Shown here piece after piece: positions 1-64,000 of a stretch of 64,000 nt of DNA. Position 1 is the first letter of the stretch, and the number at the start of each line of letters is the position of its first letter. The position numbers and the translations under genes are program-made. The notes beneath the pieces are model-generated. The model saw only the letters and a program-made list of their open reading frames with translations, was not told where the DNA came from and did no database searches. Where the stretch lies: the NCBI GenBank assembly GCA_944322745.1, contig CALUPV010000009.1, forward strand, positions 1 through 64,000. Direction: 5' to 3'. Origin of the DNA: Candidatus Gastranaerophilales bacterium (GTDB taxonomy: Bacteria; Cyanobacteriota; Vampirovibrionia; Gastranaerophilales; Gastranaerophilaceae).

Positions 1-360
1 CTCACTATGCTTTTCATCTCTCACGATTTAAGCATTATAAAATATATATCAGACAGAATAGCAGTAATGTACTTAGGTGAGATTGTAGAAATTGCAGAAC
101 AAAAAGAACTTTTTGACAACCATAAACATCCATATACACAAGCCCTTTTGAATGCAGTGCCGGTAATATCAAAAGACAAAACAAAGAAGATTATATTATC
201 AGGAGATTTACCATCCCCTAACAACCCGCCCAAAGGCTGTAAATTTCATACAAGATGCCCTTATGTTATGGAAATATGTAAACAACAAAATCCAAACCTG
301 ATAAATATATCCGAAAAACATAAAGTAAGATGTTTTTTGATTAATGAAAATAAAACTTAA
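1..360 (+). CDS. oppF: Oligopeptide/dipeptide ABC transporter ATP-binding protein, C-terminal part
   Basis: Truncated by the window start; the frame is open from base 1 and 119 residues are visible. This is the C-terminal end of an Opp/Dpp-type peptide importer ATPase. The H-loop (FISHDLS) is followed by the family's typical [12 protein letters not shown] and HPYTQALL segments, then the Opp/Dpp-specific tail with [10 protein letters not shown] and a further cysteine. The ATPase works at the cytoplasmic face with permease partners that must lie upstream of the window. OppF and DppD/DppF cannot be separated from this fragment. It is followed by a 44-bp gap before mlaE, so it may or may not be co-transcribed with it. 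Confidence 0.88.
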
Positions 361-404
361 TATTTTTTCTAGAGAAAAAATTCAATTTATTGTAATATAC
401 TGAT

Positions 405-1217
405 ATGGCAAAATTTCGCTTGTATTTAAAACAAACAATAACATACCAGTTAATATTAATGTTTTTAAGGCATGTAAGGGAGTTCTTTGAGACATTCGGC
501 TCTATTGCCTATCAATTAATTCAGGTTTTAAAATATATATTTTCTTTCCAAGTAAACTTCAAACAAGTAATGGAACAAGCCTCAAGATTTGCTGTCGATT
601 CTCTACCGATAACTCTCTCCATCGTTTCAATGACAGCAATAATTTTATCAATGCAAGTAGCACCAGAAATGGTGAAACAGGGCGGAAAAGATTATATAGG
701 ACTACTTATTGCATTAACAATGGTAAGAGAAATCGGTGTAATAATGTCAGGTTTTGCAATTATATCAATGATAGGTTCAGCACAAGCCAGTGAACTTGCA
801 ACAATGCGTGTAACAGAACAAATTGATGCAATGGAAGTATTGAAAGTTTCACCATTTAAGTATTTATTTTTGCCAAGAGTATTAGCCGGTGTAGTTATGA
901 TGCCGTTTGTAGTAATAATATCATCTACTGTCGGTATTTTAGCAGGTGGTTTAACTGCAATGACAGCAGGAAAAGATGTAACTTGGTTGTGTTATACAAC
1001 TTCTGTTTGGCAAGGTCTATACATAAGAGACATAAATATTATGCTATTAAAATCAGCTTGTTTTGGCGGAGCAATAAGTTTAATAAGTTCCAGCTGCGGT
1101 TATAGTGCTGAAGGCGGGGCAAAAGGTGTAGGTATTGCAACAACAAAAGCCGTTGTATGGTCTTTCGTTGCAATAGTTATAATTGACTGTATTTTTGCAG
1201 TTGCATTCTATTTTTAA
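405..1217 (+). CDS. mlaE: MlaE/YrbE-family lipid ABC transporter permease
   Basis: A 270-residue integral membrane protein of the MlaE (YrbE) family, the inner-membrane permease of MCE-type phospholipid transport. An N-terminal amphipathic segment precedes several hydrophobic helices. The stretch MVREIGVIMSGFAIISMIGSA and the later TMRVTEQIDAMEVL, the permease loop that contacts the ATPase, are family hallmarks. Length is normal (about 260). It heads a permease-ATPase-MCE protein order, which supports an Mla-like role in moving lipids between inner and outer membrane. No Shine-Dalgarno is visible before the ATG, and a TATACT hexamer lies only a few bases upstream, so a very short leader is possible. 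Confidence 0.93.
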   Translation: MAKFRLYLKQTITYQLILMFLRHVREFFETFGSIAYQLIQVLKYIFSFQVNFKQVMEQASRFAVDSLPITLSIVSMTAIILSMQVAPEMVKQGGKDYIGLLIALTMVREIGVIMSGFAIISMIGSAQASELATMRVTEQIDAMEVLKVSPFKYLFLPRVLAGVVMMPFVVIISSTVGILAGGLTAMTAGKDVTWLCYTTSVWQGLYIRDINIMLLKSACFGGAISLISSSCGYSAEGGAKGVGIATTKAVVWSFVAIVIIDCIFAVAFYF

Positions 1218-1230
1218 GAAGAAGGTTAAT

Positions 1231-1959
1231 ATGACAATAAAGGTAGAAAATTTAACAAAAGAATTTGACGGAAGAAAAGTATTAGATAACATTTCATTCA
1301 GCGTTGAAGAAGGCGAGATACTTTCAATCGTTGGATTCAGCGGTTCAGGTAAAAGTACTATATTAAAAATATTATGTGGATTATTAAAAGCAGATTCAGG
1401 TAATATAGACATCAGCAATGGTGATGTTGCAATGGTGTTCCAGTATTCTGCACTTTTTGACTCTTTAAATGTATTTGACAATATATCATTCGCACTTCAA
1501 GAACGAAAAGAATTTAAAAATAAATATACACAAGATGAACTAAAAGAAATCGTAGCAAAGAGTCTTAGAACAGTGGGACTATCCGGAATAGAAGATAAAT
1601 TTCCGCATGAACTTTCAGGCGGTATGCAAAAAAGAGTAAGTTTAGCTCGAGCAATTGTAACTAAACCCAAATTTATACTGTACGATGAACCGACAGCAGG
1701 TCTTGACCCAATTGCTTCAACTGTAATTGAAGACTATATACTAAGATTAAGAGACGAAACAAAAGCAACATCTATTATAGTAACTCACCAAATGTCAACA
1801 ATCAAAAGATGTTCAGACAGAGTTATAATGTTGTATGACGGACACATTGTATACAGAGGAACACCTTTAGACTTACTAAAACAAGACACCCCATATACGA
1901 AGCAGTTCGTATCGGCTTCAATGGATGGACCGATGAAAATTACAGCTTCTGGTTTTTAG
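1231..1959 (+). CDS. mlaF: MlaF-like lipid transport ABC ATPase
   Basis: A 242-residue ABC ATPase paired with the upstream MlaE permease. Walker A is GFSGSGKST, the signature is LSGGMQKR and the Walker B region is FILYDEPTAGLD, followed by the H-loop VTHQMS. The M in LSGGMQ is typical of the MlaF group. I chose the ATG at 1231 because it has a strong GAAGAAGG site just upstream and begins with the usual MTIKVENLTKEF start. An in-frame codon at 1183 would overlap mlaE by 35 bases and add 16 residues unlike the family. It probably energises phospholipid transport with MlaD. Confidence 0.94.
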   Translation: MTIKVENLTKEFDGRKVLDNISFSVEEGEILSIVGFSGSGKSTILKILCGLLKADSGNIDISNGDVAMVFQYSALFDSLNVFDNISFALQERKEFKNKYTQDELKEIVAKSLRTVGLSGIEDKFPHELSGGMQKRVSLARAIVTKPKFILYDEPTAGLDPIASTVIEDYILRLRDETKATSIIVTHQMSTIKRCSDRVIMLYDGHIVYRGTPLDLLKQDTPYTKQFVSASMDGPMKITASGF

Positions 1960-1996
1960 ATTTTTATTGTAAAATTAATATGGAAGAAGGAAATAT

Positions 1997-3355
1997 ATGA
2001 AATTTACATCATCATTTAAAGTTGGTATATTGGCACTATCCGCAATAATAATTTTATTATTCACAGTTATGTGGGTAAAAGGAAAGGCAATATCCAGCGC
2101 AGACAGGATAACTGTAAGCTTCAAAGATGTTAACGGGATGAGACCCGGTAGCGGCGTTCAAATGATGGGAGTTAGAATTGGTCAGGTTGAAGAAATAAAG
2201 CCTAAAATAAATTCATCAGAAAGCTATGTTGATGTTAAGTTTGTTATAACAGAGCCAAATATTGAAATTCCTAAGGCTTCAGAGATATCTATTCAGCAAT
2301 CAGGTATTATCGGAGAACAATTCTTAGAGATAACTCCTCCAAAAGAAAAAATTATATATTTACCTGAATCTGACAAATCATTGGTATTGCACGCTGATGA
2401 TAAAGTGCAAATGGAGCTTGACCATAAATACTATGATATAGGCACCATTAAAAAAATAGAAATTGTTGAAACAAATATGCTTCCTATCTTAGTAAAAGAA
2501 AATATAAAAACAAAAAATGCATATAAAGTAAAATATATAGTTGAATTACCGGGACTTGTAACTCCGGATATGCTTGAAGGCAAAATTGTAAAAGAAGATA
2601 ACACAAAGAAATTAAGACTTATTCCTAAAGATTCTGTTGATATTCCTTATCCAAAAACAGATTCTCCGTATACAGTTATAGAACCAATGAGAATTGCAGA
2701 CTTTTTGGAACTTCAATACAGAAGTGCAGAATCATTAATTGAAACAAACGAAAGAGTTTCTTTATTGTTATCAGATGATGTTATAAGAGATTTGCAACAA
2801 ACAACTGTTAATTTAGAAGAATTAACAACAAATGCAAATGTAACAATGGCAAAAGCTCAAGAGTTAATTGATTTATCTAAGATAGAACTTGAAATGCTAA
2901 CAGAAAATGCAAATAAACTTTCTGACAGATTACTTGTTCTTACAGATAACATCAATAAAATTGCAGGAGATAAAGAATTTGTAGATAATGTTGCAAATGC
3001 TACAAAATCATTTACAAGATTATCAGATAATTTATCTGTTTTAATGGAAGATCCAAAAACTAAAACAACGCTTGCAAACATAGATATAACAGCAAAAAAT
3101 ATAGCAGAACTTTCCAGCTATATTAACGATATGTCTAAAGATGCACAATTAAAACAATATCTAAAAGATTCTGTTGTAAGATTAAATACTGCACTAGACA
3201 AATTAACAATTACACTCGATACAGTTAATTATGCAACAGAGGACGAGGAAAAACTTAAACAAACGATGGATGATATAAATGTAACATCTGAAAATCTAAG
3301 AAAATTCTCAGAAAAATTAAATAAAAGATTTTTAATTTTCAGATTATTATTCTAA
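1997..3355 (+). CDS. mlaD: MCE-family substrate-binding protein, MlaD-like with long C-terminal helix region
   Basis: A 452-residue MCE protein with one N-terminal membrane anchor (about residues 8-26) and an MCE domain directly after it (SFKDVNGMRPGSGVQMMGVRIG). E. coli MlaD has about 183 residues, so this is a long form. Residues from about 240 onward are rich in helix-forming residues with heptad-like spacing (repeated NLE/LTTNAN/LTDN patterns), suggesting an extended coiled coil that could bridge the periplasm as in PqiB or LetB types. An AAGAAGG site precedes the ATG. It presumably forms the periplasmic lipid-binding ring of the MlaEFD complex. Confidence 0.9.
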   Translation: MKFTSSFKVGILALSAIIILLFTVMWVKGKAISSADRITVSFKDVNGMRPGSGVQMMGVRIGQVEEIKPKINSSESYVDVKFVITEPNIEIPKASEISIQQSGIIGEQFLEITPPKEKIIYLPESDKSLVLHADDKVQMELDHKYYDIGTIKKIEIVETNMLPILVKENIKTKNAYKVKYIVELPGLVTPDMLEGKIVKEDNTKKLRLIPKDSVDIPYPKTDSPYTVIEPMRIADFLELQYRSAESLIETNERVSLLLSDDVIRDLQQTTVNLEELTTNANVTMAKAQELIDLSKIELEMLTENANKLSDRLLVLTDNINKIAGDKEFVDNVANATKSFTRLSDNLSVLMEDPKTKTTLANIDITAKNIAELSSYINDMSKDAQLKQYLKDSVVRLNTALDKLTITLDTVNYATEDEEKLKQTMDDINVTSENLRKFSEKLNKRFLIFRLLF

Positions 3356-3362
3356 GGCAAAT

Positions 3363-4427
3363 ATGAAACTATTTATATCGAAACTACACTACAAAAAAAA
3401 ACTTAATTTATACGAAACAATGATTGTTTCTATATTGAGTGTTGTCGGAATTTTCTATAATATCGTTTCCAAAATAAGAAATAAAATGTATGACAAGAAA
3501 TTTTTACCAACATACACATCAAAATCATTTGTAGTTTCGATAGGCAACATAACAACAGGCGGTGTAGGGAAGACTCCTTTAACATTAGAAGTAGCAAGAT
3601 ATTTTCTGGGATTAAACAAAAAAGTTGCTATATTATCCAGAGGTTATGGGGCAAAATTAAAGAATAAAGAACCGAATCTTATTTCAGATGGTTCAGGTGC
3701 TCTATTCACAGCATCTATGGCTGGAGATGAACCTGTTTGGCTCGGTGATAATTGCAAAGGAGCATATGTTGTTACTTGCGCAAGCAGAATAAAAGCGGAA
3801 AAATTTATAAAAGATAAATACAATCCCGATATTATAATTCTTGATGACGGCTTTCAACACAGAAAAATGAATCGAGATCTTGATATCGTTTTAGTTGATG
3901 CAAAAAATAAGTTCGGGAATAAACATATTCTGCCGGCAGGTCCTTTAAGAGAAGACTTAAATAATATAAAAAGAGCAGATAAACTTGTTGTTGTGAATAA
4001 AGGTTTTGATTCACGTGATGCATTAAAATATTGTGATTATTTAAAGAAGCGATTCAAAAAAGATACATATTTATGTAAAATAGTTCCCGATTACGCATAT
4101 AATATCTTAACAGGCGAGACATTAAATAAAGACACAAAAATTATGGCTTTTTCTGCAATTGGACAACCCGCCGGTTTTTATGATTTTCTAAGAAACGACT
4201 ACAGATTAATAGCTGTTCTTGAATTTGAAGACCACCATTCATATGAACAAGACGATATATCAAAAATTATCCACTTTGCACAAGAAGAAAATATTGATAG
4301 CATTGTAACAACAGAGAAAGATGCTGTAAAACTCATCGACATCATAAAAGATGTTGAATTACCAATAAAAATATATGCGCTAAAACTAAAAGCATATATA
4401 GATATCAAGGAAATATGCGGAAGATGA
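3363..4427 (+). CDS. lpxK: Tetraacyldisaccharide 4'-kinase LpxK
   Basis: A 354-residue LpxK, the inner-membrane kinase that phosphorylates the 4' position of the lipid A disaccharide precursor. There is a hydrophobic N-terminal segment, then the family P-loop VGNITTGGVGKTPL and the LDDGFQHRKMNRDLDIVLVDA motif that carries catalytic residues. PAGPLRE and the C-terminal TTEKDAVKL motif are also present. It starts 7 bases after mlaD and overlaps the next gene, so it sits in the envelope operon. Its presence shows that the organism makes lipid A and therefore has an LPS-type outer membrane. Confidence 0.95.
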   Translation: MKLFISKLHYKKKLNLYETMIVSILSVVGIFYNIVSKIRNKMYDKKFLPTYTSKSFVVSIGNITTGGVGKTPLTLEVARYFLGLNKKVAILSRGYGAKLKNKEPNLISDGSGALFTASMAGDEPVWLGDNCKGAYVVTCASRIKAEKFIKDKYNPDIIILDDGFQHRKMNRDLDIVLVDAKNKFGNKHILPAGPLREDLNNIKRADKLVVVNKGFDSRDALKYCDYLKKRFKKDTYLCKIVPDYAYNILTGETLNKDTKIMAFSAIGQPAGFYDFLRNDYRLIAVLEFEDHHSYEQDDISKIIHFAQEENIDSIVTTEKDAVKLIDIIKDVELPIKIYALKLKAYIDIKEICGR

Positions 4428-5449
4428 AAAAAATTCTGGTAGTGAGATACCGATTTATAGGAGATATGATTTTAACAATACCTTTTTTACGTAATTTAAG
4501 GTATATATATCCAGATGCACAAATAGATATGCTTGTTGCTCCAAATTCAGGAGAAGTAATAGAAGATTGTCCTTATGTTAATAACATTATATACTTTGAT
4601 ACAACAAGAAAACACAAATATGAAAACGGTAAAGGCAAGAAAAAATCATTTTGGAGTTATGTTTTTGAATTAAGAAAAAACAAATATGATAAAGCATATG
4701 TTTTAAAGCGATCATTATCAAGTGCGTTATTATGTTTTTTTGCCGGAATAAAGGAGAGAATAGGGTTTGATACGGAAAACAGAGGTTTTCTTCTCACAAA
4801 AAAAGTTAATTATGATGAAACAAAACACGAATCATTATGTTTTTTAGATGTTTTAAAAGAAGAAGGTTTTAATGTAAAAGATACTTATCTTGAAAATTGG
4901 ATAAGAGAGGAAAATAAACTAAAAGTAAAACAACTTTTTAAAGAAAATAATATAACAGAAGAATATAGGAAAGCAGTAGTCAATGTTACTGCAACAAACC
5001 AATCAAAAGTATGGAATATTAATAACTTTGCAGAAGTTATTGAATATATGTCTAATAACAAAAACATACAGGTAATATATATTGGTGCACCATCAGATAA
5101 AAAAATATATGAAAAAATTCAATTTAAAGAAGAATTAAAAATAAAACCTGTAAATTTATGCGGACAAGTAACAATAAAAGACAGTTTAGCACTATTAAAA
5201 GAAGTTGATTTTATATTAGGTAATGACTCAGGCAACCTGCATATGGCATCATCCGTAGGAACAAAAGTTATAGGATTATATGGTCCAATGCCTTTTGAAA
5301 AATGGAAAGCAATTGGAGAGGGTAATATATTATTAAAAGCGAATCTGCCTTGTATGCCTTGTGCACTAAGAGGAAAATGTAAAAACAATAAAGCCTGTAT
5401 GAACGCTATCAGTACTGAACAAGTCAAAGATGCAATAGATAAAATATAA
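4415..5449 (+). CDS. Glycosyltransferase family 9 (heptosyltransferase-like)
   Basis: A 344-residue GT9-family enzyme of the ADP-heptose:LPS heptosyltransferase type. The N-terminal VRYRFIGDMILTIPFLRNLR segment and the C-terminal donor-binding segment GNDSGNLHMASSVGTKVIGLYGP are diagnostic. A cysteine group near the C-terminus (LPCMPCALRGKCKNNKAC) is common in this family. The gene overlaps lpxK by 13 bases; an in-frame ATG at 4424 would make the classic ATGA overlap, so the true start is 4415 or 4424. The lpxK neighbourhood supports LPS core assembly, but the acceptor and donor sugars cannot be told from sequence. Confidence 0.9.
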   Translation: MRKMKKILVVRYRFIGDMILTIPFLRNLRYIYPDAQIDMLVAPNSGEVIEDCPYVNNIIYFDTTRKHKYENGKGKKKSFWSYVFELRKNKYDKAYVLKRSLSSALLCFFAGIKERIGFDTENRGFLLTKKVNYDETKHESLCFLDVLKEEGFNVKDTYLENWIREENKLKVKQLFKENNITEEYRKAVVNVTATNQSKVWNINNFAEVIEYMSNNKNIQVIYIGAPSDKKIYEKIQFKEELKIKPVNLCGQVTIKDSLALLKEVDFILGNDSGNLHMASSVGTKVIGLYGPMPFEKWKAIGEGNILLKANLPCMPCALRGKCKNNKACMNAISTEQVKDAIDKI

Positions 5450-5476
5450 GTGATAAACAAAATTAAGAACTATTTA

Positions 5477-5812
5477 TTATTTCCAATAGGGGTTAAATTT
5501 AGATATTTCATAAAGAGTATTATTAAAATCACCTTTAAAACAAATTGTTCTATCATCAATATAAAGAAAAGAGGGTATTTTAATATTAGTTATATCTTTA
5601 AAATACTTATCCAAATCATTATTTATCAACCATTTACTTGCAAGTAAAAGATTTCTGCTTGTAAACAGGTATAATTCAAAATCATTTGACAATTTTTGAA
5701 TAAACTCTCTTGCTCCAATTTTTAAATTTGGTATATAGTTTTCATCAAATTTTTCTTTACCATATTGGTTTAATACACCGTCTAAATCAATTAGTATTTT
5801 TTTCTTATGCAT
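5477..5812 (-). CDS. Small HAD-superfamily protein, nucleotidase-like
   Basis: A 111-residue protein with the HAD motif I (LIDLDGVLNQYG, nucleophile and acid Asp pair), a motif II-like FTSRN and a final acidic YIDDRT that could be motif III/IV. It lacks the large cap domain, so it resembles compact 5'(3')-deoxyribonucleotidase or NT5C-type HAD proteins but is shorter than usual (about 150-200). It reads away from the XRE gene at 5882 and shares a 69-bp intergenic region with it. No clear Shine-Dalgarno is seen. The exact substrate is unknown. Confidence 0.65.
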   Translation of the reverse strand: MHKKKILIDLDGVLNQYGKEKFDENYIPNLKIGAREFIQKLSNDFELYLFTSRNLLLASKWLINNDLDKYFKDITNIKIPSFLYIDDRTICFKGDFNNTLYEISKFNPYWK

Positions 5813-5833
5813 AAAGATTAGGCACTCATTTTG

Positions 5834-5871
5834 CTAGTGTGACTAGTTGTTGTTAATGCTAGTATAACTAA
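5834..5871. promoter_or_regulatory. Two operator-like palindromes overlapping a promoter of the XRE gene
   Basis: Site 1 is CTAGTGTGACTAG (5834-5846), a perfect 5-3-5 palindrome. Site 2 is CTAGTATAACTAA (5859-5871), the same element with one end base changed. Their centres are 25 bp apart. Site 2 contains TATAAC (5863-5868), a plausible -10, and site 1 covers the matching -35 position, so binding of both would occlude RNA polymerase. They lie directly before the XRE gene at 5882 and after the divergent HAD gene. Autoregulation by the XRE protein is inferred. Confidence 0.5.
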
Positions 5872-5881
5872 CAATAAAAAA

Positions 5882-6097
5882 ATGGACAAGCCTTTTTTAG
5901 AAAAATTAGCAAAACAATTAAAAAGAATCAGAAAAGAAAAAAACTTAACTCAAGATGATATAGGAGTTAATGGAATTTCAAGAGCAATGATAAGCTTAAT
6001 TGAGCTTGCCAAAACAGATGTAACTGCTTCAAAATTAAAAATAATTGCAGACAATCTTGGAATTGAAGTAAAAGATTTATTTGATTTTAAAGATTAA
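5882..6097 (+). CDS. XRE-family helix-turn-helix regulator
   Basis: A 71-residue protein that is essentially one Cro/C1-type helix-turn-helix domain: LAKQLKRIRKEKNLTQDDIG, then a recognition helix region around NGISRAMISLIE, ending in EVKDLFDFKD. Such small XRE proteins are DNA-binding regulators, often autoregulated. There is no Shine-Dalgarno and the likely transcription start falls only a few bases before the ATG, so translation may be leaderless. It is followed after 22 bp by a second XRE gene. Confidence 0.82.
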   Translation: MDKPFLEKLAKQLKRIRKEKNLTQDDIGVNGISRAMISLIELAKTDVTASKLKIIADNLGIEVKDLFDFKD

Positions 6098-6119
6098 TTT
6101 TACAATCAACAATTAAAAT

Positions 6120-6344
6120 ATGAGTCAAGATAATAAATTTTCAAATAGAGAACTTTTAGCAAAAAACATAATTAAATTAAGAATTAAAAGAAATATAAGA
6201 AGAGAGGAATTATCTCTTGCATTAGGTTTTGATAATTCATATATTTCAAAATTAGAAAAAAGCAAAATAAATATTACAATAGATAAATTGACACTAATTG
6301 CAAATTATTTTGAAATATCAATAAAAGAATTATTTACAGAATAA
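6120..6344 (+). CDS. XRE-family helix-turn-helix regulator (second copy)
   Basis: A 74-residue single-domain Cro/C1-type regulator (LLAKNIIKLRIKRNIRREELSLALGFDNSYISKLEKSK spans the HTH in residues 12-50, ending ISIKELF). It is related to the gene just upstream but clearly diverged. The recognition-helix stretch NSYISKLEKSKIN is a standard XRE arrangement. It is probably co-transcribed with the 5882 gene. No Shine-Dalgarno is evident before the ATG (only A/T-rich sequence), as with its neighbour. Confidence 0.82.
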   Translation: MSQDNKFSNRELLAKNIIKLRIKRNIRREELSLALGFDNSYISKLEKSKINITIDKLTLIANYFEISIKELFTE

Positions 6345-6415
6345 TTTAATATAATACATAGTTTATTTATTGCGACACTAGATAAAACGGAATATCCAGT
6401 TGCTAGCCTTTTGGT

Positions 6416-6437
6416 ACTTTTCTGCAATAAGAAAAGT
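6416..6437. other. Hairpin between convergent genes
   Basis: ACTTTTCT (6416-6423) and AGAAAAGT (6430-6437) form a perfect 8-bp stem with a 6-base loop, in the 104-bp gap between the convergent ends at 6344 and 6449. No T tract follows on either strand, so it is a weak terminator candidate. The surrounding text (TTTTGGTACTTTTCTGCAATAAG) has the look of a dispersed intergenic repeat unit, but only one copy is in this window. Confidence 0.35.
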
Positions 6438-6448
6438 CAATATAAAAA

Positions 6449-6790
6449 TTATTTGTCTTCTTTTATTATAAGTCCATTTAATTTTTCAATTTCATTAAAT
6501 AGATGAAAAAAACATAACTCACACTTTTGCATACATTTATATACCTTTTCAATATCTATAAATTCATCTTTTAATCGTTTTAAAAATTCTGGATTTTCTT
6601 TTAACCTTTCAAAACTTATTAATAAAATATTTGCTCTTATTGAAATAAAAATTGCCTGTGTCCATGACTTTTTTAGTGTTTTTTCTATTATTTTCATTAA
6701 ACTTTTTCCTTCTGAAAAGTTTTTAACAATGAAATCAGTATGTTTTTCTATAATTTCATTAAAATTTTTTTCTAATTCTGATTTGTTCAT
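6449..6790 (-). CDS. Hypothetical protein, helical, 113 aa
   Basis: Not recognised. The 113-residue sequence is lysine- and glutamate-rich and predicted mostly helical. It has a phenylalanine/leucine-rich middle and a small cysteine cluster late in the protein (KCMQKCELCFF). A GGAG ribosome site lies upstream of the ATG, and a TTGACA-17-TAATAT promoter on the minus strand precedes it, both of which support a real gene. It sits in the small accessory patch with XRE regulators. It could be a plasmid- or phage-type accessory protein, but there is no evidence for a function. Confidence 0.6.
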   Translation of the reverse strand: MNKSELEKNFNEIIEKHTDFIVKNFSEGKSLMKIIEKTLKKSWTQAIFISIRANILLISFERLKENPEFLKRLKDEFIDIEKVYKCMQKCELCFFHLFNEIEKLNGLIIKEDK

Positions 6791-6851
6791 GAATTCTTCT
6801 CCTTAACCTTTTAATCCAAATAAAGAATATTTATTCCTTATATAGGTTAAT

Positions 6852-6903
6852 ATATTAATTTTAAATTCTATATTTGTCAATATTATTCGTAAAAAAGTAT
6901 AAT
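6852..6903. promoter_or_regulatory. Face-to-face promoters sharing one -35 site
   Basis: On the plus strand TTGTCA (6874-6879), an 18-bp spacer and TATAAT (6898-6903) make a near-consensus promoter for the gene at 6923. On the minus strand TTGACA (complement of 6875-6880), a 17-bp spacer and TAATAT (complement of 6852-6857) make a promoter for the gene ending at 6449. The two -35 hexamers occupy the same bases on opposite strands, so polymerase binding to one should exclude the other. Confidence 0.5.
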
Positions 6904-6922
6904 TATTCCAAATGAGGTATAT

Positions 6923-7129
6923 ATGAGTTCCAGAGAACAAGTAAAAATAATGATACTTAAGGAAAGATTAACTGTCGAAAAATTGGCAAATATACTGAAA
7001 GAAAAAACAGGAAAACATTATACACAACAAAGTTTACAACACAAAATTTCTTTAAGTTCATTAAGATATGATGAAATGGAAATAATTGCAGAATTGTTAG
7101 GATATAAAATCACAATTGAAAAGATATAA
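6923..7129 (+). CDS. Small putative DNA-binding protein, 68 aa
   Basis: A 68-residue basic protein (VKIMILKERLTVEKLANILKEKTGKHYTQQSLQHKISLSSLRYDEMEIIAELLGYKI). The pattern of two short helices, TQQSLQHKI as a recognition-like helix, then a helix ending in LGYKI resembles XRE/Cro-like repressors of Gram-positive phages and accessory regions. An AATGAGG site precedes the ATG, and a strong promoter lies 20 bp upstream. The function is probably transcriptional regulation; this is inference from fold resemblance. Confidence 0.7.
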   Translation: MSSREQVKIMILKERLTVEKLANILKEKTGKHYTQQSLQHKISLSSLRYDEMEIIAELLGYKITIEKI

Positions 7130-7161
7130 ATTTTAAATTAATAGTGTTGTTGCTATAATCT

Positions 7162-8355
7162 TTAAAACATTGAAAAAAGACTGCCAAAATATGCTTTATA
7201 TCCGTTTACGGCGACCATTGCTACTATTATACCGACAAATATAAGCATAATAGGTTCTACAACCTGTAAAAGTACATTCATAGAAACTTCTAATTTATTT
7301 TTATAGTCTAAGGCAACGGTTTTTAACATTTTATCAAGTTCTCCGGCTTTTTCACCTGCCGTAATTTGAGACATCGCATAACTTGAAAATAACCCGGTAA
7401 CACCAAGCGCTGTAGCAACTTCGCATCCATTGTATACCATATTTTCTGCTTTTTTTAACTTGTTATTTATCTCTGGCACATTAATTACTGAAGCAGACAA
7501 ATTGATTGATTCAGCAGATGTAATGCCTGCAGAATATGCAAGCGAAAAGACAGAAAAGAAATTTAAAAAATAATAGCACTTCATCAAATTCCCAAATATT
7601 CTAATTTTCAGAATAAAAGAAATAAAATGATTAAAAAGTCTTTTATTTTTGTATATATAAAAACATCCTGCTAAGAAAACAGCAAAAATAACTATAATTT
7701 TTATAATTGCTGTAACTAACAACATAAGTAAAGCCGAAAAACAAACTCCTGTACCCATAAGAGAAAAAGCTTTAAGTATAAAGAACTTAAAAAGTAAGGC
7801 AACTGCAATAGCCATAAAAAAAATGCAAGTCGGGTATGTTAATTTGGCAATTAAATTTGATTTTATTTCTTCTTCACGTTTGATGTTTATTAATATATCA
7901 GAAAGTATTTCATCTAATTTACCAGCTTGTTCTCCTGCAACAATTAAAGCCGTATATGCTTTACCAAGCACATTTGAATAATTCGCCATTGCTTCTTTTA
8001 AAGATTTTCCTTTTTCTATTTTTTTTACAATATAAGAAGAGAACAATTTAACCTGTTGTTTTGTAGATGAATTTGCAATTGACTTAAAAATATCAAGAAC
8101 AGGCAGCGCTGATTTATATAAGAAATAGAAAGAATTAAAAAACTCTTTTTTTTCTTGAAGAGAAAAAGGTAATATACTATCAGATAAAATTATTCCTTTA
8201 TTACTTAATGTATTTCTAAACTCCTCTTTTATTTCGAGTATAGTGTACCCTTGTTTTTCAAGTTTAAGAGCAGCTTCAGATATACCAGAAGCATTAATGA
8301 AACCTTGAGCAACCTTATTTTGTTTATTTTTAACTCTATAAAAAAACCTAGCCAT
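7162..8355 (-). CDS. Type II secretion / type IV pilus inner-membrane protein, GspF/PilC family
   Basis: A 397-residue GspF/PilC platform protein, normal length for the family (about 400). The N-terminal FFYRVKNKQNKVAQGFINASGISEAA segment is the usual entry domain. Two homologous GspF halves follow, each with family motifs: ALIVAGEQAGKLDEIL in the first and QITAGEKAGELDKML in the second. Hydrophobic helices follow the first half (about residues 165-235) and close the protein. The family anchors the assembly ATPase of type IV pili or type II secretion. No other pilus gene is in the window, so the apparatus is encoded elsewhere. Confidence 0.92.
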   Translation of the reverse strand: MARFFYRVKNKQNKVAQGFINASGISEAALKLEKQGYTILEIKEEFRNTLSNKGIILSDSILPFSLQEKKEFFNSFYFLYKSALPVLDIFKSIANSSTKQQVKLFSSYIVKKIEKGKSLKEAMANYSNVLGKAYTALIVAGEQAGKLDEILSDILINIKREEEIKSNLIAKLTYPTCIFFMAIAVALLFKFFILKAFSLMGTGVCFSALLMLLVTAIIKIIVIFAVFLAGCFYIYKNKRLFNHFISFILKIRIFGNLMKCYYFLNFFSVFSLAYSAGITSAESINLSASVINVPEINNKLKKAENMVYNGCEVATALGVTGLFSSYAMSQITAGEKAGELDKMLKTVALDYKNKLEVSMNVLLQVVEPIMLIFVGIIVAMVAVNGYKAYFGSLFSMF

Positions 8356-8432
8356 AAAGCAATTATATATGATTATTTACAATAAAAAAAGACAGTTGAT
8401 TACAATATAATTTTTTGTGCTACGATATTCGT

Positions 8433-9215
8433 ATGAGTAACTATATATTACCGTTAATTTTAACTTTATTTGCCGGAATGTCGACCTTATTGGGAGGGTT
8501 TATAACTTTCTTTGTAAAAAGAAATAACCTGAAAGCTCTTTCTATAGGTTTAGGCTTTTCTGCGGGCGTAATGGTATATATAAGTCTAAGTGAACTTATG
8601 AATGAAGCACCGCAAATGCTAAGCAGTTTTTATAGTTCAATCCCCTCAAAAGCATTAGCGTTTATTGGTTTCTTATTTGGTATAGTTATAGCAATTCTTA
8701 TAGACTATTTTATACCAGACCACATAGAGTCCGACTTTTTAAATACATCAAGAAAATGCCAAAGACAAAAGATAAGAAGAGCAGGATTAATCACTGCGCT
8801 TGCTGTAACATTGCATAATTTTCCTGAAGGTATCGCAACATTTTTGGTATCCAGCCAAGATTTAAGGTTAGGTATCCCTGTTGCCTTAGCAATTGCAATA
8901 CATAATATTCCTGAAGGAATAGCTATAGCACTTCCTATTTTTCATTCTACGGGCAAAAAAAGATTAGCTATTTTATATACGTTTCTATCAGGAATATCTG
9001 AACCCATAGGCGGGTTAATCGGAGTTTTACTTTTAAGAACAATAATGCCAGCCCAAGCTGTAGGCATAATGACAGCAGCCGTCGCAGGTATTATGGTATA
9101 TATTTCATTTGATACATTGTTACCTTTAGCAAGAGAATACGGTGAAAACCATCACGTAATTATTGGTATCGTATCTGGAATGTTAATTATGAGTTTAGGA
9201 TTAATTTTTCTATAA
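8433..9215 (+). CDS. zupT: ZIP-family metal transporter, ZupT-like
   Basis: A 260-residue ZIP transporter close in length to E. coli ZupT (257). The key metal-binding helices are visible: ALAVTLHNFPEGIATF and the following AIAIHNIPEGIAIALP, both with the H-N-x-P-E-G motif that forms the zinc/iron site in the membrane. Several further hydrophobic helices cover the rest. I chose ATG 8433, which gives the standard start MSNYILPLILTLFAG; an upstream TTG at 8415 would only add six residues. It imports divalent metal, probably zinc, across the inner membrane. The 3' end overlaps the convergent acetyltransferase by 6 bases. Confidence 0.92.
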   Translation: MSNYILPLILTLFAGMSTLLGGFITFFVKRNNLKALSIGLGFSAGVMVYISLSELMNEAPQMLSSFYSSIPSKALAFIGFLFGIVIAILIDYFIPDHIESDFLNTSRKCQRQKIRRAGLITALAVTLHNFPEGIATFLVSSQDLRLGIPVALAIAIHNIPEGIAIALPIFHSTGKKRLAILYTFLSGISEPIGGLIGVLLLRTIMPAQAVGIMTAAVAGIMVYISFDTLLPLAREYGENHHVIIGIVSGMLIMSLGLIFL

Positions 9216-9701
9216 TTTAAACTCCATAATATAATCATCCATAACAAAGCCTTTTCCTATATCGGTAACAACGGACTCAATTGTATGAAATCCCCATTTT
9301 TCATAGGCTTTAATAGTATTTAAATTGTTTTTATTTACAGTAAGTTGAATAGATTTTTTATTGTGTTGAAGAGCAATTTGTTTAATTTTATTAAAAGCAC
9401 CTTTTCCGCAGCCTAAACCTCTAAAATCTTTCTTTATGTATAGTTTTGAAAGAAAAAGGTAATCATCTTTAATAGAAACGCCAAAATAACCTATTATATT
9501 ACCGTTATCTTCCAAAATATTGTAGATATATCTTTCATTTTCCAATTGTTCTTTAATAGCGGCATAGGATTGGAATTTATCAATCATATAATCAATTTGT
9601 TCATCAGAAAGTATTACAGGCCAATATTCGTGCCAAATTTCAGAAGTCAATTGAGCAAGTTGTTTTACTTCTTCATCTGTTTTTATATTTAAGAAATTCA
9701 T
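9210..9701 (-). CDS. GNAT-family N-acetyltransferase
   Basis: A 163-residue GNAT acetyltransferase. The acetyl-CoA loop is LYIKKDFRGLGCGKGAFNKI (R/Q-x-x-G-x-G/A pattern), preceded by the beta strand IGYFGVSIKDDYLFLSKL and followed by ITVNKNNLNTIKAYEKWGF, a typical GNAT C-terminal motif. The start was placed at MNFLNIKTDE, which has an AAGAGGTGG ribosome site; an upstream in-frame ATG would add a 19-residue hydrophobic tail and overlap the phosphatase. It lies 10 bases downstream of the phosphatase gene and is probably co-transcribed. The substrate is unknown; small-molecule or antibiotic-type acceptors are common in this family. Confidence 0.88.
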   Translation of the reverse strand: MNFLNIKTDEEVKQLAQLTSEIWHEYWPVILSDEQIDYMIDKFQSYAAIKEQLENERYIYNILEDNGNIIGYFGVSIKDDYLFLSKLYIKKDFRGLGCGKGAFNKIKQIALQHNKKSIQLTVNKNNLNTIKAYEKWGFHTIESVVTDIGKGFVMDDYIMEFKL

Positions 9702-9711
9702 AATCCACCTC

Positions 9712-10335
9712 TTATATAGGAATATAAGAATAATACACCAAACTGGCAAAATCTTCAAAATAACTTATTTGAGTAGCGCTGCCTGTCGGGACATAAAGTT
9801 TAAACTGACTACTGTGCGGAATATTCAAAGCATTTGCAACAGCAGCTTGAATTACTTCGCCATGGGTAACAATAATTAATCGTTTATGTAAGTTATCCGT
9901 AATAATTTTGTTAAGAACTTTATCAACTCTTCTATTAAAAATATCAAGAGATTCAGCACCTTTCGGACAGAAATTTTCCGGATCTTCATGAAACTTATCA
10001 AGCAAATTAGGATATTTTACAGTTATATCTTCAAAAGACAAACCACTCCACTCACCTGATTTTCTGTTTGACAAATCAGGCAAAATTTCAAAATCATGTT
10101 CACAAATATCAGATAAAATTTGTGCGCTTTGAACAGTTCTTAAAGCAGAACTTGCATATATTTTATCGATTTTAAGTCCTTTATTATAAACCCACTGTGA
10201 AATCTTTTCCATTTCATATTTACCATTGGCATTTATAGCAGGATAATTCTCATCATCAAAGAAACGATTTTCATCTGTATTTATTGTCGCACCATGTCTT
10301 ATAAACGTAATTTTACATCTTCTTTTAAATAACAT
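9712..10335 (-). CDS. Histidine phosphatase family protein
   Basis: A 207-residue member of the histidine phosphatase (phosphoglycerate-mutase-like) superfamily. The catalytic FIRHGAT motif is near residues 11-17, SSALRTVQSAQ supplies the second arginine region, and IVTHGEV late in the protein carries the second catalytic histidine. SGEWSGLSFEDI resembles CobC/alpha-ribazole phosphatase and broad-specificity GpmB-type enzymes. These use a phosphohistidine intermediate. It is transcribed with the downstream acetyltransferase. The substrate is not determinable, and no cobalamin genes are nearby. Confidence 0.88.
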   Translation of the reverse strand: MLFKRRCKITFIRHGATINTDENRFFDDENYPAINANGKYEMEKISQWVYNKGLKIDKIYASSALRTVQSAQILSDICEHDFEILPDLSNRKSGEWSGLSFEDITVKYPNLLDKFHEDPENFCPKGAESLDIFNRRVDKVLNKIITDNLHKRLIIVTHGEVIQAAVANALNIPHSSQFKLYVPTGSATQISYFEDFASLVYYSYIPI

Positions 10336-10428
10336 TATTTAACTTTTCTCCTTGCTTAATTTTACTAATTTTTTAATTCCCTGTTTTATCATTTTTATAA
10401 ACAGTTAAGTAATAGTAATAAAATGGTA

Positions 10429-10457
10429 TTGAGGTAATTTTTGTAGTACAATATTAA
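10429..10457 (+). promoter_or_regulatory. Candidate gyrB promoter
   Basis: TTGAGG (10429-10434), a 17-bp spacer and TATTAA (10452-10457) lie about 27 bp upstream of the gyrB ATG. This is the best sigma-70-like match in the gap between the divergent phosphatase gene and gyrB. It was found by eye only. Confidence 0.35.
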
Positions 10458-10480
10458 TGATGAGTAGAGTTGGGGTTTAA

Positions 10481-12931
<2,451 letters not shown>

Positions 12932-12944
12932 TAATATTGAAAAA

Positions 12945-12978
12945 CTATATCGTGCACCTTAAAATATGCACGATATAG
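12945..12978 (+). other. Perfect 12-bp hairpin at the gyrB/TPR junction
   Basis: CTATATCGTGCA (12945-12956) and TGCACGATATAG (12967-12978) pair perfectly around a 10-base loop, starting 13 bases after the gyrB stop. There is no T tract after the stem, so it is not a standard intrinsic terminator. The ATG at 12966, the most upstream start for the next gene, sits at the loop/stem edge. It could protect the gyrB 3' end, mark an RNase site or limit translation of the TPR gene. Confidence 0.6.
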
Positions 12979-14057
12979 CTATAAATATGAGGTATGGTGT
13001 GAACTTAATAATAAAACTTTTAAAACTAAGAATAACAAAAATCATTTTATCCATACTTATGGTTGCATTTTTTCTTTCTCTATATTTTTGCAGGGATTGG
13101 TATTTTGTGCAATATCACAAATGTATAGGGTTTTATTATGTTCACAAAGGAGACAAAGCATATAAAAATAAGAAATATCAAAAAGCAATCGATAATTATA
13201 AAATTGCATTAAGAAATTATCCGGGACATTCAAGAGCCAGTTGTAACCTTGGAAACATTTATGTAAGTTTTGAAAATTATTATGAAGCTGTAAATGCATA
13301 TGAAAATGCTTTAAAATACAGTCCTAATTTTATGGTTTGCAGGATGGATTTGGGAATAATCTTATCAGAAAAAATGGCTGACTATGATAAAGCAATTCAG
13401 GAATATGGAAGAGTTGCAAATGCAAATCCTTTTACTATAAACATTCCGTTTGTCTTCAATAATAAAAAAACAACAAAAGAGAACAAAGGTCTTGCCTATT
13501 ACAATATGGGATTAGCATACAGAGGTAAAGCTGTATATATGGGAGATAAATCAAGTACAGCAATAAAATACTTAAAAAAAGCAAAAGAATCATATAAAAA
13601 TGCTGAAAAATATTTAAAAGATAATTATGATAATACTTACAATTTAGCACTAACAAATCATCTTTTAGGAGATTATAATTCAGCCGCAAATGAATACTGT
13701 AAAGCAATAAATATAAAACCGGACAGTTTTGAAGCACATTATAATTTTGCACTTCTTCTAAGAACTATGAATCTAAATAAAGAAGCTCTTACAGAATTAG
13801 AGAGAACTACAATATTACTTGACTATTATGGCAATGATTCAAAGAACAAATATATATTCGGAATAATAAATGAAATAAAAAGAAGAATTCTCAACGAGGG
13901 TGATTATGAATATCTAAAAGAACGAGATGAAATAACCGCATTAAGAGATGAAGATATAACTTATTCACACGGAAAAGTTATCGTATCAAAACAGAAAAAT
14001 TTTAAAATGAATGAACTTTTAAAATGTACCTACGGCAAAAGATTTGAAGAAACTTAA
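12966..14057 (+). CDS. Membrane-anchored TPR-repeat protein
   Basis: A 363-residue protein with one hydrophobic segment near residues 22-42 and then tetratricopeptide repeats. Clear TPR units are GDKAYKNKKYQKAIDNYKIAL, GNIYVSFENYYEAVNAYENALKY and LLGDYNSAANEYCKAINIKPD. TPR arrays hold protein partners; here they would lie on the periplasmic side if the anchor is N-in. The start is uncertain: ATG 12966 is inside a hairpin, ATG 12987 and GTG 12999 (with GAGG at good distance) are in frame. It leads a run of three genes with a diguanylate cyclase and a transglycosylase that also carries TPR-type repeats. Confidence 0.8.
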   Translation: MHDIAINMRYGVNLIIKLLKLRITKIILSILMVAFFLSLYFCRDWYFVQYHKCIGFYYVHKGDKAYKNKKYQKAIDNYKIALRNYPGHSRASCNLGNIYVSFENYYEAVNAYENALKYSPNFMVCRMDLGIILSEKMADYDKAIQEYGRVANANPFTINIPFVFNNKKTTKENKGLAYYNMGLAYRGKAVYMGDKSSTAIKYLKKAKESYKNAEKYLKDNYDNTYNLALTNHLLGDYNSAANEYCKAINIKPDSFEAHYNFALLLRTMNLNKEALTELERTTILLDYYGNDSKNKYIFGIINEIKRRILNEGDYEYLKERDEITALRDEDITYSHGKVIVSKQKNFKMNELLKCTYGKRFEET

Positions 14058-14058
14058 A

Positions 14059-15498
14059 ATGCTGCAAAAAGAAAAAAATATAGAATTTCTAAATAAACTA
14101 TCAAATATTCTTACTAAAAAAATTTCACCTTCTAATACAATAGGCGAAATAAATAAGTTATTTAAACAATATCTTAATATTGCAAAAACAGAATTTGTGA
14201 TATGGGATAACAATACTATGTCATTAAAGGATTTTGTAGAAGACTGGAAACTTTCTGACAATGATATTATAGAAAAAGGAATAAACACAATATATGGTAG
14301 TCTCGCAATTAAAGAGGGAACAAAATTTTTCTTTAATGAATCTGAATTTGACTGTGATTTAAACGAAGAAGAACAATATAGAATACTTGAATTAAAAGCA
14401 GAACAAAATAATATAATGTATCCGCTTGTTTCAAACGGTGAAGTTTTTGGACTAATGAATGTATATACAGAAAAAAATGCATTTACAAAAGAGTTTTTTA
14501 CTGTTTTAAACATTTCATCAAAACTAATTTCAGGAGCAATTATAAACTATATATTAAATGAGCAAATGGAAATAAGTCTAAACTTTTACAAGGCGATGAA
14601 AGACATAGCCAAAATAATAGAAAGCCAATATGAACTTTCATACATAATACCACTAATCGGGGAAATGATAGACAGATTTATGACCTCACATTTAATATAT
14701 ATTTTTATATATAAAGATGAGAAGTATAAACTTGTATGGCCAAATGCATGTAAAGATGAAAATGTATATAAATTATTGAAAAAAACAAATCAAACTACAG
14801 AATTTATTTTGTCAGATAATAACAAAATAGGAGTTTTTCCTATTATAAATGAAGAAAATATATTAGGAGCAATTGTAGCATACAGTAATATAGAAAAACT
14901 TTTGCAAAAAGATATAGATTATTTGATTCAACTTACAAGACAATCAGGTTTAACAATACATAGAGCAAATGTATACGCAGAAGTATTAAAATATGCAACA
15001 TTAGATGCATTAACAGGCTTAAATAACAGAAGACAACTTGAACTTCGTCTTAAACAAGAAGTATCAAACAGTAAAAGAAACAATATCCCGCTATGCTGTA
15101 TGATGATAGATGTAGATTACTTCAAAAAAGTTAATGATACGTATGGACATACAGCAGGTGATTGCGTATTAAAACAAATTTCGGAAGTTATAAAAAGTGA
15201 AATTAGAGAATATGATATAGCCTGTAGGTATGGAGGTGAAGAATTTTTCATAATTCTTCCACAAACAAAATTGGCAGAGGCAACTTTAGTCGCACAAAGA
15301 TTAAGGAAAATAATAGAAGAAACAAAGATGGATATTAGAGAAGCAGAAATAAACGGTGTTTCATATATAAAGGTAACAGCAAGTATAGGAGTCTGTGAAT
15401 ATAATAATATAATGAGTGCTGCGACTTTTTCACAAAAAGCAGATAAAGCCTTGTATGAAGCAAAAACAACCGGAAGAAATAGGGTTATTGTTGTATAA
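14059..15498 (+). CDS. Diguanylate cyclase (GGDEF) with GAF-like sensor region
   Basis: About 479 residues. The C-terminal GGDEF domain (from TLDALTGLNNRRQLE, about residue 315) makes cyclic di-GMP from two GTP. The active-site motif is GGEEF at residues 392-396, preceded by the inhibitory I-site RxxD (R383, D386) at the canonical spacing, so the enzyme looks both active and product-inhibited. The first 310 residues contain two regions resembling GAF sensor domains and have no membrane helix, so the protein is probably cytosolic. The start was set at ATG 14059, one base after the TPR stop; a TTG at 14044 is also possible. A partner output protein may be the HD-GYP-like gene at 40344. Confidence 0.9.
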   Translation: MLQKEKNIEFLNKLSNILTKKISPSNTIGEINKLFKQYLNIAKTEFVIWDNNTMSLKDFVEDWKLSDNDIIEKGINTIYGSLAIKEGTKFFFNESEFDCDLNEEEQYRILELKAEQNNIMYPLVSNGEVFGLMNVYTEKNAFTKEFFTVLNISSKLISGAIINYILNEQMEISLNFYKAMKDIAKIIESQYELSYIIPLIGEMIDRFMTSHLIYIFIYKDEKYKLVWPNACKDENVYKLLKKTNQTTEFILSDNNKIGVFPIINEENILGAIVAYSNIEKLLQKDIDYLIQLTRQSGLTIHRANVYAEVLKYATLDALTGLNNRRQLELRLKQEVSNSKRNNIPLCCMMIDVDYFKKVNDTYGHTAGDCVLKQISEVIKSEIREYDIACRYGGEEFFIILPQTKLAEATLVAQRLRKIIEETKMDIREAEINGVSYIKVTASIGVCEYNNIMSAATFSQKADKALYEAKTTGRNRVIVV

Positions 15499-15520
15499 AA
15501 CAAAACTTACATTTTATAAT
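15491..15520 (+). promoter_or_regulatory. Candidate promoter of the transglycosylase gene
   Basis: TTGTAT (15491-15496), an 18-bp spacer and TATAAT (15515-15520) end about 30 bp before the ATG at 15552, overlapping the last codons of the diguanylate cyclase. It suggests that the transglycosylase can be expressed apart from the upstream genes. Confidence 0.4.
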
Positions 15521-15551
15521 ATATAATTAAAGGGAATTTAAAGAATAGTTT

Positions 15552-17540
15552 ATGAAATATCTTAAATATATAATCGGAATATTAATTATAGTTGTACCTT
15601 GTGTTATAACAGTACTTATATATAATGATAAAATAACTCAAAATTCTCCGCTATACTATAAACAAGGAGTTCAGTTTTATAACGACGGAGATTACTCAAA
15701 TGCATATTATAATTTTGGAAAAATAAAGTGGATTAGTCCGTTATATCCTGCAGCATTATATAAACAAGCAAAAAGCGCACAAAAATTAGGTGACTTTAAA
15801 ACAGCAGTTATAAAATATGAATTATTTTTAGAAAAATTACCAAATTCTATTTTTGAAATAAAAGCAAGATTAAATCTTGGTAAAAGCTATTTTTACTCGA
15901 AACAATATACAGAAGCAAAAACTCAATTTGAAGAATTATATAAGAAAACAAATAACTTAGGTACAGAAGAAGTTTTTTACCTCGGTCTAATAGAAAAAAA
16001 TAATAACAAAGATAAAGCATATGAATACTTTAAAGGATATTTGGAATATGCACTATCAGATAAAGCTTTGAATAAATCATATATTTTACCTGCGGCGGAG
16101 GAATTGTCATCCCTCGGTATAGAACTAACTTCAAAAGATAAGTTATTATTAGGCAAAGCATATTATAAAAATGAGAAATACAAAAAAGCAATGGAATATT
16201 TATCACAAATTCCAATTGTAAATTGTTGGGATTATTTTGTACTTTCTAATCATTATGCAGGCAATAAAGTAATTGCCAAAAAATTAATAGAAAGCGGATT
16301 ACCTATATATGCTTCTTTTTCAGAAGAAGATAACTTGCATGAAATATATGATATATATGCATCTTACCTTATTGGTTCACAGAAAAAGAACTGGTCACAA
16401 ATCTATAATTTAGTAAAAGAAAAATCATTAAAAGGAGAAGACTACATTCTTTATAAAATAGCAGAGATATCTTCTGCAGAAAAAGCGAACCTTCTATATA
16501 ACGAAATAATACAAAAGTATCCTGAAAGTAAATATGCACCTGATGCTTTATGGAACGTATTTTGGGATAAATATAAAAAGAAAGATTATAAAAATGCTGA
16601 AAAATTAGCAATACAACACATAAAAACATACAGGAATATAAAATCTACACCGAAGATGGCTTTTTGGCTTGCTAAAACGGCAATAAAACAAAACAAATTG
16701 TCAGAAGCTCATAATTACCTATCAAAACTCAATTCAAAATATCCGGATAATTACTATGGTCTAAGAGCTGAAGATTTATTAAATAAGAAAAATTGCTTTT
16801 GGAATTCTGATAAAAGAAATAAAATATCAGAACAAAATGAAGAAATAGAATTTCCTATTTCTATATCAAAATTTGAAATTAAAGATATTAAAATGATTAA
16901 TACTTTATTCGAAATGGGAGATTATGAAATATGGGCTGACGCTAATTTTAACAATCCTATTGTAGAAAGTTGGTTTGCACTCAAGAGAGATAAAAAATCT
17001 CAATCTATAGTACTTGCCAGAGATGAAATAGAAAAAATGGACATAAAACCTCCATTCATAAGTGCTTCATATAAACTTGCATATCCCAGACATTGGGTAA
17101 AAGAAATAAACATTGCCGGTGAAAAATTAGAATTAGACCCATTTTTAATAGCCGCTATTATAAGAGAAGAAAGTTACTACAATGAATACGCAAAAAGTCC
17201 GACAGGTGCTATAGGTTTAATGCAGCTTATGCCGCAAACAGCAAATTATATGATTTCAAAGCTTACTTCTGATATAAATAATCTTCAAAATATAGAAAAT
17301 CCAAGAATAAATATGTTCATAGGATGTAATTATCTAAAATATTTAAAAGAACAATTTAATGATGATTTAATGGTTGTAGCCGCATATAATGGCGGAGAAG
17401 GTTCTGTAAGACGTTGGATGAAAAAATACAGAATGAGTGACTATGATGAGTTTATAGAAGAAATTCCTTATGAAGAAACTCAAAACTATGTAAAAAAAGT
17501 TTTCAGAAGTTACCATATGTATCAAAAAATATATCAATAA
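15552..17540 (+). CDS. Lytic transglycosylase with N-terminal TPR-like repeats (Slt-type)
   Basis: A 662-residue periplasmic murein hydrolase that cleaves the MurNAc-GlcNAc bond of peptidoglycan. A hydrophobic N-terminal segment (residues 5-23) acts as a signal or anchor. It is followed by about 450 residues of TPR/Slt-type helical repeats (YNDGDYSNAYYNFGKI, ALYKQAKSAQKLGDFKTAVIKYE). The C-terminal SLT domain shows the catalytic Glu in IIREESYYNEYAKSPTGAIGLMQLMPQTA and the later VAAYNGGEGSVRRWM motif. The size and order match Slt70. Linkage to the GGDEF and TPR genes suggests that cell-wall turnover and c-di-GMP signalling may be coordinated, which is inference. Confidence 0.92.
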   Translation: MKYLKYIIGILIIVVPCVITVLIYNDKITQNSPLYYKQGVQFYNDGDYSNAYYNFGKIKWISPLYPAALYKQAKSAQKLGDFKTAVIKYELFLEKLPNSIFEIKARLNLGKSYFYSKQYTEAKTQFEELYKKTNNLGTEEVFYLGLIEKNNNKDKAYEYFKGYLEYALSDKALNKSYILPAAEELSSLGIELTSKDKLLLGKAYYKNEKYKKAMEYLSQIPIVNCWDYFVLSNHYAGNKVIAKKLIESGLPIYASFSEEDNLHEIYDIYASYLIGSQKKNWSQIYNLVKEKSLKGEDYILYKIAEISSAEKANLLYNEIIQKYPESKYAPDALWNVFWDKYKKKDYKNAEKLAIQHIKTYRNIKSTPKMAFWLAKTAIKQNKLSEAHNYLSKLNSKYPDNYYGLRAEDLLNKKNCFWNSDKRNKISEQNEEIEFPISISKFEIKDIKMINTLFEMGDYEIWADANFNNPIVESWFALKRDKKSQSIVLARDEIEKMDIKPPFISASYKLAYPRHWVKEINIAGEKLELDPFLIAAIIREESYYNEYAKSPTGAIGLMQLMPQTANYMISKLTSDINNLQNIENPRINMFIGCNYLKYLKEQFNDDLMVVAAYNGGEGSVRRWMKKYRMSDYDEFIEEIPYEETQNYVKKVFRSYHMYQKIYQ

Positions 17541-17801
17541 AAATAGTTAAATATTTGACTTTTTTAAATATAAAATATTGTAAAAACATGTTGGGAAAAA
17601 ACTAATACCACTTATCATATTTTTTAAACTTAATCTAAATATCAATATTAAAAAAAATAATATATACCTCTGATATATTTACAAAGTAAGAAAAAAGGAC
17701 TATGATAAATAGACTTTAAAAAAAGTGGAATATATAGCATGCATTAAATCATGCAAATTTTTTGGGAAAATAATCGGGATAAAAGTATTTGAGGAGATTT
17801 C

Positions 17802-19928
17802 ATGGATAAGATTGTAAAAAGAGACGGGGCAATCGTTAGTTTTGACGCAAACAAGATTGAAACAGCAATTTTAAAAGCAGCAAAAGTAACAAAAGAATTT
17901 GGCGAAAAAGAAGCAGCGACTGTAACAAGAAAAGTTGTATTAATGGCGCAAGAAATTGCAAACAAAAAAGAGTCTAATTTAAAAGCGCCAACAGTAGAAG
18001 AAGTTCAAGATGCAGTTGAAGTTGCACTATATTCATTTGGATACACAGCAACAGCAAAAGCATATATATTATATAGAGAACAAAGAAAAAGAATCAGAGA
18101 CTTTGCTGCAGGGCTTAACATTGATATGGTTGACGATTACCTTTCACAACTTGATTGGCAGGTCAATGAAAATTCAAATATGTCTTATTCAATACAAGGT
18201 TTAAATAATTATATTGCATCAAACATAAGTAAAAATTACTGGTTGAATAAAATTTATCCCAAAGAAATAAAAGAAGCACATCAAAATGGCGATATTCATA
18301 TTCACGACCTAAATATAATATCTGTATATTGCGTAGGATGGGATTTAAAAGACCTTTTAATGGAAGGTTTTAAAGGTGTAAAAGGAAAAGTTTCAAGTGC
18401 ACCGCCAAGACATTTTAGGACAGCACTAGGACAAATGGTAAATTTCTTGTATACAATGCAAGGAGAAAGTGCCGGAGCTCAAGCATTTTCAAACTTTGAT
18501 ACACTGCTTGCACCTTTTGTAAGATATGACGGATTAACATATGAGCAGGTTAAGCAATGCATACAAGAATTTGTATTTAATATGAATGTACCGACGAGAG
18601 TTGGTTTTCAAACACCATTTTCAAATATTACAATGGACTTAAATGTACCATCTTATTATGCAGATCAACCTGTAATAATAGGCGGTGAATACAAAGAAGA
18701 AACATATTCACAATTCCAAAGAGAAATGGATATGATTAATAAGGCGTTCTTTGAAGTAATGATGGCAGGGGACAGCTCAGGCAGAGTATTTACATTCCCG
18801 ATTCCTACATACAATATTACAAAAGACTTTGATTGGGATAATCCGAATATTGAAGGTTTATGGGAAATGAGTGCAAAATATGGTATTCCATATTTCTCTA
18901 ATTTCATAAATTCAGATATGAATCCAGAAGATGCACGTTCTATGTGTTGCAGACTAAGAATAGATAATAGAGAACTTGAATACAGAGGCGGCGGTTTATT
19001 CGGTTCAAACCCATTAACAGGTTCTATTGGCGTTGTAACAATGAATCTTCCAAGAATAGCATACTTAGCAAAAGATAAAAATGAATTCTTATCATTACTT
19101 GCAGACAGAATGGAAATAGCAAAAAATTCTTTGGAAATAAAGAGAAAACTTCTGGAAAAATTAACAGATAATGGCTTGTATCCATATACTAAATTCTATT
19201 TAAGAGACATAAAAGCAAGATTTAATGTATATTGGAAAAATCACTTCTCAACAATCGGATTAATAGGAATGAATGAAGCTTGCTTAAATTTATTCGGCAA
19301 AGGGCTAGATACAGAAGAAGGTCAAACTTTTGCATTAGGTGTTATGGATTTCATGAGAGATAAAATAAAAGAATATCAAATTGAAACAGGTAATAATTAC
19401 AATCTTGAAGCAACACCTGCTGAAGGTACAAGCTACAGATTAGCAAAATTAGATAAAAGAAATACACCAAAGATAATATGTGCAAATGAAAAAGAATATG
19501 ATAACGGGGCTGATCCATATTATTCTAACTCAACACATTTACCTGTAAATTATACAGATGACATATTTGAACTGCTTGATTTACAAGATGAGCTGCAAAC
19601 AAAATATACAGGCGGAACGGTAGTACATATTTTTGCAGGAGAAAGACTATCTAATACAACAACAATGAAAAATCTTGTGAAAAAGGTATGCACAAATTAC
19701 AGACTTCCTTATTTTACATTCTCGCCAACATTCAGTATTTGTGAAAACCATGGATATATCCAGGGGGAACATCAAACTTGCCCTGATTGCGGAAGTGAAT
19801 GTGAAATTTATTCCAGAATTGTCGGCTATATAAGACCAATAAGCCAATGGAATAAAGGGAAACAAGCCGAATTTAAAACAAGAAAAACTTTTGTAATTGA
19901 TGAAGAAAGATGCAAATGCACGTTTTAA
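17802..19928 (+). CDS. nrdD: Anaerobic ribonucleoside-triphosphate reductase
   Basis: A 708-residue class III ribonucleotide reductase that makes dNTPs from NTPs without oxygen. The N-terminus is an ATP-cone allosteric domain (IVKRDGAIVSFDANKIETAILKA). The catalytic core contains NMNVPTRVGFQTPFSN and the CRLRIDNREL active-site cysteine region. At the C-terminus, CENHGY and CPDCGSEC form the zinc site and RIVGYIRPISQWN carries the glycyl-radical glycine (about Gly675). A good GAGGAG site precedes the ATG. The 261-bp region upstream holds no recognised riboswitch. It is followed by, and overlaps, its activase gene. Confidence 0.96.
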   Translation: MDKIVKRDGAIVSFDANKIETAILKAAKVTKEFGEKEAATVTRKVVLMAQEIANKKESNLKAPTVEEVQDAVEVALYSFGYTATAKAYILYREQRKRIRDFAAGLNIDMVDDYLSQLDWQVNENSNMSYSIQGLNNYIASNISKNYWLNKIYPKEIKEAHQNGDIHIHDLNIISVYCVGWDLKDLLMEGFKGVKGKVSSAPPRHFRTALGQMVNFLYTMQGESAGAQAFSNFDTLLAPFVRYDGLTYEQVKQCIQEFVFNMNVPTRVGFQTPFSNITMDLNVPSYYADQPVIIGGEYKEETYSQFQREMDMINKAFFEVMMAGDSSGRVFTFPIPTYNITKDFDWDNPNIEGLWEMSAKYGIPYFSNFINSDMNPEDARSMCCRLRIDNRELEYRGGGLFGSNPLTGSIGVVTMNLPRIAYLAKDKNEFLSLLADRMEIAKNSLEIKRKLLEKLTDNGLYPYTKFYLRDIKARFNVYWKNHFSTIGLIGMNEACLNLFGKGLDTEEGQTFALGVMDFMRDKIKEYQIETGNNYNLEATPAEGTSYRLAKLDKRNTPKIICANEKEYDNGADPYYSNSTHLPVNYTDDIFELLDLQDELQTKYTGGTVVHIFAGERLSNTTTMKNLVKKVCTNYRLPYFTFSPTFSICENHGYIQGEHQTCPDCGSECEIYSRIVGYIRPISQWNKGKQAEFKTRKTFVIDEERCKCTF

Positions 19929-20614
19929 TCGGAGGTATTCAAAAAACATCTTTACTTGATTATCCTGATAAAATAAGTGCAATAGTTTTCACTCAAGGAT
20001 GCAATTTTGATTGTGGATACTGTCACAATCCAAGATTATTAATTTCAAAACAAAAGGAAGACATCTGTAAACCGGATGTCTTCCTTGAATTTTTGAAAAA
20101 AAGACAAGGAAAGTTAGACGGAGTAGTTATAACCGGAGGAGAATCAACACTTCAACCTGATATTGAAGAATTTATTACAGAAATAAAATCAATGAATTTT
20201 CTTGTTAAACTTGATACTAATGGCTATAAACCTGAAATAATTGAAAAACTGATGTCTCAGAATTTAATTGACTATATAGCTATGGATATAAAAGGTCCGT
20301 TAGATAAATATTCATTAATTACAAGACGAGAAATAGATACAAATAAAATCAAACAAAGTATAGATATAATAATGAATGCAAATATAGATTACGAGTTCAG
20401 AACAACAGTTCTTCCTATACAAATTCAAATTGAAGATTTTGAAAAAATAGGAAATCTTATTAAAAATGCAAAAAAATACTATCTGCAAAAATTTGTTGTT
20501 CAATCAGAAATAAACGACAAAACACTAATTAACGAAAGAAACTACACAGATGAAGAGTTTGGACAAATAATCAATATATTAAAACAATATATACAAACTG
20601 TCGAAATAAGATAG
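19910..20614 (+). CDS. nrdG: Anaerobic ribonucleotide reductase activating enzyme (radical SAM)
   Basis: A 234-residue radical-SAM activase that installs the glycyl radical on NrdD. The CxxxCxxC iron-sulfur motif is CNFDCGYC (C31, C35, C38 from the first ATG), preceded by the family-typical LIGGIQKTSLLDYPDKISAIVF. GGESTLQPDI is the SAM-binding GGE motif. The length matches the longer NrdG type found in Thermotoga and clostridia rather than the 154-residue E. coli form. It overlaps nrdD by 19 bases, so translation is probably coupled. A second ATG at 19916 is equally possible. Confidence 0.94.
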   Translation: MQMHVLIGGIQKTSLLDYPDKISAIVFTQGCNFDCGYCHNPRLLISKQKEDICKPDVFLEFLKKRQGKLDGVVITGGESTLQPDIEEFITEIKSMNFLVKLDTNGYKPEIIEKLMSQNLIDYIAMDIKGPLDKYSLITRREIDTNKIKQSIDIIMNANIDYEFRTTVLPIQIQIEDFEKIGNLIKNAKKYYLQKFVVQSEINDKTLINERNYTDEEFGQIINILKQYIQTVEIR

Positions 20615-23600
20615 CTAAATTTCAATTGAATTAAGTTGGCAGAAAGTTTTAAATCCGGAACGCTCCCTTGTTGCAAGTTCAATCATATTAGACAATCTTA
20701 ACTCTTTTGCTAAAAGAACAGCTTTATTATATAACTCGGAAGCAGTTTTCACATTTTCTGAAGAATATATATGCTTTGACTTCATAACTTCTTCCGTATA
20801 TTTTGCATAAGCAATATAAAGTTCAATTAATTGATATTTTAAATCAAATTGTTTAGCAAGCATAATTGATTTTTCCAAATACATTTTAGCAGCAACTAAA
20901 TCACCTTTCCTTTGATATATTTCCGCTAAGTATTTTTGGAAGTATATGATAAAGAAATAATTATTTATTTTAGGGCTTTGAGCAATCTCAAGTGATTTTG
21001 TTGCAGTATTTAAAGCCTTATCATCTTCTCCTGTTTCCATTGATAACTTGACTATTAAAGCCCAAGATAATAATGCACCAATTGCAACTTTTTCTTTAGC
21101 AAAATATGTAATTTCTTCATTATATATTTCCAATGCTTTGATAGTATTACCTTCTTCCTTTATAACAGCACCAAGTATTAATTTAATAATATTCTTTATA
21201 AAATGTTCATTTATATTATTGGTATATGCGGCTAGTTCGAATAAATCTACTTTTAAATCATTTTTTTGTCCTGCAAGCACTCTATTTATTATATTAACCA
21301 AATTCCACTCGGCAAGAAGACTTTTTTCCATATTTTTATTTTTATAAGAATTTGCTATATTATTCAACATTTCATTAGATTTATTAATATCACCCAATAT
21401 TGTTTTTGAAAAAGCCTCAATAATATCAACTTGTGTTAAATAATATGCGGTATTATAATTATACTTCTCAATAAATTCTCTTATTTCAGAAATAGTATTA
21501 ACAACTTGATTATTACCTTGTTGAGAATATGCTTTTGCCAAAGAAATCTTAGAAATTAACCAAGCATGTATAACTATATTTTTATATGAAGAATCCATTT
21601 GTTTTAAATTAAGTGCTTTATCCAAAGCAGGAATAATATCTTCATTTACAAGATTTATAATCTGTTCACTATTCCCTATATTCAATAGAGCTTTTAATTT
21701 TCTCGTAACGATAAGAGCTCTATCAAGTTCTGAGACATTAACCTGCAATGAGTCTAAAGATTTTATAATTGTATCAACAGCCTCTGCAACACCAAAATAA
21801 TTACCGGTTAAATAACAACTTTTTATAAAATAACCGGATAGATCTATAATTTTTTTCACATTCGACTCTTTTATCTCGAAATCTAAAACATTTGCCAAAT
21901 AAGTCACAGCCTCATTTGGAGACTTCTCACATAAAAGCTTTCCTATTTCTTCATATATTTGGGTTTTAACAAGTTCTGAGTCTGCAATATCTTGTTCCTC
22001 AAGTATCTTCAAACATTGCTTCTGTGCAATAACATATAAGTTTGTATCACCAAGCTTTGCCGTAATACTTGCAGTACTTTGCCATATTAAAAATGCTTCA
22101 TTTTTAGAAATTGCAGAAGTACAAGATATTAGTTTTTGTAAGTTACTTGAAAGAATCAAAGGCTTTAAAGATAGATAAAGTCTTTCTGAATTTTCTTTAT
22201 ACAATAAATCTGTTTTTGCTTCTTGATATATTAATTTCCATAAAGTAAGACTTTTAAACTCACAAGTATAATCATCAACTCTTTGAATAAACATTTCTTG
22301 TATTAAATAATCTAACATTTTCTCTGCTTTATTAACAGGCATTGTGACAGCTAAGCATAAAATACTTGTCGCAAAACGATATCCCATTATTGCAGCCATA
22401 AATAGTACATTCTTAGCACTTGGATTAAGAAAATTTAATCTTAGTTTTATTAATTCTTCAAATGAAACAGGATTAATCTCAGGTTTATTTTCTTCATTAA
22501 TCAGAATATCATTATCTTTTAACGAAATATAACCGGAATCAAACAATAAAGCAACCTCTTGTTCCATTCTTATTGCATTTCCATCTGATTTTTGTACTAA
22601 TTCATCTAAATGTTCCTTATTAAATATTTCATCAATTTTAATATAAGTACTCTTACTGACAGCCTTAATTAAATCTTCCTTTGAAAACTTTTTTATAAGT
22701 ATAGTTTCAAACATATTTTCATCAAGTTCTGACATATCAAAATAACTTTGAATAGACTTATTCTCCTGATATGCAACCAAAAGTTTTAATCTGTTATTAA
22801 AAAATCCTTTTTTCATCATATGAATAATAAAATCATATGAGGCACCATCTAAAAGTTCAAAATTATCTATTGAAATTATTAGGTTATTATTTACAAGAAA
22901 AGACTTTATAACCTTCTCCAATATAGAAAACATTTTCTGTTTATTCTCAAGTATATTCTCAAAATTATCCTTCTGAGATGGATAGAAAATATTCAGAAAA
23001 GAAGTAAGTTCATTACCGCCCAAAAAACTAAAAACCTTGGAAAAATTACTTTTTTTAAATTCCTTAATAAAAGATTCAGTACTGTTAGTATATGGAGGAA
23101 ATCCCATTATTCTAAGGAATGCATCTTGAAAAAACCCAAAACTTGTTATCTGGACAAGAGGAGTACAACTACCATATAAAGAAAGAAAACCTTTAGTTGA
23201 AAGATTATCGGCAACTTGTTTCAAAACAGCAGATTTACCGCTACCTTCAACACCATTTATGGCTATTACATGCTTTACTAGTGAGTTTTTTATCAGGTTA
23301 ATTGTTTTTAAAACAGCATCCTGCTGGATATCAACAAATTCACCTTCTTTTCTCTCAACATATTCTTTTGTTTCTTCATCTTCGGTATTATTCTGATTAT
23401 TTATTTCTATGCTATTCAAACTTTCTTCTACAGAAGAATCATATTCTTCGGTTAATTGTTCCACCTCAATATTTTCTGTCAAAATATCTTTTTCTTGCTC
23501 TGTAGAAGAATCTCTTTGCAAATTTTCATTATTGTCTGATGCATTTTCATCGACAGAATCATTTTCTTCAACATTTTCATCTTCTATATTAAATATTTTT

Positions 23601-24031
23601 TCCAAACCATCATCATTTAATTCGTCTACTAATGGTTCCACGAATGGAATTTCATCTTCTATTGTTGTTTGCAGGTCATTATCAAACTTTTCAGGATTCT
23701 TGATAATTTCATTATTAATATAAGAAGATTGTTGAGAACTAAAAGAACTTACAACTTCAAAATCAGAACCTACTTTCAAATTATCTTTAGACAGTGGTTG
23801 ATATTTTTCCAAGGAAGTATGACATTTTCGACACTCTGTAGCCGAATAAATATTAAGACTGCCACATACGGGGCAAGGTTTAAGTAACTCAAACCCACAA
23901 TTCTTACAAGATTTTGAGCCAAAAGAATTAATTGTCCTACATTCAGGACAATACATATTAACTTTTATTCCGCAATTGCTACATCTTATTGCATTGTCAG
24001 GTAACTCTGCACCACATCTGCGACAAATCAT
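20615..24031 (-). CDS. Triple zinc-ribbon, P-loop ATPase and helical-repeat regulator, 1138 aa
   Basis: The N-terminus holds three consecutive CxxC...CxxC zinc ribbons (C3/C6/C17/C20, C28/C31/C42/C45, C53/C56/C67/C70). Residues about 100-230 are acidic and low in complexity. A P-loop ATPase follows with Walker A GVEGSGKSAVLK near residue 258 and Walker B-like LIISIDNFELLD, then a winged-helix-like part and a long C-terminal region with TPR-type repeats (LAKAYSQQGN, YLAEIYQRKGDLVAAKMYLEKS). This layout resembles STAND/MalT or adenylate-cyclase-linked AAA regulators that switch on ligand or partner binding, but no output domain is recognised. It lies 8 bp after the sigma-like gene and is the last gene of that operon. 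Its exact role is unknown. Confidence 0.85.
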   Translation of the reverse strand: MICRRCGAELPDNAIRCSNCGIKVNMYCPECRTINSFGSKSCKNCGFELLKPCPVCGSLNIYSATECRKCHTSLEKYQPLSKDNLKVGSDFEVVSSFSSQQSSYINNEIIKNPEKFDNDLQTTIEDEIPFVEPLVDELNDDGLEKIFNIEDENVEENDSVDENASDNNENLQRDSSTEQEKDILTENIEVEQLTEEYDSSVEESLNSIEINNQNNTEDEETKEYVERKEGEFVDIQQDAVLKTINLIKNSLVKHVIAINGVEGSGKSAVLKQVADNLSTKGFLSLYGSCTPLVQITSFGFFQDAFLRIMGFPPYTNSTESFIKEFKKSNFSKVFSFLGGNELTSFLNIFYPSQKDNFENILENKQKMFSILEKVIKSFLVNNNLIISIDNFELLDGASYDFIIHMMKKGFFNNRLKLLVAYQENKSIQSYFDMSELDENMFETILIKKFSKEDLIKAVSKSTYIKIDEIFNKEHLDELVQKSDGNAIRMEQEVALLFDSGYISLKDNDILINEENKPEINPVSFEELIKLRLNFLNPSAKNVLFMAAIMGYRFATSILCLAVTMPVNKAEKMLDYLIQEMFIQRVDDYTCEFKSLTLWKLIYQEAKTDLLYKENSERLYLSLKPLILSSNLQKLISCTSAISKNEAFLIWQSTASITAKLGDTNLYVIAQKQCLKILEEQDIADSELVKTQIYEEIGKLLCEKSPNEAVTYLANVLDFEIKESNVKKIIDLSGYFIKSCYLTGNYFGVAEAVDTIIKSLDSLQVNVSELDRALIVTRKLKALLNIGNSEQIINLVNEDIIPALDKALNLKQMDSSYKNIVIHAWLISKISLAKAYSQQGNNQVVNTISEIREFIEKYNYNTAYYLTQVDIIEAFSKTILGDINKSNEMLNNIANSYKNKNMEKSLLAEWNLVNIINRVLAGQKNDLKVDLFELAAYTNNINEHFIKNIIKLILGAVIKEEGNTIKALEIYNEEITYFAKEKVAIGALLSWALIVKLSMETGEDDKALNTATKSLEIAQSPKINNYFFIIYFQKYLAEIYQRKGDLVAAKMYLEKSIMLAKQFDLKYQLIELYIAYAKYTEEVMKSKHIYSSENVKTASELYNKAVLLAKELRLSNMIELATRERSGFKTFCQLNSIEI

Positions 24032-24039
24032 AGTTCAAC

Positions 24040-24627
24040 CTAACTTTTACCACCGTCTAAGAAGTTACTTATTAATTTAGAAAGTTGCATTAATCTTTTG
24101 CTCACTTCTGATTGGGACAAATTCAAAGTTTTGGCTATATCTGCTTGTTTCAAACCTTTCATATATCTCCAATAGAAAATATCTAAGAACAGCTGAGACG
24201 GGACTTCTTTATGAATTATACATACAGCATCAGCTATTTTCTGTAAACAATCTTTAGTAATAAGAATTTCTTCTGCGGTTTCCTTTGGATCCGGAAAATC
24301 CAAAATAAAAGAAGGACCTAATGGTTGCGGTTTTACTTTAACACTGGAACTAAATTCCGGAACTTTAATTTCTTTAGTTGGCACAAATCCATCATTAGTT
24401 CTTCTAACTCTGCCGGAATTTTTAAGTACACTAAGAATAGAAGTATGGACTACTTTTGATACATAACTTTCAATTTTCTGAATATTTGATGATGAATTAA
24501 ATATCATGTAAGTTTTTTGAAAAGCTTCACTGCAAAAATCCTCAAACAAATCTTCATTGCCTTGAAAATTTTTATTAGCCTTCACAAACTTTTCTATTAA
24601 TGATCTTTGTTCCTCAACTAAAAGCAC
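24040..24627 (-). CDS. Sigma-70-family-like RNA polymerase sigma factor
   Basis: A 195-residue protein with a sigma region 2-like helix set in the first half (FCSEAFQKTYMIFN, YVSKVVHTSILSVLKNSGRVRR). At the C-terminus it has a region 4 helix-turn-helix (FYWRYMKGLKQADIAKTLNLSQSEVSKRLMQLSKLI). The size and order fit an ECF-like sigma, though the middle linker (about 65 residues, proline-rich) is longer than usual. It lies 48 bp downstream of the gene with the anti-sigma zinc finger, the classic sigma/anti-sigma pairing but in reversed order. It should direct RNA polymerase to a dedicated regulon when released. Confidence 0.82.
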   Translation of the reverse strand: MLLVEEQRSLIEKFVKANKNFQGNEDLFEDFCSEAFQKTYMIFNSSSNIQKIESYVSKVVHTSILSVLKNSGRVRRTNDGFVPTKEIKVPEFSSSVKVKPQPLGPSFILDFPDPKETAEEILITKDCLQKIADAVCIIHKEVPSQLFLDIFYWRYMKGLKQADIAKTLNLSQSEVSKRLMQLSKLISNFLDGGKS

Positions 24628-24675
24628 TAGTCTTTTTCTCTAATCTCGCATACCCAATAAATATAATAACATAAA

Positions 24676-27303
24676 TTATAATTTTATTACTACTTTTAGG
24701 TAATACATATCAGACTTAAGAGCGCTATCATTGAGTATCATGCTCTTTTCACCTTCAAAACTTTCTTTAATACTTTGTAACACAATATTATCAATTTCTT
24801 CCAAACCACTTGATTCAGAGATTATAACTTTCTGCAAATTACCGTTATTATCTACAGCAAACTTTGCAGCTACTGTGTCTTGGGGAGGCGTTTGTGTAGC
24901 ATTTAGAATATTATTTTTTAGATTTTGTTTTAAAGTATTGTCCAAATTCTGAAGATAGTTTTTAAATGTCCTGTCACTGAATAATTCGGAAGTACAGAAC
25001 CAATTTAAACCTCTAAAAGATACACCGCTACCACTTTGAGAAAAAGCATTTGCTATTGCTTTATTTACATCACCATGACTTTGTCTTTCTGTTGGCTTTA
25101 TTAAATCACTTTCTGTTAACGGAGGAACTGCAATAGTACCTGTAGTCGGCATACTATCAGTCATCGGATTTTCTACAGGCGGTTGAGATGTAATATTATC
25201 GGCATTAACAGTGTTCGTACCTTGTTCATAATTACCGGTCTCAATCGGTTGTTCAAACATATCATTTGTTTGTTGCTGATTTTGGATTTCTATTACATTA
25301 CTATCATTTTGTGTATCAGAAGCAACAACTTCCGTATTAGATTTATTCTTTAATAAAAAGAATGCTCCGCCACCTATAAAAGAGATCAGAACAACTATTG
25401 AAAGTACTAATAATGCAACTTTTGACGAACCTTTTGAAATTTTTTCTTCCGGTATTTCTACCTCCTCGTCATCATCATACTCTTGGTCATCGTCGTTATA
25501 ATCCTCATATTCTTGGGATTCTTCAGAATCATCATCCTTATATTCTTCATATTCTCCATCATCTTCAGAATCATCGTCTTTATATTCTTCGTATTCTTCA
25601 ACATCTTCAGAAGCATCATCTTTATACTCTTCGTATTTTTGAAGAGTTTCATCTGTTCCTGTAAGCTCTTCATCATCATATGATAATATTTTTTCTGTTT
25701 TATTGTCTTCATTCGTATCAGATACATCAATATCATTTTCTTCATTAATTAATTGTGAATTATTATCATCTATATCTACAACAAACTCATCTTTAGATTC
25801 AGCAAAATCATTATCTTGAGAAGTATCATCTATAGTTTCGTTTTCTGAATATATTTTTTCATCTGCTAAATCTTCTGTTTGTTCACCTTCCCCATATGAA
25901 TCTACTTCATATTCAATATCATCTGTAGCAGATAAAATATCATCATCAATTGGTTCTATTTCTGATGTAATATTCTCAGCTTCATTTTGATTTACGGGTG
26001 TTATATATGAATATACAGGTTTGTTATTTTCATCGTAATCTACTATTACCTTTTGTATATTATCTTCTTTATCTAATTGAAGATTTCCTGTATCCTCTGT
26101 AATTAAGTCTGCATCTTCAGAACTGTCAAGTATGACCATATCTTCCTTTTCATCCAATTCATCGGTAGTATTTGCACCAATAACTTCAATATCAGACTTT
26201 AAAGACAATTCTGAATAAATATCATCTTGTATAACTTCCATTTCATCATTGTTGAGAGTAATTCCCTGAGGTGTATCAACAGAAGAATAATCATCAATAA
26301 TTTCTAAATCATCATTTTGTTTATCCATATTCAGATTCTCAGTTGAGATATCTTCAATTACTTGTATTTCATTGTCTTCTTTTGTATTTGGAGAAGCTAC
26401 ATAACTATCTATTGATTTTTCTGTAACAGAATCAGTATCCTCAATAAAATCTTCCTCTATATTAAATAATTCATCTAAGATATCAGAAACCGTTTCCTCC
26501 CCTGTCTCCTCTTCTTCAGAATTATCATCAATATATATTGTTTCTTCTTTACCTTCATATTTTTTATCATCAACACTTTGAGAACCAATAATACTTAAAG
26601 TATGATCATCTAATAGTTCAGGATATTTGCTAGAATTACAACTAACCATTTCAAAACCTGTAAAGCAACAAAATTCGGTTCTGCATTCATCACATTCAAA
26701 TAAATGCTTTAAAATTTTATTTTTAGTTTGCTTATCAATTTCACTATCCATAAGACCAAGATAACTTTCTCTAAAAAGTTCGTGATCTTCATTTTTGAAA
26801 TTAACAACTTTCTTTTGTTGAATTTTCTTAAGAAAATCATCATAAGATATTAAAGAATCAAAGCCAACACTATAATAATGATAATCAAATGCTTCCTTTT
26901 CCATATTGGAAGTATCAGCTATTCCGATTAATTCTGCATTTTTTAGCTCCGAGTCAACTTTTATAACAATGTAGAAATCAGGAACAATATCTGCATCATA
27001 ATGTATTTTGGGTATTAAAACTGCATCACCACCGGTAACAATTCGAACATCCAAATGCCAATCGTTAACATACAAATCTGCGATTTCATATTGTTCATTT
27101 ATAAGAGGGTTTCTGAACAAAGTCATAGCTTTTTGTATTTCATATGGTGTTTTTTCTAAAATATTCAAAAAAGAATACAATGCTAAGATTGACGCATAAG
27201 CTCTCTTCCTTTGAAATTCATCAGCTAATAATGATGAATATATTTTGGCATATCCATACGATTTTTCATCTATCGTCAATTTTATTGTATTTGTAATACT
27301 CAT
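24676..27303 (-). CDS. Transmembrane anti-sigma-like protein with periplasmic TonB-C-like domain, 875 aa
   Basis: The N-terminal 190 residues resemble DUF1822, a cyanobacterial family often found beside sigma factors. They are followed by a zinc-binding anti-sigma motif HLFECDEC (H200, C204, C207). Residues about 220-620 are extremely acidic, including four 14-residue repeats (YEEYKDDDSEDDGE type). One membrane helix lies near 625-648 (VALLVLSIVVLISFIGGGAFF). The remaining about 225 residues would be periplasmic and end in a TonB C-terminal-like fold (AAKFAVDNNGNLQKVIISESSGLEEID). This is the first gene of an operon with a sigma-like protein and a large ATPase. The domains are read from sequence; the signalling role is inferred. 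Confidence 0.8.
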   Translation of the reverse strand: MSITNTIKLTIDEKSYGYAKIYSSLLADEFQRKRAYASILALYSFLNILEKTPYEIQKAMTLFRNPLINEQYEIADLYVNDWHLDVRIVTGGDAVLIPKIHYDADIVPDFYIVIKVDSELKNAELIGIADTSNMEKEAFDYHYYSVGFDSLISYDDFLKKIQQKKVVNFKNEDHELFRESYLGLMDSEIDKQTKNKILKHLFECDECRTEFCCFTGFEMVSCNSSKYPELLDDHTLSIIGSQSVDDKKYEGKEETIYIDDNSEEEETGEETVSDILDELFNIEEDFIEDTDSVTEKSIDSYVASPNTKEDNEIQVIEDISTENLNMDKQNDDLEIIDDYSSVDTPQGITLNNDEMEVIQDDIYSELSLKSDIEVIGANTTDELDEKEDMVILDSSEDADLITEDTGNLQLDKEDNIQKVIVDYDENNKPVYSYITPVNQNEAENITSEIEPIDDDILSATDDIEYEVDSYGEGEQTEDLADEKIYSENETIDDTSQDNDFAESKDEFVVDIDDNNSQLINEENDIDVSDTNEDNKTEKILSYDDEELTGTDETLQKYEEYKDDASEDVEEYEEYKDDDSEDDGEYEEYKDDDSEESQEYEDYNDDDQEYDDDEEVEIPEEKISKGSSKVALLVLSIVVLISFIGGGAFFLLKNKSNTEVVASDTQNDSNVIEIQNQQQTNDMFEQPIETGNYEQGTNTVNADNITSQPPVENPMTDSMPTTGTIAVPPLTESDLIKPTERQSHGDVNKAIANAFSQSGSGVSFRGLNWFCTSELFSDRTFKNYLQNLDNTLKQNLKNNILNATQTPPQDTVAAKFAVDNNGNLQKVIISESSGLEEIDNIVLQSIKESFEGEKSMILNDSALKSDMYYLKVVIKL
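25496..25641 (-). repeat. 42-bp tandem repeat coding acidic 14-residue units
   Basis: Copies at 25496-25537, 25538-25579 and 25580-25621, plus a partial copy from 25622, repeat with few mismatches (each begins TTATA and includes TCTTCAGAA). A more diverged copy precedes them. On the coding strand they encode YEEYKDDxSEDxxE units in the acidic spacer of the anti-sigma-like protein. A 42-bp in-frame unit could expand or contract by slippage without frameshift, changing spacer length. Confidence 0.8.
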
Positions 27304-27428
27304 AATCAGAAACTCTCTCTCTCAAATGCTAACAAATTATTAGTTAAAAACCCTCTATATATTAAGAGTACATTACGAAAATTTTTATTCCAAATTTACA
27401 AAAACTTTTTTTATGTATTTATATATGC

Positions 27429-27434
27429 TATAAT
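27429..27434 (+). promoter_or_regulatory. Extended -10 promoter of the 27566 gene
   Basis: TATAAT at 27429-27434 is preceded by TGC, giving the extended -10 form TGnTATAAT, with no good -35. It lies 130 bp upstream of the ATG at 27566, leaving a long untranslated leader. The gap of 262 bp separates two divergent genes. Confidence 0.45.
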
Positions 27435-27565
27435 ACTAATGGTTTACTTTGTGTTTAATATGACTTTGGTTTTATGTAAATTTTTGTAAATGTTGCAAAT
27501 TTAAATAAACAATTTTTTATAATCATATGTTTTATAAAGATACCGTAAAAGTTTAGGAGGTAATT

Positions 27566-27931
27566 ATGATTAATTCAGTAAGTTTCAGAAGTACAGCAGC
27601 AACATCAAGTTTTCAAGAAAGACTTGCAAAACCGCAAGCATATACAAAAGCAGATACTCCTGTAGCAGCTTCAGGTTTAAATAACGAAAAAGAGAAAAAA
27701 TCTTCTACAGGCAAAAAAATAGCAGGATTAGTTGTATTTGCAGCAGCAGTTGCAGCCGGTTTAGCTTTAGGAAAAGGAAAAATCGGAGCTTTAAAAGACA
27801 AAGTTAATAATGAAACACTAAAAAAATGTATCGGAGCTTTAGAAACAGCTGGTGGCAAAATAGCTGAACAAGCAGGAAAAGTAAAAGAATTCGTATTAAA
27901 AAAATTGCCAAAAACAAATGCCTCTGCATAA
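27566..27931 (+). CDS. Small membrane protein, lineage-type hypothetical, 121 aa
   Basis: A 121-residue protein with a polar N-terminus (MINSVSFRSTAATSSFQ), one hydrophobic helix rich in Ala/Gly/Val (about residues 53-69, IAGLVVFAAAVAAGLALG), and a lysine-rich amphipathic C-terminus. A strong AGGAGG site precedes the ATG and a clear terminator follows, so it is a real monocistronic gene. It resembles the gene at 28149 in design (short polar N-terminus, one Ala-rich helix, Lys/Ala helices after). I recognise the style from Gastranaerophilales genomes but know no function. Confidence 0.8.
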   Translation: MINSVSFRSTAATSSFQERLAKPQAYTKADTPVAASGLNNEKEKKSSTGKKIAGLVVFAAAVAAGLALGKGKIGALKDKVNNETLKKCIGALETAGGKIAEQAGKVKEFVLKKLPKTNASA

Positions 27932-27968
27932 ATAAAATTTAAAGTATAAATATTAATAATTACCTCAG

Positions 27969-27996
27969 AAAAGGAACTCTAATGGAGTTCCTTTTT
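27969..27996 (+). terminator. Intrinsic terminator after the 27566 gene
   Basis: AAAAGGAACTC and GAGTTCCTTTT pair around a 5-base loop, and the arm ends in a T run (27992-27996). It lies 37 bp after the stop. Confidence 0.88.
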
Positions 27997-28148
27997 ATAT
28001 TTGTAACAATACATACAAATATTTGCTCATGAAGAAATATTTATAATAAAATTACAGTGTAACATTTAGTTTACAAATATAAGAATTATAACAAATTTTA
28101 TTTTTAGATGTTTTAAATTAGTAGAAGATAAATTTTAGGAGTTATAAA

Positions 28149-28622
28149 ATGTCAATACAACCAGTACAATCAGCTCAAACATACAGTCCGGTTAAAAAGG
28201 CTGCAAAAACAGTTATAAAAGGAGCAATTGTTGCATCTGCAGTAGCTACAACATTAGCATTAGGTGCAAAAAGTGGAAAATTTGCAGTAAATGAAAAAAC
28301 TAATAAATTCGCAGCAAAAGCTTTACCTTATTTAGAAAAAGCCGGTAATTTTATAAATAAAAAAGCAGGTGAAGTTGTTGATAAATTTGCACAAACAGGA
28401 ATCAAGGAAAAAATTACAGGTTCAAAAACATATATAGTTGCAAAAGAAAAAGCAGAAGGAATTTTAACAAAAATAAGAGATAGTAAACTTCTGACAAATA
28501 TAAGAGAAGCCAGATTACAAAGATTTGTGGATAAATTCAAAACGAATATTGGCAAATATAATCCAGATAAAGCAAGTGTAGCAGATAAAGCAGCTGAAAC
28601 TTTTAATAATTTTGTAAAATAG
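28149..28622 (+). CDS. Small membrane protein, lineage-type hypothetical, 157 aa
   Basis: A 157-residue protein beginning MSIQPVQSAQTYSPVKKA, with a weakly hydrophobic Ala/Val/Thr-rich helix at about residues 22-39. Long lysine/alanine-rich amphipathic helices follow (KALPYLEKAGNFINKKAGEVVDKF). It looks like a relative of the 27566 protein in architecture but not close in sequence. A TTAGGAG site precedes the ATG and a terminator lies 20 bp after the stop. The function is unknown; a single-helix inner-membrane protein or membrane-interacting peptide carrier is possible. Confidence 0.78.
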   Translation: MSIQPVQSAQTYSPVKKAAKTVIKGAIVASAVATTLALGAKSGKFAVNEKTNKFAAKALPYLEKAGNFINKKAGEVVDKFAQTGIKEKITGSKTYIVAKEKAEGILTKIRDSKLLTNIREARLQRFVDKFKTNIGKYNPDKASVADKAAETFNNFVK

Positions 28623-28642
28623 TTATTTTATAACTTATTAAT

Positions 28643-28676
28643 AAAAAAAGAGAAACTAAATTAGTTTCTCTTTTTT
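28643..28676. terminator. Bidirectional terminator between 28149 gene and pheA
   Basis: AAAAAAGAGAAACT and AGTTTCTCTTTTTT form a perfect stem around AAATT. The A and T runs on either side make it work for both convergent genes; it overlaps the pheA stop codon. Confidence 0.88.
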
Positions 28677-29529
28677 AGATGTAAACTTTAAAAGATCCCA
28701 AGATTTTAAAGAAATCGACAAAATTCATGATTTCATCTATAGCTTTTTTAACATTTTTGTCAGTTTTTAAGCCATCAATTTCAACAAAAAATAGATATTC
28801 ACCAAGTTTCCTTTTTGATGGTCTTGAATCAATATATGTAAGATTCAAACCATGCTTTGAAAAAATCAGCAAAACATCGCAAAGAGCACCCGGATAATTT
28901 TTTGTAGATAAAATTATTGAAGTTTTACCCGTATTTTCGTTGCAACAATCACTTCTGCCTAAAATATAAAATCTTGTTTTATTATCTTTTTCATCATTTA
29001 TATCATTTGACAATATATTCAAATCGAACAACTGAGCACATGTTTCATTTGCTATTGCAGCAATTGAATTATCTTTTTCAGTTGAAACTTTTTGAGCTGC
29101 ATAACTTGTAGATGAAACTTCTTTTAGTTCCGAATCGGGAAAGTTTTGATACAGAAACTTACTACACTGTGCTAATGCCTGAGGGTGAGAATATATTTTT
29201 TTTATTGTTGCTTTATCTTTGGAGGTTGAAAGAAGCATATGTTTTATAGGCAAAGTAATTTCCCCTTGTATTTGGATTTTATCATCTTTTATATCTAAAA
29301 AATTACCTATAGTTTCTCTAACAATTCCTTCTATAGAATTTTCAATAGGAAGAATACATATTGAGTTTGAATCTTTTTCTAAACTTTCCAATGCAGATTT
29401 TATACTTTTTTGTGCAATTTTATTATTAACTTTCATTGAACTCAATTCTAAAAACTTAAGCATAGCATTATGAGTATTTGAACCATCAGGACCTAAGTAA
29501 TAAATTTTTTCAATTAATTTTTCACACAT
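28675..29529 (-). CDS. pheA: Prephenate dehydratase
   Basis: A 284-residue monofunctional prephenate dehydratase (prephenate to phenylpyruvate, phenylalanine synthesis). The N-terminal YLGPDGSNTHNA replaces the usual GPEGTFTxxA but keeps its spacing. The catalytic NKTRFYIL motif and PIENSIEGIV are intact. The C-terminal ACT domain (GALCDVLLIFSKHGLNLTYIDSRPSK) provides feedback inhibition by phenylalanine. There is no chorismate mutase domain, so that activity is encoded elsewhere. The gene is transcribed alone, ending in a shared terminator. Confidence 0.93.
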   Translation of the reverse strand: MCEKLIEKIYYLGPDGSNTHNAMLKFLELSSMKVNNKIAQKSIKSALESLEKDSNSICILPIENSIEGIVRETIGNFLDIKDDKIQIQGEITLPIKHMLLSTSKDKATIKKIYSHPQALAQCSKFLYQNFPDSELKEVSSTSYAAQKVSTEKDNSIAAIANETCAQLFDLNILSNDINDEKDNKTRFYILGRSDCCNENTGKTSIILSTKNYPGALCDVLLIFSKHGLNLTYIDSRPSKRKLGEYLFFVEIDGLKTDKNVKKAIDEIMNFVDFFKILGSFKVYI

Positions 29530-29609
29530 TTGCTAAACCTTTATCGAATATAATAAAATAAATTAATATTATAACTAATTGTACATAAAATAAACAAAAA
29601 GGGTAAATT

Positions 29610-30989
29610 ATGACAAATATAAAGTTCGGTACTGATGGTTGGCGAGCAATTTTAAACAAAGATTTCACATATGAAAATACAGATAAAGTCATAAATGGAA
29701 TTGCATCTTACATATATAAAGAATCCAAATTTGATAAAAAGATTATAATAGGCTATGATCCGAGAAATAAAGCCGACACCTTTGCTTTTTATATAGCTAA
29801 AAAATTATCTGCATTCGGATTTGATGTTGAAGTAAGTTCTAAAATAATTGCCACACCTGTATTGGCATATTCGGCATTAGAAGAAAATGCCTATGCGATA
29901 ATGTTAACAGCTTCACACAATCCTCCTGAATATTTAGGAATAAAATTCATTCCGCCATATGGGGGGCCTGCCGAAGATTATATGGTTAAAGAGATTACTA
30001 ATAATTTAGAAATTGAATTTGAACATAAAAATAATCCTAAAACTTACAAAAAAGTTTCTTTTGAAGATAAATATATAGAACATATTGAAAATATTATTAA
30101 CCTAAAAAAGATAAAAGATTCTAATATTAAAATTAATTATGACGGACACCATGGGGCTGCAGGATTTCTGTTTAAAAGGATACTTGATGAATACGAAATT
30201 AAGAATAATTCACAAAATTTAGAAAGAGACATCAATTTTGGTGGTTACATGCCTGATCCAAAAGAAAAATATTTACCCCAATTAAAAGCATTATGCAAAG
30301 AAAATGGACATATTGGCTTAAGTAATGATGGAGACGGTGACAGATTCGGAGTTTTTGATGAGAATGGAAGGTTTATAAGTGCAAATGATATTATAGCAAT
30401 GCTTTTAAACCACTTAGTAACCAATAAGAATTACTCAGGAAAACTTGCAAAAACAGTAGGAGCAAGTTCCATGCTGGATTTATATGCTAAAAAACTAGGT
30501 ATTGATGTTATAGAAACACCTGTAGGCTTTAAATGGCTTGGTGCTGCAATGAGGAAAGAAGAGATAATAATAGCAGGAGAAGAATCCGGCGGTCTTAGTA
30601 TAAAAGGACATATTCCTGAAAAAGACGGAATACTGGCAAATTTATTAATTATGGAAATGATGGCTTATGAAAATAAAAAATTATGCGAGATCCATAAAGA
30701 CTTCTTATCAGAATTAAATAAAAAATTTATAAATGATAGAATAGATTTACAACTTGAATCTAAAGAAAAACAGGAAGAAATAATAAATAAATTCAAAACA
30801 TATTCTCAAATAGGAGAATATAAAATAACAGACTCCAGTACAATGGATGGCTTAAAAATATATCTTGAAGACGGAAGCTGGATTTTAATAAGAAAAAGCG
30901 GCACAGAACCGCTTTTAAGGATATATGTCGAGTCAGACAAGGAAGAAAAAATACAAGAATTAGAAAAAATTATTAAACAATTGTGTTAA
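29610..30989 (+). CDS. Alpha-D-phosphohexomutase (phosphoglucomutase/phosphomannomutase family)
   Basis: A 459-residue phosphohexomutase. The N-terminus KFGTDGWRAILNKDFTYENT, the phosphoserine loop LTASHNPPEYLGIKF (catalytic Ser), the metal loop SNDGDGDRFG, the sugar-binding GEESGGLSIKGHIPEKDG and the phosphate-binding RKSGTEPLLRIYVES are all present in order. It interconverts hexose-1- and hexose-6-phosphate for glycogen, LPS or other polysaccharides. The GTDGWRA subfamily is often annotated as phosphoglucomutase; glucose versus mannose preference cannot be decided here. The 3' end overlaps the convergent small secreted-protein gene by 17 bases. Confidence 0.92.
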   Translation: MTNIKFGTDGWRAILNKDFTYENTDKVINGIASYIYKESKFDKKIIIGYDPRNKADTFAFYIAKKLSAFGFDVEVSSKIIATPVLAYSALEENAYAIMLTASHNPPEYLGIKFIPPYGGPAEDYMVKEITNNLEIEFEHKNNPKTYKKVSFEDKYIEHIENIINLKKIKDSNIKINYDGHHGAAGFLFKRILDEYEIKNNSQNLERDINFGGYMPDPKEKYLPQLKALCKENGHIGLSNDGDGDRFGVFDENGRFISANDIIAMLLNHLVTNKNYSGKLAKTVGASSMLDLYAKKLGIDVIETPVGFKWLGAAMRKEEIIIAGEESGGLSIKGHIPEKDGILANLLIMEMMAYENKKLCEIHKDFLSELNKKFINDRIDLQLESKEKQEEIINKFKTYSQIGEYKITDSSTMDGLKIYLEDGSWILIRKSGTEPLLRIYVESDKEEKIQELEKIIKQLC

Positions 30990-31227
30990 AAATAAACAAA
31001 TCATTATAAAAAACAGATGAAGATATTTTACCAAAGAAAATATCTTCATTTATTTCCTTTGAAAAATAATTGTCTATATCAGCTAAAAGCGCTCTATTTC
31101 TTTCTGATTCAATTTTTTCAATATCTTGAATAGAACAGGCATAACCTGTTGTACAATAAGCAAAAACAGAAATAGGCAAACCTGAAAATATAAATAAAAT
31201 AAAAAACAATTCAAAAAATTTTTTCAT
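30973..31227 (-). CDS. Small secreted or membrane-tethered protein, 84 aa
   Basis: An 84-residue protein with a signal peptide (MKKFFELFFILFIFSGLPISVFA) followed by a mature part with two cysteines (CTTGYACSIQDIEKIE). The start at 31227 has a GGAGTGGA site five bases upstream; an ATG four codons earlier lacks one. The two cysteines six residues apart could form a disulfide. It is not recognised by family. It is divergent from the uridine-kinase-like gene, with a palindrome between them, and overlaps the phosphohexomutase end by 17 bases. Confidence 0.68.
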   Translation of the reverse strand: MKKFFELFFILFIFSGLPISVFAYCTTGYACSIQDIEKIESERNRALLADIDNYFSKEINEDIFFGKISSSVFYNDLFIFNTIV

Positions 31228-31276
31228 ATTCCACTCCATTAAAATAAAGAATAGCTACCCATCTATATTTTGAACG

Positions 31277-31298
31277 GTAATGTAAAGTTTTACATTAC
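31277..31298. promoter_or_regulatory. Perfect 22-bp operator-like palindrome between divergent genes
   Basis: GTAATGTAAA (31277-31286) and TTTACATTAC (31289-31298) are perfect complements separated by two bases. A further half-site TAATGTAAAA occurs at 31333-31342. The elements lie between the divergent small-secreted-protein and uridine-kinase-like genes, where an operator would be expected. The cognate factor is unknown. Confidence 0.5.
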
Positions 31299-31420
31299 TA
31301 TTTGTAACTATATATTTGACTGTCCAAAAGTTTAATGTAAAATCATGTGTACAAAGTAAAATAAAATTTATATATCTTAACCAGATAGCAAAAATTATTT
31401 TTTGGAGTATTTCTCTAAGT

Positions 31421-32290
31421 ATGAATTCCCTATTAGAAAAAGAAAAAATACAAAATGATAAAATTTTAAAACCTGATTTTTCTACAAAATCAGGAAGAGA
31501 GTTTTTGGCTATATACTTGAATTCAAAATTCAAACAAATTTTGAGCTATGATAGAAATAGTGACACGCCGATTTTTAAGAGTATTCATCCTTCTTTTATT
31601 CCGAAGTTCACAAAGAGATTAATAAATAATCCTGAAAAACATTTTTTAATCGGAATAAGTGGTGAATCGGCGAGTGGAAAAACCACTATTTGCAACACAA
31701 TTAAACTTGCTACTGAACGGTTAGATATGCCAATTGAAATTTTAAGTGCAGATAATTATTTTAGAGACATATCAGCACTTATTGAAAAATACGGTTCTTT
31801 TGATAGGTTGTTAGAATCAGGTTATGACGTTGATTCACCGAATAATTTTGATATGGAACAGTTATTCATTGACTTAGAACAGCTTTCAAGAGGCAAAGAT
31901 GTTAAAATACCTCAATATTTAGTAAATGGAACAGGCGTTGTTGTTCCAAATGCAATTCCAAAGAAAGCACAAAAAATAATTGTTGTTGAAGGTATGGCAA
32001 CAATGTACGGAAAAGTTGCTGATTTATTTGATATCAAACTTTATGTTGATATAGATCCCGAAATTCAAGAAAAATGGTTTTTATATAGAGCCCAAACATC
32101 AAGAAATCAAAATGAGGAAAATGCAAGAAAGCAACTTGCATATGTTAGAGAAGCTTCAAAGAAATATATTCTTCCTAAGAAAAATAACTCAGACATAATA
32201 ATAAACGGAGCTTCTTCTTTGGAATATTTTACTCAAATTATTGATTATATTTATCAAATTACAAATAATTTCTCAAATCCCGAACAATAA
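31421..32290 (+). CDS. Uridine kinase/phosphoribulokinase-family P-loop kinase
   Basis: A 289-residue P-loop kinase. Walker A is GISGESASGKTT near residue 77 from the chosen ATG, followed by LSADNYFRD (the Asp/Tyr region of uridine kinase), DSPNNFDMEQL and VVEGMATMYG, matching the Udk/PRK fold. The N-terminal 60 residues are an extension not present in E. coli Udk (213 aa). I chose ATG 31421; the frame is open from a TTG at 31316 but that stretch is unlike protein. The substrate may be uridine/cytidine, but PRK-family neighbours differ, so only the family is secure. Confidence 0.82.
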   Translation: MNSLLEKEKIQNDKILKPDFSTKSGREFLAIYLNSKFKQILSYDRNSDTPIFKSIHPSFIPKFTKRLINNPEKHFLIGISGESASGKTTICNTIKLATERLDMPIEILSADNYFRDISALIEKYGSFDRLLESGYDVDSPNNFDMEQLFIDLEQLSRGKDVKIPQYLVNGTGVVVPNAIPKKAQKIIVVEGMATMYGKVADLFDIKLYVDIDPEIQEKWFLYRAQTSRNQNEENARKQLAYVREASKKYILPKKNNSDIIINGASSLEYFTQIIDYIYQITNNFSNPEQ

Positions 32291-32299
32291 GAATGTAAT

Positions 32300-32328
32300 A
32301 AAAACCTCTCTATAATAGAGAGGTTTTT
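32300..32328 (+). terminator. Intrinsic terminator after the uridine-kinase-like gene
   Basis: AAAAACCTCTCT and AGAGAGGTTTTT pair around ATAAT, 10 bp after the stop, and run into T residues. Confidence 0.9.
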
Positions 32329-32347
32329 ATATATAGACAAAGTTAAA

Positions 32348-32375
32348 GTCCTTATAAAAAATAAGGACCCTTTTT
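32348..32375 (+). terminator. Second, tandem terminator-like hairpin
   Basis: GTCCTTAT and ATAAGGAC pair around five A residues, followed by CC and five T residues. It lies 20 bp beyond the first hairpin and just before the convergent small membrane-protein gene ends at 32396, so it may serve the plus strand as a backup. Confidence 0.75.
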
Positions 32376-32395
32376 ATATTATATGAAAAGAAGAA

Positions 32396-32695
32396 TTAGT
32401 TTGCAGCTTTAGGTGGTTGTTTTGGCTGAATTTTTTCTGCTATTTTAGAAAATACTGTATTTGCCAAAGCACCAATTCCGGATAAAAGAGCCATTCCTAT
32501 AACAAAGTTTGCAGCATATTTACCCTTTCCTCCGCAATTATTGACCACTTGCATCATGTCTTTAGGACGGGATACCCAGGAAATTGCAGTTGAAGTAGCT
32601 AAAACTCCTGCAGTCAAGGCTGCACCTGTTTTGGCCGCTTTATATTTGTTATTTTTCATTGTCATAGGCTGGATGTTTACTGCATTTAAGTTCAT
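32396..32695 (-). CDS. Small membrane protein, lineage-type hypothetical, 99 aa
   Basis: A 99-residue protein beginning MNLNAVNIQPMTMKNNKYK, with two hydrophobic segments (about residues 24-42, TGAALTAGVLATSTAISWV, and 61-80, FVIGMALLSGIGALANTVF). It has a short proline/lysine-rich tail (KIQPKQPPKAAN). It shares the design of the 27566 and 28149 proteins: polar N-terminus, then Ala/Gly-rich helices. No function is known to me. It is transcribed alone on the minus strand between two convergent regions. Confidence 0.72.
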   Translation of the reverse strand: MNLNAVNIQPMTMKNNKYKAAKTGAALTAGVLATSTAISWVSRPKDMMQVVNNCGGKGKYAANFVIGMALLSGIGALANTVFSKIAEKIQPKQPPKAAN

Positions 32696-32774
32696 TAGTA
32701 TTACCTTTTTTATCGTATAGTCTTAAAGTTTATAAAGAAAAAAATTTGTTATTATATAAAATTTATCTTTACAA

Positions 32775-33677
32775 TTAATAACAATTTGTAATATACATAA
32801 TCATATTTGTTAAAGATTCTTTTTCAACATCAAACCAATGAATATCTTTATTTGAGTTAAACCAGCTTATCTGACGTTTTGCATAGCGTCTGGTATTCTG
32901 TTTTAATAGATTTGAAGCTGTTTCAAAATCTGTTTCCCCTTTGAGATAAGGAAATAATTCTTGATAACCGATTGTTCCTAGCAGAATTTTATTTTCACCA
33001 TATTTATCAAATAGTTTTTTAGCTTCATCAACTAAACCTTGCTCAAACATTATATCTACTCGTTTATTTATACGTTCATACAAAAATTCACGATTTTGAG
33101 CATTCAAACCATACCACAAAACATTATATTCACTTTCTTTCTTTTTTTGGGCTTTACTCATTGGTATACCTAAAGTAAGACAGACCTCAAGCGCTCTAAT
33201 TATTTTAACTTTATTATTAAAATGTATTCTTTCAGCTATATCTGGATCCTTTTCTTTTAGTAATGAATAAAGTTCTTCGGAAGATTTTTGTTCCAATTCT
33301 TCACGCAGTTCTTTATTTGGCTCAACTCTAGGCAAGTCAAAATCTTGTAAAAGGACTCTAAAATAAAGTCCAGTACCACCAACCAGAATCGGTACTTTAT
33401 CTTTTTCAAAAATTTCTTTTATTTTTATTTTTGCATCATCACAGAAATTAGCGACCGTATATTCTTGATTAACATCTATAATATCCATTAAATAATGAGG
33501 AATACCTTCTCTTTCTTCAAAAGTCGGCTTTGCACTTCCTATATCCATTTCTTTATATATTTGTCTTGAATCAACAGATATAATTTCACCATTAATCTGT
33601 TTTGCTAATTCAATGGATAATTTAGTTTTCCCCGATGAGCTCGGTCCTGTTATTGCTATTATTTTTTGTTTTGTCAT
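32775..33677 (-). CDS. miaA: tRNA dimethylallyltransferase
   Basis: A 300-residue MiaA, which adds a dimethylallyl group to A37 of tRNAs reading U-starting codons. The P-loop is AITGPSSSGKTKLSIELA, followed by EIISVDSRQIYKEMDIGSAKP and VGGTGLYFRVLLQDFDLPR. A C-terminal RRYAKRQISWF motif contacts the tRNA. The length is normal (about 300). The start codon lies 56 bases inside the end of the upstream membrane-protein gene, which implies translational coupling. The family start MTKQKIIAITGPSSSGK fits well. Confidence 0.95.
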   Translation of the reverse strand: MTKQKIIAITGPSSSGKTKLSIELAKQINGEIISVDSRQIYKEMDIGSAKPTFEEREGIPHYLMDIIDVNQEYTVANFCDDAKIKIKEIFEKDKVPILVGGTGLYFRVLLQDFDLPRVEPNKELREELEQKSSEELYSLLKEKDPDIAERIHFNNKVKIIRALEVCLTLGIPMSKAQKKKESEYNVLWYGLNAQNREFLYERINKRVDIMFEQGLVDEAKKLFDKYGENKILLGTIGYQELFPYLKGETDFETASNLLKQNTRRYAKRQISWFNSNKDIHWFDVEKESLTNMIMYITNCY

Positions 33678-34482
33678 AGTAAAAACAGAATACCAAAAGC
33701 AAATAATAATTTAAATATATAGTAAATAGTATTATTAAAATCACCAACGAAAAAGAATTTGTTCCCAAAATAACTGATAACATATTCAAACAGACATATA
33801 AAATAAAAGTAAAAATAATTATTGCAATAACACCAAGTATATTTTTAAAGAAAAATTTAATTGCAGTCCAAAAACATTTTAATATGTTTATTTCCTCGAA
33901 ACTCATAACAGCAAAATATAATATTATAAAAAAGTTCATAATAGATGCTGCAAAATTCACAATTATCATCCAATTTACAAATGTAATCTTATCTTCAAAA
34001 GTAATACTATTTATATAATTATAAATTTCTGCTTGTGACGTTGCTTTTGCTATTTTAGGAAAATCATATAATATTTTAGGTTCCCCAAAAACATTTATAC
34101 ATAACTTAGTAATAACAAACATAAGAGCAACATATAATAAAAATATAATAAAATATGCAACTGCTGTTTTCAAAAAATCAGCCCCTACACCTTCGAAAAA
34201 TTTTTTAAAATTCTGCACTGCCTTAACTGCAATTTCTTCTTTAGAATCATCTTCATTATAATTTAAAATGCCGTATTTATTTATATAAAACCAACCTGCA
34301 CTAAAAGCAATAAACATAAGTACTATAGACAGCATCAAAACTATTTTTGGTATGCTAAAAATATTTCTTCCCACAAGAAAAGTAAATGCCGTCATTAATA
34401 ACAATAAACCTAAAAGTAATGGTTGTATAAATATTAAATTATTTTTTAATATATAAAATGATTTTTTAAATATTTCTAACAT
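33622..34482 (-). CDS. Polytopic membrane protein of unknown function
   Basis: A 286-residue integral membrane protein with about six hydrophobic helices: residues about 15-33, 41-62, 105-130, 170-190, 210-235 and 245-270. It starts MLEIFKKSFYILKNNLIFIQPLLLGLLLL. The pattern (paired helices with aromatic loops) is like the large DUF-type glycerophosphoryl or DUF975/DUF4013 membrane families, but I cannot assign it. It overlaps miaA by 56 bases and is transcribed with it, which is position only and not evidence of shared function. Confidence 0.75.
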   Translation of the reverse strand: MLEIFKKSFYILKNNLIFIQPLLLGLLLLMTAFTFLVGRNIFSIPKIVLMLSIVLMFIAFSAGWFYINKYGILNYNEDDSKEEIAVKAVQNFKKFFEGVGADFLKTAVAYFIIFLLYVALMFVITKLCINVFGEPKILYDFPKIAKATSQAEIYNYINSITFEDKITFVNWMIIVNFAASIMNFFIILYFAVMSFEEINILKCFWTAIKFFFKNILGVIAIIIFTFILYVCLNMLSVILGTNSFSLVILIILFTIYLNYYLLLVFCFYYDKTKNNSNNRTELIGEN

Positions 34483-34610
34483 TCCCTGATTATAGCATAT
34501 GTAAAAAATAAATAAATAGCTTAGCAGTTAGTAATGAAAAGTAATAATTAGTAAAAAGATTATGTGTTTTTGGTAAAATGTATAAAGTACAGAGAAAACG
34601 GATTGGGGTA

Positions 34611-35969
34611 ATGAAAGAGAGAATCGTTCTTTTATCTATAATATCTTCATTATTAATACTTTTATATTTCTTTCAAAATAATATGAATACACCATGTGCA
34701 TTTATGACCATATTGATTTTTATGGCTTTATATACTGCGTACATGCAAATAGCTTTCAAACATAGAGTGAGAAAACAAAGAAAACATCCTGTAGAAAAGA
34801 ACTACAATTATAAACCTTATGTAAGTATATTAATACCTGCACATAATGAAGCTGAAGTTATATCTAAGACAATAGAAAATATTTCCAATATAGATTATCC
34901 AAAATATGAGATTATAGTTATTGATGATAGAAGCACAGATGATACAGCGTTAGTTCTTGAGAAAATAAGCAATGAATATCCTAATATGAAATATTTTTCA
35001 AGAACAAAAGAAGCATTTCCCGGTAAATCCGCAGTGCTAAATGATGCAATGAAAATTGCAAAGGGAGATGCTATTCTTGTTTTTGATGCTGATGCAAGAG
35101 TTAAACCTAACTTTTTAAAAGAATTAATACCAGCTCTTGAACCGGAGCAGGTTGGTGCTGTTCAAGCCAGAAAAGTTATTATCAATAGAGAACAAAATTT
35201 TCTAACTCGTTGTCAAGATAATGAAATGGCTGTTGATACTCATTTTCAAGTCGGAAGAGATTCTGTTAAAGGTGCTGTTGAGTTAAGAGGCAACGGTGAA
35301 TTAATAAAAAGAAAAGCACTTGAAGATGTTAACGGTTGGAATATTTATACAATTACAGATGACCTTGATTTATCAACAAGATTGCAAATTAAAGGCTGGG
35401 ATGTTCGTTTTTGTCCTGAAGTTTGCGTATATGAAGAGGGCGTTCCGTCATATATTCCTTTGGTAAAACAAAGAAGACGCTGGATAGAAGGAAGTATAAG
35501 AAGATATTTAGAACATTTTTCAGATGTATTAACATCTAAAGATATTTCATTGCGTGTAAGTTTGGATATGACTGCTTATATTACTGAATTTATTTTACCG
35601 GTTTGGATGGTATCAGAAGTAATTATTCAGTCATACAGATATATAAAGGATGATCCGAATTGGATACTTTCATCTATGGCATTATCTACATTAATGTGCG
35701 GATTTTTCATAGTTGCTTTATTTTACAGCTTAAGAAAATATGTAAAATTAAAGCCAATGGAAAACTTGATTCAATCGGTAACAACTGCACTATACATAGT
35801 AGTACTTTGGTTCCCGCTTGCAATTTTTATAATCTTTAAAATTATATTTATGAAAAATAATATGGATTGGGGAAAGACAAAACATGGAACTGCAAAGGTT
35901 GTTCAAGACCTTTCTGTTGAAAAAAACCAATCAAAAGAAAAAGAAACCGAAACACTAATAAAAGTCTAA
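34611..35969 (+). CDS. Processive family 2 glycosyltransferase (membrane-bound)
   Basis: About 452 residues of GT2 enzyme of the polysaccharide-synthase type. Two N-terminal hydrophobic helices precede the catalytic domain: ILIPAHNEAEVISKTIENI, VFDADARVKPNF (first Asp motif), ITDDLDLSTRL (second acidic motif) and KQRRRWIEGSIRR (the QxxRW motif of processive synthases). Further hydrophobic helices follow near the C-terminus. It resembles PgaC/IcaA or cellulose-synthase-like enzymes that polymerise and export a surface glycan. The start was set at ATG 34611; an ATG at 34578 adds 11 residues but is followed at once by a TATAAA-like promoter hexamer. Confidence 0.88.
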   Translation: MKERIVLLSIISSLLILLYFFQNNMNTPCAFMTILIFMALYTAYMQIAFKHRVRKQRKHPVEKNYNYKPYVSILIPAHNEAEVISKTIENISNIDYPKYEIIVIDDRSTDDTALVLEKISNEYPNMKYFSRTKEAFPGKSAVLNDAMKIAKGDAILVFDADARVKPNFLKELIPALEPEQVGAVQARKVIINREQNFLTRCQDNEMAVDTHFQVGRDSVKGAVELRGNGELIKRKALEDVNGWNIYTITDDLDLSTRLQIKGWDVRFCPEVCVYEEGVPSYIPLVKQRRRWIEGSIRRYLEHFSDVLTSKDISLRVSLDMTAYITEFILPVWMVSEVIIQSYRYIKDDPNWILSSMALSTLMCGFFIVALFYSLRKYVKLKPMENLIQSVTTALYIVVLWFPLAIFIIFKIIFMKNNMDWGKTKHGTAKVVQDLSVEKNQSKEKETETLIKV

Positions 35970-35985
35970 GAAGGGAGAATATACA

Positions 35986-37083
35986 GTGGATTTTACAACA
36001 TTAACGGTAGAATTATTAAAAGGACTAAATAATCTTACAGGAAGTTACGGCTTGGCAATTATAGCCCTTACCGTTATCGTAAGACTTTGTCTATGGCCTT
36101 TAGGAGTTTCTCAACAACGTTCTATGAGAGCAATGCAAATTCTGCAGCCAAAAATGAAATTAATACAAGAACGTTATAAAAATGATCCTCAAACAATGCA
36201 AAGGAAAATGATGGAGTTCTATAAAGAACACAAATTCAATCCAATGTCAGGTTGTTTGCCATTATTAATACAAATGCCAATATTCATTTTATTATATGCT
36301 GCATTAATCAGCCCTCAATTTATACAAGAAGCAGGTAATTCTCACTTCTTATTTATAGACAGACTCGATAAAACCTTAAGAGGAAATGCAGGAATTTCAT
36401 ATGATGGAACGTTCAGTGTTTCAAATAATGATAAATTTACCGTTTACAAAAAAGTTAAAGTGATTATTGGCGACCAAGAACTCGATAATGTAAAAATTGA
36501 TTCTAAAAATGCAATAAAGATTCAAGGCGAAATTGTTCCCGGTCAGCCAATGGATTTAAAAATCAACCTTGATGATTTTAACTTAAAATACAGCCAATTA
36601 GATAAGGTTACTTCCGCATCAATTGATATACAGAATATGAAAACAAGAGAAGTAGAAACTGTTAATTTTGAAAGACGCGATAACATAATGGCGGCATCAA
36701 TACCAACAAATGTACCACAAGGACAATTCCATTTTGATGTATTCATTTTAATTCTTCTTTTTGCAGGAACAATGATTGCAACTCAAAAAATAATGATGGC
36801 AACAAATAAAAATGTTCAACAAGACCCAATGCAAGCTCAAATGCAAAAAATGATGGGAACAATCATGCCTGTTATGATTATATTTATGTTTGTTATCGCT
36901 CCAATTCCTGCAGGTGTTTTATTATACTTAGTTGTAAGTAATATAATTCAAATAATTCAAACTATAGTTATAAATAAACAGCTTGAAGCAGAAGATAACG
37001 CAAAACATGATGTAAAAGATTTATCTAACGCAAAAACAATTAACCCGATTGAAACAAAAACTATAGAAGCAGACAAAAAATAA
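35986..37083 (+). CDS. yidC: Membrane protein insertase YidC with large periplasmic insertion
   Basis: A 365-residue YidC/Oxa1 insertase starting with GTG after an AAGGGAG site. Conserved parts include the first core helix with the essential Arg (IIALTVIVRLCLWPLG), the cytoplasmic QQRSMRAMQILQPKMKLIQERY hairpin, and the second helix LPLLIQMPIFILLYAAL. The last helices (FDVFILILLFAGTMIATQ, IMPVMIIFMFVIAPIPAG, GVLLYLVVSNIIQI) follow. Between helix 2 and helix 3 there is an insertion of about 115 residues (130-248) that is beta-rich and would be periplasmic. There is no long N-terminal P1 domain as in E. coli. Confidence 0.93.
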   Translation: MDFTTLTVELLKGLNNLTGSYGLAIIALTVIVRLCLWPLGVSQQRSMRAMQILQPKMKLIQERYKNDPQTMQRKMMEFYKEHKFNPMSGCLPLLIQMPIFILLYAALISPQFIQEAGNSHFLFIDRLDKTLRGNAGISYDGTFSVSNNDKFTVYKKVKVIIGDQELDNVKIDSKNAIKIQGEIVPGQPMDLKINLDDFNLKYSQLDKVTSASIDIQNMKTREVETVNFERRDNIMAASIPTNVPQGQFHFDVFILILLFAGTMIATQKIMMATNKNVQQDPMQAQMQKMMGTIMPVMIIFMFVIAPIPAGVLLYLVVSNIIQIIQTIVINKQLEAEDNAKHDVKDLSNAKTINPIETKTIEADKK

Positions 37084-38120
37084 TGTTACTAGAAGAATTC
37101 AACTACGAATTACCGGAAAATTTAATCGCGCAAGTACCAGCCCAAAAAAGAGATATGTCAAGGATGCTGGTACTTGACCGTTTAAATAAAACGCTTGAAC
37201 ACAAGCACTTTTGTGATATTACAAATTATCTTACAGAAAATGATCTACTGGTTTTAAACAACACAAAAGTTATACCCGCAAGATTATATGCGAAAAAGGA
37301 TACAGGTGCATTAATTGAAATTTTTCTTGTCAGAGAAATAGAAAAAGATATTTGGATTTCACTAATAAAACCTTCTAAAAGAGTAAAACCAAGAATGATT
37401 TTAGAAGTATCTGAAGAACTTTCTGTTGAAATAATAGAAAAAGATGATGATAAGTGGAAAATACATATATTATATCAAGGTAATATATTTGAAATATTAG
37501 ATAAGGTTGGAAATATTCCGCTTCCACCATATATTGAAAGAAAAATGACAAATGAAGAGTATAAAAGTCTTGATTTTGACAGATATCAAACAGTATATGC
37601 ACAAAAAGAAGGTGCAGTAGCTGCACCTACTGCCGGCTTACACTTTACAAAAGAAATATTGCAGAAGCTTGATGAACAAGGCACAAAGCATTGTTTTGTA
37701 ACGTTAAATGTAGGGTTAGGCACATTTAAACCGGTAAAATGTGAAAATATCTTAGACCACAAAATGGATTCAGAAGCATTTGAAATTACAGAAGAAACAG
37801 CCGAAATTATAAATAAAGCAAAAGCAGAAGGGAAAAATATAGTAGCTGTTGGAACAACTTCTGTAAGAACATTAGAGACAGTTATGAATAAATACGGTAG
37901 AATTATACCGGTTAAAGACAGCAGTGAATTATTTATATACCCCGGGTATAAATTCAAAATAGTTGATAAACTTATAACGAATTTCCATCTTCCAAAATCT
38001 ACACTACTAATGCTGGTAAGTGCTTTTGCTACGAAAGAATTTATTTTTAAAGCATACTCTGAAGCAATAAAAAATGAATATAGATTTTACAGTTATGGCG
38101 ATTGCATGTTTATAAGGTAG
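37083..38120 (+). CDS. queA: S-adenosylmethionine:tRNA ribosyltransferase-isomerase
   Basis: A 345-residue QueA, which transfers the ribosyl part of SAM to preQ1-tRNA in queuosine synthesis. It starts with the family-typical LLEEFNYELPENLIAQVPAQKRDMSRML. Key segments are LVLNNTKVIPARLYAKK, AVAAPTAGLHFTKEIL and LITNFHLPKSTLLMLVSAFA. The ATG overlaps the yidC stop codon (TAATG). No other queuosine gene is in the window, and a preQ1 riboswitch was not seen. Confidence 0.95.
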   Translation: MLLEEFNYELPENLIAQVPAQKRDMSRMLVLDRLNKTLEHKHFCDITNYLTENDLLVLNNTKVIPARLYAKKDTGALIEIFLVREIEKDIWISLIKPSKRVKPRMILEVSEELSVEIIEKDDDKWKIHILYQGNIFEILDKVGNIPLPPYIERKMTNEEYKSLDFDRYQTVYAQKEGAVAAPTAGLHFTKEILQKLDEQGTKHCFVTLNVGLGTFKPVKCENILDHKMDSEAFEITEETAEIINKAKAEGKNIVAVGTTSVRTLETVMNKYGRIIPVKDSSELFIYPGYKFKIVDKLITNFHLPKSTLLMLVSAFATKEFIFKAYSEAIKNEYRFYSYGDCMFIR

Positions 38121-38125
38121 GTATT

Positions 38126-40195
38126 ATGTTCTTTATATCAATATTGTTAGTTATTCTTTCTTCTTTTATGATTTTAAATGTAATAACTAAGAATAAGAAA
38201 GAGTCATCGGGTTTCTTATATTTTTTATTAATTGCCTTTTCTCAAGTTGTACTTTTTTTTGAGATACTTTCATTATTTAAATTAATATCAAAAAACGGAT
38301 TTTTTGTTTGTAACATAGCATTTTTTATTATTTCTGCAATTTTATACATCAAAGCAGGTAAACCACTATATAAAAATGAAATAAAGGATGAAATTAAGAA
38401 AATATTATTTGCTGTAAAAAGAGATAAAATATTATTTTTCTTATCAATTTGTTTTGGATTATTTTTATTTTTTCAACTTATTAGTGCACTATTTTTCCCC
38501 GTAACATTTGGCGACGCATTAACATATTACCTTCCAAGATGTACTACTTGGATTCAAAACGGATGTATTAATCACTATATAACACCTGATAGCCGAGAGT
38601 TAATCATGCCTGTAAATATGGAATTTTTATACACCTGGCTATTATTATTCAGAAAGAACGAAATAGGAACCGCTATATTTTCGTACATAGGCTACATTGG
38701 CACAATATATATAATATACAATTTCTTAAAAGAATTAGGTTTTTCAATAAGAAGAAGATTATGGAGTATATTTGTATTTTCTTCATTTGCCCTTGTTTTA
38801 ATAGAGATATATACTCCTTGTGCTGACTTGTTTATAGGAGGATTAATACTTGGCTGCATTTATTTATTTTTAAAAGCTGTAAAAAATAATGATAATTTAG
38901 CATTATTTTTTGCATCTTTATCATACGCTCTAGCTGTCGGTACAAAAACAACAGCAATAATTGCAATTCCTTCAGTATTTATTATTCTTTTAATAATAAC
39001 CTTAATTTACAAGAAAGAAAAAGCTGTAAAATATATTTTAAAATTTGGACTACTATTTATAATCAATTTTATAATTTTTTCTTCGTACAACTACATACTA
39101 AACCTAATTCAGTTCAATAATCCTGTTTCTTGCCGTGAACAACTGTTATTAAATCAATTTCGAGGAGGATTTAAAGGCTGGCTTTGCACATTAACAAAAT
39201 ATATCTTTGCAATTTTTGATATTTCAGGCATAAAAGATTTTATCAACTACAATGGTTTCATTTCTTATCTCCAATCTTTGACATTAAGCTTAATTGGAGC
39301 TACAGATAAAAGTTTTACATCAAATTATTTCAATAGATATTTTTATTTTAATTCTCAAATGTCACTTATGAATTCTGCTTTAGGGATTATGGGATTATTT
39401 GCATTCTTACCTTCACTTATAAAATCTATAAAGAGATATCTGAAAAACAAAAAATCAAAAAGGAATATAATAATGGCAAGTTTAGCCCTTTCTCTAATTT
39501 TAAACTTGCTGATTTTTTCAAGAGTAATGGTTTTCACTCAATACAATATGAGGTATTTATTAACTTTCGTTGTAATAGCATCACCAATTGTTGCATATTC
39601 TTATATAAAAAAGAATAAGAACCTGTTTAAATTTCTTTTATGCTGGTTTATGTTTGTATATTTAGTAGTTATTGCACATAAAATGCCATTATCTTACATC
39701 ATTTCATATATGAAATATAAAGCAAATAGCCAAAATTTAAACACATCTTTTTTACTCGCTAAATCAGATGAAATTGATATATATAATTATTTATTGAGTC
39801 AAGACAAAAAGAATATTGGCCTTATTATTTCACAAGTTAGAACTCCAAACTATTATATTGAAAAACTTAAACTAGTTGGATTCAATATAGAAAAAATCTT
39901 ACCTGAAAATATAGAAGATTATAATTTGTCAAAATTTGACTATATTATTACAAATAAATATAAATCTTCATCAACAAATATTGTAAAATTCAAAGAAAGA
40001 ATGCAATATCCGGAACTATTTGTAAGTAAATGTATATATAACGATTACAGGCAGGCAACAATATATAATTACAAAATAGAACCTGCAATGATAGAATGCG
40101 AAATTCCTTTTGAATATATAAAAGCAAAAGGATTCCAAGAGTCAAACAATATTAAATTTGAAAACTATACAATTTTACAAAATATCATACATTAG
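38126..40195 (+). CDS. Polytopic membrane glycosyltransferase (GT39/ArnT-like)
   Basis: A 689-residue protein with roughly a dozen hydrophobic helices and one clear family mark: VTFGDALTYYLPRCTTWIQNG after helix 3, a Asp-containing first periplasmic loop typical of PMT/ArnT-type (GT-C fold) glycosyltransferases that use polyprenyl-linked donors. Most of the remainder is helices separated by short loops, ending in a soluble C-terminal domain of about 140 residues. The ATG at 38126 has an AAGGTAGG site. It could add a sugar to lipid A or a surface glycan; this is family-level inference. Confidence 0.75.
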   Translation: MFFISILLVILSSFMILNVITKNKKESSGFLYFLLIAFSQVVLFFEILSLFKLISKNGFFVCNIAFFIISAILYIKAGKPLYKNEIKDEIKKILFAVKRDKILFFLSICFGLFLFFQLISALFFPVTFGDALTYYLPRCTTWIQNGCINHYITPDSRELIMPVNMEFLYTWLLLFRKNEIGTAIFSYIGYIGTIYIIYNFLKELGFSIRRRLWSIFVFSSFALVLIEIYTPCADLFIGGLILGCIYLFLKAVKNNDNLALFFASLSYALAVGTKTTAIIAIPSVFIILLIITLIYKKEKAVKYILKFGLLFIINFIIFSSYNYILNLIQFNNPVSCREQLLLNQFRGGFKGWLCTLTKYIFAIFDISGIKDFINYNGFISYLQSLTLSLIGATDKSFTSNYFNRYFYFNSQMSLMNSALGIMGLFAFLPSLIKSIKRYLKNKKSKRNIIMASLALSLILNLLIFSRVMVFTQYNMRYLLTFVVIASPIVAYSYIKKNKNLFKFLLCWFMFVYLVVIAHKMPLSYIISYMKYKANSQNLNTSFLLAKSDEIDIYNYLLSQDKKNIGLIISQVRTPNYYIEKLKLVGFNIEKILPENIEDYNLSKFDYIITNKYKSSSTNIVKFKERMQYPELFVSKCIYNDYRQATIYNYKIEPAMIECEIPFEYIKAKGFQESNNIKFENYTILQNIIH

Positions 40196-40229
40196 TATGA
40201 AATTTTGTAAAAAACACTAAAGTTTAAGT

Positions 40230-40235
40230 TATAAT
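40230..40235 (+). promoter_or_regulatory. Candidate -10 of the HD-GYP-like gene
   Basis: TATAAT at 40230-40235 lies about 110 bp before the ATG at 40344, with TTGTAA 19 bp upstream (40205-40210). The spacing is long for a good promoter, so the call is weak. Confidence 0.3.
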
Positions 40236-40343
40236 ATACCGATAGAAGGATTATTAGATTTTGAATAAAATCATAATCAGAAATATAATGGTAGTAGTTT
40301 ACATTTCGGAATATAGTCTTTGAAACACGGATAAGGATTATAA

Positions 40344-41714
40344 ATGTCAGAAGAGAAAAAAGAGAATAAAAATGTTTCAGTTTTCGCAAGAAGTGAAATT
40401 TCACTGGAATCTGACCCTTTAGAAGAAATCTTTGCTTTAAATCTGGGTGATTTCATATCAGAACATTTAATATCGGATGAACTTGTTCAAAAAATAAGCA
40501 GGACAAGTGTAGATAAACTTGAAAGTTTGAAAAATCAATTAAAAGAGCTTATTGCAATATATTCAATAGATAACACATTAAAAATTTTGGGATTTAGCAG
40601 CAAAGAAGATTATATAATATATAATGCAATTGCAAAAACAATAAAACAAATGTTAGAAATAGACGCTTGCCATGTATTTTTATCTAAAGAAAATGCGATG
40701 GGGCTTAACACAACAAAGAACGACCTTTTATTAGTTGGTTCATCTTTAAATTTTAATGATGATATCTATGAAGCAGAAATCGGATATAAGTTTGATGATG
40801 AAAGTTACGTATCATATGCATATAACAATAAGAAAGAAATTGAGGTTAAAGACTGCAGTAAAGACAATAACTTCAAACCAATATTGTTATTAAATGAAGA
40901 TAAAGTTAAATATTACCTTGCTGTTCCTATGTATAATAATATGGAGAAAGTAGGTGTCATAGTTGTAGAAAACTATAAAGAGAAAAAGCTTTCTGATGAA
41001 TTTATAGAGTTGCTAACCGTAACAGCCCGATTATTTGCAACATCAATGAGCCTTGAAAAATTAACTGAAGAAACAAATAAACTTATAAATTTAGAAGATG
41101 TCACAGTATCTCAACTGCAGAATAACCGTGCAGAATTAACCGCCTTAATTGGAGACTTAAGCAGTGAACAACAATGGTTCGTAGAAGATTTAGCAAAAGC
41201 TGTTGATGCAAAAAGTAATTTTAAGAACAATTATTCTCATGATGTAGCAGATTTAGCAAGAAAAATATCAACAGCATTAGGATTAAATGAAAAGACAAAA
41301 GATTTAATATACTATGCTGCTCTACTAAGGAATATAGGTAAAATTACGCTTCCTGAAGAATTGTTCAATAAAAAAGAAAAATTATCAAAAGAAGACTGGG
41401 AAAAACTGCAAAACCATCCAAATGTCGGTGTAAGTATATTAATGAGTATTAACTTCTTATCAGAGGTTGTTCCATATATTACTTACCATAAAGAACGTTG
41501 GGATGGAGCCGGTGAACCTGAAGGATTAAAAGGAATGAGTATTCCTCTTGGTTCAAGAATTATAGCTATTGCAGATGCATATAGTGCGATGACTTCTGAT
41601 AGAACGTACAGAGACGCTCTATCAAAAGAAAAAGCACTTGAAATTATGGAATCTGAATCAGGAATAAAATGGGATCCAGCCATAGTAAAAGTTCTTATTG
41701 ATTTAAAAAAATAA
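40344..41714 (+). CDS. GAF-like plus degenerate HD-GYP domain protein
   Basis: A 456-residue protein. A GAF-like sensor region spans about residues 70-240 and a C-terminal HD-GYP domain starts near residue 275. HD-GYP enzymes cleave cyclic di-GMP at an HD/HH metal site. Here the canonical LLHDIGKI reads LLRNIGKI (R329, N330), HHERWDG reads HKERWDG (H382, K383), and the GYP signature reads GEP. Several metal ligands are therefore absent. It keeps much of the fold, including HPNVGVSIL and ADAYSAMTSDRTYRDA. It may act as a c-di-GMP receptor or partner of a cyclase rather than as a phosphodiesterase. An AAGGA site precedes the ATG. Confidence 0.88.
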   Translation: MSEEKKENKNVSVFARSEISLESDPLEEIFALNLGDFISEHLISDELVQKISRTSVDKLESLKNQLKELIAIYSIDNTLKILGFSSKEDYIIYNAIAKTIKQMLEIDACHVFLSKENAMGLNTTKNDLLLVGSSLNFNDDIYEAEIGYKFDDESYVSYAYNNKKEIEVKDCSKDNNFKPILLLNEDKVKYYLAVPMYNNMEKVGVIVVENYKEKKLSDEFIELLTVTARLFATSMSLEKLTEETNKLINLEDVTVSQLQNNRAELTALIGDLSSEQQWFVEDLAKAVDAKSNFKNNYSHDVADLARKISTALGLNEKTKDLIYYAALLRNIGKITLPEELFNKKEKLSKEDWEKLQNHPNVGVSILMSINFLSEVVPYITYHKERWDGAGEPEGLKGMSIPLGSRIIAIADAYSAMTSDRTYRDALSKEKALEIMESESGIKWDPAIVKVLIDLKK

Positions 41715-41718
41715 AAAA

Positions 41719-42120
41719 TTAACTTTCTTTATCAGAAACCCAAAGCCCATGAAGATTACATAATTCACGAGCTGTGAATTCATCATAAGAACAATTAGGT
41801 TTTAAATCTAATTTTGGTTCATCTCCCGGATTCAAATATTTTCTTTTCAAATATTTTTTATCAGGAGAAATAGCCTCAATAAAAACAATATAATGATCTT
41901 TTTCCATTGGATGAGGAATAGAGCCAACTCTTATTGTTTTTGAACTTCCTTCAATAGCAACAACAGGCACATGTTTTTCTTGGGAAGAATCATCACTTGT
42001 TTGAACTTTCAATTCTTCCATCGGCACAGAACAACATACCAATTGACCTGCCCCCGGATGTATTACTTCAATGATATTCCCGCAAACATTACATTTATAC
42101 AAACCCATTTTTTCTGTCAT
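41719..42120 (-). CDS. dfx: Desulfoferrodoxin-type superoxide reductase
   Basis: A 133-residue superoxide reductase. The N-terminal desulforedoxin-type iron centre has YKCNVCGN and a later CC pair (LVCCSVPM). The SOR domain contains the iron-binding histidines in EKHVPVV, VGSIPHPMEKDHYI and the final CNLHGLW, the usual order. It reduces superoxide to hydrogen peroxide without making oxygen, a detox route of anaerobes. The AGGAGG site ends five bases before the ATG but lies inside a perfect hairpin (42124-42164), so expression may be controlled at translation or by transcription read-through. Confidence 0.94.
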   Translation of the reverse strand: MTEKMGLYKCNVCGNIIEVIHPGAGQLVCCSVPMEELKVQTSDDSSQEKHVPVVAIEGSSKTIRVGSIPHPMEKDHYIVFIEAISPDKKYLKRKYLNPGDEPKLDLKPNCSYDEFTARELCNLHGLWVSDKES

Positions 42121-42123
42121 AAA

Positions 42124-42164
42124 AACCTCCTTTGAACAAAAGAATTATATTTTCAAAGGAGGTT
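42124..42164 (-). promoter_or_regulatory. Perfect 13-bp hairpin enclosing the dfx Shine-Dalgarno
   Basis: On the plus strand AACCTCCTTTGAA (42124-42136) and TTCAAAGGAGGTT (42152-42164) are perfect complements with a 15-base loop. On the dfx transcript the second arm is TTCAAAGGAGGTT, whose AGGAGG is the dfx ribosome site. The arm is followed by TTT before ATG. The hairpin can thus hide the ribosome site, and with the short T run it could also act as a weak terminator after dacB. Confidence 0.7.
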
Positions 42165-42189
42165 AAAAAAATCAGCTTAGTTTATTAGC

Positions 42190-43554
42190 CTATCGATTAT
42201 AAATTATATTTATAATTTTATCTTCAAGTTTTTTTATTTCAGACTGCTCTTGAACAAAATTTTGCGTCAAAATAACAATAGAATAAATATGACCATCCTG
42301 AGACTTCACATATCCTGCTATTGCACTTATATTAGATAAAGAACCAGTCTTTAACCAAACATCTCCACGCAAAGGATATAATCTGTTATTTAAAGTACCA
42401 TCACCTGATTGAGCCATATTGTCTTTAAATTTTTCAAAATCTTTTTGATTATATATTTTATTTAAAGCCTGTGACATCCAATCTGCATATAAAAGATTAT
42501 TTCTTGAAATTCCGCAACCATCTTTTATTAAAATATTGTCAGTTTCTAAACCCTGTTTTTTATAAAACTCTTTAAAAACTTCTTCCCCAAGTATATCAGT
42601 ACCCGTAGCTGAATATTTATTTGCAGCTGCCAATTTGAATAAAGACTCTGCCATCAGATTATTACTATTTTGAAGAATAGCAGGAAGTGTTTTCTTTAGT
42701 GGATTTTTAATTTCTGTTATTAAAACAGCATCTTCAGGAAGAATTTTTGATGCATACAAAGTATTTGAAACACTAATTTTATTATCCTCTAAAGCCTTCT
42801 CTACATTATGAATGAAATATCTTCGCATACTACTTATAGGTATATTTATTGGTTTAGCAGCTTTAAGATTACCATATATTTCAACCACTTCCGGATTCAT
42901 CCAATTATAACGATTAACTTCCAGATAATCATTTTTAGCCCCTGTCTTAACCACGCTTATTACAGACATTGGGTAGGTTGATTTAAGAGAAGTTAAGGCA
43001 AACCCATCAGGATTATTTGTCATTGCAACTTTTACAACATTACCATCCAAATTATAACTGCTTATTTTGGGCGTATATGGATTTGTATCATTATCCCACA
43101 TCCAACCAGTAGCAAACTCTTTTTTATCTATAATACTGTCATCAAAATATAAATTCTTAAATGTAGAATTTCCCTCAGCCTTTATTTTTTGAAAAGCTTG
43201 CTGAAGTTGTGATGATGTCAATAATGGATCTGCTCCAAGTTTTATATATAAATTATTTTCTGAATCTTTATAGAATTGAGTCTTAAATAAATAATCATAA
43301 CCAAGAACATTTAATGCTGAATATGTTGTAAAAATCTTTAATGTGGAAGCCGGATGTAATAATTTATTTTGATTTTGCTCATATATAACATTACCGGATT
43401 CCGCATCTCGAATTGATATTGCAAGTGTTGCTGTCTCATTCAATCCGGAATGTTTTATCAATTTTTCTAATTTTCCTACCGAAAATGCAAAACTACTATT
43501 TGTACTAAACATAAAAATCATTGTTAAAACTAATATTTTAAATAGATTTTTCAT
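42190..43554 (-). CDS. dacB: D-alanyl-D-alanine carboxypeptidase/endopeptidase, PBP4 family
   Basis: A 454-residue class C penicillin-binding protein with a signal peptide (about residues 1-24, ending SSFAFS). Catalytic motifs are SxxK as S70-TLK73 (HPASTLKIF), SxN as SNN in LQNSNNLMAESLF, and KTG in VWLKTGSLSN. Between the first two lies the roughly 200-residue insertion typical of PBP4/DacB. It trims peptidoglycan cross-links in the periplasm. Its ATG overlaps the amidase stop by one base, so the two genes are in one operon. Confidence 0.94.
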   Translation of the reverse strand: MKNLFKILVLTMIFMFSTNSSFAFSVGKLEKLIKHSGLNETATLAISIRDAESGNVIYEQNQNKLLHPASTLKIFTTYSALNVLGYDYLFKTQFYKDSENNLYIKLGADPLLTSSQLQQAFQKIKAEGNSTFKNLYFDDSIIDKKEFATGWMWDNDTNPYTPKISSYNLDGNVVKVAMTNNPDGFALTSLKSTYPMSVISVVKTGAKNDYLEVNRYNWMNPEVVEIYGNLKAAKPINIPISSMRRYFIHNVEKALEDNKISVSNTLYASKILPEDAVLITEIKNPLKKTLPAILQNSNNLMAESLFKLAAANKYSATGTDILGEEVFKEFYKKQGLETDNILIKDGCGISRNNLLYADWMSQALNKIYNQKDFEKFKDNMAQSGDGTLNNRLYPLRGDVWLKTGSLSNISAIAGYVKSQDGHIYSIVILTQNFVQEQSEIKKLEDKIINIIYNR

Positions 43555-44369
43555 TATTTCTCCATTAACTTGTATTCTTTTTTTGTATCCTTTAATATTG
43601 GCATTTGTTTTCTATATTGATGCATTTCTTCCGTATCAATTTGTGCAAACAATACTTTTTCTTCTCTATCAAGCTTAGCAATAACTCTGCCTTTATAATC
43701 ACAAACTTGAGAGTTACCTGAAAAATCAAAAGACTCATTTATTTTCCCTGTCAAACAACAAGATATAAAGAAACATTGATTTTCTATTGCTCGGGCTTTT
43801 GATAATGTAATATATTCTTCTGTATAAGCTTTAGGCCAAGCAGCCATATTAACAATTATATCAGCCCCATTAAAAGCATATTTTCTAAACATTTCAGGAA
43901 ATCTTATATCATAACATATAGATATACCTATTTTCCCAATATCCGTATTCACTAAAAGAGAATAGTCTCCTTGTTCTAAGAAAGCCCCCTCAGACTGTCC
44001 CCTATGTGAAAACAAATGATATTTATCATAAGTTGCAATTAAATTAGCATTTCTATCAAAAATCAAACAGGTATTTCTATCTTTTTGATTATCTTTTCTC
44101 AAGACAGCACTACCGCCAATTATATTTGACTTATATTTTACAGCCGTCTCTTTTAAGAACTTATAAGTTTTTGATTTATATAATTCTTCTGAACTTTTAT
44201 TAAAGGCAGGACAATCCCATCCAATAGTCCATAACTCAGGTAAAACAATTAAGTCACACGACTCTATATAGCAGCTCTCAAGAAGCTGTTCGACTTTTAA
44301 AATATTTTTATCTATATCCCCAGCAATTGCTTCCAACTGCACAATAAGAGTTTTAAGTTTCATATTCAA
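43554..44369 (-). CDS. Carbon-nitrogen hydrolase (omega-amidase/nitrilase family)
   Basis: A 271-residue nitrilase-superfamily enzyme with the full catalytic triad: Glu45 (LIVLPELWTIGW), Lys116 (TYDKYHLFSHRG) and Cys152 (GISICYDIRFPE). These enzymes hydrolyse amides or related C-N bonds; the sequence resembles YafV/omega-amidases that deaminate 2-oxoglutaramate or act on metabolite repair. The start can be MNM or an internal Met (MKLKTLIV) at 44363. It overlaps dacB by one base and is transcribed with it, although no functional link is obvious. Confidence 0.9.
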   Translation of the reverse strand: MNMKLKTLIVQLEAIAGDIDKNILKVEQLLESCYIESCDLIVLPELWTIGWDCPAFNKSSEELYKSKTYKFLKETAVKYKSNIIGGSAVLRKDNQKDRNTCLIFDRNANLIATYDKYHLFSHRGQSEGAFLEQGDYSLLVNTDIGKIGISICYDIRFPEMFRKYAFNGADIIVNMAAWPKAYTEEYITLSKARAIENQCFFISCCLTGKINESFDFSGNSQVCDYKGRVIAKLDREEKVLFAQIDTEEMHQYRKQMPILKDTKKEYKLMEK

Positions 44370-44413
44370 ATTGTATTACAAAATGACTATGTTATCAAAC
44401 TCTAACCTTTTAT

Positions 44414-44650
44414 TTAAATCATACTCTTTATATTCTTAGATAATTGTTCTAACCCTTCTAAAGCTGCTTTATGATCTTTTATAGTTTGAGGAAGCTCTGT
44501 TTGTGCAAATTTTTCAAGCTCAGCAAGGTTTTTAGAGAAAGCCTGATTTGCGCTCGCTTGTATTGCCTCAATACTAGGTGGTATAGCTACTACTGCTTTG
44601 CCTGTAGCTTTACCTGTTATATTACATAATATATTTTTGCAAATACTCAT
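44414..44650 (-). CDS. Hypothetical protein, 78 aa
   Basis: Not recognised. The 78-residue sequence begins MSICKNILCNITGKATGKAV and continues as an Ala/Glu/Lys/Leu-rich amphipathic helix (IEAIQASANQAFSKNLAELEKFAQTEL). There is no signal peptide or membrane helix. An AAGGGGC purine stretch sits near the start on the coding strand. It lies between the amidase and holB on the same strand with gaps of 44 and 62 bp. Composition is similar to the other small helical proteins of this window. Confidence 0.55.
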   Translation of the reverse strand: MSICKNILCNITGKATGKAVVAIPPSIEAIQASANQAFSKNLAELEKFAQTELPQTIKDHKAALEGLEQLSKNIKSMI

Positions 44651-44712
44651 AAAGCCCCTTCCACAATAATATAAAAACGAAAAAGCTTAAATTATTGCTA
44701 TTTATATCAGTT

Positions 44713-45657
44713 TTACTTTGAGAAATAAAACGCTAAATTCTCATATACAGTTTGTTCCTTTATATATGCATTTAGCATTTTCTTGGATTTTTCTGTTTTT
44801 TCAATATCATTATATATTTTTCTCACTAAAAGTGAATTATTTATATTTGCTTTCAAAAGTTGAGTAAGATAATATTGGATACAATCTATTATAAAAGTAG
44901 GTTCTAAATTATTTTCTATTTGGTAGGAATAAAGAGTTTGCGCGAAGTCCAAAGCACAATCTTTATCAAATTTAGGATATTGCTCAAAATATTTTTCAAA
45001 AAAGGCAACATTATATACACTGTTTTTTGAATCCGCAACATAAAAAGCTTGAGAACGAGATACTATTGTTTGCAGAATATCATCTTTATTATTTGTTAAA
45101 AATATAAAAGTAACTTTATCTGATGGTTCTTCTATAGATTTCAACATAGCATTTGCCGCTACTGTTGAAAAACATCCGGTGTTGATACCTTTGGGAATCC
45201 AATATTTATTTTCATCTTTCTCCTTTGGCAAAATAAATCCTGTAAGTATAAATTCATTATAATCTTGTACTTCCGCTTGAGAAAGAGTTTTATATTCTGC
45301 ATCACAAAGAATAAATACTCTGTGATAATCAGAAGAATTTACCAAAGTATCTAATACCAAATTTATCTGTTCTTCCGAAATTACTGTTTTACTTGAATCG
45401 GTCTTATTATCAATTTTAGAAATTGTCATTACTGCAGGATGTTTGTTTTCTCTAATCCAACGGCAATTTTGACAACTGCAATCTTCCCTTCCGTCTTCAA
45501 GACAATTTAATTGCCTTGCTATTTCCATTGCCATTGCATATTGTATATAGTTATTATTTCCATATAAAATAATTGAATGAAATAACCTTTTCTGCTCAAT
45601 AGCAGTTTTAAAAAAATTACTTAAATATGGATATTTTTTATCTAATATTTTATTCAT
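44713..45657 (-). CDS. holB: DNA polymerase III delta' subunit
   Basis: A 314-residue clamp-loader delta' subunit. The AAA+ core shows a modified P-loop region (FHSIILYGNNNYIQYAMAMEIARQLNC), as expected since delta' does not bind ATP tightly. A zinc-type cysteine set (DCSCQNCRWI) is followed by MLKSIEEPSDKVTFIFLTNNKDDILQTIVSRSQ, the sensor and SRC-like segment (here SRSQ). It helps load the sliding clamp with delta and tau. It starts one base before the holA stop, giving a holA-holB pair, which is informative because the two genes are seldom adjacent. Confidence 0.9.
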   Translation of the reverse strand: MNKILDKKYPYLSNFFKTAIEQKRLFHSIILYGNNNYIQYAMAMEIARQLNCLEDGREDCSCQNCRWIRENKHPAVMTISKIDNKTDSSKTVISEEQINLVLDTLVNSSDYHRVFILCDAEYKTLSQAEVQDYNEFILTGFILPKEKDENKYWIPKGINTGCFSTVAANAMLKSIEEPSDKVTFIFLTNNKDDILQTIVSRSQAFYVADSKNSVYNVAFFEKYFEQYPKFDKDCALDFAQTLYSYQIENNLEPTFIIDCIQYYLTQLLKANINNSLLVRKIYNDIEKTEKSKKMLNAYIKEQTVYENLAFYFSK

Positions 45658-45658
45658 A

Positions 45659-46627
45659 CTATCTCAACAATGTAAGTTCCAATAATATTTCACTTGATGC
45701 AGACTGTCCTGTTTTTAATTTATACTCTGCATTTATAAGATTTTCTCTTATTTGAAGTAATTTATCAAGAGAAATATTTTTCAGTTTTTCTTGCATTTTC
45801 TTAACAACAAACTCATGCAATTTAAGTTTTGAAGCTATATCTTTTGTACTCATTTTTTTTTCATAATTTTTAACGAAAACAAAACGTTGAAAATTACCTT
45901 GAAGAGCAGCAAAAATTTCTAACGGGTGTCTTTTTTCCGTTAATATGTCGTATTGCTTTAATATTCCATCTTTATTACCTTTAATTATTAAATCAGCAAG
46001 AACAAAAACATCTTCGGAGGATGTACAATATTCTTTTATTGAATCTTGATTAATGACTTTATTAGGATGAATCGCAATCTTTAATTTTTCCAACTCGGAA
46101 TCTATCAAAGTAAGATTAACACCCAACTGTTCAATTAAAAATGAAACGGTGCTTGAACTAATAGTTAAATCTTTTTCTTTTGTCATTCTTAATATTTCTG
46201 ACTGAAGTTGTTTATCATAACTTTTATATTGTGCAAATTCTCTAACCTGAGAATATTTAGAAAGTATCTTATATAGTTTTTTTCTTGAATCTGGCTTTTT
46301 ATTTTCATCTCTTGGTATTTTACACACAAAAATTATATTAACATTATCACTTAAATTTGAAAGAGCATAGTCAATACTATCTATTTGTTTATCATCAAGA
46401 CTCATTTTATTCCCTATTAAATATTTATCAATATAAATAATAGTTAAAGTATTTCCAAACATTAACGGTGCAGATTGAACACAATCCATCAATATATTAA
46501 AAGAAGGATTATCAAATACCTTATAAGACATTGACATAAAAGAAGCATCAAGAAGCTCATTTTTAAGCTTCTTGATCTCTTTTTCCATTAAATATTCTTC
46601 TTGTCCGTAAAATAAAAATACTGCCAT
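45659..46627 (-). CDS. holA: DNA polymerase III delta subunit
   Basis: A 322-residue delta subunit, the wrench that opens the sliding clamp. The N-terminus VFLFYGQEEYLMEKEIKKLK is the standard HolA start (F-x-G-E-x-x-L pattern). The central LADLIIKGNKDGILKQYDIL and the C-terminal LQIRENLINAEYKLKTGQ are typical of domain III. It is directly upstream of holB and directly downstream of the ROK kinase gene. The start is well defined, six bases after that gene's stop. Confidence 0.88.
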   Translation of the reverse strand: MAVFLFYGQEEYLMEKEIKKLKNELLDASFMSMSYKVFDNPSFNILMDCVQSAPLMFGNTLTIIYIDKYLIGNKMSLDDKQIDSIDYALSNLSDNVNIIFVCKIPRDENKKPDSRKKLYKILSKYSQVREFAQYKSYDKQLQSEILRMTKEKDLTISSSTVSFLIEQLGVNLTLIDSELEKLKIAIHPNKVINQDSIKEYCTSSEDVFVLADLIIKGNKDGILKQYDILTEKRHPLEIFAALQGNFQRFVFVKNYEKKMSTKDIASKLKLHEFVVKKMQEKLKNISLDKLLQIRENLINAEYKLKTGQSASSEILLELTLLR

Positions 46628-46632
46628 TTATT

Positions 46633-47586
46633 TTAATTTTCAATCAATAAACTTGCCCCAATTACTCCTGCTGTATTACCCAGTTCAGCATGAACAACTT
46701 CAACAGCAGCACCTTGAATTGGCATAGAACGTTTTTTCAAAGTTTCTTTTATAGGTTGAAATAATAAATCGCCTGCATCAGCAACACCACCGCCAATAAC
46801 AATTTTTTCGGGATTCAATAAATTAACAACACTTGCTAAACCAATACCTATATAATTGCCTATTATTTCAAATATCTTCTTAGCAACAACATCGCCTTGT
46901 TTAGCTGCTTCACAAACTACATAAGGAGTAATTTCATTTTTTGCAAGTTCTCTGTATTTTGTAGACTTTCCGCCTTTTATGTATTCTTCTGCCATAGCAA
47001 CAATACTTGGACCTGATGCAAAAGCTTCAAGACAGCCATGATCACCACATCCGCATAAAGGACCATTTTCCATTTGTAATTTTATATGACCTATTTCACC
47101 GGCTGCATTACTTGCACCGCGAACAAGTTTTCCATTAACAATTAAACCGGAACCAATACCTGTACCAACTGTAATACATATCATATTGTTAGCACCCTTA
47201 CCTGCGCCATAATTTAATTCTGCGAGTGCAGCACACCTTACATCATTATCAACTTTAACAGGTATATTAAATTCTTTTGAAACAATATCTGCAATAGGAA
47301 TATTAACCCACCCGGGAATGTTTGGAGCCAATCTTACAATACCATTGTCACAATCAATCTGTCCGGGAAATCCGAAACCAATACCTTCAATTGTTTCTTT
47401 TGCAACTTTTGATTCTTTTATTACGTCCCCAATTGCTTTTATAATATTGGATATAGTATATTCATATCCCATTTCAGCTCTTGTAGGAAGTGTATCAGAG
47501 TATACAATACTTCCATCTTTATCAACTAACGCAACTTTTACATTTGTTCCGCCTACATCTACCCCTATTCTGTACTTTTTTGCCAT
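46633..47586 (-). CDS. ROK-family sugar kinase, glucokinase-like
   Basis: A 317-residue ROK kinase. The ATP-binding start is RIGVDVGGTNVKVALVD, the sugar-binding region contains NDVRCAALAELNYGAGKG, the ROK zinc motif is CGCGDHGCLEAF, and IVIGGGVADAGDLLF closes the ATP site. These enzymes phosphorylate glucose or N-acetylated hexoses; the Gram-positive/cyanobacterial glucokinase type is likely. It precedes the holA-holB pair but is separated from clpP by 97 bp. Confidence 0.9.
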   Translation of the reverse strand: MAKKYRIGVDVGGTNVKVALVDKDGSIVYSDTLPTRAEMGYEYTISNIIKAIGDVIKESKVAKETIEGIGFGFPGQIDCDNGIVRLAPNIPGWVNIPIADIVSKEFNIPVKVDNDVRCAALAELNYGAGKGANNMICITVGTGIGSGLIVNGKLVRGASNAAGEIGHIKLQMENGPLCGCGDHGCLEAFASGPSIVAMAEEYIKGGKSTKYRELAKNEITPYVVCEAAKQGDVVAKKIFEIIGNYIGIGLASVVNLLNPEKIVIGGGVADAGDLLFQPIKETLKKRSMPIQGAAVEVVHAELGNTAGVIGASLLIEN

Positions 47587-47683
47587 ACCAGCTTCTAACT
47601 CCTTAGAAAATTAACTACCTGAAAAAATGATAGCACAAAAACATCTTTGTTTTACAAATAATTTAGGTAGTTTTATATTAAAT

Positions 47684-48274
47684 CTATATAACTTTATCAA
47701 TCAAACCATACTCTACAGCTTCTTGTGCAGACATATAGTTATCTCTTTCTGTATCGGCATAGATTTTTTCTATAGTTTGACCTGTGTGTTCCGCCAAAAG
47801 AGTATTAAGTTCTTTTTTCATTCTTAAAATTTCTTTAGCTTCAATTTCTATATCAGTAGCTTGACCTTGAGCACCGCCTAAAGGTTGATGAATCATTATC
47901 CTTGCACTTGGAAGCGCCATTCTTTTACCTTTTGTTCCGCCTGATAATAAGAATGCTCCCATTGAAGCAGCTTCACCTAAACATATAGTACAAACGTCAG
48001 CACGAACATGTTTCATAGTATCATAAATAGCCATACCCGCAGTTATAACACCTCCGGGACTATTTATATACATCATAATATCTTTTTCAGGATTTTCTGC
48101 ATCTAAAACTAACAATTGAGCAACAATTGAATTTGCCAATTCGTCATCAATTTCTTCACCTAAAAAAATAATTCTTTCTCTTAATAATCTGGAAAAAATA
48201 TCAAAAGACTTTTCACCGTTTGATGAAGCTTCTATAACCGTTGGTATATAACTTAAAACTGTTTTTTTATCCAT
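47684..48274 (-). CDS. clpP: ATP-dependent Clp protease proteolytic subunit
   Basis: A 196-residue ClpP peptidase with catalytic triad Ser104 ([11 protein letters not shown]), His129 ([10 protein letters not shown]) and Asp178 ([11 protein letters not shown]). The start was placed at [16 protein letters not shown] (48274), which has a GAGG site; an upstream ATG at 48325 would add 17 residues that are unlike the family. ClpP forms a double heptamer and degrades proteins fed by ClpA/ClpX/ClpC partners encoded elsewhere. It is transcribed alone, divergent from the 48363 gene. Confidence 0.95.
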
Positions 48275-48362
48275 AACAACCTCGTTCTTAATATGAATAT
48301 TATAAACCAAAATTGATAAATTCATACAAAATCTGATAAAATATCATCCTAAGGGATTAACA

Positions 48363-48905
48363 ATGATTATTGATAATAATTTAATCGCAAACGATTTTGA
48401 TTTTATGACAGATTTTAACGGTATTGACCGTTTATTCAACAATCCGTTTTATCCGTCAGGTGTATACGACGAAGAAAAACCACAATATAATCACGGTCCA
48501 GAGTCAAGTGAATACCCCAATTTAACTCTTCCTTGCAAATTATATGATGAATGGGGAAATACTATTCAAGATGGGTATTATATGGTTGTACTGTCACAAG
48601 ACATGAAATTTCTTGAACTATACCAAAGCAATAAAATAAAAGCCCGTGTAAGAGTAATGAAATTAGTAGAAAAAATGTATACTCAAGAAGAATTAAATGA
48701 AGAAACAGAAATAATAGGAAGGCTACGAACAGCTCAAGCAAAGAAAAAACTAAAAAAAATAAGAGAAGCTGAAGAAGAACTTATTGCATTTAAAGAACGC
48801 GTTGCTGCAAATTCTTACGCTACAATTGAAGATTCAGGAAAGGGTTACTATATATTAAAATATAATTGCAATGGAAAACAAGCAACTGGCTTTATTCAAA
48901 AATAA
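48363..48905 (+). CDS. Hypothetical protein with C-terminal basic/acidic coiled-coil, 180 aa
   Basis: Not recognised by family. The N-terminal 55 residues are acidic and rich in Asn/Phe (DNNLIANDFDFMTDFNGIDRLF). Residues about 57-112 form a beta-rich part (LPCKLYDEWGNTIQDGYYMVVLSQDMKFLELYQ). The rest is a charged helix (EIIGRLRTAQAKKKLKKIREAEEELIAFKERV) with a short final segment. No signal peptide or membrane helix is seen. It lies 59 bp upstream of the FlhA-like gene on the same strand and could be co-transcribed with it. Confidence 0.72.
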   Translation: MIIDNNLIANDFDFMTDFNGIDRLFNNPFYPSGVYDEEKPQYNHGPESSEYPNLTLPCKLYDEWGNTIQDGYYMVVLSQDMKFLELYQSNKIKARVRVMKLVEKMYTQEELNEETEIIGRLRTAQAKKKLKKIREAEEELIAFKERVAANSYATIEDSGKGYYILKYNCNGKQATGFIQK

Positions 48906-48964
48906 ATTTAAAAATTACAATAAAAATGTTATCATTTATTTAAAATAGAAAAAAGGATTGATAG

Positions 48965-50431
48965 ATGTACAAACCAACAAGAAATGTATATACAATAAGA
49001 ACTTCACCATATAACGATAATGAAAAGCTTGAAAATCTTTTGAATGAAATGTCTAAAGACGGATGGGAGGTATATTCAATTCAAGAAATAGAAAATGATG
49101 ACGGGTTTTTCTATAACTGTATTTTCATAAAAGAAACAGAAAATGAAGACAATTCATTGAATGAAAATGATGACTTACTAAACTTCAAATCAAGGATTGA
49201 AAGAATTATCAACCCTGAGCTTGACCCTTATGAGCTATGTGTTGACATACAAAAGAAGATTAAAGAAAAAAGACAAAAAATTGCACAAGTTAAATCCTTA
49301 ATTGATGAAACTTCAGAAGATTCAAGAGCAATTTTAAATGCCGAAATTTCAAAACATATTGATGAGCTTGATGACCTAAAAAAGAAACTTTCGAAAACCA
49401 TAAATCCGGATATAATGGAACAAAAACTTGGAGAACAGAAATTAACTTTGGCTCTTTCAGAAGAATTGATTGATATCCTTGACAATGATAATGAATATAA
49501 TATGCTCTCACAAATTGTTCTTATAAGACAAAACTTAACAGAAACTCTAGGCTATATAATTCCAAAAATAAAAATTGAAGTAGACGACACTCTGGAAGAA
49601 AATGAATTTGTGTTAAAGGTAAGAGGAGTTCCGGTAATTAGCTCAAAAGCTTATTGGAATTATACTATGTTCTTTGAAAATGAACTAAAAATCGAAAAAC
49701 TTCCGGATAATTCATTCAGGAATAGAGATATCGTTACAGGTTTAAATACAGTGTGGATAAAGTCAGAAAAAGCAAAAGATTTTTGGGCAAAAGGGCTTGA
49801 TACAACAGACTATATTGCTTACTTAATAGAATATACAGTTACAAAATATATTGACGATATTTTTGATTATTCTGATATCAATAGGTACATTGAAATTGTC
49901 GGAAATCAAAATTTATATCTTGTTGAAAATATTATTCCTGATTATATGTCAGTTGCAGAACTAAAATACATTCTTACAAGTCTTATTAAAGAAAAAGTAT
50001 CAGTAAAAGATATCGTATACATATTTGAAAAAATTAATGATTTTGCAGATGAAACAAATAAGGAAGAGCTATTAGAAAGAATAAGAATATCTTTAGCAAG
50101 GCAAATAAGTGCATCATCATGTAATGGAAAAGATAAAAATATATATGCTTATGAATTATCTGCAAACAGTATAAAATCATTCATTGGCGATAAAAATGTC
50201 CAAGATGAAGTTATAAGAATTGAAAGTACAAAGATAGAAGAAATTATAAATAATTTAAAAGAAAAAATAGAACAAAATACACCAGAAGCAAAGGAAATAA
50301 TATTAATTGCACCAATGAAAGTAAGACATATTATATATTTAATACTTTCGCAAATGATTTCAAATATAAAAGTAATAGCAAGAGAAGAACTCTTATATGA
50401 ATATCCGCTTAACATAATAAGCACAATATAA
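48965..50431 (+). CDS. Soluble FlhA-cytoplasmic-domain-like protein with DUF4177-like N-terminus
   Basis: A 488-residue protein without membrane helices. Residues 8-58 resemble DUF4177 (KLENLLNEMSKDGWEVYSI). Residues about 65-185 form a charged helical linker. Residues about 195-488 resemble the cytoplasmic domain of FlhA/LcrD export-gate proteins: the entry FVLKVRGVPVISSK, GLNTVWIKSEKAKDFWAKGLDT, EIVGNQNLYLVENIIPDYMSVAELKYIL, VSVKDIVYIFEKINDFADET, then the final YEYPLNIISTI (FlhA ends near IEIVGTI). The eight-helix export-gate part of FlhA is entirely missing. No flagellar or type III secretion gene lies nearby. An AAAAGGA site precedes the ATG. Confidence 0.72.
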   Translation: MYKPTRNVYTIRTSPYNDNEKLENLLNEMSKDGWEVYSIQEIENDDGFFYNCIFIKETENEDNSLNENDDLLNFKSRIERIINPELDPYELCVDIQKKIKEKRQKIAQVKSLIDETSEDSRAILNAEISKHIDELDDLKKKLSKTINPDIMEQKLGEQKLTLALSEELIDILDNDNEYNMLSQIVLIRQNLTETLGYIIPKIKIEVDDTLEENEFVLKVRGVPVISSKAYWNYTMFFENELKIEKLPDNSFRNRDIVTGLNTVWIKSEKAKDFWAKGLDTTDYIAYLIEYTVTKYIDDIFDYSDINRYIEIVGNQNLYLVENIIPDYMSVAELKYILTSLIKEKVSVKDIVYIFEKINDFADETNKEELLERIRISLARQISASSCNGKDKNIYAYELSANSIKSFIGDKNVQDEVIRIESTKIEEIINNLKEKIEQNTPEAKEIILIAPMKVRHIIYLILSQMISNIKVIAREELLYEYPLNIISTI

Positions 50432-50439
50432 AATATTTA

Positions 50440-50670
50440 TTATTGTTTGTTATATAAATTTTGTGCCATACAACTATTTAGACTGCGTCTAAGATTCATC
50501 AAACGAACATTCATCTGGTTTTTTAGATTTTGGCATCTTATTGTGTCTGCAATAATATTAAAATCCATATCAGATAGTGAATTATGTCTTACAGTTGTAT
50601 GAATAAAATCACTTGAACTATTTGCCTTTTCTGACTGATGCAGACTGAAATTAATAGGTGAGACTTTCAT
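50440..50670 (-). CDS. Hypothetical protein, 76 aa
   Basis: Not recognised. The 76-residue sequence begins MKVSPINFSLHQSEKANSSSD and continues with a serine-rich then basic helical part (QNLKNQMNVRLMNLRRSLNSCM). The N-terminal pattern M-x-V/I-x-x-I-x-F recalls several other small proteins here (27566, 32396, 58391, 60829). It is convergent with the FlhA-like gene, with a nine-base gap. No terminator is seen between them. Confidence 0.5.
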   Translation of the reverse strand: MKVSPINFSLHQSEKANSSSDFIHTTVRHNSLSDMDFNIIADTIRCQNLKNQMNVRLMNLRRSLNSCMAQNLYNKQ

Positions 50671-50688
50671 TTATTCTTCCTTACTTAC

Positions 50689-50708
50689 TTGTATATTATA
50701 ATATACAA
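50689..50708. promoter_or_regulatory. 20-bp AT-rich palindrome between divergent genes
   Basis: TTGTATATTA and TAATATACAA abut as a perfect palindrome 20 bp upstream of the 50440-50670 gene's ATG and 160 bp before the adenine deaminase ATG. The composition is almost pure A/T, so chance is possible. A possible operator or part of a promoter. Confidence 0.35.
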
Positions 50709-50871
50709 ATAACTTTATTGAACACTTAATTTGTATAACTACTAAAAACAAGTAAATATCTTTTTTTGATTTAAATAAAATAAAATTTTACATAAGTTAA
50801 TATATACAACTTTAGATTAGTTATATTTATGATTTAAAAAATCCATGTTAGCATATAACAAAGGAGTAATT

Positions 50872-52584
50872 ATGAATATAGAAGAAATTATAAATACTGC
50901 CAGAGGTAAAGAAAAAGCGGACTTAGTAATAAAAAATGTACAAGTTGTAAATGTTCTTTCTGAAGAAATATATAAATCTGATATTGCGATAAAAGATGGA
51001 ATAATTGCCGGAGTAGGAGATAATTATAAAGGTGAAAATGAAATAAATGGAGAAGGTAAATACGCTTGTCCTTCTTTTATAGATGGACACGTACATATTG
51101 AAAGTTCTATGCTTTTACCATCCGAATTTGCGAAAATGGTAGTTCCGACTGGAACTACAACTATAGTTGCAGATCCTCATGAAATATCAAATGTAATTGG
51201 TCTTCATGGAATAAGTTTTATGCGAGAAGCTTCAAAAGACTTACCATTAGATGTATATATGACTCTTCCCTCTTGTGTACCCGCAACTCCATATGAAACA
51301 TCAGGTTTTGAATTAAATAGTTATGATTTATCACTTTTAATAGATAGTCCTTGGATTTTAGGTCTTGCAGAAATGATGAACTACCCGGGTGTTGTGAATC
51401 TGGATAAAGAAGTTCTATCAAAAATAAAACTTACGATTGAGAAAAGAAAAAGAATAGATGGTCACGCACCATATTTATCAGGTAAAGATTTATGTGCTTA
51501 TGTTGCAGCAGGAGTATCGTCAGATCACGAATGCACAAACCCATCTGAGGCCATTGAAAAATTAAGGCTTGGCATGTATTTAATGGTAAGAGAAGGAAGT
51601 GCTGCTAAAGACTTAGATGCATTAATTCCTGTATTAAAAGAATTTCCGACAAGAAAATGCATTTTTGTAACAGATGACCGTTATCCATCTGCTCTAAAAG
51701 AACACATAAATAATATGGTACAAAGAGCAGTTAAAAATGGTATAGCCCCAATCAAAGCAATTCAAATGGCAAGTATAAATACAGCAGAATACTTTGGATT
51801 AAAAAATCTTGGAGCGATAGCCCCGGGATATAAAGCTGATTTGCTACTACTTGATAATTTGGAAACTTTCAAGCCTCAAACCGTAATAAAAGATGGTAAT
51901 ATTGTTGCTCAAAACGGGGAAATGACAATTAATATAGAGAATAAACTGCTTTCTTCTCTCAGAGGTACAGTAAATATCAGATGGCTCGAAAAAGAAGATT
52001 TAAAGATTAAGGCTCAATCAAATAAAGCGCAAACAATTGAAGTAACTGACGGCCAATTAGTTACAAAATGTGTTGAAGGGGAAATAAATATACAGAATGG
52101 ATACGCCCAAAGTAATATCGAGGAAGATATATTAAAAATACTCGTCATCGAAAGACATAAAGCCAGCGGAAATATAGGAAAAGGCTTTGTAAAGGGATTT
52201 GGTCTTAAAGCAGGAGCTATTGCTTCAACTGTAGCGCATGATTCACACAATATGATTGTCATCGGTACAAATGATGATGATATGTTAAAAGCAATAAAAG
52301 AACTTGTTAAATATCAAGGAGGAAAAGTAATAGTTAAAGATGGAGAAGTCTTAGCAAAACTTGAACTGCCAATTGCAGGTATTATGTCTGAAGAAAGTGC
52401 AGATACTGTAATCAGAAAATCTGAAGAACTAAAAAAAGCAGAAAAACTTATTGGATGTTTACTGAAAGAACCTTTTATGACAATGGCGTTCCTTTCTTTA
52501 TCTGTAATACCTGAACTTAAACTCACAGATAAAGGATTAATGGATGTTATAAATAATAAATTTATAGAATTATTCAAAAAATAG
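50872..52584 (+). CDS. ade: Adenine deaminase
   Basis: A 570-residue adenine deaminase (adenine to hypoxanthine plus ammonia) of the amidohydrolase type. Metal-site motifs include SFIDGHVHIESS, VADPHEISNV, DGHAPYLSG and SSDHECT. The C-terminal part with VAHDSHNMIVIGTNDDDM is specific to bacterial adenine deaminases. I chose ATG 50872 because an AAAGGAG site precedes it; the frame extends to an ATG at 50845 without a ribosome site. No purine riboswitch was recognised in the 200-bp upstream region. Confidence 0.95.
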   Translation: MNIEEIINTARGKEKADLVIKNVQVVNVLSEEIYKSDIAIKDGIIAGVGDNYKGENEINGEGKYACPSFIDGHVHIESSMLLPSEFAKMVVPTGTTTIVADPHEISNVIGLHGISFMREASKDLPLDVYMTLPSCVPATPYETSGFELNSYDLSLLIDSPWILGLAEMMNYPGVVNLDKEVLSKIKLTIEKRKRIDGHAPYLSGKDLCAYVAAGVSSDHECTNPSEAIEKLRLGMYLMVREGSAAKDLDALIPVLKEFPTRKCIFVTDDRYPSALKEHINNMVQRAVKNGIAPIKAIQMASINTAEYFGLKNLGAIAPGYKADLLLLDNLETFKPQTVIKDGNIVAQNGEMTINIENKLLSSLRGTVNIRWLEKEDLKIKAQSNKAQTIEVTDGQLVTKCVEGEINIQNGYAQSNIEEDILKILVIERHKASGNIGKGFVKGFGLKAGAIASTVAHDSHNMIVIGTNDDDMLKAIKELVKYQGGKVIVKDGEVLAKLELPIAGIMSEESADTVIRKSEELKKAEKLIGCLLKEPFMTMAFLSLSVIPELKLTDKGLMDVINNKFIELFKK

Positions 52585-52610
52585 CTGATATTAATCAGCT
52601 ATTTTTTATT
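52579..52610. terminator. Terminator after adenine deaminase
   Basis: AAATAGCTGAT and ATCAGCTATTT pair around ATTA, overlapping the ade stop codon, followed by a T run. The A run on the other side may serve the convergent 52622 gene as well. Confidence 0.88.
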
Positions 52611-52621
52611 TTTAATTTATG

Positions 52622-53242
52622 TTAATCAGTATTAGCAATTGCAATTTGCTTTAAATTTTCAATTCCATACTTTTCAATCTCTGTTTGAATTACTGTTTTT
52701 ATTGCGTCGTCTGATGAACCAATTGCACTATTAAAAGTATTTACAGTATCGTCCTCAAACTTTCCATTCATATCTTTTCTTGTGGATACCATTACTTTAT
52801 AAGGATCTTTTTTGTCCGCAGAAATTGAAACTTGAAGATTTTCTCCATCACTGTCTTTTACTAAAAAGACACAGTTCAAAATATTTGAAGAATTAGACAA
52901 CATTGTATTAATATATTTCTCTTTGGTGTCATTTTCAGACATTGTTTTACTTGTTGGTAATGGAACATAAACAGGCTTGCCAAATTGAACTTTTCCATTT
53001 TGAATCGTCATTTTTCTTCTGTCTGCAATAATAGAACCATTATCTTCAAATGTTATTTGAGTTGTTGTTGTCACAAAAGGTTTATTTATAAGACTTTGAG
53101 CATTAACCGCATTTAAAATATCTTCAGGATTACATGATTTTTCCTTTTTTGTTGTATCTTGCTCTGCTGATTTTGGCATTTTAGATTTTGTTGTTTCTAT
53201 TTTTTCTAATGATGATAAATTCACTCCATCAAAATAATTCAT
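52622..53242 (-). CDS. Hypothetical protein, 206 aa
   Basis: Not recognised. From the chosen ATG (with AGGAG about 11 bases upstream) the sequence begins MNYFDGVNLSSLEKIETTKSK and then runs polar and charged. A beta-rich middle part (ITFEDNGSIIADRRKMTIQNGKVQFGKPVYVPL) is followed by a C-terminal helix (SDDAIKTVIQTEIEKYGIENLKQIA). There is no signal peptide or membrane helix. The frame extends upstream to 53305 through a phenylalanine-rich stretch unlikely to be real. It lies between ade and a DUF2142 gene. Confidence 0.62.
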   Translation of the reverse strand: MNYFDGVNLSSLEKIETTKSKMPKSAEQDTTKKEKSCNPEDILNAVNAQSLINKPFVTTTTQITFEDNGSIIADRRKMTIQNGKVQFGKPVYVPLPTSKTMSENDTKEKYINTMLSNSSNILNCVFLVKDSDGENLQVSISADKKDPYKVMVSTRKDMNGKFEDDTVNTFNSAIGSSDDAIKTVIQTEIEKYGIENLKQIAIANTD

Positions 53243-53478
53243 ACTTTTATTTTCTCCTAAATTAATATTTAAATATATTTTAATATATTTAAAAAAAAAA
53301 TACATATTAGAATTGCTAATCTAAAAAATTTTTTATATATATGATTACGAAATTGTAACAAACTCTAGAATTAGAATATTTGTTTTGAATTGATAAATAA
53401 AAAAACTTATTTGGGGCTCATACAATGACCATTGACATCTATAATCATTATTCTTTCATTATTTTTACTAAAATCAAA
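53243..53478. other. Noncoding gap, no clear feature
   Basis: 236 bp between the DUF2142 gene and the 52622 gene. It is A/T-rich with a TTGACA on the plus strand near 53430, but no gene follows on that strand. No tRNA-like fold or strong hairpin was found by eye. Confidence 0.4.
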
Positions 53479-54882
53479 TTAATTTATATCAGATTTATTA
53501 ATCAGTTGCACTTTGTTGTTAAGAAAATCATCCATTATATTTCTATCTAAGCCCAATACATTATAGAAAACATTTAATGTAAAATAACTGCTTATTAACA
53601 TATAAACAATTGAAATTATTAATAATATTTTATATGTTTTTATAATTTTTTCACTAAAAGTAAATTTATTATTAGCAAACACAATAAATAATAAAGGAAG
53701 CATAGGAATCAAATATCTGCCTTGAAATCCGTTAATTGTTTGAGCATTAGGATTTGACCAATAAATTAAAAGAGTATATTGAATTATAAAATACGAAAAC
53801 AAAATAATTAATAGTGCAATCATTCTAAGTTTAAAAGATACTCTTTCTTTGAGAATAATCACCATCGATATAAAAGACAATAAACTCAAGGTATAAATTT
53901 CGTGCCGCAAAAATATATGTAACCATCCTAAAACCCCTACCATTTGTTTAAAATAACTTACAATATTTACAAAACTTGTAACCAGAATTTTATATAATAC
54001 AGATATGGGTTCTTTAAATATATATAGAAAATCATTAATTACAGTATATTCAGAATTCAAGTTCTTAGGACCTAAAGCAATCAGCAGTTGACATATAACA
54101 AACGAAATAAAAATTAATATTGCGACATATATATTTTTTTTAAGCTTAAATTCCTTTGAAAAGGGAGGTAGAAAAAACAATAAAAATAAGAAAAAAACCA
54201 ATCCTTTACACATTGCACAAACGCAAGATAATATACAAAGTATTATAAAATCTTTCTTTGTAATTTCATTCTTTGAGAATATTAAGTTAAAAATAAAAGC
54301 TAAGAAGAAAAAAGCAAAAGCATTATTAAATGAATCAGCACTGTAACTCATTCCCTCAAATAAAGCCATTGGTAATAAAGCAACATACATAAATGGGTAT
54401 TTAAATACTGGTGTGATCTTTATTGCAAGCGCTGAAAGCGAAATATATAAAAGAAGGTTCAAGAATCTTCCAATATAAAACAAAATATTACCATCCTGAG
54501 TAAATAAACTGCCAATTTTTATACCCAGTGCAGGAATAATATACATTATTGCTGAGTTACGAGAAGCGAAGTGAAATTGAGTCTTTTCTCTTTGCATACA
54601 ATTATATTTATTATTATCAGAATTTTTTTTAATATAACTCGATTTATCAATATTAAAAAAATATCTATCATACTTTGTCTTTTGAACAGGTGTTTTGCTA
54701 TAAAATATAAAATCAGCAACCTCACAAGCCCTAAGCAAATGATGTGGTTCATCAGGAACCTCAAAGGGCGGTGTTTTGAATAAAAATATACTTCCAAATA
54801 TAAAAGCTAAAATAACAAATATTATTTCCGGTCTTTCTAAGATTTTATTTATATTTAAATCAAATCTTTTCTGCATAACCAC
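53479..54882 (-). CDS. DUF2142 family membrane protein
   Basis: A 467-residue polytopic membrane protein. The N-terminal helix is followed by the family mark FKTPPFEVPDEPHHLLRACEVADF, which is diagnostic for DUF2142, a GT-C-fold-like family often found in O-antigen and teichoic-acid loci. About ten hydrophobic helices follow; QGRYLIPMLPLLFI, also seen in this family, lies near the C-terminus. It probably transfers a sugar from a lipid carrier on the outer face of the membrane. The start can be MVMQKRF or MQKRF (54876). It follows dtd, ridA and gyrA on the minus strand. Confidence 0.85.
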   Translation of the reverse strand: MVMQKRFDLNINKILERPEIIFVILAFIFGSIFLFKTPPFEVPDEPHHLLRACEVADFIFYSKTPVQKTKYDRYFFNIDKSSYIKKNSDNNKYNCMQREKTQFHFASRNSAIMYIIPALGIKIGSLFTQDGNILFYIGRFLNLLLYISLSALAIKITPVFKYPFMYVALLPMALFEGMSYSADSFNNAFAFFFLAFIFNLIFSKNEITKKDFIILCILSCVCAMCKGLVFFLFLLFFLPPFSKEFKLKKNIYVAILIFISFVICQLLIALGPKNLNSEYTVINDFLYIFKEPISVLYKILVTSFVNIVSYFKQMVGVLGWLHIFLRHEIYTLSLLSFISMVIILKERVSFKLRMIALLIILFSYFIIQYTLLIYWSNPNAQTINGFQGRYLIPMLPLLFIVFANNKFTFSEKIIKTYKILLIISIVYMLISSYFTLNVFYNVLGLDRNIMDDFLNNKVQLINKSDIN

Positions 54883-54892
54883 TACCTTGAAA

Positions 54893-55342
54893 TTAACTCA
54901 TAATTGGAGCATTAATAATAAACGTAACAGGACCATTATTTAAAAGATTTATCTGCATATGGGCACCAAAAACTCCAGTTTTAACTGGAATTTCATGTTC
55001 TTTCACTTTTGAAATAAAATATTCATACATAAATTTAGCTTCATCAGGCTTCATTGCATTATCAAAACTTGGACGAGTTCCCTTTTTTATATCAGCACAT
55101 AAAGTAAACTGAGAAACTATAAGCATTTCACCGTTAATATCTTTTATGGAAAGATTCATCTTCTCATTTTCGTCAGGGAAACATCTTAATACACAAAGTT
55201 TGTTAGCAAGCCAATCGGCTTGTTCTTTTGTGTCATTTTTTTCTGCGCCAAACAGCACCAAATAACCCCTATCTATTGAACTGAATAATTCATTTCCAAT
55301 AGTAACGGAAGCATTATCAACTCTTTGAACTAGAAGTTTCAT
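54893..55342 (-). CDS. dtd: D-aminoacyl-tRNA deacylase
   Basis: A 149-residue Dtd that removes D-amino acids and glycine mischarged on tRNA. Motifs are SQFTLCADIKKGTRPSFDNAM and the C-terminal NNGPVTFIINAP (GP motif of the catalytic pocket). The length matches the family (about 145). Its start overlaps the ridA stop by one base, and it is probably in one operon with gyrA, ridA and the DUF2142 gene. Confidence 0.95.
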   Translation of the reverse strand: MKLLVQRVDNASVTIGNELFSSIDRGYLVLFGAEKNDTKEQADWLANKLCVLRCFPDENEKMNLSIKDINGEMLIVSQFTLCADIKKGTRPSFDNAMKPDEAKFMYEYFISKVKEHEIPVKTGVFGAHMQINLLNNGPVTFIINAPIMS

Positions 55343-55722
55343 TATTTAACCGCAATTACTTCTATTTCAGCTAAAGCACCTTTTGGCAATTCTTTTGCAG
55401 CAACGCAAGAACGAGCAGGCTTTGATACAAAAGCTTTTTCATATAAAGAATTAAATACCGCAAAATCTTTCATTTCTGCAATAAAACAAGTTGTTTTTAC
55501 AACATCTTCAAAACCATATCCTGCTGCTTCAAGTAATCCTTTTATATTCTTTAGTATCTGATTTGTTTGTTCTTCAATTGTTCCGCCAATAAATTCATTA
55601 GTTCCCGGATTAATTGCAATCTGTCCTGAACAATATAATGTATTTCCGCACTGATAAGCTTGTGAATAAGGTCCTATTGCTTTTGGCGCCTTATCTGTTG
55701 AGATAATTTTATTCATTATCAA
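55342..55722 (-). CDS. ridA: RidA family reactive intermediate deaminase
   Basis: A 126-residue RidA/YjgF/UK114 protein that hydrolyses reactive enamine/imine intermediates. The family start [30 protein letters not shown], the central [26 protein letters not shown], and the conserved arginine in [25 protein letters not shown] are present. The start codon is 55722 or 55716, both inside the end of gyrA. Linkage with dtd and gyrA implies co-transcription. Confidence 0.95.
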
Positions 55723-58252
55723 TATCTCCTAACTTATTTTGTATAGCTTGTTCTACATTTTCTTTCATTGTTTCTTCACTGTATGAATCCTTAGTATCAG
55801 TAACAACAATTTTATTTACAGCCATTACAGAATCGTTTTCCATTAAGTTTTGAATTCTAACACCTGTTGCAGGTCTGCCTTGACGGGAAACATCACTTGC
55901 CTTAATTCTTGAAACTATACCGTTTTGAGTAACAACCATAATTTCATCATCTTCTTCTACAACAGTTAAAGCAACCAATCTTGATGAAGCTGTTTTAAAT
56001 TTGGTAGCTATTAAACCAATACCGCCTCTGTTTTGAGGTCTGAATTCTGACATTTTTGAACGTTTACCAAAACCATCTGATGTTACAACCAATAAATCAG
56101 CATCAAAGTTTCTTGGTATAATATCACAACCGATAATAGTATCTGCCGTTCTCAATTTCATTGAATTTACACCTCTTGCACTTCTGCCTAGAGGTCTTAA
56201 ATCATCAATAGCAAACCTGATAGCCATACCACAGCTTGTAGCAATAAATACTTCATCAGAATTATTTGCTTGTTTTACCCAATTCAAGCTGTCACCTTCT
56301 TCAAGCCCTATAGCAATTATGCCGGTCTTTCTTATTGAAGCGAAGTTATCAAGACCAATTCTCTTTATATAACCTTTCTTTGTTAACATAATTAAATTTG
56401 AATTAGGATCAAAATTTGAAACAGGAACAACCGCTGTTATTTGTTCATCTTGTTCAAGCGGCAATACATTTATTATAGGAAGACCTTTTGCTTGTCTTGA
56501 TCCTTCCGGGAAATCATATACATTCAAGCTATAAACAGTACCTTTACTTGAGAAGAATAATACTTTATCATGCATCATTGCAGTAAAGAAATGACCTACA
56601 TCATCGTCTTCTTTCGTCTTGATTCCGCCTTTTCCTCTAGTTGCACGGTTCTGACGTTCAAATACATCTAAAGAAATACGTTTAATATATCCTTGACGAG
56701 TTATAAATACTGCCATAGGAATATTTGGAGTCAAATCCTCTATTGTCATTTCATCTGCTTCCGGAAGAATTTGAGTTTTTCTGTCATCTCCATATTTTTC
56801 TTTATCTTCATTTAGTTCTTGTTTTATCAAATTTAAAACTTTATTTCTGTCTGCAAGTAATTCTTCATATTCCTGAATTTTCTTTTTCAGTTCTTCATAT
56901 TCAGCCTTAATTTTATCTTGTTCCAAACCTGTTAAACGTCTTAATTGCATTTCCAAAATAGCATTAGCCTGATCGACATCAAGACCAAACTTCGACATAA
57001 GACCGATTCTTGCCTCGTCTGCTGTTTTAGATTTTTTAATTAACTCAATAACATCGTCCAAGCTCGCTAAAGCAATTAATAACCCTTCTAAAATATGGGC
57101 TCTCATTTTTGCTTTTTTCAAGAAGAATAAAGTTCTTCTTGTAATAATTTCTACTCTGTGTTCAATGAACTCATTAAGAACTTCCAACAAATTCATTAAT
57201 CTTGGCTGCTGACCGACTAAAGCCAACATATTAACACCAAATGTAGCTGTCAATTGAGTATATTTATAAAGGTTATTTCTAACAACTTCAGGTTTTGCAT
57301 CACGTTTAAGTTCTATAACAATTCTCATACCGTCACGGTCAGATTCATCACGTATATCAGATATACCATCAATTTTTTTGTCTCTAACCAGTTCAGCTAT
57401 TTTTGTTATTAAAGCTGCTTTATTTACCTGATACGGGATTTCAGTAACAACAATAGCAGTTCTTGATTGACGTCCGCCGCCTGCCGGAATTTCTTCAAAT
57501 GTTGATATAGCAGACATTTTTATAGAACCACGGCCTGTAGCATAAGCTTTTCTGATTTCAGAAACACCAATAATACTTGCCCCTGTAGGAAAATCTGGGC
57601 CTTTTACGTGGTGCATAAGTTCATCAATTGTCAAATTAGGATTATCAATCAAAGCAATAGTACCGTCAACTATTTCGCACAAATTATGTGGCGGAACATT
57701 CGTAGCCATACCTACCGCAATACCCGAAACACCATTTAACAATAACATAGGTAACCTAACAGGTAAAACAGAAGGTTCTTCAAGCGAACCGTCAAAGTTC
57801 GGAACAAAATCAACTGTTTCACAATCAATATCAGCAAGCATCGAAGTTGTAATTTTATGCATTCTGGCTTCCGTATACCTCATAGCAGCGGCACCGTCAC
57901 CATCGACACTACCAAAGTTACCATGCCCGTCTACGGTCAGATATCTTGTTGAAAAATCCTGAGCCATTCTAACTAAAGATTCATAAACAGCTGTGTCACC
58001 GTGGGGGTGATATTTACCTAAAACTTCACCAACGATTCTCGCACACTTTTTGAATGGTTTATCAGGTGTCATACCCAGTTCATTCATAGCGAATAGAATA
58101 CGTCTGTGAACAGGCTTCAAACCGTCTCTAACATCAGGAAGTGCCCTTCCTATTATTACAGACATAGCATAATCTATATAACATTGCTTCATTTGTTCAC
58201 GTATATTAACCGGAACAATTTTTCCATCTTCAAAAAAATTCTGTTGAGCCAA
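55709..58252 (-). CDS. gyrA: DNA gyrase subunit A
   Basis: An 847-residue gyrase A subunit. The N-terminal domain shows the quinolone-resistance region [19 protein letters not shown] and the catalytic tyrosine in [10 protein letters not shown] coiled coil and a C-terminal beta-pinwheel follow. In the first blade the GyrA box expected as QRRGGRG reads QNRATRG, while QNRGGIG occurs in a later blade. It pairs with the GyrB encoded at 10484. The 3' end overlaps ridA by 14 bases. It probably heads the gyrA-ridA-dtd-DUF2142 run. Confidence 0.97.
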
Positions 58253-58390
58253 AACTTATACCCCTTTATGACAATTTATTATTAAATTTCTCACTCTCTC
58301 AAAAGTTCATGATACTTATATTGTAACACAAACAAGCTTTTGAGCAAATTATTAACAATCTTAGTTCTTAATCTTTTTCAATATAAAATC

Positions 58391-59056
58391 TTAATCAAAG
58401 AGCAAACCGTATTTTCTTGCAATTTTTATTGATTCATCATTCATTGCAACAGGAATACCATTCATTTTCATATCACGCATATAAGCATATCTGTGTCTTC
58501 CATCTCCAAAAACAATTTCAGGATGTCTTCCATCATCATTAATATGAACAACAGGTGCATATATTTCCTTACCGGTTTTTAAATATTGTTCAAATCTATC
58601 AATTCGTTCTGGCTGAGATATTCTTCCTCTTCTCCCAACATATGCAAAACCATAGAAATCATATTTTTCATCAAAATTTATTCTGTCAATTTCAACTAAT
58701 TTATATCCTTTTGCTTTATCTTCAGGAGATAATACAACTCTTGATTTTACACTATCTGCAGAATCGAGTAATTCTGAAAATGATTTTCTGGTAAAATTTA
58801 TACCTCTATTAGCAAGCATTGTCTCAATTTCATCATCTGCAGCATAATTTTCACCTATAAATTTTATAGTAGAATTGGAATAGCTATAGTTATCTTCAGG
58901 AATTTCTGTAAAAGATGAGATTCCAGCTCTCGAATATGAATATCTATCAGATAGATCTAGAATATCGTCAACTTTATCCGGATTTTCTTTAGCTTTTACT
59001 ATGTATAAACTCTGAAAAGAAGGTTTAAGATTTCTGTTATAATTATTAATTTGCAT
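58391..59056 (-). CDS. Hypothetical protein with ParB/Srx-fold-like C-terminal motif, 221 aa
   Basis: A 221-residue protein without signal peptide. The C-terminal region EIVFGDGRHRYAYMRDMKMNGIPVAM matches the general ParB/sulfiredoxin-fold pattern (G-x-H-R-x-x-A followed by a helix and IPV). The N-terminal half is polar and not assigned; it begins MQINNYNRNLKPSFQSLYIVKAKEN, with an N-terminal segment like other unknown proteins in this genome. ParB-like folds bind DNA or nucleotides or act as nucleases; here only the motif supports it. It is transcribed alone, divergent from uppS. Confidence 0.7.
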   Translation of the reverse strand: MQINNYNRNLKPSFQSLYIVKAKENPDKVDDILDLSDRYSYSRAGISSFTEIPEDNYSYSNSTIKFIGENYAADDEIETMLANRGINFTRKSFSELLDSADSVKSRVVLSPEDKAKGYKLVEIDRINFDEKYDFYGFAYVGRRGRISQPERIDRFEQYLKTGKEIYAPVVHINDDGRHPEIVFGDGRHRYAYMRDMKMNGIPVAMNDESIKIARKYGLLFD

Positions 59057-59161
59057 ATTTTATTTCCTTTTAACTGCATAAAACACATCAATAATAAAAA
59101 TTGCCAATAATTGTTCTTTTATATTTTTTTATCTTATAATTCACTTGTAAGAGAAAATATA

Positions 59162-59914
59162 ATGAAAAAAACATTGGCAGAAAATAAAAATATAAAAAAT
59201 ATAAAAAATATAATAGAAGAAACAAACCTAAAACATATTGCCATCATTATGGATGGAAACAGACGTTGGGCAAAAAGCAGACTTTTACCCTCTGCAGCAG
59301 GTCATAAAATGGGTGTTGAAGCTTTAAGAACAACACTAAAAGCCTGTAAGAAATTTGGCATTAAATATCTTACCGTTTATGCATTCTCTACCGAGAATTG
59401 GAACAGAGCAAAGGAAGAAGTTGATTTTTTAATGTCTTTACTTGCAAAAACTATTGTTAAAGAAGTACCTGAATTTATTGAAAATGATATTAAACTTACT
59501 TTTATTGGCGACAGAAAATCACTTTCTAAAGAAATAAATGACGTACTTGAATACGGAGAAGATAAAACATCAAAATGCAATACATTAAATCTTCAAATTG
59601 CATTTAACTACGGTTCAAGAATGGAAATTACAAATGCAGTAAAAGAAATTTGCAAAAAAGTTCAAAATGGACAACTTAAAATTTCAGATATTAACGAAAA
59701 TACAATAGAAAGTGAACTCTATACCAAAAATCTTCCCGAGCCTGATTTATTAATCAGAACAGGTGGCGAAAAGAGAATAAGTAATTATTTACTATGGCAA
59801 GTTGCTTATTCAGAAATATATGTTACAGATAAATTCTGGCCTGAATTTGATGAAAACGAACTATCTGAAGCAATAATTGAATTTCAGTCAAGGAACAGGA
59901 GATTCGGGAAATAA
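59162..59914 (+). CDS. uppS: Undecaprenyl diphosphate synthase (isoprenyl transferase)
   Basis: A 250-residue cis-prenyltransferase that builds the C55 carrier for peptidoglycan and LPS sugars. Core motifs are HIAIIMDGNRRWAKS (catalytic Asp), GHKMGVEALR, TVYAFSTENWNRAKEE and the C-terminal PDLLIRTGGEKRISNYLLWQVAYSE. The start at ATG 59162 follows an AAGAGA site; an upstream ATG at 59111 would add a hydrophobic 17-residue tail not typical of the family. It lies three bases upstream of the XTP pyrophosphatase gene. Confidence 0.95.
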   Translation: MKKTLAENKNIKNIKNIIEETNLKHIAIIMDGNRRWAKSRLLPSAAGHKMGVEALRTTLKACKKFGIKYLTVYAFSTENWNRAKEEVDFLMSLLAKTIVKEVPEFIENDIKLTFIGDRKSLSKEINDVLEYGEDKTSKCNTLNLQIAFNYGSRMEITNAVKEICKKVQNGQLKISDINENTIESELYTKNLPEPDLLIRTGGEKRISNYLLWQVAYSEIYVTDKFWPEFDENELSEAIIEFQSRNRRFGK

Positions 59915-59917
59915 AAT

Positions 59918-60499
59918 ATGATTAAAATAACTCTGGCAACTTCAAATCCGCATAAATTAGAAGAAATCAATGCAATTAATAAAAATCAAAATATTATTTT
60001 TGATGTAGTTAAGGGGGATTTTAATCCTGTTGAAGACGGTAAAAATTTTGAAGAAAACGCTACTATAAAAGCAAAAGAAGCTGCAAAAATAATGAAAACA
60101 TATTGTTTGGCAGACGATTCTGGTCTTTGTGTTGATGCTTTAGAGGGACGTCCGGGTATACATTCTGCAAGATATGCTCAAACTCAAAAGGAAAAAATAG
60201 AAAAACTTTTAGCAGAAATGAGAAATGTACCATATGACTGGAGAAGTGCTCATTTTATTTCATCTATGGTTTTAGTTAATGCAGATGGAGAAATAATCCA
60301 CACACAAACAGGTAAAGTATTTGGCTATATAGATGATTCTCCCAAAGGCTCAAATGGTTTTGGCTATGATCCTATATTTTTTATTCCGTCAAAGAACCAA
60401 ACAATGGCAGAACTTCCTAATGAAGAGAAGAATCAAATTTCACATAGAGCTAACGCTCTAATACCCATGCTTGAATGGATTGAGGAAAATTTATTATAA
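59918..60499 (+). CDS. rdgB: XTP/dITP diphosphatase (RdgB/HAM1)
   Basis: A 193-residue nucleotide sanitizer that hydrolyses deaminated purine triphosphates. The N-terminus TLATSNPHKLEEI and the LADDSGLCVDALEGRPGIHSARYA motif are typical, with GYDPIFFIPSKNQTMAEL and the final SHRANAL. The length is normal (about 195). It is co-transcribed with uppS (three-base gap) and ends two bases before the convergent XRE gene ends. Confidence 0.95.
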   Translation: MIKITLATSNPHKLEEINAINKNQNIIFDVVKGDFNPVEDGKNFEENATIKAKEAAKIMKTYCLADDSGLCVDALEGRPGIHSARYAQTQKEKIEKLLAEMRNVPYDWRSAHFISSMVLVNADGEIIHTQTGKVFGYIDDSPKGSNGFGYDPIFFIPSKNQTMAELPNEEKNQISHRANALIPMLEWIEENLL

Positions 60500-60500
60500 A

Positions 60501-60782
60501 TTATTCATCAGTTAATAAAAAATTTTCAGGCAATTCTTTTTCTATCAACATAACAAAATCAGAAGGTTTCACACCTAATGCTTCTGCAACTTTCCATACA
60601 GAAATAAACATAGGACTATTGGATGCAGATTCCATTCTGCTAAGTAAAAATTTCTGAATTTCATATTCATCAGCAAGCATTCTTTGAGATTTTAATTTTT
60701 CTTTACGAAGTTTTTTTATAGTTGTAGAAATTGCCTGTATTAACAGTTTTTCTTTTATTAAATTTTTACCGTTTTGCTGCAT
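60501..60782 (-). CDS. XRE-family helix-turn-helix regulator, 93 aa
   Basis: A 93-residue protein with a Cro/C1-type HTH: IKKLRKEKLKSQRMLADEYEIQKFLLSRMESASNSPMFISVWKVAEALG. This resembles XRE regulators, though the first helix is followed by a SQRMLADEYEI segment in place of the usual TQEELA. A short C-terminal extension follows. It is probably a local regulator. It is convergent with rdgB and lies just downstream of the large 60829-62403 gene on the same strand (46-bp gap). Confidence 0.78.
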   Translation of the reverse strand: MQQNGKNLIKEKLLIQAISTTIKKLRKEKLKSQRMLADEYEIQKFLLSRMESASNSPMFISVWKVAEALGVKPSDFVMLIEKELPENFLLTDE

Positions 60783-60828
60783 TACTAAAATCCAAAAAAA
60801 CTTAATTCATTTTTCTATTATAACTATA

Positions 60829-62403
60829 TTATACTTTTTTACTTTCGGATTGTTCAAATTCTCTCAAACCAGGTGCTTTTGTACTACCGGTTCTTTTTGC
60901 TGTAATAGCGTACTGTATTTTGGGTATTGCAATACCTAAAGCAAAAGCAGAAATACCTATTGCTATAGCTCTAAATCCTGCAGACATAATAAAGCTTCTC
61001 TTTGACAATTTATCAAGAAGTTTTTTATCCACAACACCGTTATTTGTTTTATTCGCAAAATCAATTACTGCTTTTGCATAATCATCAATATTATCCCTAA
61101 ATTTAGTAATCTTTTTCATAGGAATAAATTTATATGGATTTGTTAAAGCTTCACCAAATTTAGTTTTGAATATCCTTTGCATAAATGAAGGTTCACTTAT
61201 TGCACCATTTTTTAATACATCCGCAACTTGCTGTCTTGTTAAAACAGCACCGACTCCTGCCTGTTTTGGCTGTAATTTAGAGAGTTCCGCAGCCTTCTTA
61301 ATTAATGTTTCATCAGTTAAATATTTACTCAACTCAGATAAAGGAATAACATCCGAGTCAAATGGCAGTTTTGACAATAATTCTATAGCTTTATCATCCA
61401 GCTTACCGATTATTTTCTCCGCAAATTCTTTTACTCCAATTGAACCGAATGTTCCATCAGCTTTTTTAATTTGTTCCAAGAACATATTATGAACTTGTTT
61501 TGCCGCAACCGTATCTATGGAAGTGCTCTTTGCACTGCCTGTTGCTTTTTGCAATAAAGAATATATTATAGGTGTACTGGCAATATAAAAGAATGATGAA
61601 GCTGTATCTCTAAATAAGTATTCTAACCCTTCATCTTTATTTCTTGCAGTAGTAACACGGCCAGCCAATATTCCAACATCACTGGATAATAATTTGCATA
61701 TCTTGTTACCTTCTAAATAATGAGCAACCGTAGTTATTGCATTAGGAGAAATTCCTTTAAAAGCAGGTTTTTCCTGCGACGAGAATTTTTTATTAAACTC
61801 ATCAAAAGATACAGAGGCGAATTGAGCGTATTTATCATCATTATTAACATTTTTTGATTGTGAATTATTTCCAATATGCATTAATTTTCTTGTAATAGCT
61901 TGATTAATTTTCGGAAGTGCAAAACCAACAAACCCTGTTGCCAATAAAGTTGATAATATAATCTTAGAGAATTTAAATACAGCAAGCTTTTTCTCTAATT
62001 TTTTCAAAGTATCTGTATCTTTAACTTTTTCTGATAAATCACCAACCAGATTGTTAAAAGGTGTTCTTAAGGCGTCTTTACCAACATCAAATTCAGTTGT
62101 AGGAAGTTTTAGTACATGTGTCCCTATTTTATCGCCGATGTTATTAAAAATATCAACACCTTTCATCCAGAATACAGCAGAGACTATATCATCAAAAGCT
62201 CTTTCACGAAGCTCAGCAGCACCGCTACGTTTATAAGCATTATAGCCACGTCCGCCTGTAACCGCCGTTTCTAACAGAATTGTAGACGCTAATGCATCTT
62301 GATCAGCAAGAGTCCTTACAATTTCTCTTGCGCCTTTATTACTCAATTGATATTTTTTGTTATTAGTGTTTTCTTGACTAACTGATATTCTGTTTATCTG
62401 CAT
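60829..62403 (-). CDS. Large unknown membrane protein with two related helix motifs, 524 aa
   Basis: Not recognised. A polar N-terminus (MQINRISVSQENTNNKKYQ) is followed by charged helices. A hydrophobic helix at about 146-163 ends in PKINQAIT (164-171), there is a middle hydrophobic segment at about 270-285, and a last helix at about 471-492 ends in PKIQYAIT (494-501). Repetition of the PKIxxAIT ending after two helices suggests an internal duplication. KPAFKGI at about 212-218 recalls an FKG-type motif in other unknown proteins of this lineage. It could be an inner-membrane or outer-surface protein. Length and codon use look like a real gene. Confidence 0.7.
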   Translation of the reverse strand: MQINRISVSQENTNNKKYQLSNKGAREIVRTLADQDALASTILLETAVTGGRGYNAYKRSGAAELRERAFDDIVSAVFWMKGVDIFNNIGDKIGTHVLKLPTTEFDVGKDALRTPFNNLVGDLSEKVKDTDTLKKLEKKLAVFKFSKIILSTLLATGFVGFALPKINQAITRKLMHIGNNSQSKNVNNDDKYAQFASVSFDEFNKKFSSQEKPAFKGISPNAITTVAHYLEGNKICKLLSSDVGILAGRVTTARNKDEGLEYLFRDTASSFFYIASTPIIYSLLQKATGSAKSTSIDTVAAKQVHNMFLEQIKKADGTFGSIGVKEFAEKIIGKLDDKAIELLSKLPFDSDVIPLSELSKYLTDETLIKKAAELSKLQPKQAGVGAVLTRQQVADVLKNGAISEPSFMQRIFKTKFGEALTNPYKFIPMKKITKFRDNIDDYAKAVIDFANKTNNGVVDKKLLDKLSKRSFIMSAGFRAIAIGISAFALGIAIPKIQYAITAKRTGSTKAPGLREFEQSESKKV

Positions 62404-62503
62404 TGATTATTACTTTATCCAACACACTTTTCCAAAAAGTTAAAAATAGTAATAAACTTTTTTTGCTACCTTTGCTTTAATATTTAATATTTTTAATATT
62501 TCA

Positions 62504-62575
62504 TTTACTTTATTTTTTTAGGCTATATAATAATCTTACTCACTAATCCTCTAAGCAGATTGTTAAACTAACAAT
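62504..62575 (+). promoter_or_regulatory. rpsT promoter and leader hairpin
   Basis: TTTACT (62504-62509), 16 bp and TATAAT (62526-62531) make a promoter. In the leader, ATTGTTA (62559-62565) and TAACAAT (62569-62575) pair around AAC. Such a leader hairpin close to rpsT may serve S20 autoregulation, but that is only a guess. Confidence 0.5.
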
Positions 62576-62601
62576 ACTGACATTAGAAAGGAAAATACAT
62601 T

Positions 62602-62874
62602 ATGGCAAATATTAAATCCGCTAAAAAAAGAATCTTAACTGCAGAAAGAAACTATGAAAGAAATGTTGCGTTCAAATCAGCAATTAAAACTGCCGTTAAA
62701 AAAGTTGTTGTTTTAGCACAAGCCAAAGAAAAAGACCAAGCAGCAATCAATACAGCATTATCAGTTGCATATAAATTATGCGACAAAGCTGTTTCTAAAG
62801 GTATTTTACATAAAAATACTGCTGCCAGAAAAAAATCAAGATTAACTAAGGCAGTTAATAAATTAATGGCTTAA
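62602..62874 (+). CDS. rpsT: 30S ribosomal protein S20
   Basis: A 90-residue basic S20 that binds 16S rRNA in the small subunit. The start MANIKSAKKRILTAERNYERN and the C-terminal GILHKNTAARKKSRLTKAVNKL are the standard ends of the family. A GAAAGGAAAA site precedes the ATG. It is monocistronic, with its own promoter and a terminator 24 bp after the stop. Confidence 0.97.
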   Translation: MANIKSAKKRILTAERNYERNVAFKSAIKTAVKKVVVLAQAKEKDQAAINTALSVAYKLCDKAVSKGILHKNTAARKKSRLTKAVNKLMA

Positions 62875-62898
62875 TTGATTTAGATTTTTAGGTTAAAA

Positions 62899-62930
62899 AA
62901 AGCTCCTTACCTTGAGGAGCTTTCTTTTTT
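62899..62930 (+). terminator. Terminator after rpsT
   Basis: AAAGCTCCT and AGGAGCTTT pair around a 7-base loop, followed by a T-rich run (TTTCTTTTTT). Confidence 0.9.
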
Positions 62931-62960
62931 ATTTTTTTATATTTTATACTTAATTTTCGA

Positions 62961-63203
62961 TTAACCAACTAAACCAGAATCATCATATTCTGAAGCTTTT
63001 ACCATAATAGCATGTTCTACAGGATTCTCTTTTTTAATAGAAGTGTCAAACGGAACCTCATCAAAACTGTATTCCTCTTTCACTTTTTTTAACTGATTTT
63101 CATCAACTAATCTTTTAGCAAGTTCTGCTATTTCATATACTAATTGATATCTGTTTTCAGTTGTCTCATTAAGATCCCATGCTATTTTTATAATTTGGTT
63201 CAT
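62961..63203 (-). CDS. rpoZ: Probable RNA polymerase omega subunit
   Basis: An 80-residue protein that fits RpoZ: TENRYQLVYEIAELAKRLVDEN corresponds to the conserved NRY/FxLVxxAAxRAR segment, and ENPVEHAIMVKASEY to the KPVxxAIxEI segment that wraps the beta' tail. The length suits omega (about 70-90). The ATG at 63203 has an excellent GGAGG site; the frame extends to 63263 without one. Omega stabilises the RNA polymerase core. The call rests on pattern match by eye, not a search. Confidence 0.68.
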   Translation of the reverse strand: MNQIIKIAWDLNETTENRYQLVYEIAELAKRLVDENQLKKVKEEYSFDEVPFDTSIKKENPVEHAIMVKASEYDDSGLVG

Positions 63204-63517
63204 AAATTCCTCCAGTGCAATTTCAGATATATTAATAATACTATGCTCATTTTTGAATATCAAGCAATGAATATTTTATAAAAAACAAAATATTAACTTT
63301 TGTAAACAGACGTAAAGTCATGTACCATCATGCTTTGCACGCTTTAGAATATAGTTCCGTATATATATTAAAAAATGTAAATTTAAATCTTATACCATGA
63401 AAACTCATGTGACATCATGCTTTCCATGCTTTTATTCACAATAACATTGATAAGGCTTATAGACCTATATCATGCCTAAAACCTATGATTATAAAGGTAG
63501 GTAAATTTATAGGTTTT
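63204..63517. other. Noncoding gap with CATG-rich sequence
   Basis: This 314-bp gap between the divergent probable rpoZ and the TPR gene has no recognised tRNA or riboswitch. Besides the direct repeats at 63318-63433 it has several extra CATG tetramers and a run of A/T-rich sequence near 63355-63390. Confidence 0.5.
63318..63433. repeat. Pair of 29-bp imperfect direct repeats, CATG-rich
   Basis: Copy 1 (63318-63346) and copy 2 (63405-63433) match at 24 of 29 positions; both contain CATCATGCTTT near the centre. Spacing is 87 bp. They lie between divergent genes, which suggests binding sites or remnants of a repeat element. Only two copies are in the window. Confidence 0.6.
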
Positions 63518-64000
63518 ATGCAAAATTCCAATAATTACTCATATATAAATAACAAAGTAATTAATATAAAATCAGAACTCCTTTTTAGAGAGGCAGAAGA
63601 CGATTTTTATTATTTCAACAAAATAAATAATGCGTACAAAAAACTTACTCAAGCAGTAAGACTAACGCCCACTCACTTAAAAAGTATTATTTTACTTGCT
63701 AATATTTGTTTCATAAAGGGCAAAATCAAAAAAGCTTTAAGCTTATATTCAATTGCAAAAAACATTTCACCAAATAATAGCAAAATAACAGCTGCAATTG
63801 CTAATTGCAATTATGTTTTAGGAAATTATTCACAAGCATTAATTTATATAGAAAAATCAATAAAAAAAGTTAGTTTTGAAAATTGTGAATTTTATTCACA
63901 GTTACTTGAAATAAAAATAAATATTCTGTTTGAGCAAAAAAAATACAAAGAAGCATACTCTACTTTTATCAATTTTAAGAATAATCTAAGGAAAATATCT
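63518..64000 (+). CDS. TPR-repeat protein, truncated by the window end
   Basis: The frame is open for 161 codons to the end of the window. TPR-type helices are visible: NNAYKKLTQAVRLTPTHLKSIILLANICFIKGKIKKALSLYSIAK, then ANCNYVLGNYSQALIYIEKSIKKVS. The likely start is ATG 63518 with an AGG close upstream; an in-frame ATG at 63485 would add 11 residues. There is no signal peptide in the visible part. The partner and role are unknown. Confidence 0.72.
   Translation, partial: MQNSNNYSYINNKVINIKSELLFREAEDDFYYFNKINNAYKKLTQAVRLTPTHLKSIILLANICFIKGKIKKALSLYSIAKNISPNNSKITAAIANCNYVLGNYSQALIYIEKSIKKVSFENCEFYSQLLEIKINILFEQKKYKEAYSTFINFKNNLRKIS

Follow-up and report, generated by a model that had tools for sequence, protein, structure and literature searches.

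A probable membrane-spanning ECF sigma/anti-sigma module with a DUF1822 domain and a conserved promoter in Candidatus Gastranaerophilales

Organization of the locus

The window analysed here is a stretch of 64,000 nucleotides (contig 9) from the genome of a Candidatus Gastranaerophilales bacterium, a gut-dwelling non-photosynthetic cousin of the cyanobacteria. Three contiguous open reading frames lie on its minus strand in the order P1 (24676..27303, 875 amino acids), P2 (24040..24627, 195 amino acids, GTG start) and P3 (20615..24031, 1138 amino acids), with gaps of 48 and 8 bp, which confirmed the arrangement and sizes given in a preliminary description made from the letters alone. P1 is predicted to consist of a DUF1822 domain, a class I anti-sigma domain, an acidic spacer, a membrane helix and a TonB_C-like tip; P2 is predicted to be an ECF-type sigma factor; and P3 would combine three zinc ribbons, an acidic linker, an AAA_16-like P-loop ATPase and a TPR-like C-terminus. 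To the earlier description we add the DUF1822 match in the N-terminal part of P1, a conserved promoter facing P1 and a conserved divergent fourth gene. No RNA family at the gathering threshold and no tRNA was found in the window.

P1, an anti-sigma-like membrane protein

The N-terminal part of P1 (residues 9-168; 26800..27279, minus strand) matches DUF1822 (PF08852), one of the profiles that the preliminary description had named for comparison, with an E-value of 7e-12 and 45.5 bits against a gathering score of 25, the match covering only the first 167 of the 370 profile positions. Pfam searches found the same domain in 59 of 62 P1 relatives. The AlphaFold model of residues 1-247 (pLDDT 89.5) places an alpha/beta domain ahead of three helices (residues 171-224), and Foldseek gave no significant PDB fold match for it. 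The top matches, which we take to be PD-(D/E)XK nucleases, had E-values of 0.13 or worse and probabilities of 0.41 or less, and a nuclease-like fold for DUF1822 was set aside as a weak lead only.

Helices 1-3 of the putative anti-sigma domain span residues 172-224 (26632..26790, minus strand) and carry H200, C204 and C207, the HxxxCxxC motif that had been noted at 200-207. Their assignment is based on zf-HC2, which was found by Pfam in 36 of 62 P1 relatives (best E-value 5.7e-7), on RsiW (5wuq), which was the best PDB sequence match of the profile of the N-terminal 247 residues (E = 0.0055, residues 177-222), and on the model. The class I anti-sigma domain (ASDI) is described, in the part of PMC7406223 consulted, as a three-helix bundle, then a flexible linker and finally helix 4, the element binding sigma region 2, zinc being optional; P1 has the three-helix domain according to the RsiW match, zf-HC2 and the model. 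All three zinc ligands were present in 35 of 36 genus-like members and in 64 of 86 members overall in the aligned columns, suggesting that zinc is dispensable for the P1 family. The zinc site as an essential sensor was rejected, the ligands being incompletely retained in 22 of the 86 members. A candidate for helix 4 is the segment SDILDELF (residues 273-280; 26464..26487, minus strand): the motif [IL]L[DE]ELF occurs in all 36 genus-like members and in none of the 50 others, and this conservation is consistent with such a helix in the genus only.

The very acidic spacer of the preliminary description was borne out by the composition of residues 240-615 (25459..26586, minus strand), with 38% Asp+Glu and 5% Lys+Arg, and is predicted to be cytoplasmic. 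The hydropathy profile showed one membrane helix, as had been claimed, placed at residues 629-651 (25351..25419, minus strand) instead of near 625-648. Beyond it, Pfam profiles indicated a TonB_2/TonB_C-like, putatively periplasmic end (residues 790-848; 24760..24936, minus strand). TonB_2 matched the C-termini of 39 of 39 relatives with an E-value of 0.01 or better; the C-terminus of the window P1 alone scored exactly at the Pfam cut-off (22 bits), and within the whole protein the matches to TonB_2, TonB_C and zf-HC2 all fell below threshold. Matches of the tip to TonB/TolA sequences of the PDB were weak (E = 0.31-0.95) and ranked after an ATP synthase subunit (0.057). The zf-HC2, RsiW and TonB_2 matches together support the proposed nature of P1, an anti-sigma-like protein of the membrane that ends in a TonB-C tip.

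P2, a predicted divergent ECF sigma factor

Sigma70_r4_2 was detected in all 56 P2 relatives with an E-value of 0.01 or better, and Sigma70_r4 types overall in 55-56 of 56; P2 of the window itself is below the Sigma70_r4_2 cut-off (23.3 versus 25.7). Region 2 was found by Pfam in only 3 of 56 relatives, and the TIGR02937 match of P2, which spans region 2, scored 40.8 bits, under the cut-off of 42.9. Of the region 2/region 4 protein described previously, region 4 was therefore clear in the relatives, and region 2 is suggested by the sub-cut-off TIGR02937 match and by the fold. The model of P2 (pLDDT 81, pTM 0.41) has helices within residues 4-71, three of them where region 2 is expected, then a linker and helices within residues 118-192. 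Its five best Foldseek matches were all chains of ECF sigma factors (probability 1.00, best E-value 7.7e-4), with whole-chain TM-scores of about 0.25-0.33, which are low probably because the two domains are differently placed. From these profiles and the model, P2 is predicted to be a divergent ECF sigma factor.

The genome of the window has 17 sigma-70 family matches, 10 of them above the cut-off, and P2 is absent from those 10. A textbook ECF sigma/zf-HC2 pair is present on contig 12 (L268:2631-3933), so that P2 is not the sole ECF of this genome. Our literature search for Gastranaerophilales together with sigma factor found no paper.

P3, a predicted zinc-ribbon ATPase

For P3, too, the earlier prediction, an ATPase with zinc ribbons and TPR-like repeats, was supported. 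Six CxxC motifs make up the three ribbons; in the Walker A site GVEGSGKS (residues 260-267; 23231..23254, minus strand), G263, G265 and K266 are invariant in 69 of 69 relatives, and D395 is also invariant in the 69 sequences. The repeats matched TPR_MalT at 3e-7, though under its cut-off, and AAA_16 was matched at 1e-4, below the Pfam cut-off. Domain profile searches recognised no effector domain in P3, and neither a PDB sequence match nor a match on plasmids was obtained. A nucleotide-cyclase-like remnant, seen by eye in the P3 linker of other families, was discarded when four sequences proved negative against Pfam and the PDB. A similar FNIE stretch lies in the acidic segments of P1 (residues 274-284; 26452-26484) and P3 (residues 142-152; 23576-23608), and it is weakly conserved in P3.

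Conservation and gene order

Similarity to P2 was used to rank 171 named loci, of which the best 80 were compared. Most of these 80 bear the title Candidatus Gastranaerophilales or uncultured bacterium, and their isolate names often indicate animal guts. Within them, P1 and P2 were adjacent in 78 and all three genes in 72. Searches of 58 genomes detected P1 in 54 of them, P2 in 55 and P3 in 56; the three genes were jointly absent from G040 and G057, G056 had P3 without P1 or P2, and no P1 was detected in G047.

Within the genus, P1, P2 and P3 were together in 31 of 31 loci examined, a count that excludes four genomes with the genes split over contigs (G012, G014, G016 and G027). In the 22 genomes from other families of the order, P1 and P2 were adjacent in 16, and P3 adjoined them in only three (G038, G045 and G048, the last at a contig edge); in one family (G039, G044, G047 and G050) the genes were apart or P1 was undetected. 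A fixed three-gene unit is thus supported in the genus but not in most of the other families sampled. Since adjacency of the pair exceeds that of the trio across loci and genomes, the P1-P2 pair is the older and firmer arrangement.

A conserved ECF-type promoter in front of P1

Alignment of the DNA upstream of P1 from 29 genus loci revealed the motif TTGGAATA-N13-TGYNNTC. In the window, the putative ECF-type promoter GGAATA-N13-TGYNNTC is located at 27366..27391 on the minus strand, facing P1, and places a GGAA-type -35 box before the operon. Among the best 80 of 171 named loci, the motif was found upstream of P1 in 33 of the 36 genus-like loci and in 24 of the 33 others, with means of 0.01 and 0.005 in shuffled sequences; the 36 and 33 loci are the window together with those of the 80 that have P1 and more than 100 bp upstream.

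Counted as exact matches, the pattern occurred 106 times in 34 genus genomes versus 35 times in the reversed control. Matching of site positions to P1 coordinates by hand placed a site in front of P1 in 32 of the 34 genomes (missing in G006 and G018), and 74 of the 106 sites lie away from P1. We opened 16 of these 74, all of which are within ORFs of at least 100 amino acids; the same is true of all 20 opened off-P1 sites when L191, L225, L245 and L246 are included. One recurrent off-P1 site (L194 and L198) is antisense in a glycine-cleavage gene. A looser form gave two matches in the window's own genome, the P1 promoter and one antisense within a coding frame.

With a stricter family form, 146 family genomes yielded 76 sites, spread over 73 of them, versus three in the reversed control; the 73 genomes without it include that of the window, whose own site does not fit this form. 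P1 lay downstream on the same strand in 27 of 30 fetched loci with family-form sites, and the remaining three sites were inside ORFs. The distance from the site to the called P1 start in the 27 loci ranged from overlap up to 442 bp, the called start being 437-442 bp from the site in L228-L231. Another motif form matched in 80 of 142 family genomes, as judged by motif counts alone.

Elsewhere in the order, outside this family, P1 has the strict motif before it in L051, L053 and L057, and a variant in L054, L055, L059 and L060 (L059 by eye). Two families are without the promoter in the loci sampled; the motif was not found before P1 in eight f3 loci (L052, L058, L062, L065, L067, L068, L070 and L071) or in the f7 loci L061 and L064. 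In the family whose genes are apart, variant motifs precede P1 (L055 and L060), and no motif was found at P2 (L056, L063 and L072) or P3 (L076 and L080). The motif recurs at P1 across loci, so that P1 is the most conserved target of this promoter class. The proposal that P2 and P1 are linked in regulation was thereby supported and strengthened, the link running through the conserved ECF-type promoter of P1, and since all 20 opened off-target sites lie in genes, P2 may mainly drive its own operon. According to the part of PMC8103513 consulted, autoregulation is predicted for about 55% of ECFs, so that a self-regulating sigma is in itself nothing unusual. An apparent lack of other shared targets is less ordinary, and the single-target status is not proven.

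In many loci the ECF motif is preceded, as judged by eye, by another AT-rich element, which has TTACA and ATTATAACAT-like boxes (27400-27500, minus strand, in the window); from its sequence, it is perhaps a housekeeping promoter.

A divergent gene for a small membrane protein

A gene on the plus strand (27566..27931), identified by synteny and hydropathy, encodes a protein of 121 amino acids with one hydrophobic stretch near residues 51-70. With a profile built from the genus, 54 of 66 loci showed a divergent homologue no more than 520 bp from P1, namely 32 of 33 genus-like loci, which were the seed, so that this figure holds by construction, and 22 of 33 others. With a widened profile, the number was 55 of 66 within 520 bp and 58 of 66 within 1.6 kb, and divergent homologues were also found in L061 and L064 of another family. 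From this synteny, the gene is a predicted fourth, conserved member of the module. It is followed by a homologue at 28149..28622 (plus strand), whose membership of the module is uncertain; equivalent second copies stand beside the first in many genus loci. No Pfam family was found for the 27566-27931 product or its homologue, the 28149-28622 product having no match above the cut-off, and no exact promoter pattern faces the 27566-27931 gene in its own genome. By eye, this protein and that of L267:8938-9390 (plus strand), which are otherwise different, share an SVSF-like N-terminal start, which could be a lineage-specific tag.

DUF1822 and sigma genes across the phylum

PF08852 matched 130 of 194 genomes sampled from the phylum and none of 14 control genomes. 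At loci outside the class, presumably those of photosynthetic cyanobacteria, the neighbour of DUF1822 matched the P2 profile in 20 of 30 fetched loci, each at 1.3e-4 or better. Eight upstream neighbours of DUF1822 were scanned, of which two were clearly of the sigma-70 family (TIGR02937, 5.6e-27 and 2.5e-25), three had weak sub-cut-off sigma matches and three had no match; on the downstream side, CHAT was found in five of eight proteins scanned. Profile alignments linked the DUF1822 of P1 with that of other classes (4.6e-8) and region 4 of P2 with the neighbouring sigma (5.7e-9 over 42 columns). PMC8195603, in the part consulted, describes DUF1822 as a TPR protein and notes that ECF sigma and DUF1822 genes occur next to those of EACC2-caspases, whereas the N-terminal model of P1 is alpha/beta and not TPR. 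DUF1822, which is of unknown function in Pfam, gains a predicted function from the P1-P2 module.

Proposed mechanism and alternatives

The domains, the folds of P2 and of the N-terminal part of P1, the synteny and the promoter-like site with its conservation were obtained by computation, and they suggest that the locus is probably a membrane-spanning ECF sigma/anti-sigma module that drives its own operon. From these, we infer the binding of the sigma by the anti-sigma, the recognition of the promoter by P2, the signal, the release and the work of P3 as follows. At rest, the cytoplasmic anti-sigma domain of P1, with helices 1-3 and the candidate helix 4 in the acidic spacer, would hold P2, and the TonB-like tip beyond the membrane may sense a partner in the outer membrane or the condition of the envelope. 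In the preliminary description, binding at the TonB-C end was suggested to release the sigma, with the ATPase modulating the response. Once its hold on P2 weakens, the sigma would join RNA polymerase and read TTGGAATA-N13-TGYNNTC before P1, raising the inhibitor P1, the sigma P2 and, where it is in the operon, P3. The response would be self-limiting because the inhibitor rises with the sigma. The output is most likely the operon's own P1 and P3, since no other opened site is in promoter position, and the divergent small membrane protein could be accessory to it.

The genome also encodes TonB (388 amino acids), an ExbB-like protein, two ExbD proteins and another TonB_C protein, and has one Plug-domain match, on contig 1. 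A receptor partner for the P1 tip is possible because of this TonB/ExbB/ExbD set and the Plug match, and competition of the tip with TonB is conceivable.

The same sites could belong to an ECF pair of the usual envelope-stress kind whose regulon is dispersed, with many weaker sites elsewhere and the operon promoter simply the strongest. Many ECFs control more than their own operon, and the 74 off-P1 sites, set against 35 in the whole reversed control, agree with this. However, every off-P1 site opened fell within an ORF, one recurrent site being antisense, and genomes that match the family form have about one site each; such a regulon seems rather unlikely. Alternatively, P1 might serve mainly to connect the inner membrane with an outer-membrane partner, structurally or as an energised link in the manner of TonB/TolA, the sigma circuit only setting its amount. 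This is a minor possibility in our view, since the genome already has TonB, ExbB-like and two ExbD genes and the helix of P1 is internal, after about 628 residues, unlike that of TonB, even though TonB_2 is found in 39 of 39 relatives, a promoter variant is found before P1 also in the family whose P2 and P3 lie apart from it, and the genome has the Plug match.

By analogy with the DUF1822-sigma-CHAT loci, a STAND-like P3 could be the real sensor or effector, with P1 and P2 as its expression switch. The CHAT proteins downstream of DUF1822 in other classes (5/8 scanned), the neighbourhood of ECF sigma, DUF1822 and EACC2-caspase genes in the part of PMC8195603 consulted and the P-loop kept in 69 of 69 relatives fit this analogy. 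It is weakened by the absence of a recognisable effector domain from P3, by the separation of P3 from P1-P2 in most order families sampled and by the five CHAT loci themselves, in which a sigma match adjoins DUF1822 in two (L094 and L099) but not in the other three, and we hold it to be somewhat improbable. That P2 is a DNA-binding regulator without sigma function and the conserved site its operator, as the sub-cut-off sigma scores and the scarcity of Pfam region 2 (3/56) might suggest, is very unlikely: the site has the form of an ECF promoter, with -35/-10-like blocks at a fixed 13-base spacing near the P1 start, and the fold search yielded full two-domain ECF chains.

The reading of the locus as a self-driven sigma/anti-sigma module can be extended to a broader view, possible but doubtful, in which DUF1822 marks an old sigma-linked regulator in several classes that, in the gut lineage, became an envelope-spanning anti-sigma, its sigma having one conserved target, the promoter of this inhibitor. 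The result would be a self-contained homeostat, with the TonB-tipped protein, P3 and the divergent small membrane protein as outputs. If the sigma is truly single-target, it would be a clean case of an ECF circuit regulating only itself, which bears on the purpose of such circuits. The site also provides a concrete candidate promoter for an uncultured gut order.

Comparison with known systems

STAND NTPases combine a P-loop NTPase with sensor repeats and an effector domain. P3 has the domain order of STAND-like NTPases (zinc ribbon, AAA_16 and TPR) and their Walker A and B, and differs from them in that its AAA_16 score is sub-cut-off and an effector domain was not found. TonB is anchored in the membrane at its N-terminus and continues into a proline-rich linker in the periplasm; P1 shares the TonB C-terminal domain, as seen in the 39 relatives, but its helix lies at 629-651 behind a long N-terminal part. 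FecI-FecR likewise comprises a sigma and a membrane regulator with a periplasmic end, with a possible link to a TonB-dependent receptor. However, Pfam gave no match to a FecR domain in P1 at an E-value of 1 or better, and the P1 locus has neither this domain nor a neighbouring receptor gene, the Plug match being on another contig. FecI-type systems are also, in the part of PMC8103513 consulted, exceptions to self-driven expression.

The DUF1822-sigma loci of other classes are similar in that DUF1822 adjoins a sigma-70 gene and both partners are profile-similar to P1 and P2. Unlike P2, their sigma is mostly about 380-450 amino acids long and encoded first; unlike P1, the two DUF1822 proteins scanned have no further Pfam domain, and CHAT is downstream in five of eight.

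The nearest likeness in plan is to the ECF/class I pairs. In RpoE-RseA and SigW-RsiW, as in P1-P2, a two-domain sigma stands beside a three-helix anti-sigma, often with HxxxCxxC and a membrane helix, and a GGAA-type -35 box and a self-driven operon are common among such pairs, as here, according to the parts of PMC7406223 and PMC8103513 consulted. Unlike these pairs, P1 has DUF1822 ahead of the anti-sigma domain, an acidic stretch of about 375 residues leading to the membrane and a TonB-like tip; the anti-sigma gene precedes the sigma gene; the operon includes a P-loop ATPase; and the module has so far shown one conserved target. The locus thus resembles a circuit for envelope sensing whose general type is known but whose set of parts is unusual, and is a variant of ECF/class I anti-sigma signalling that is new in its parts.
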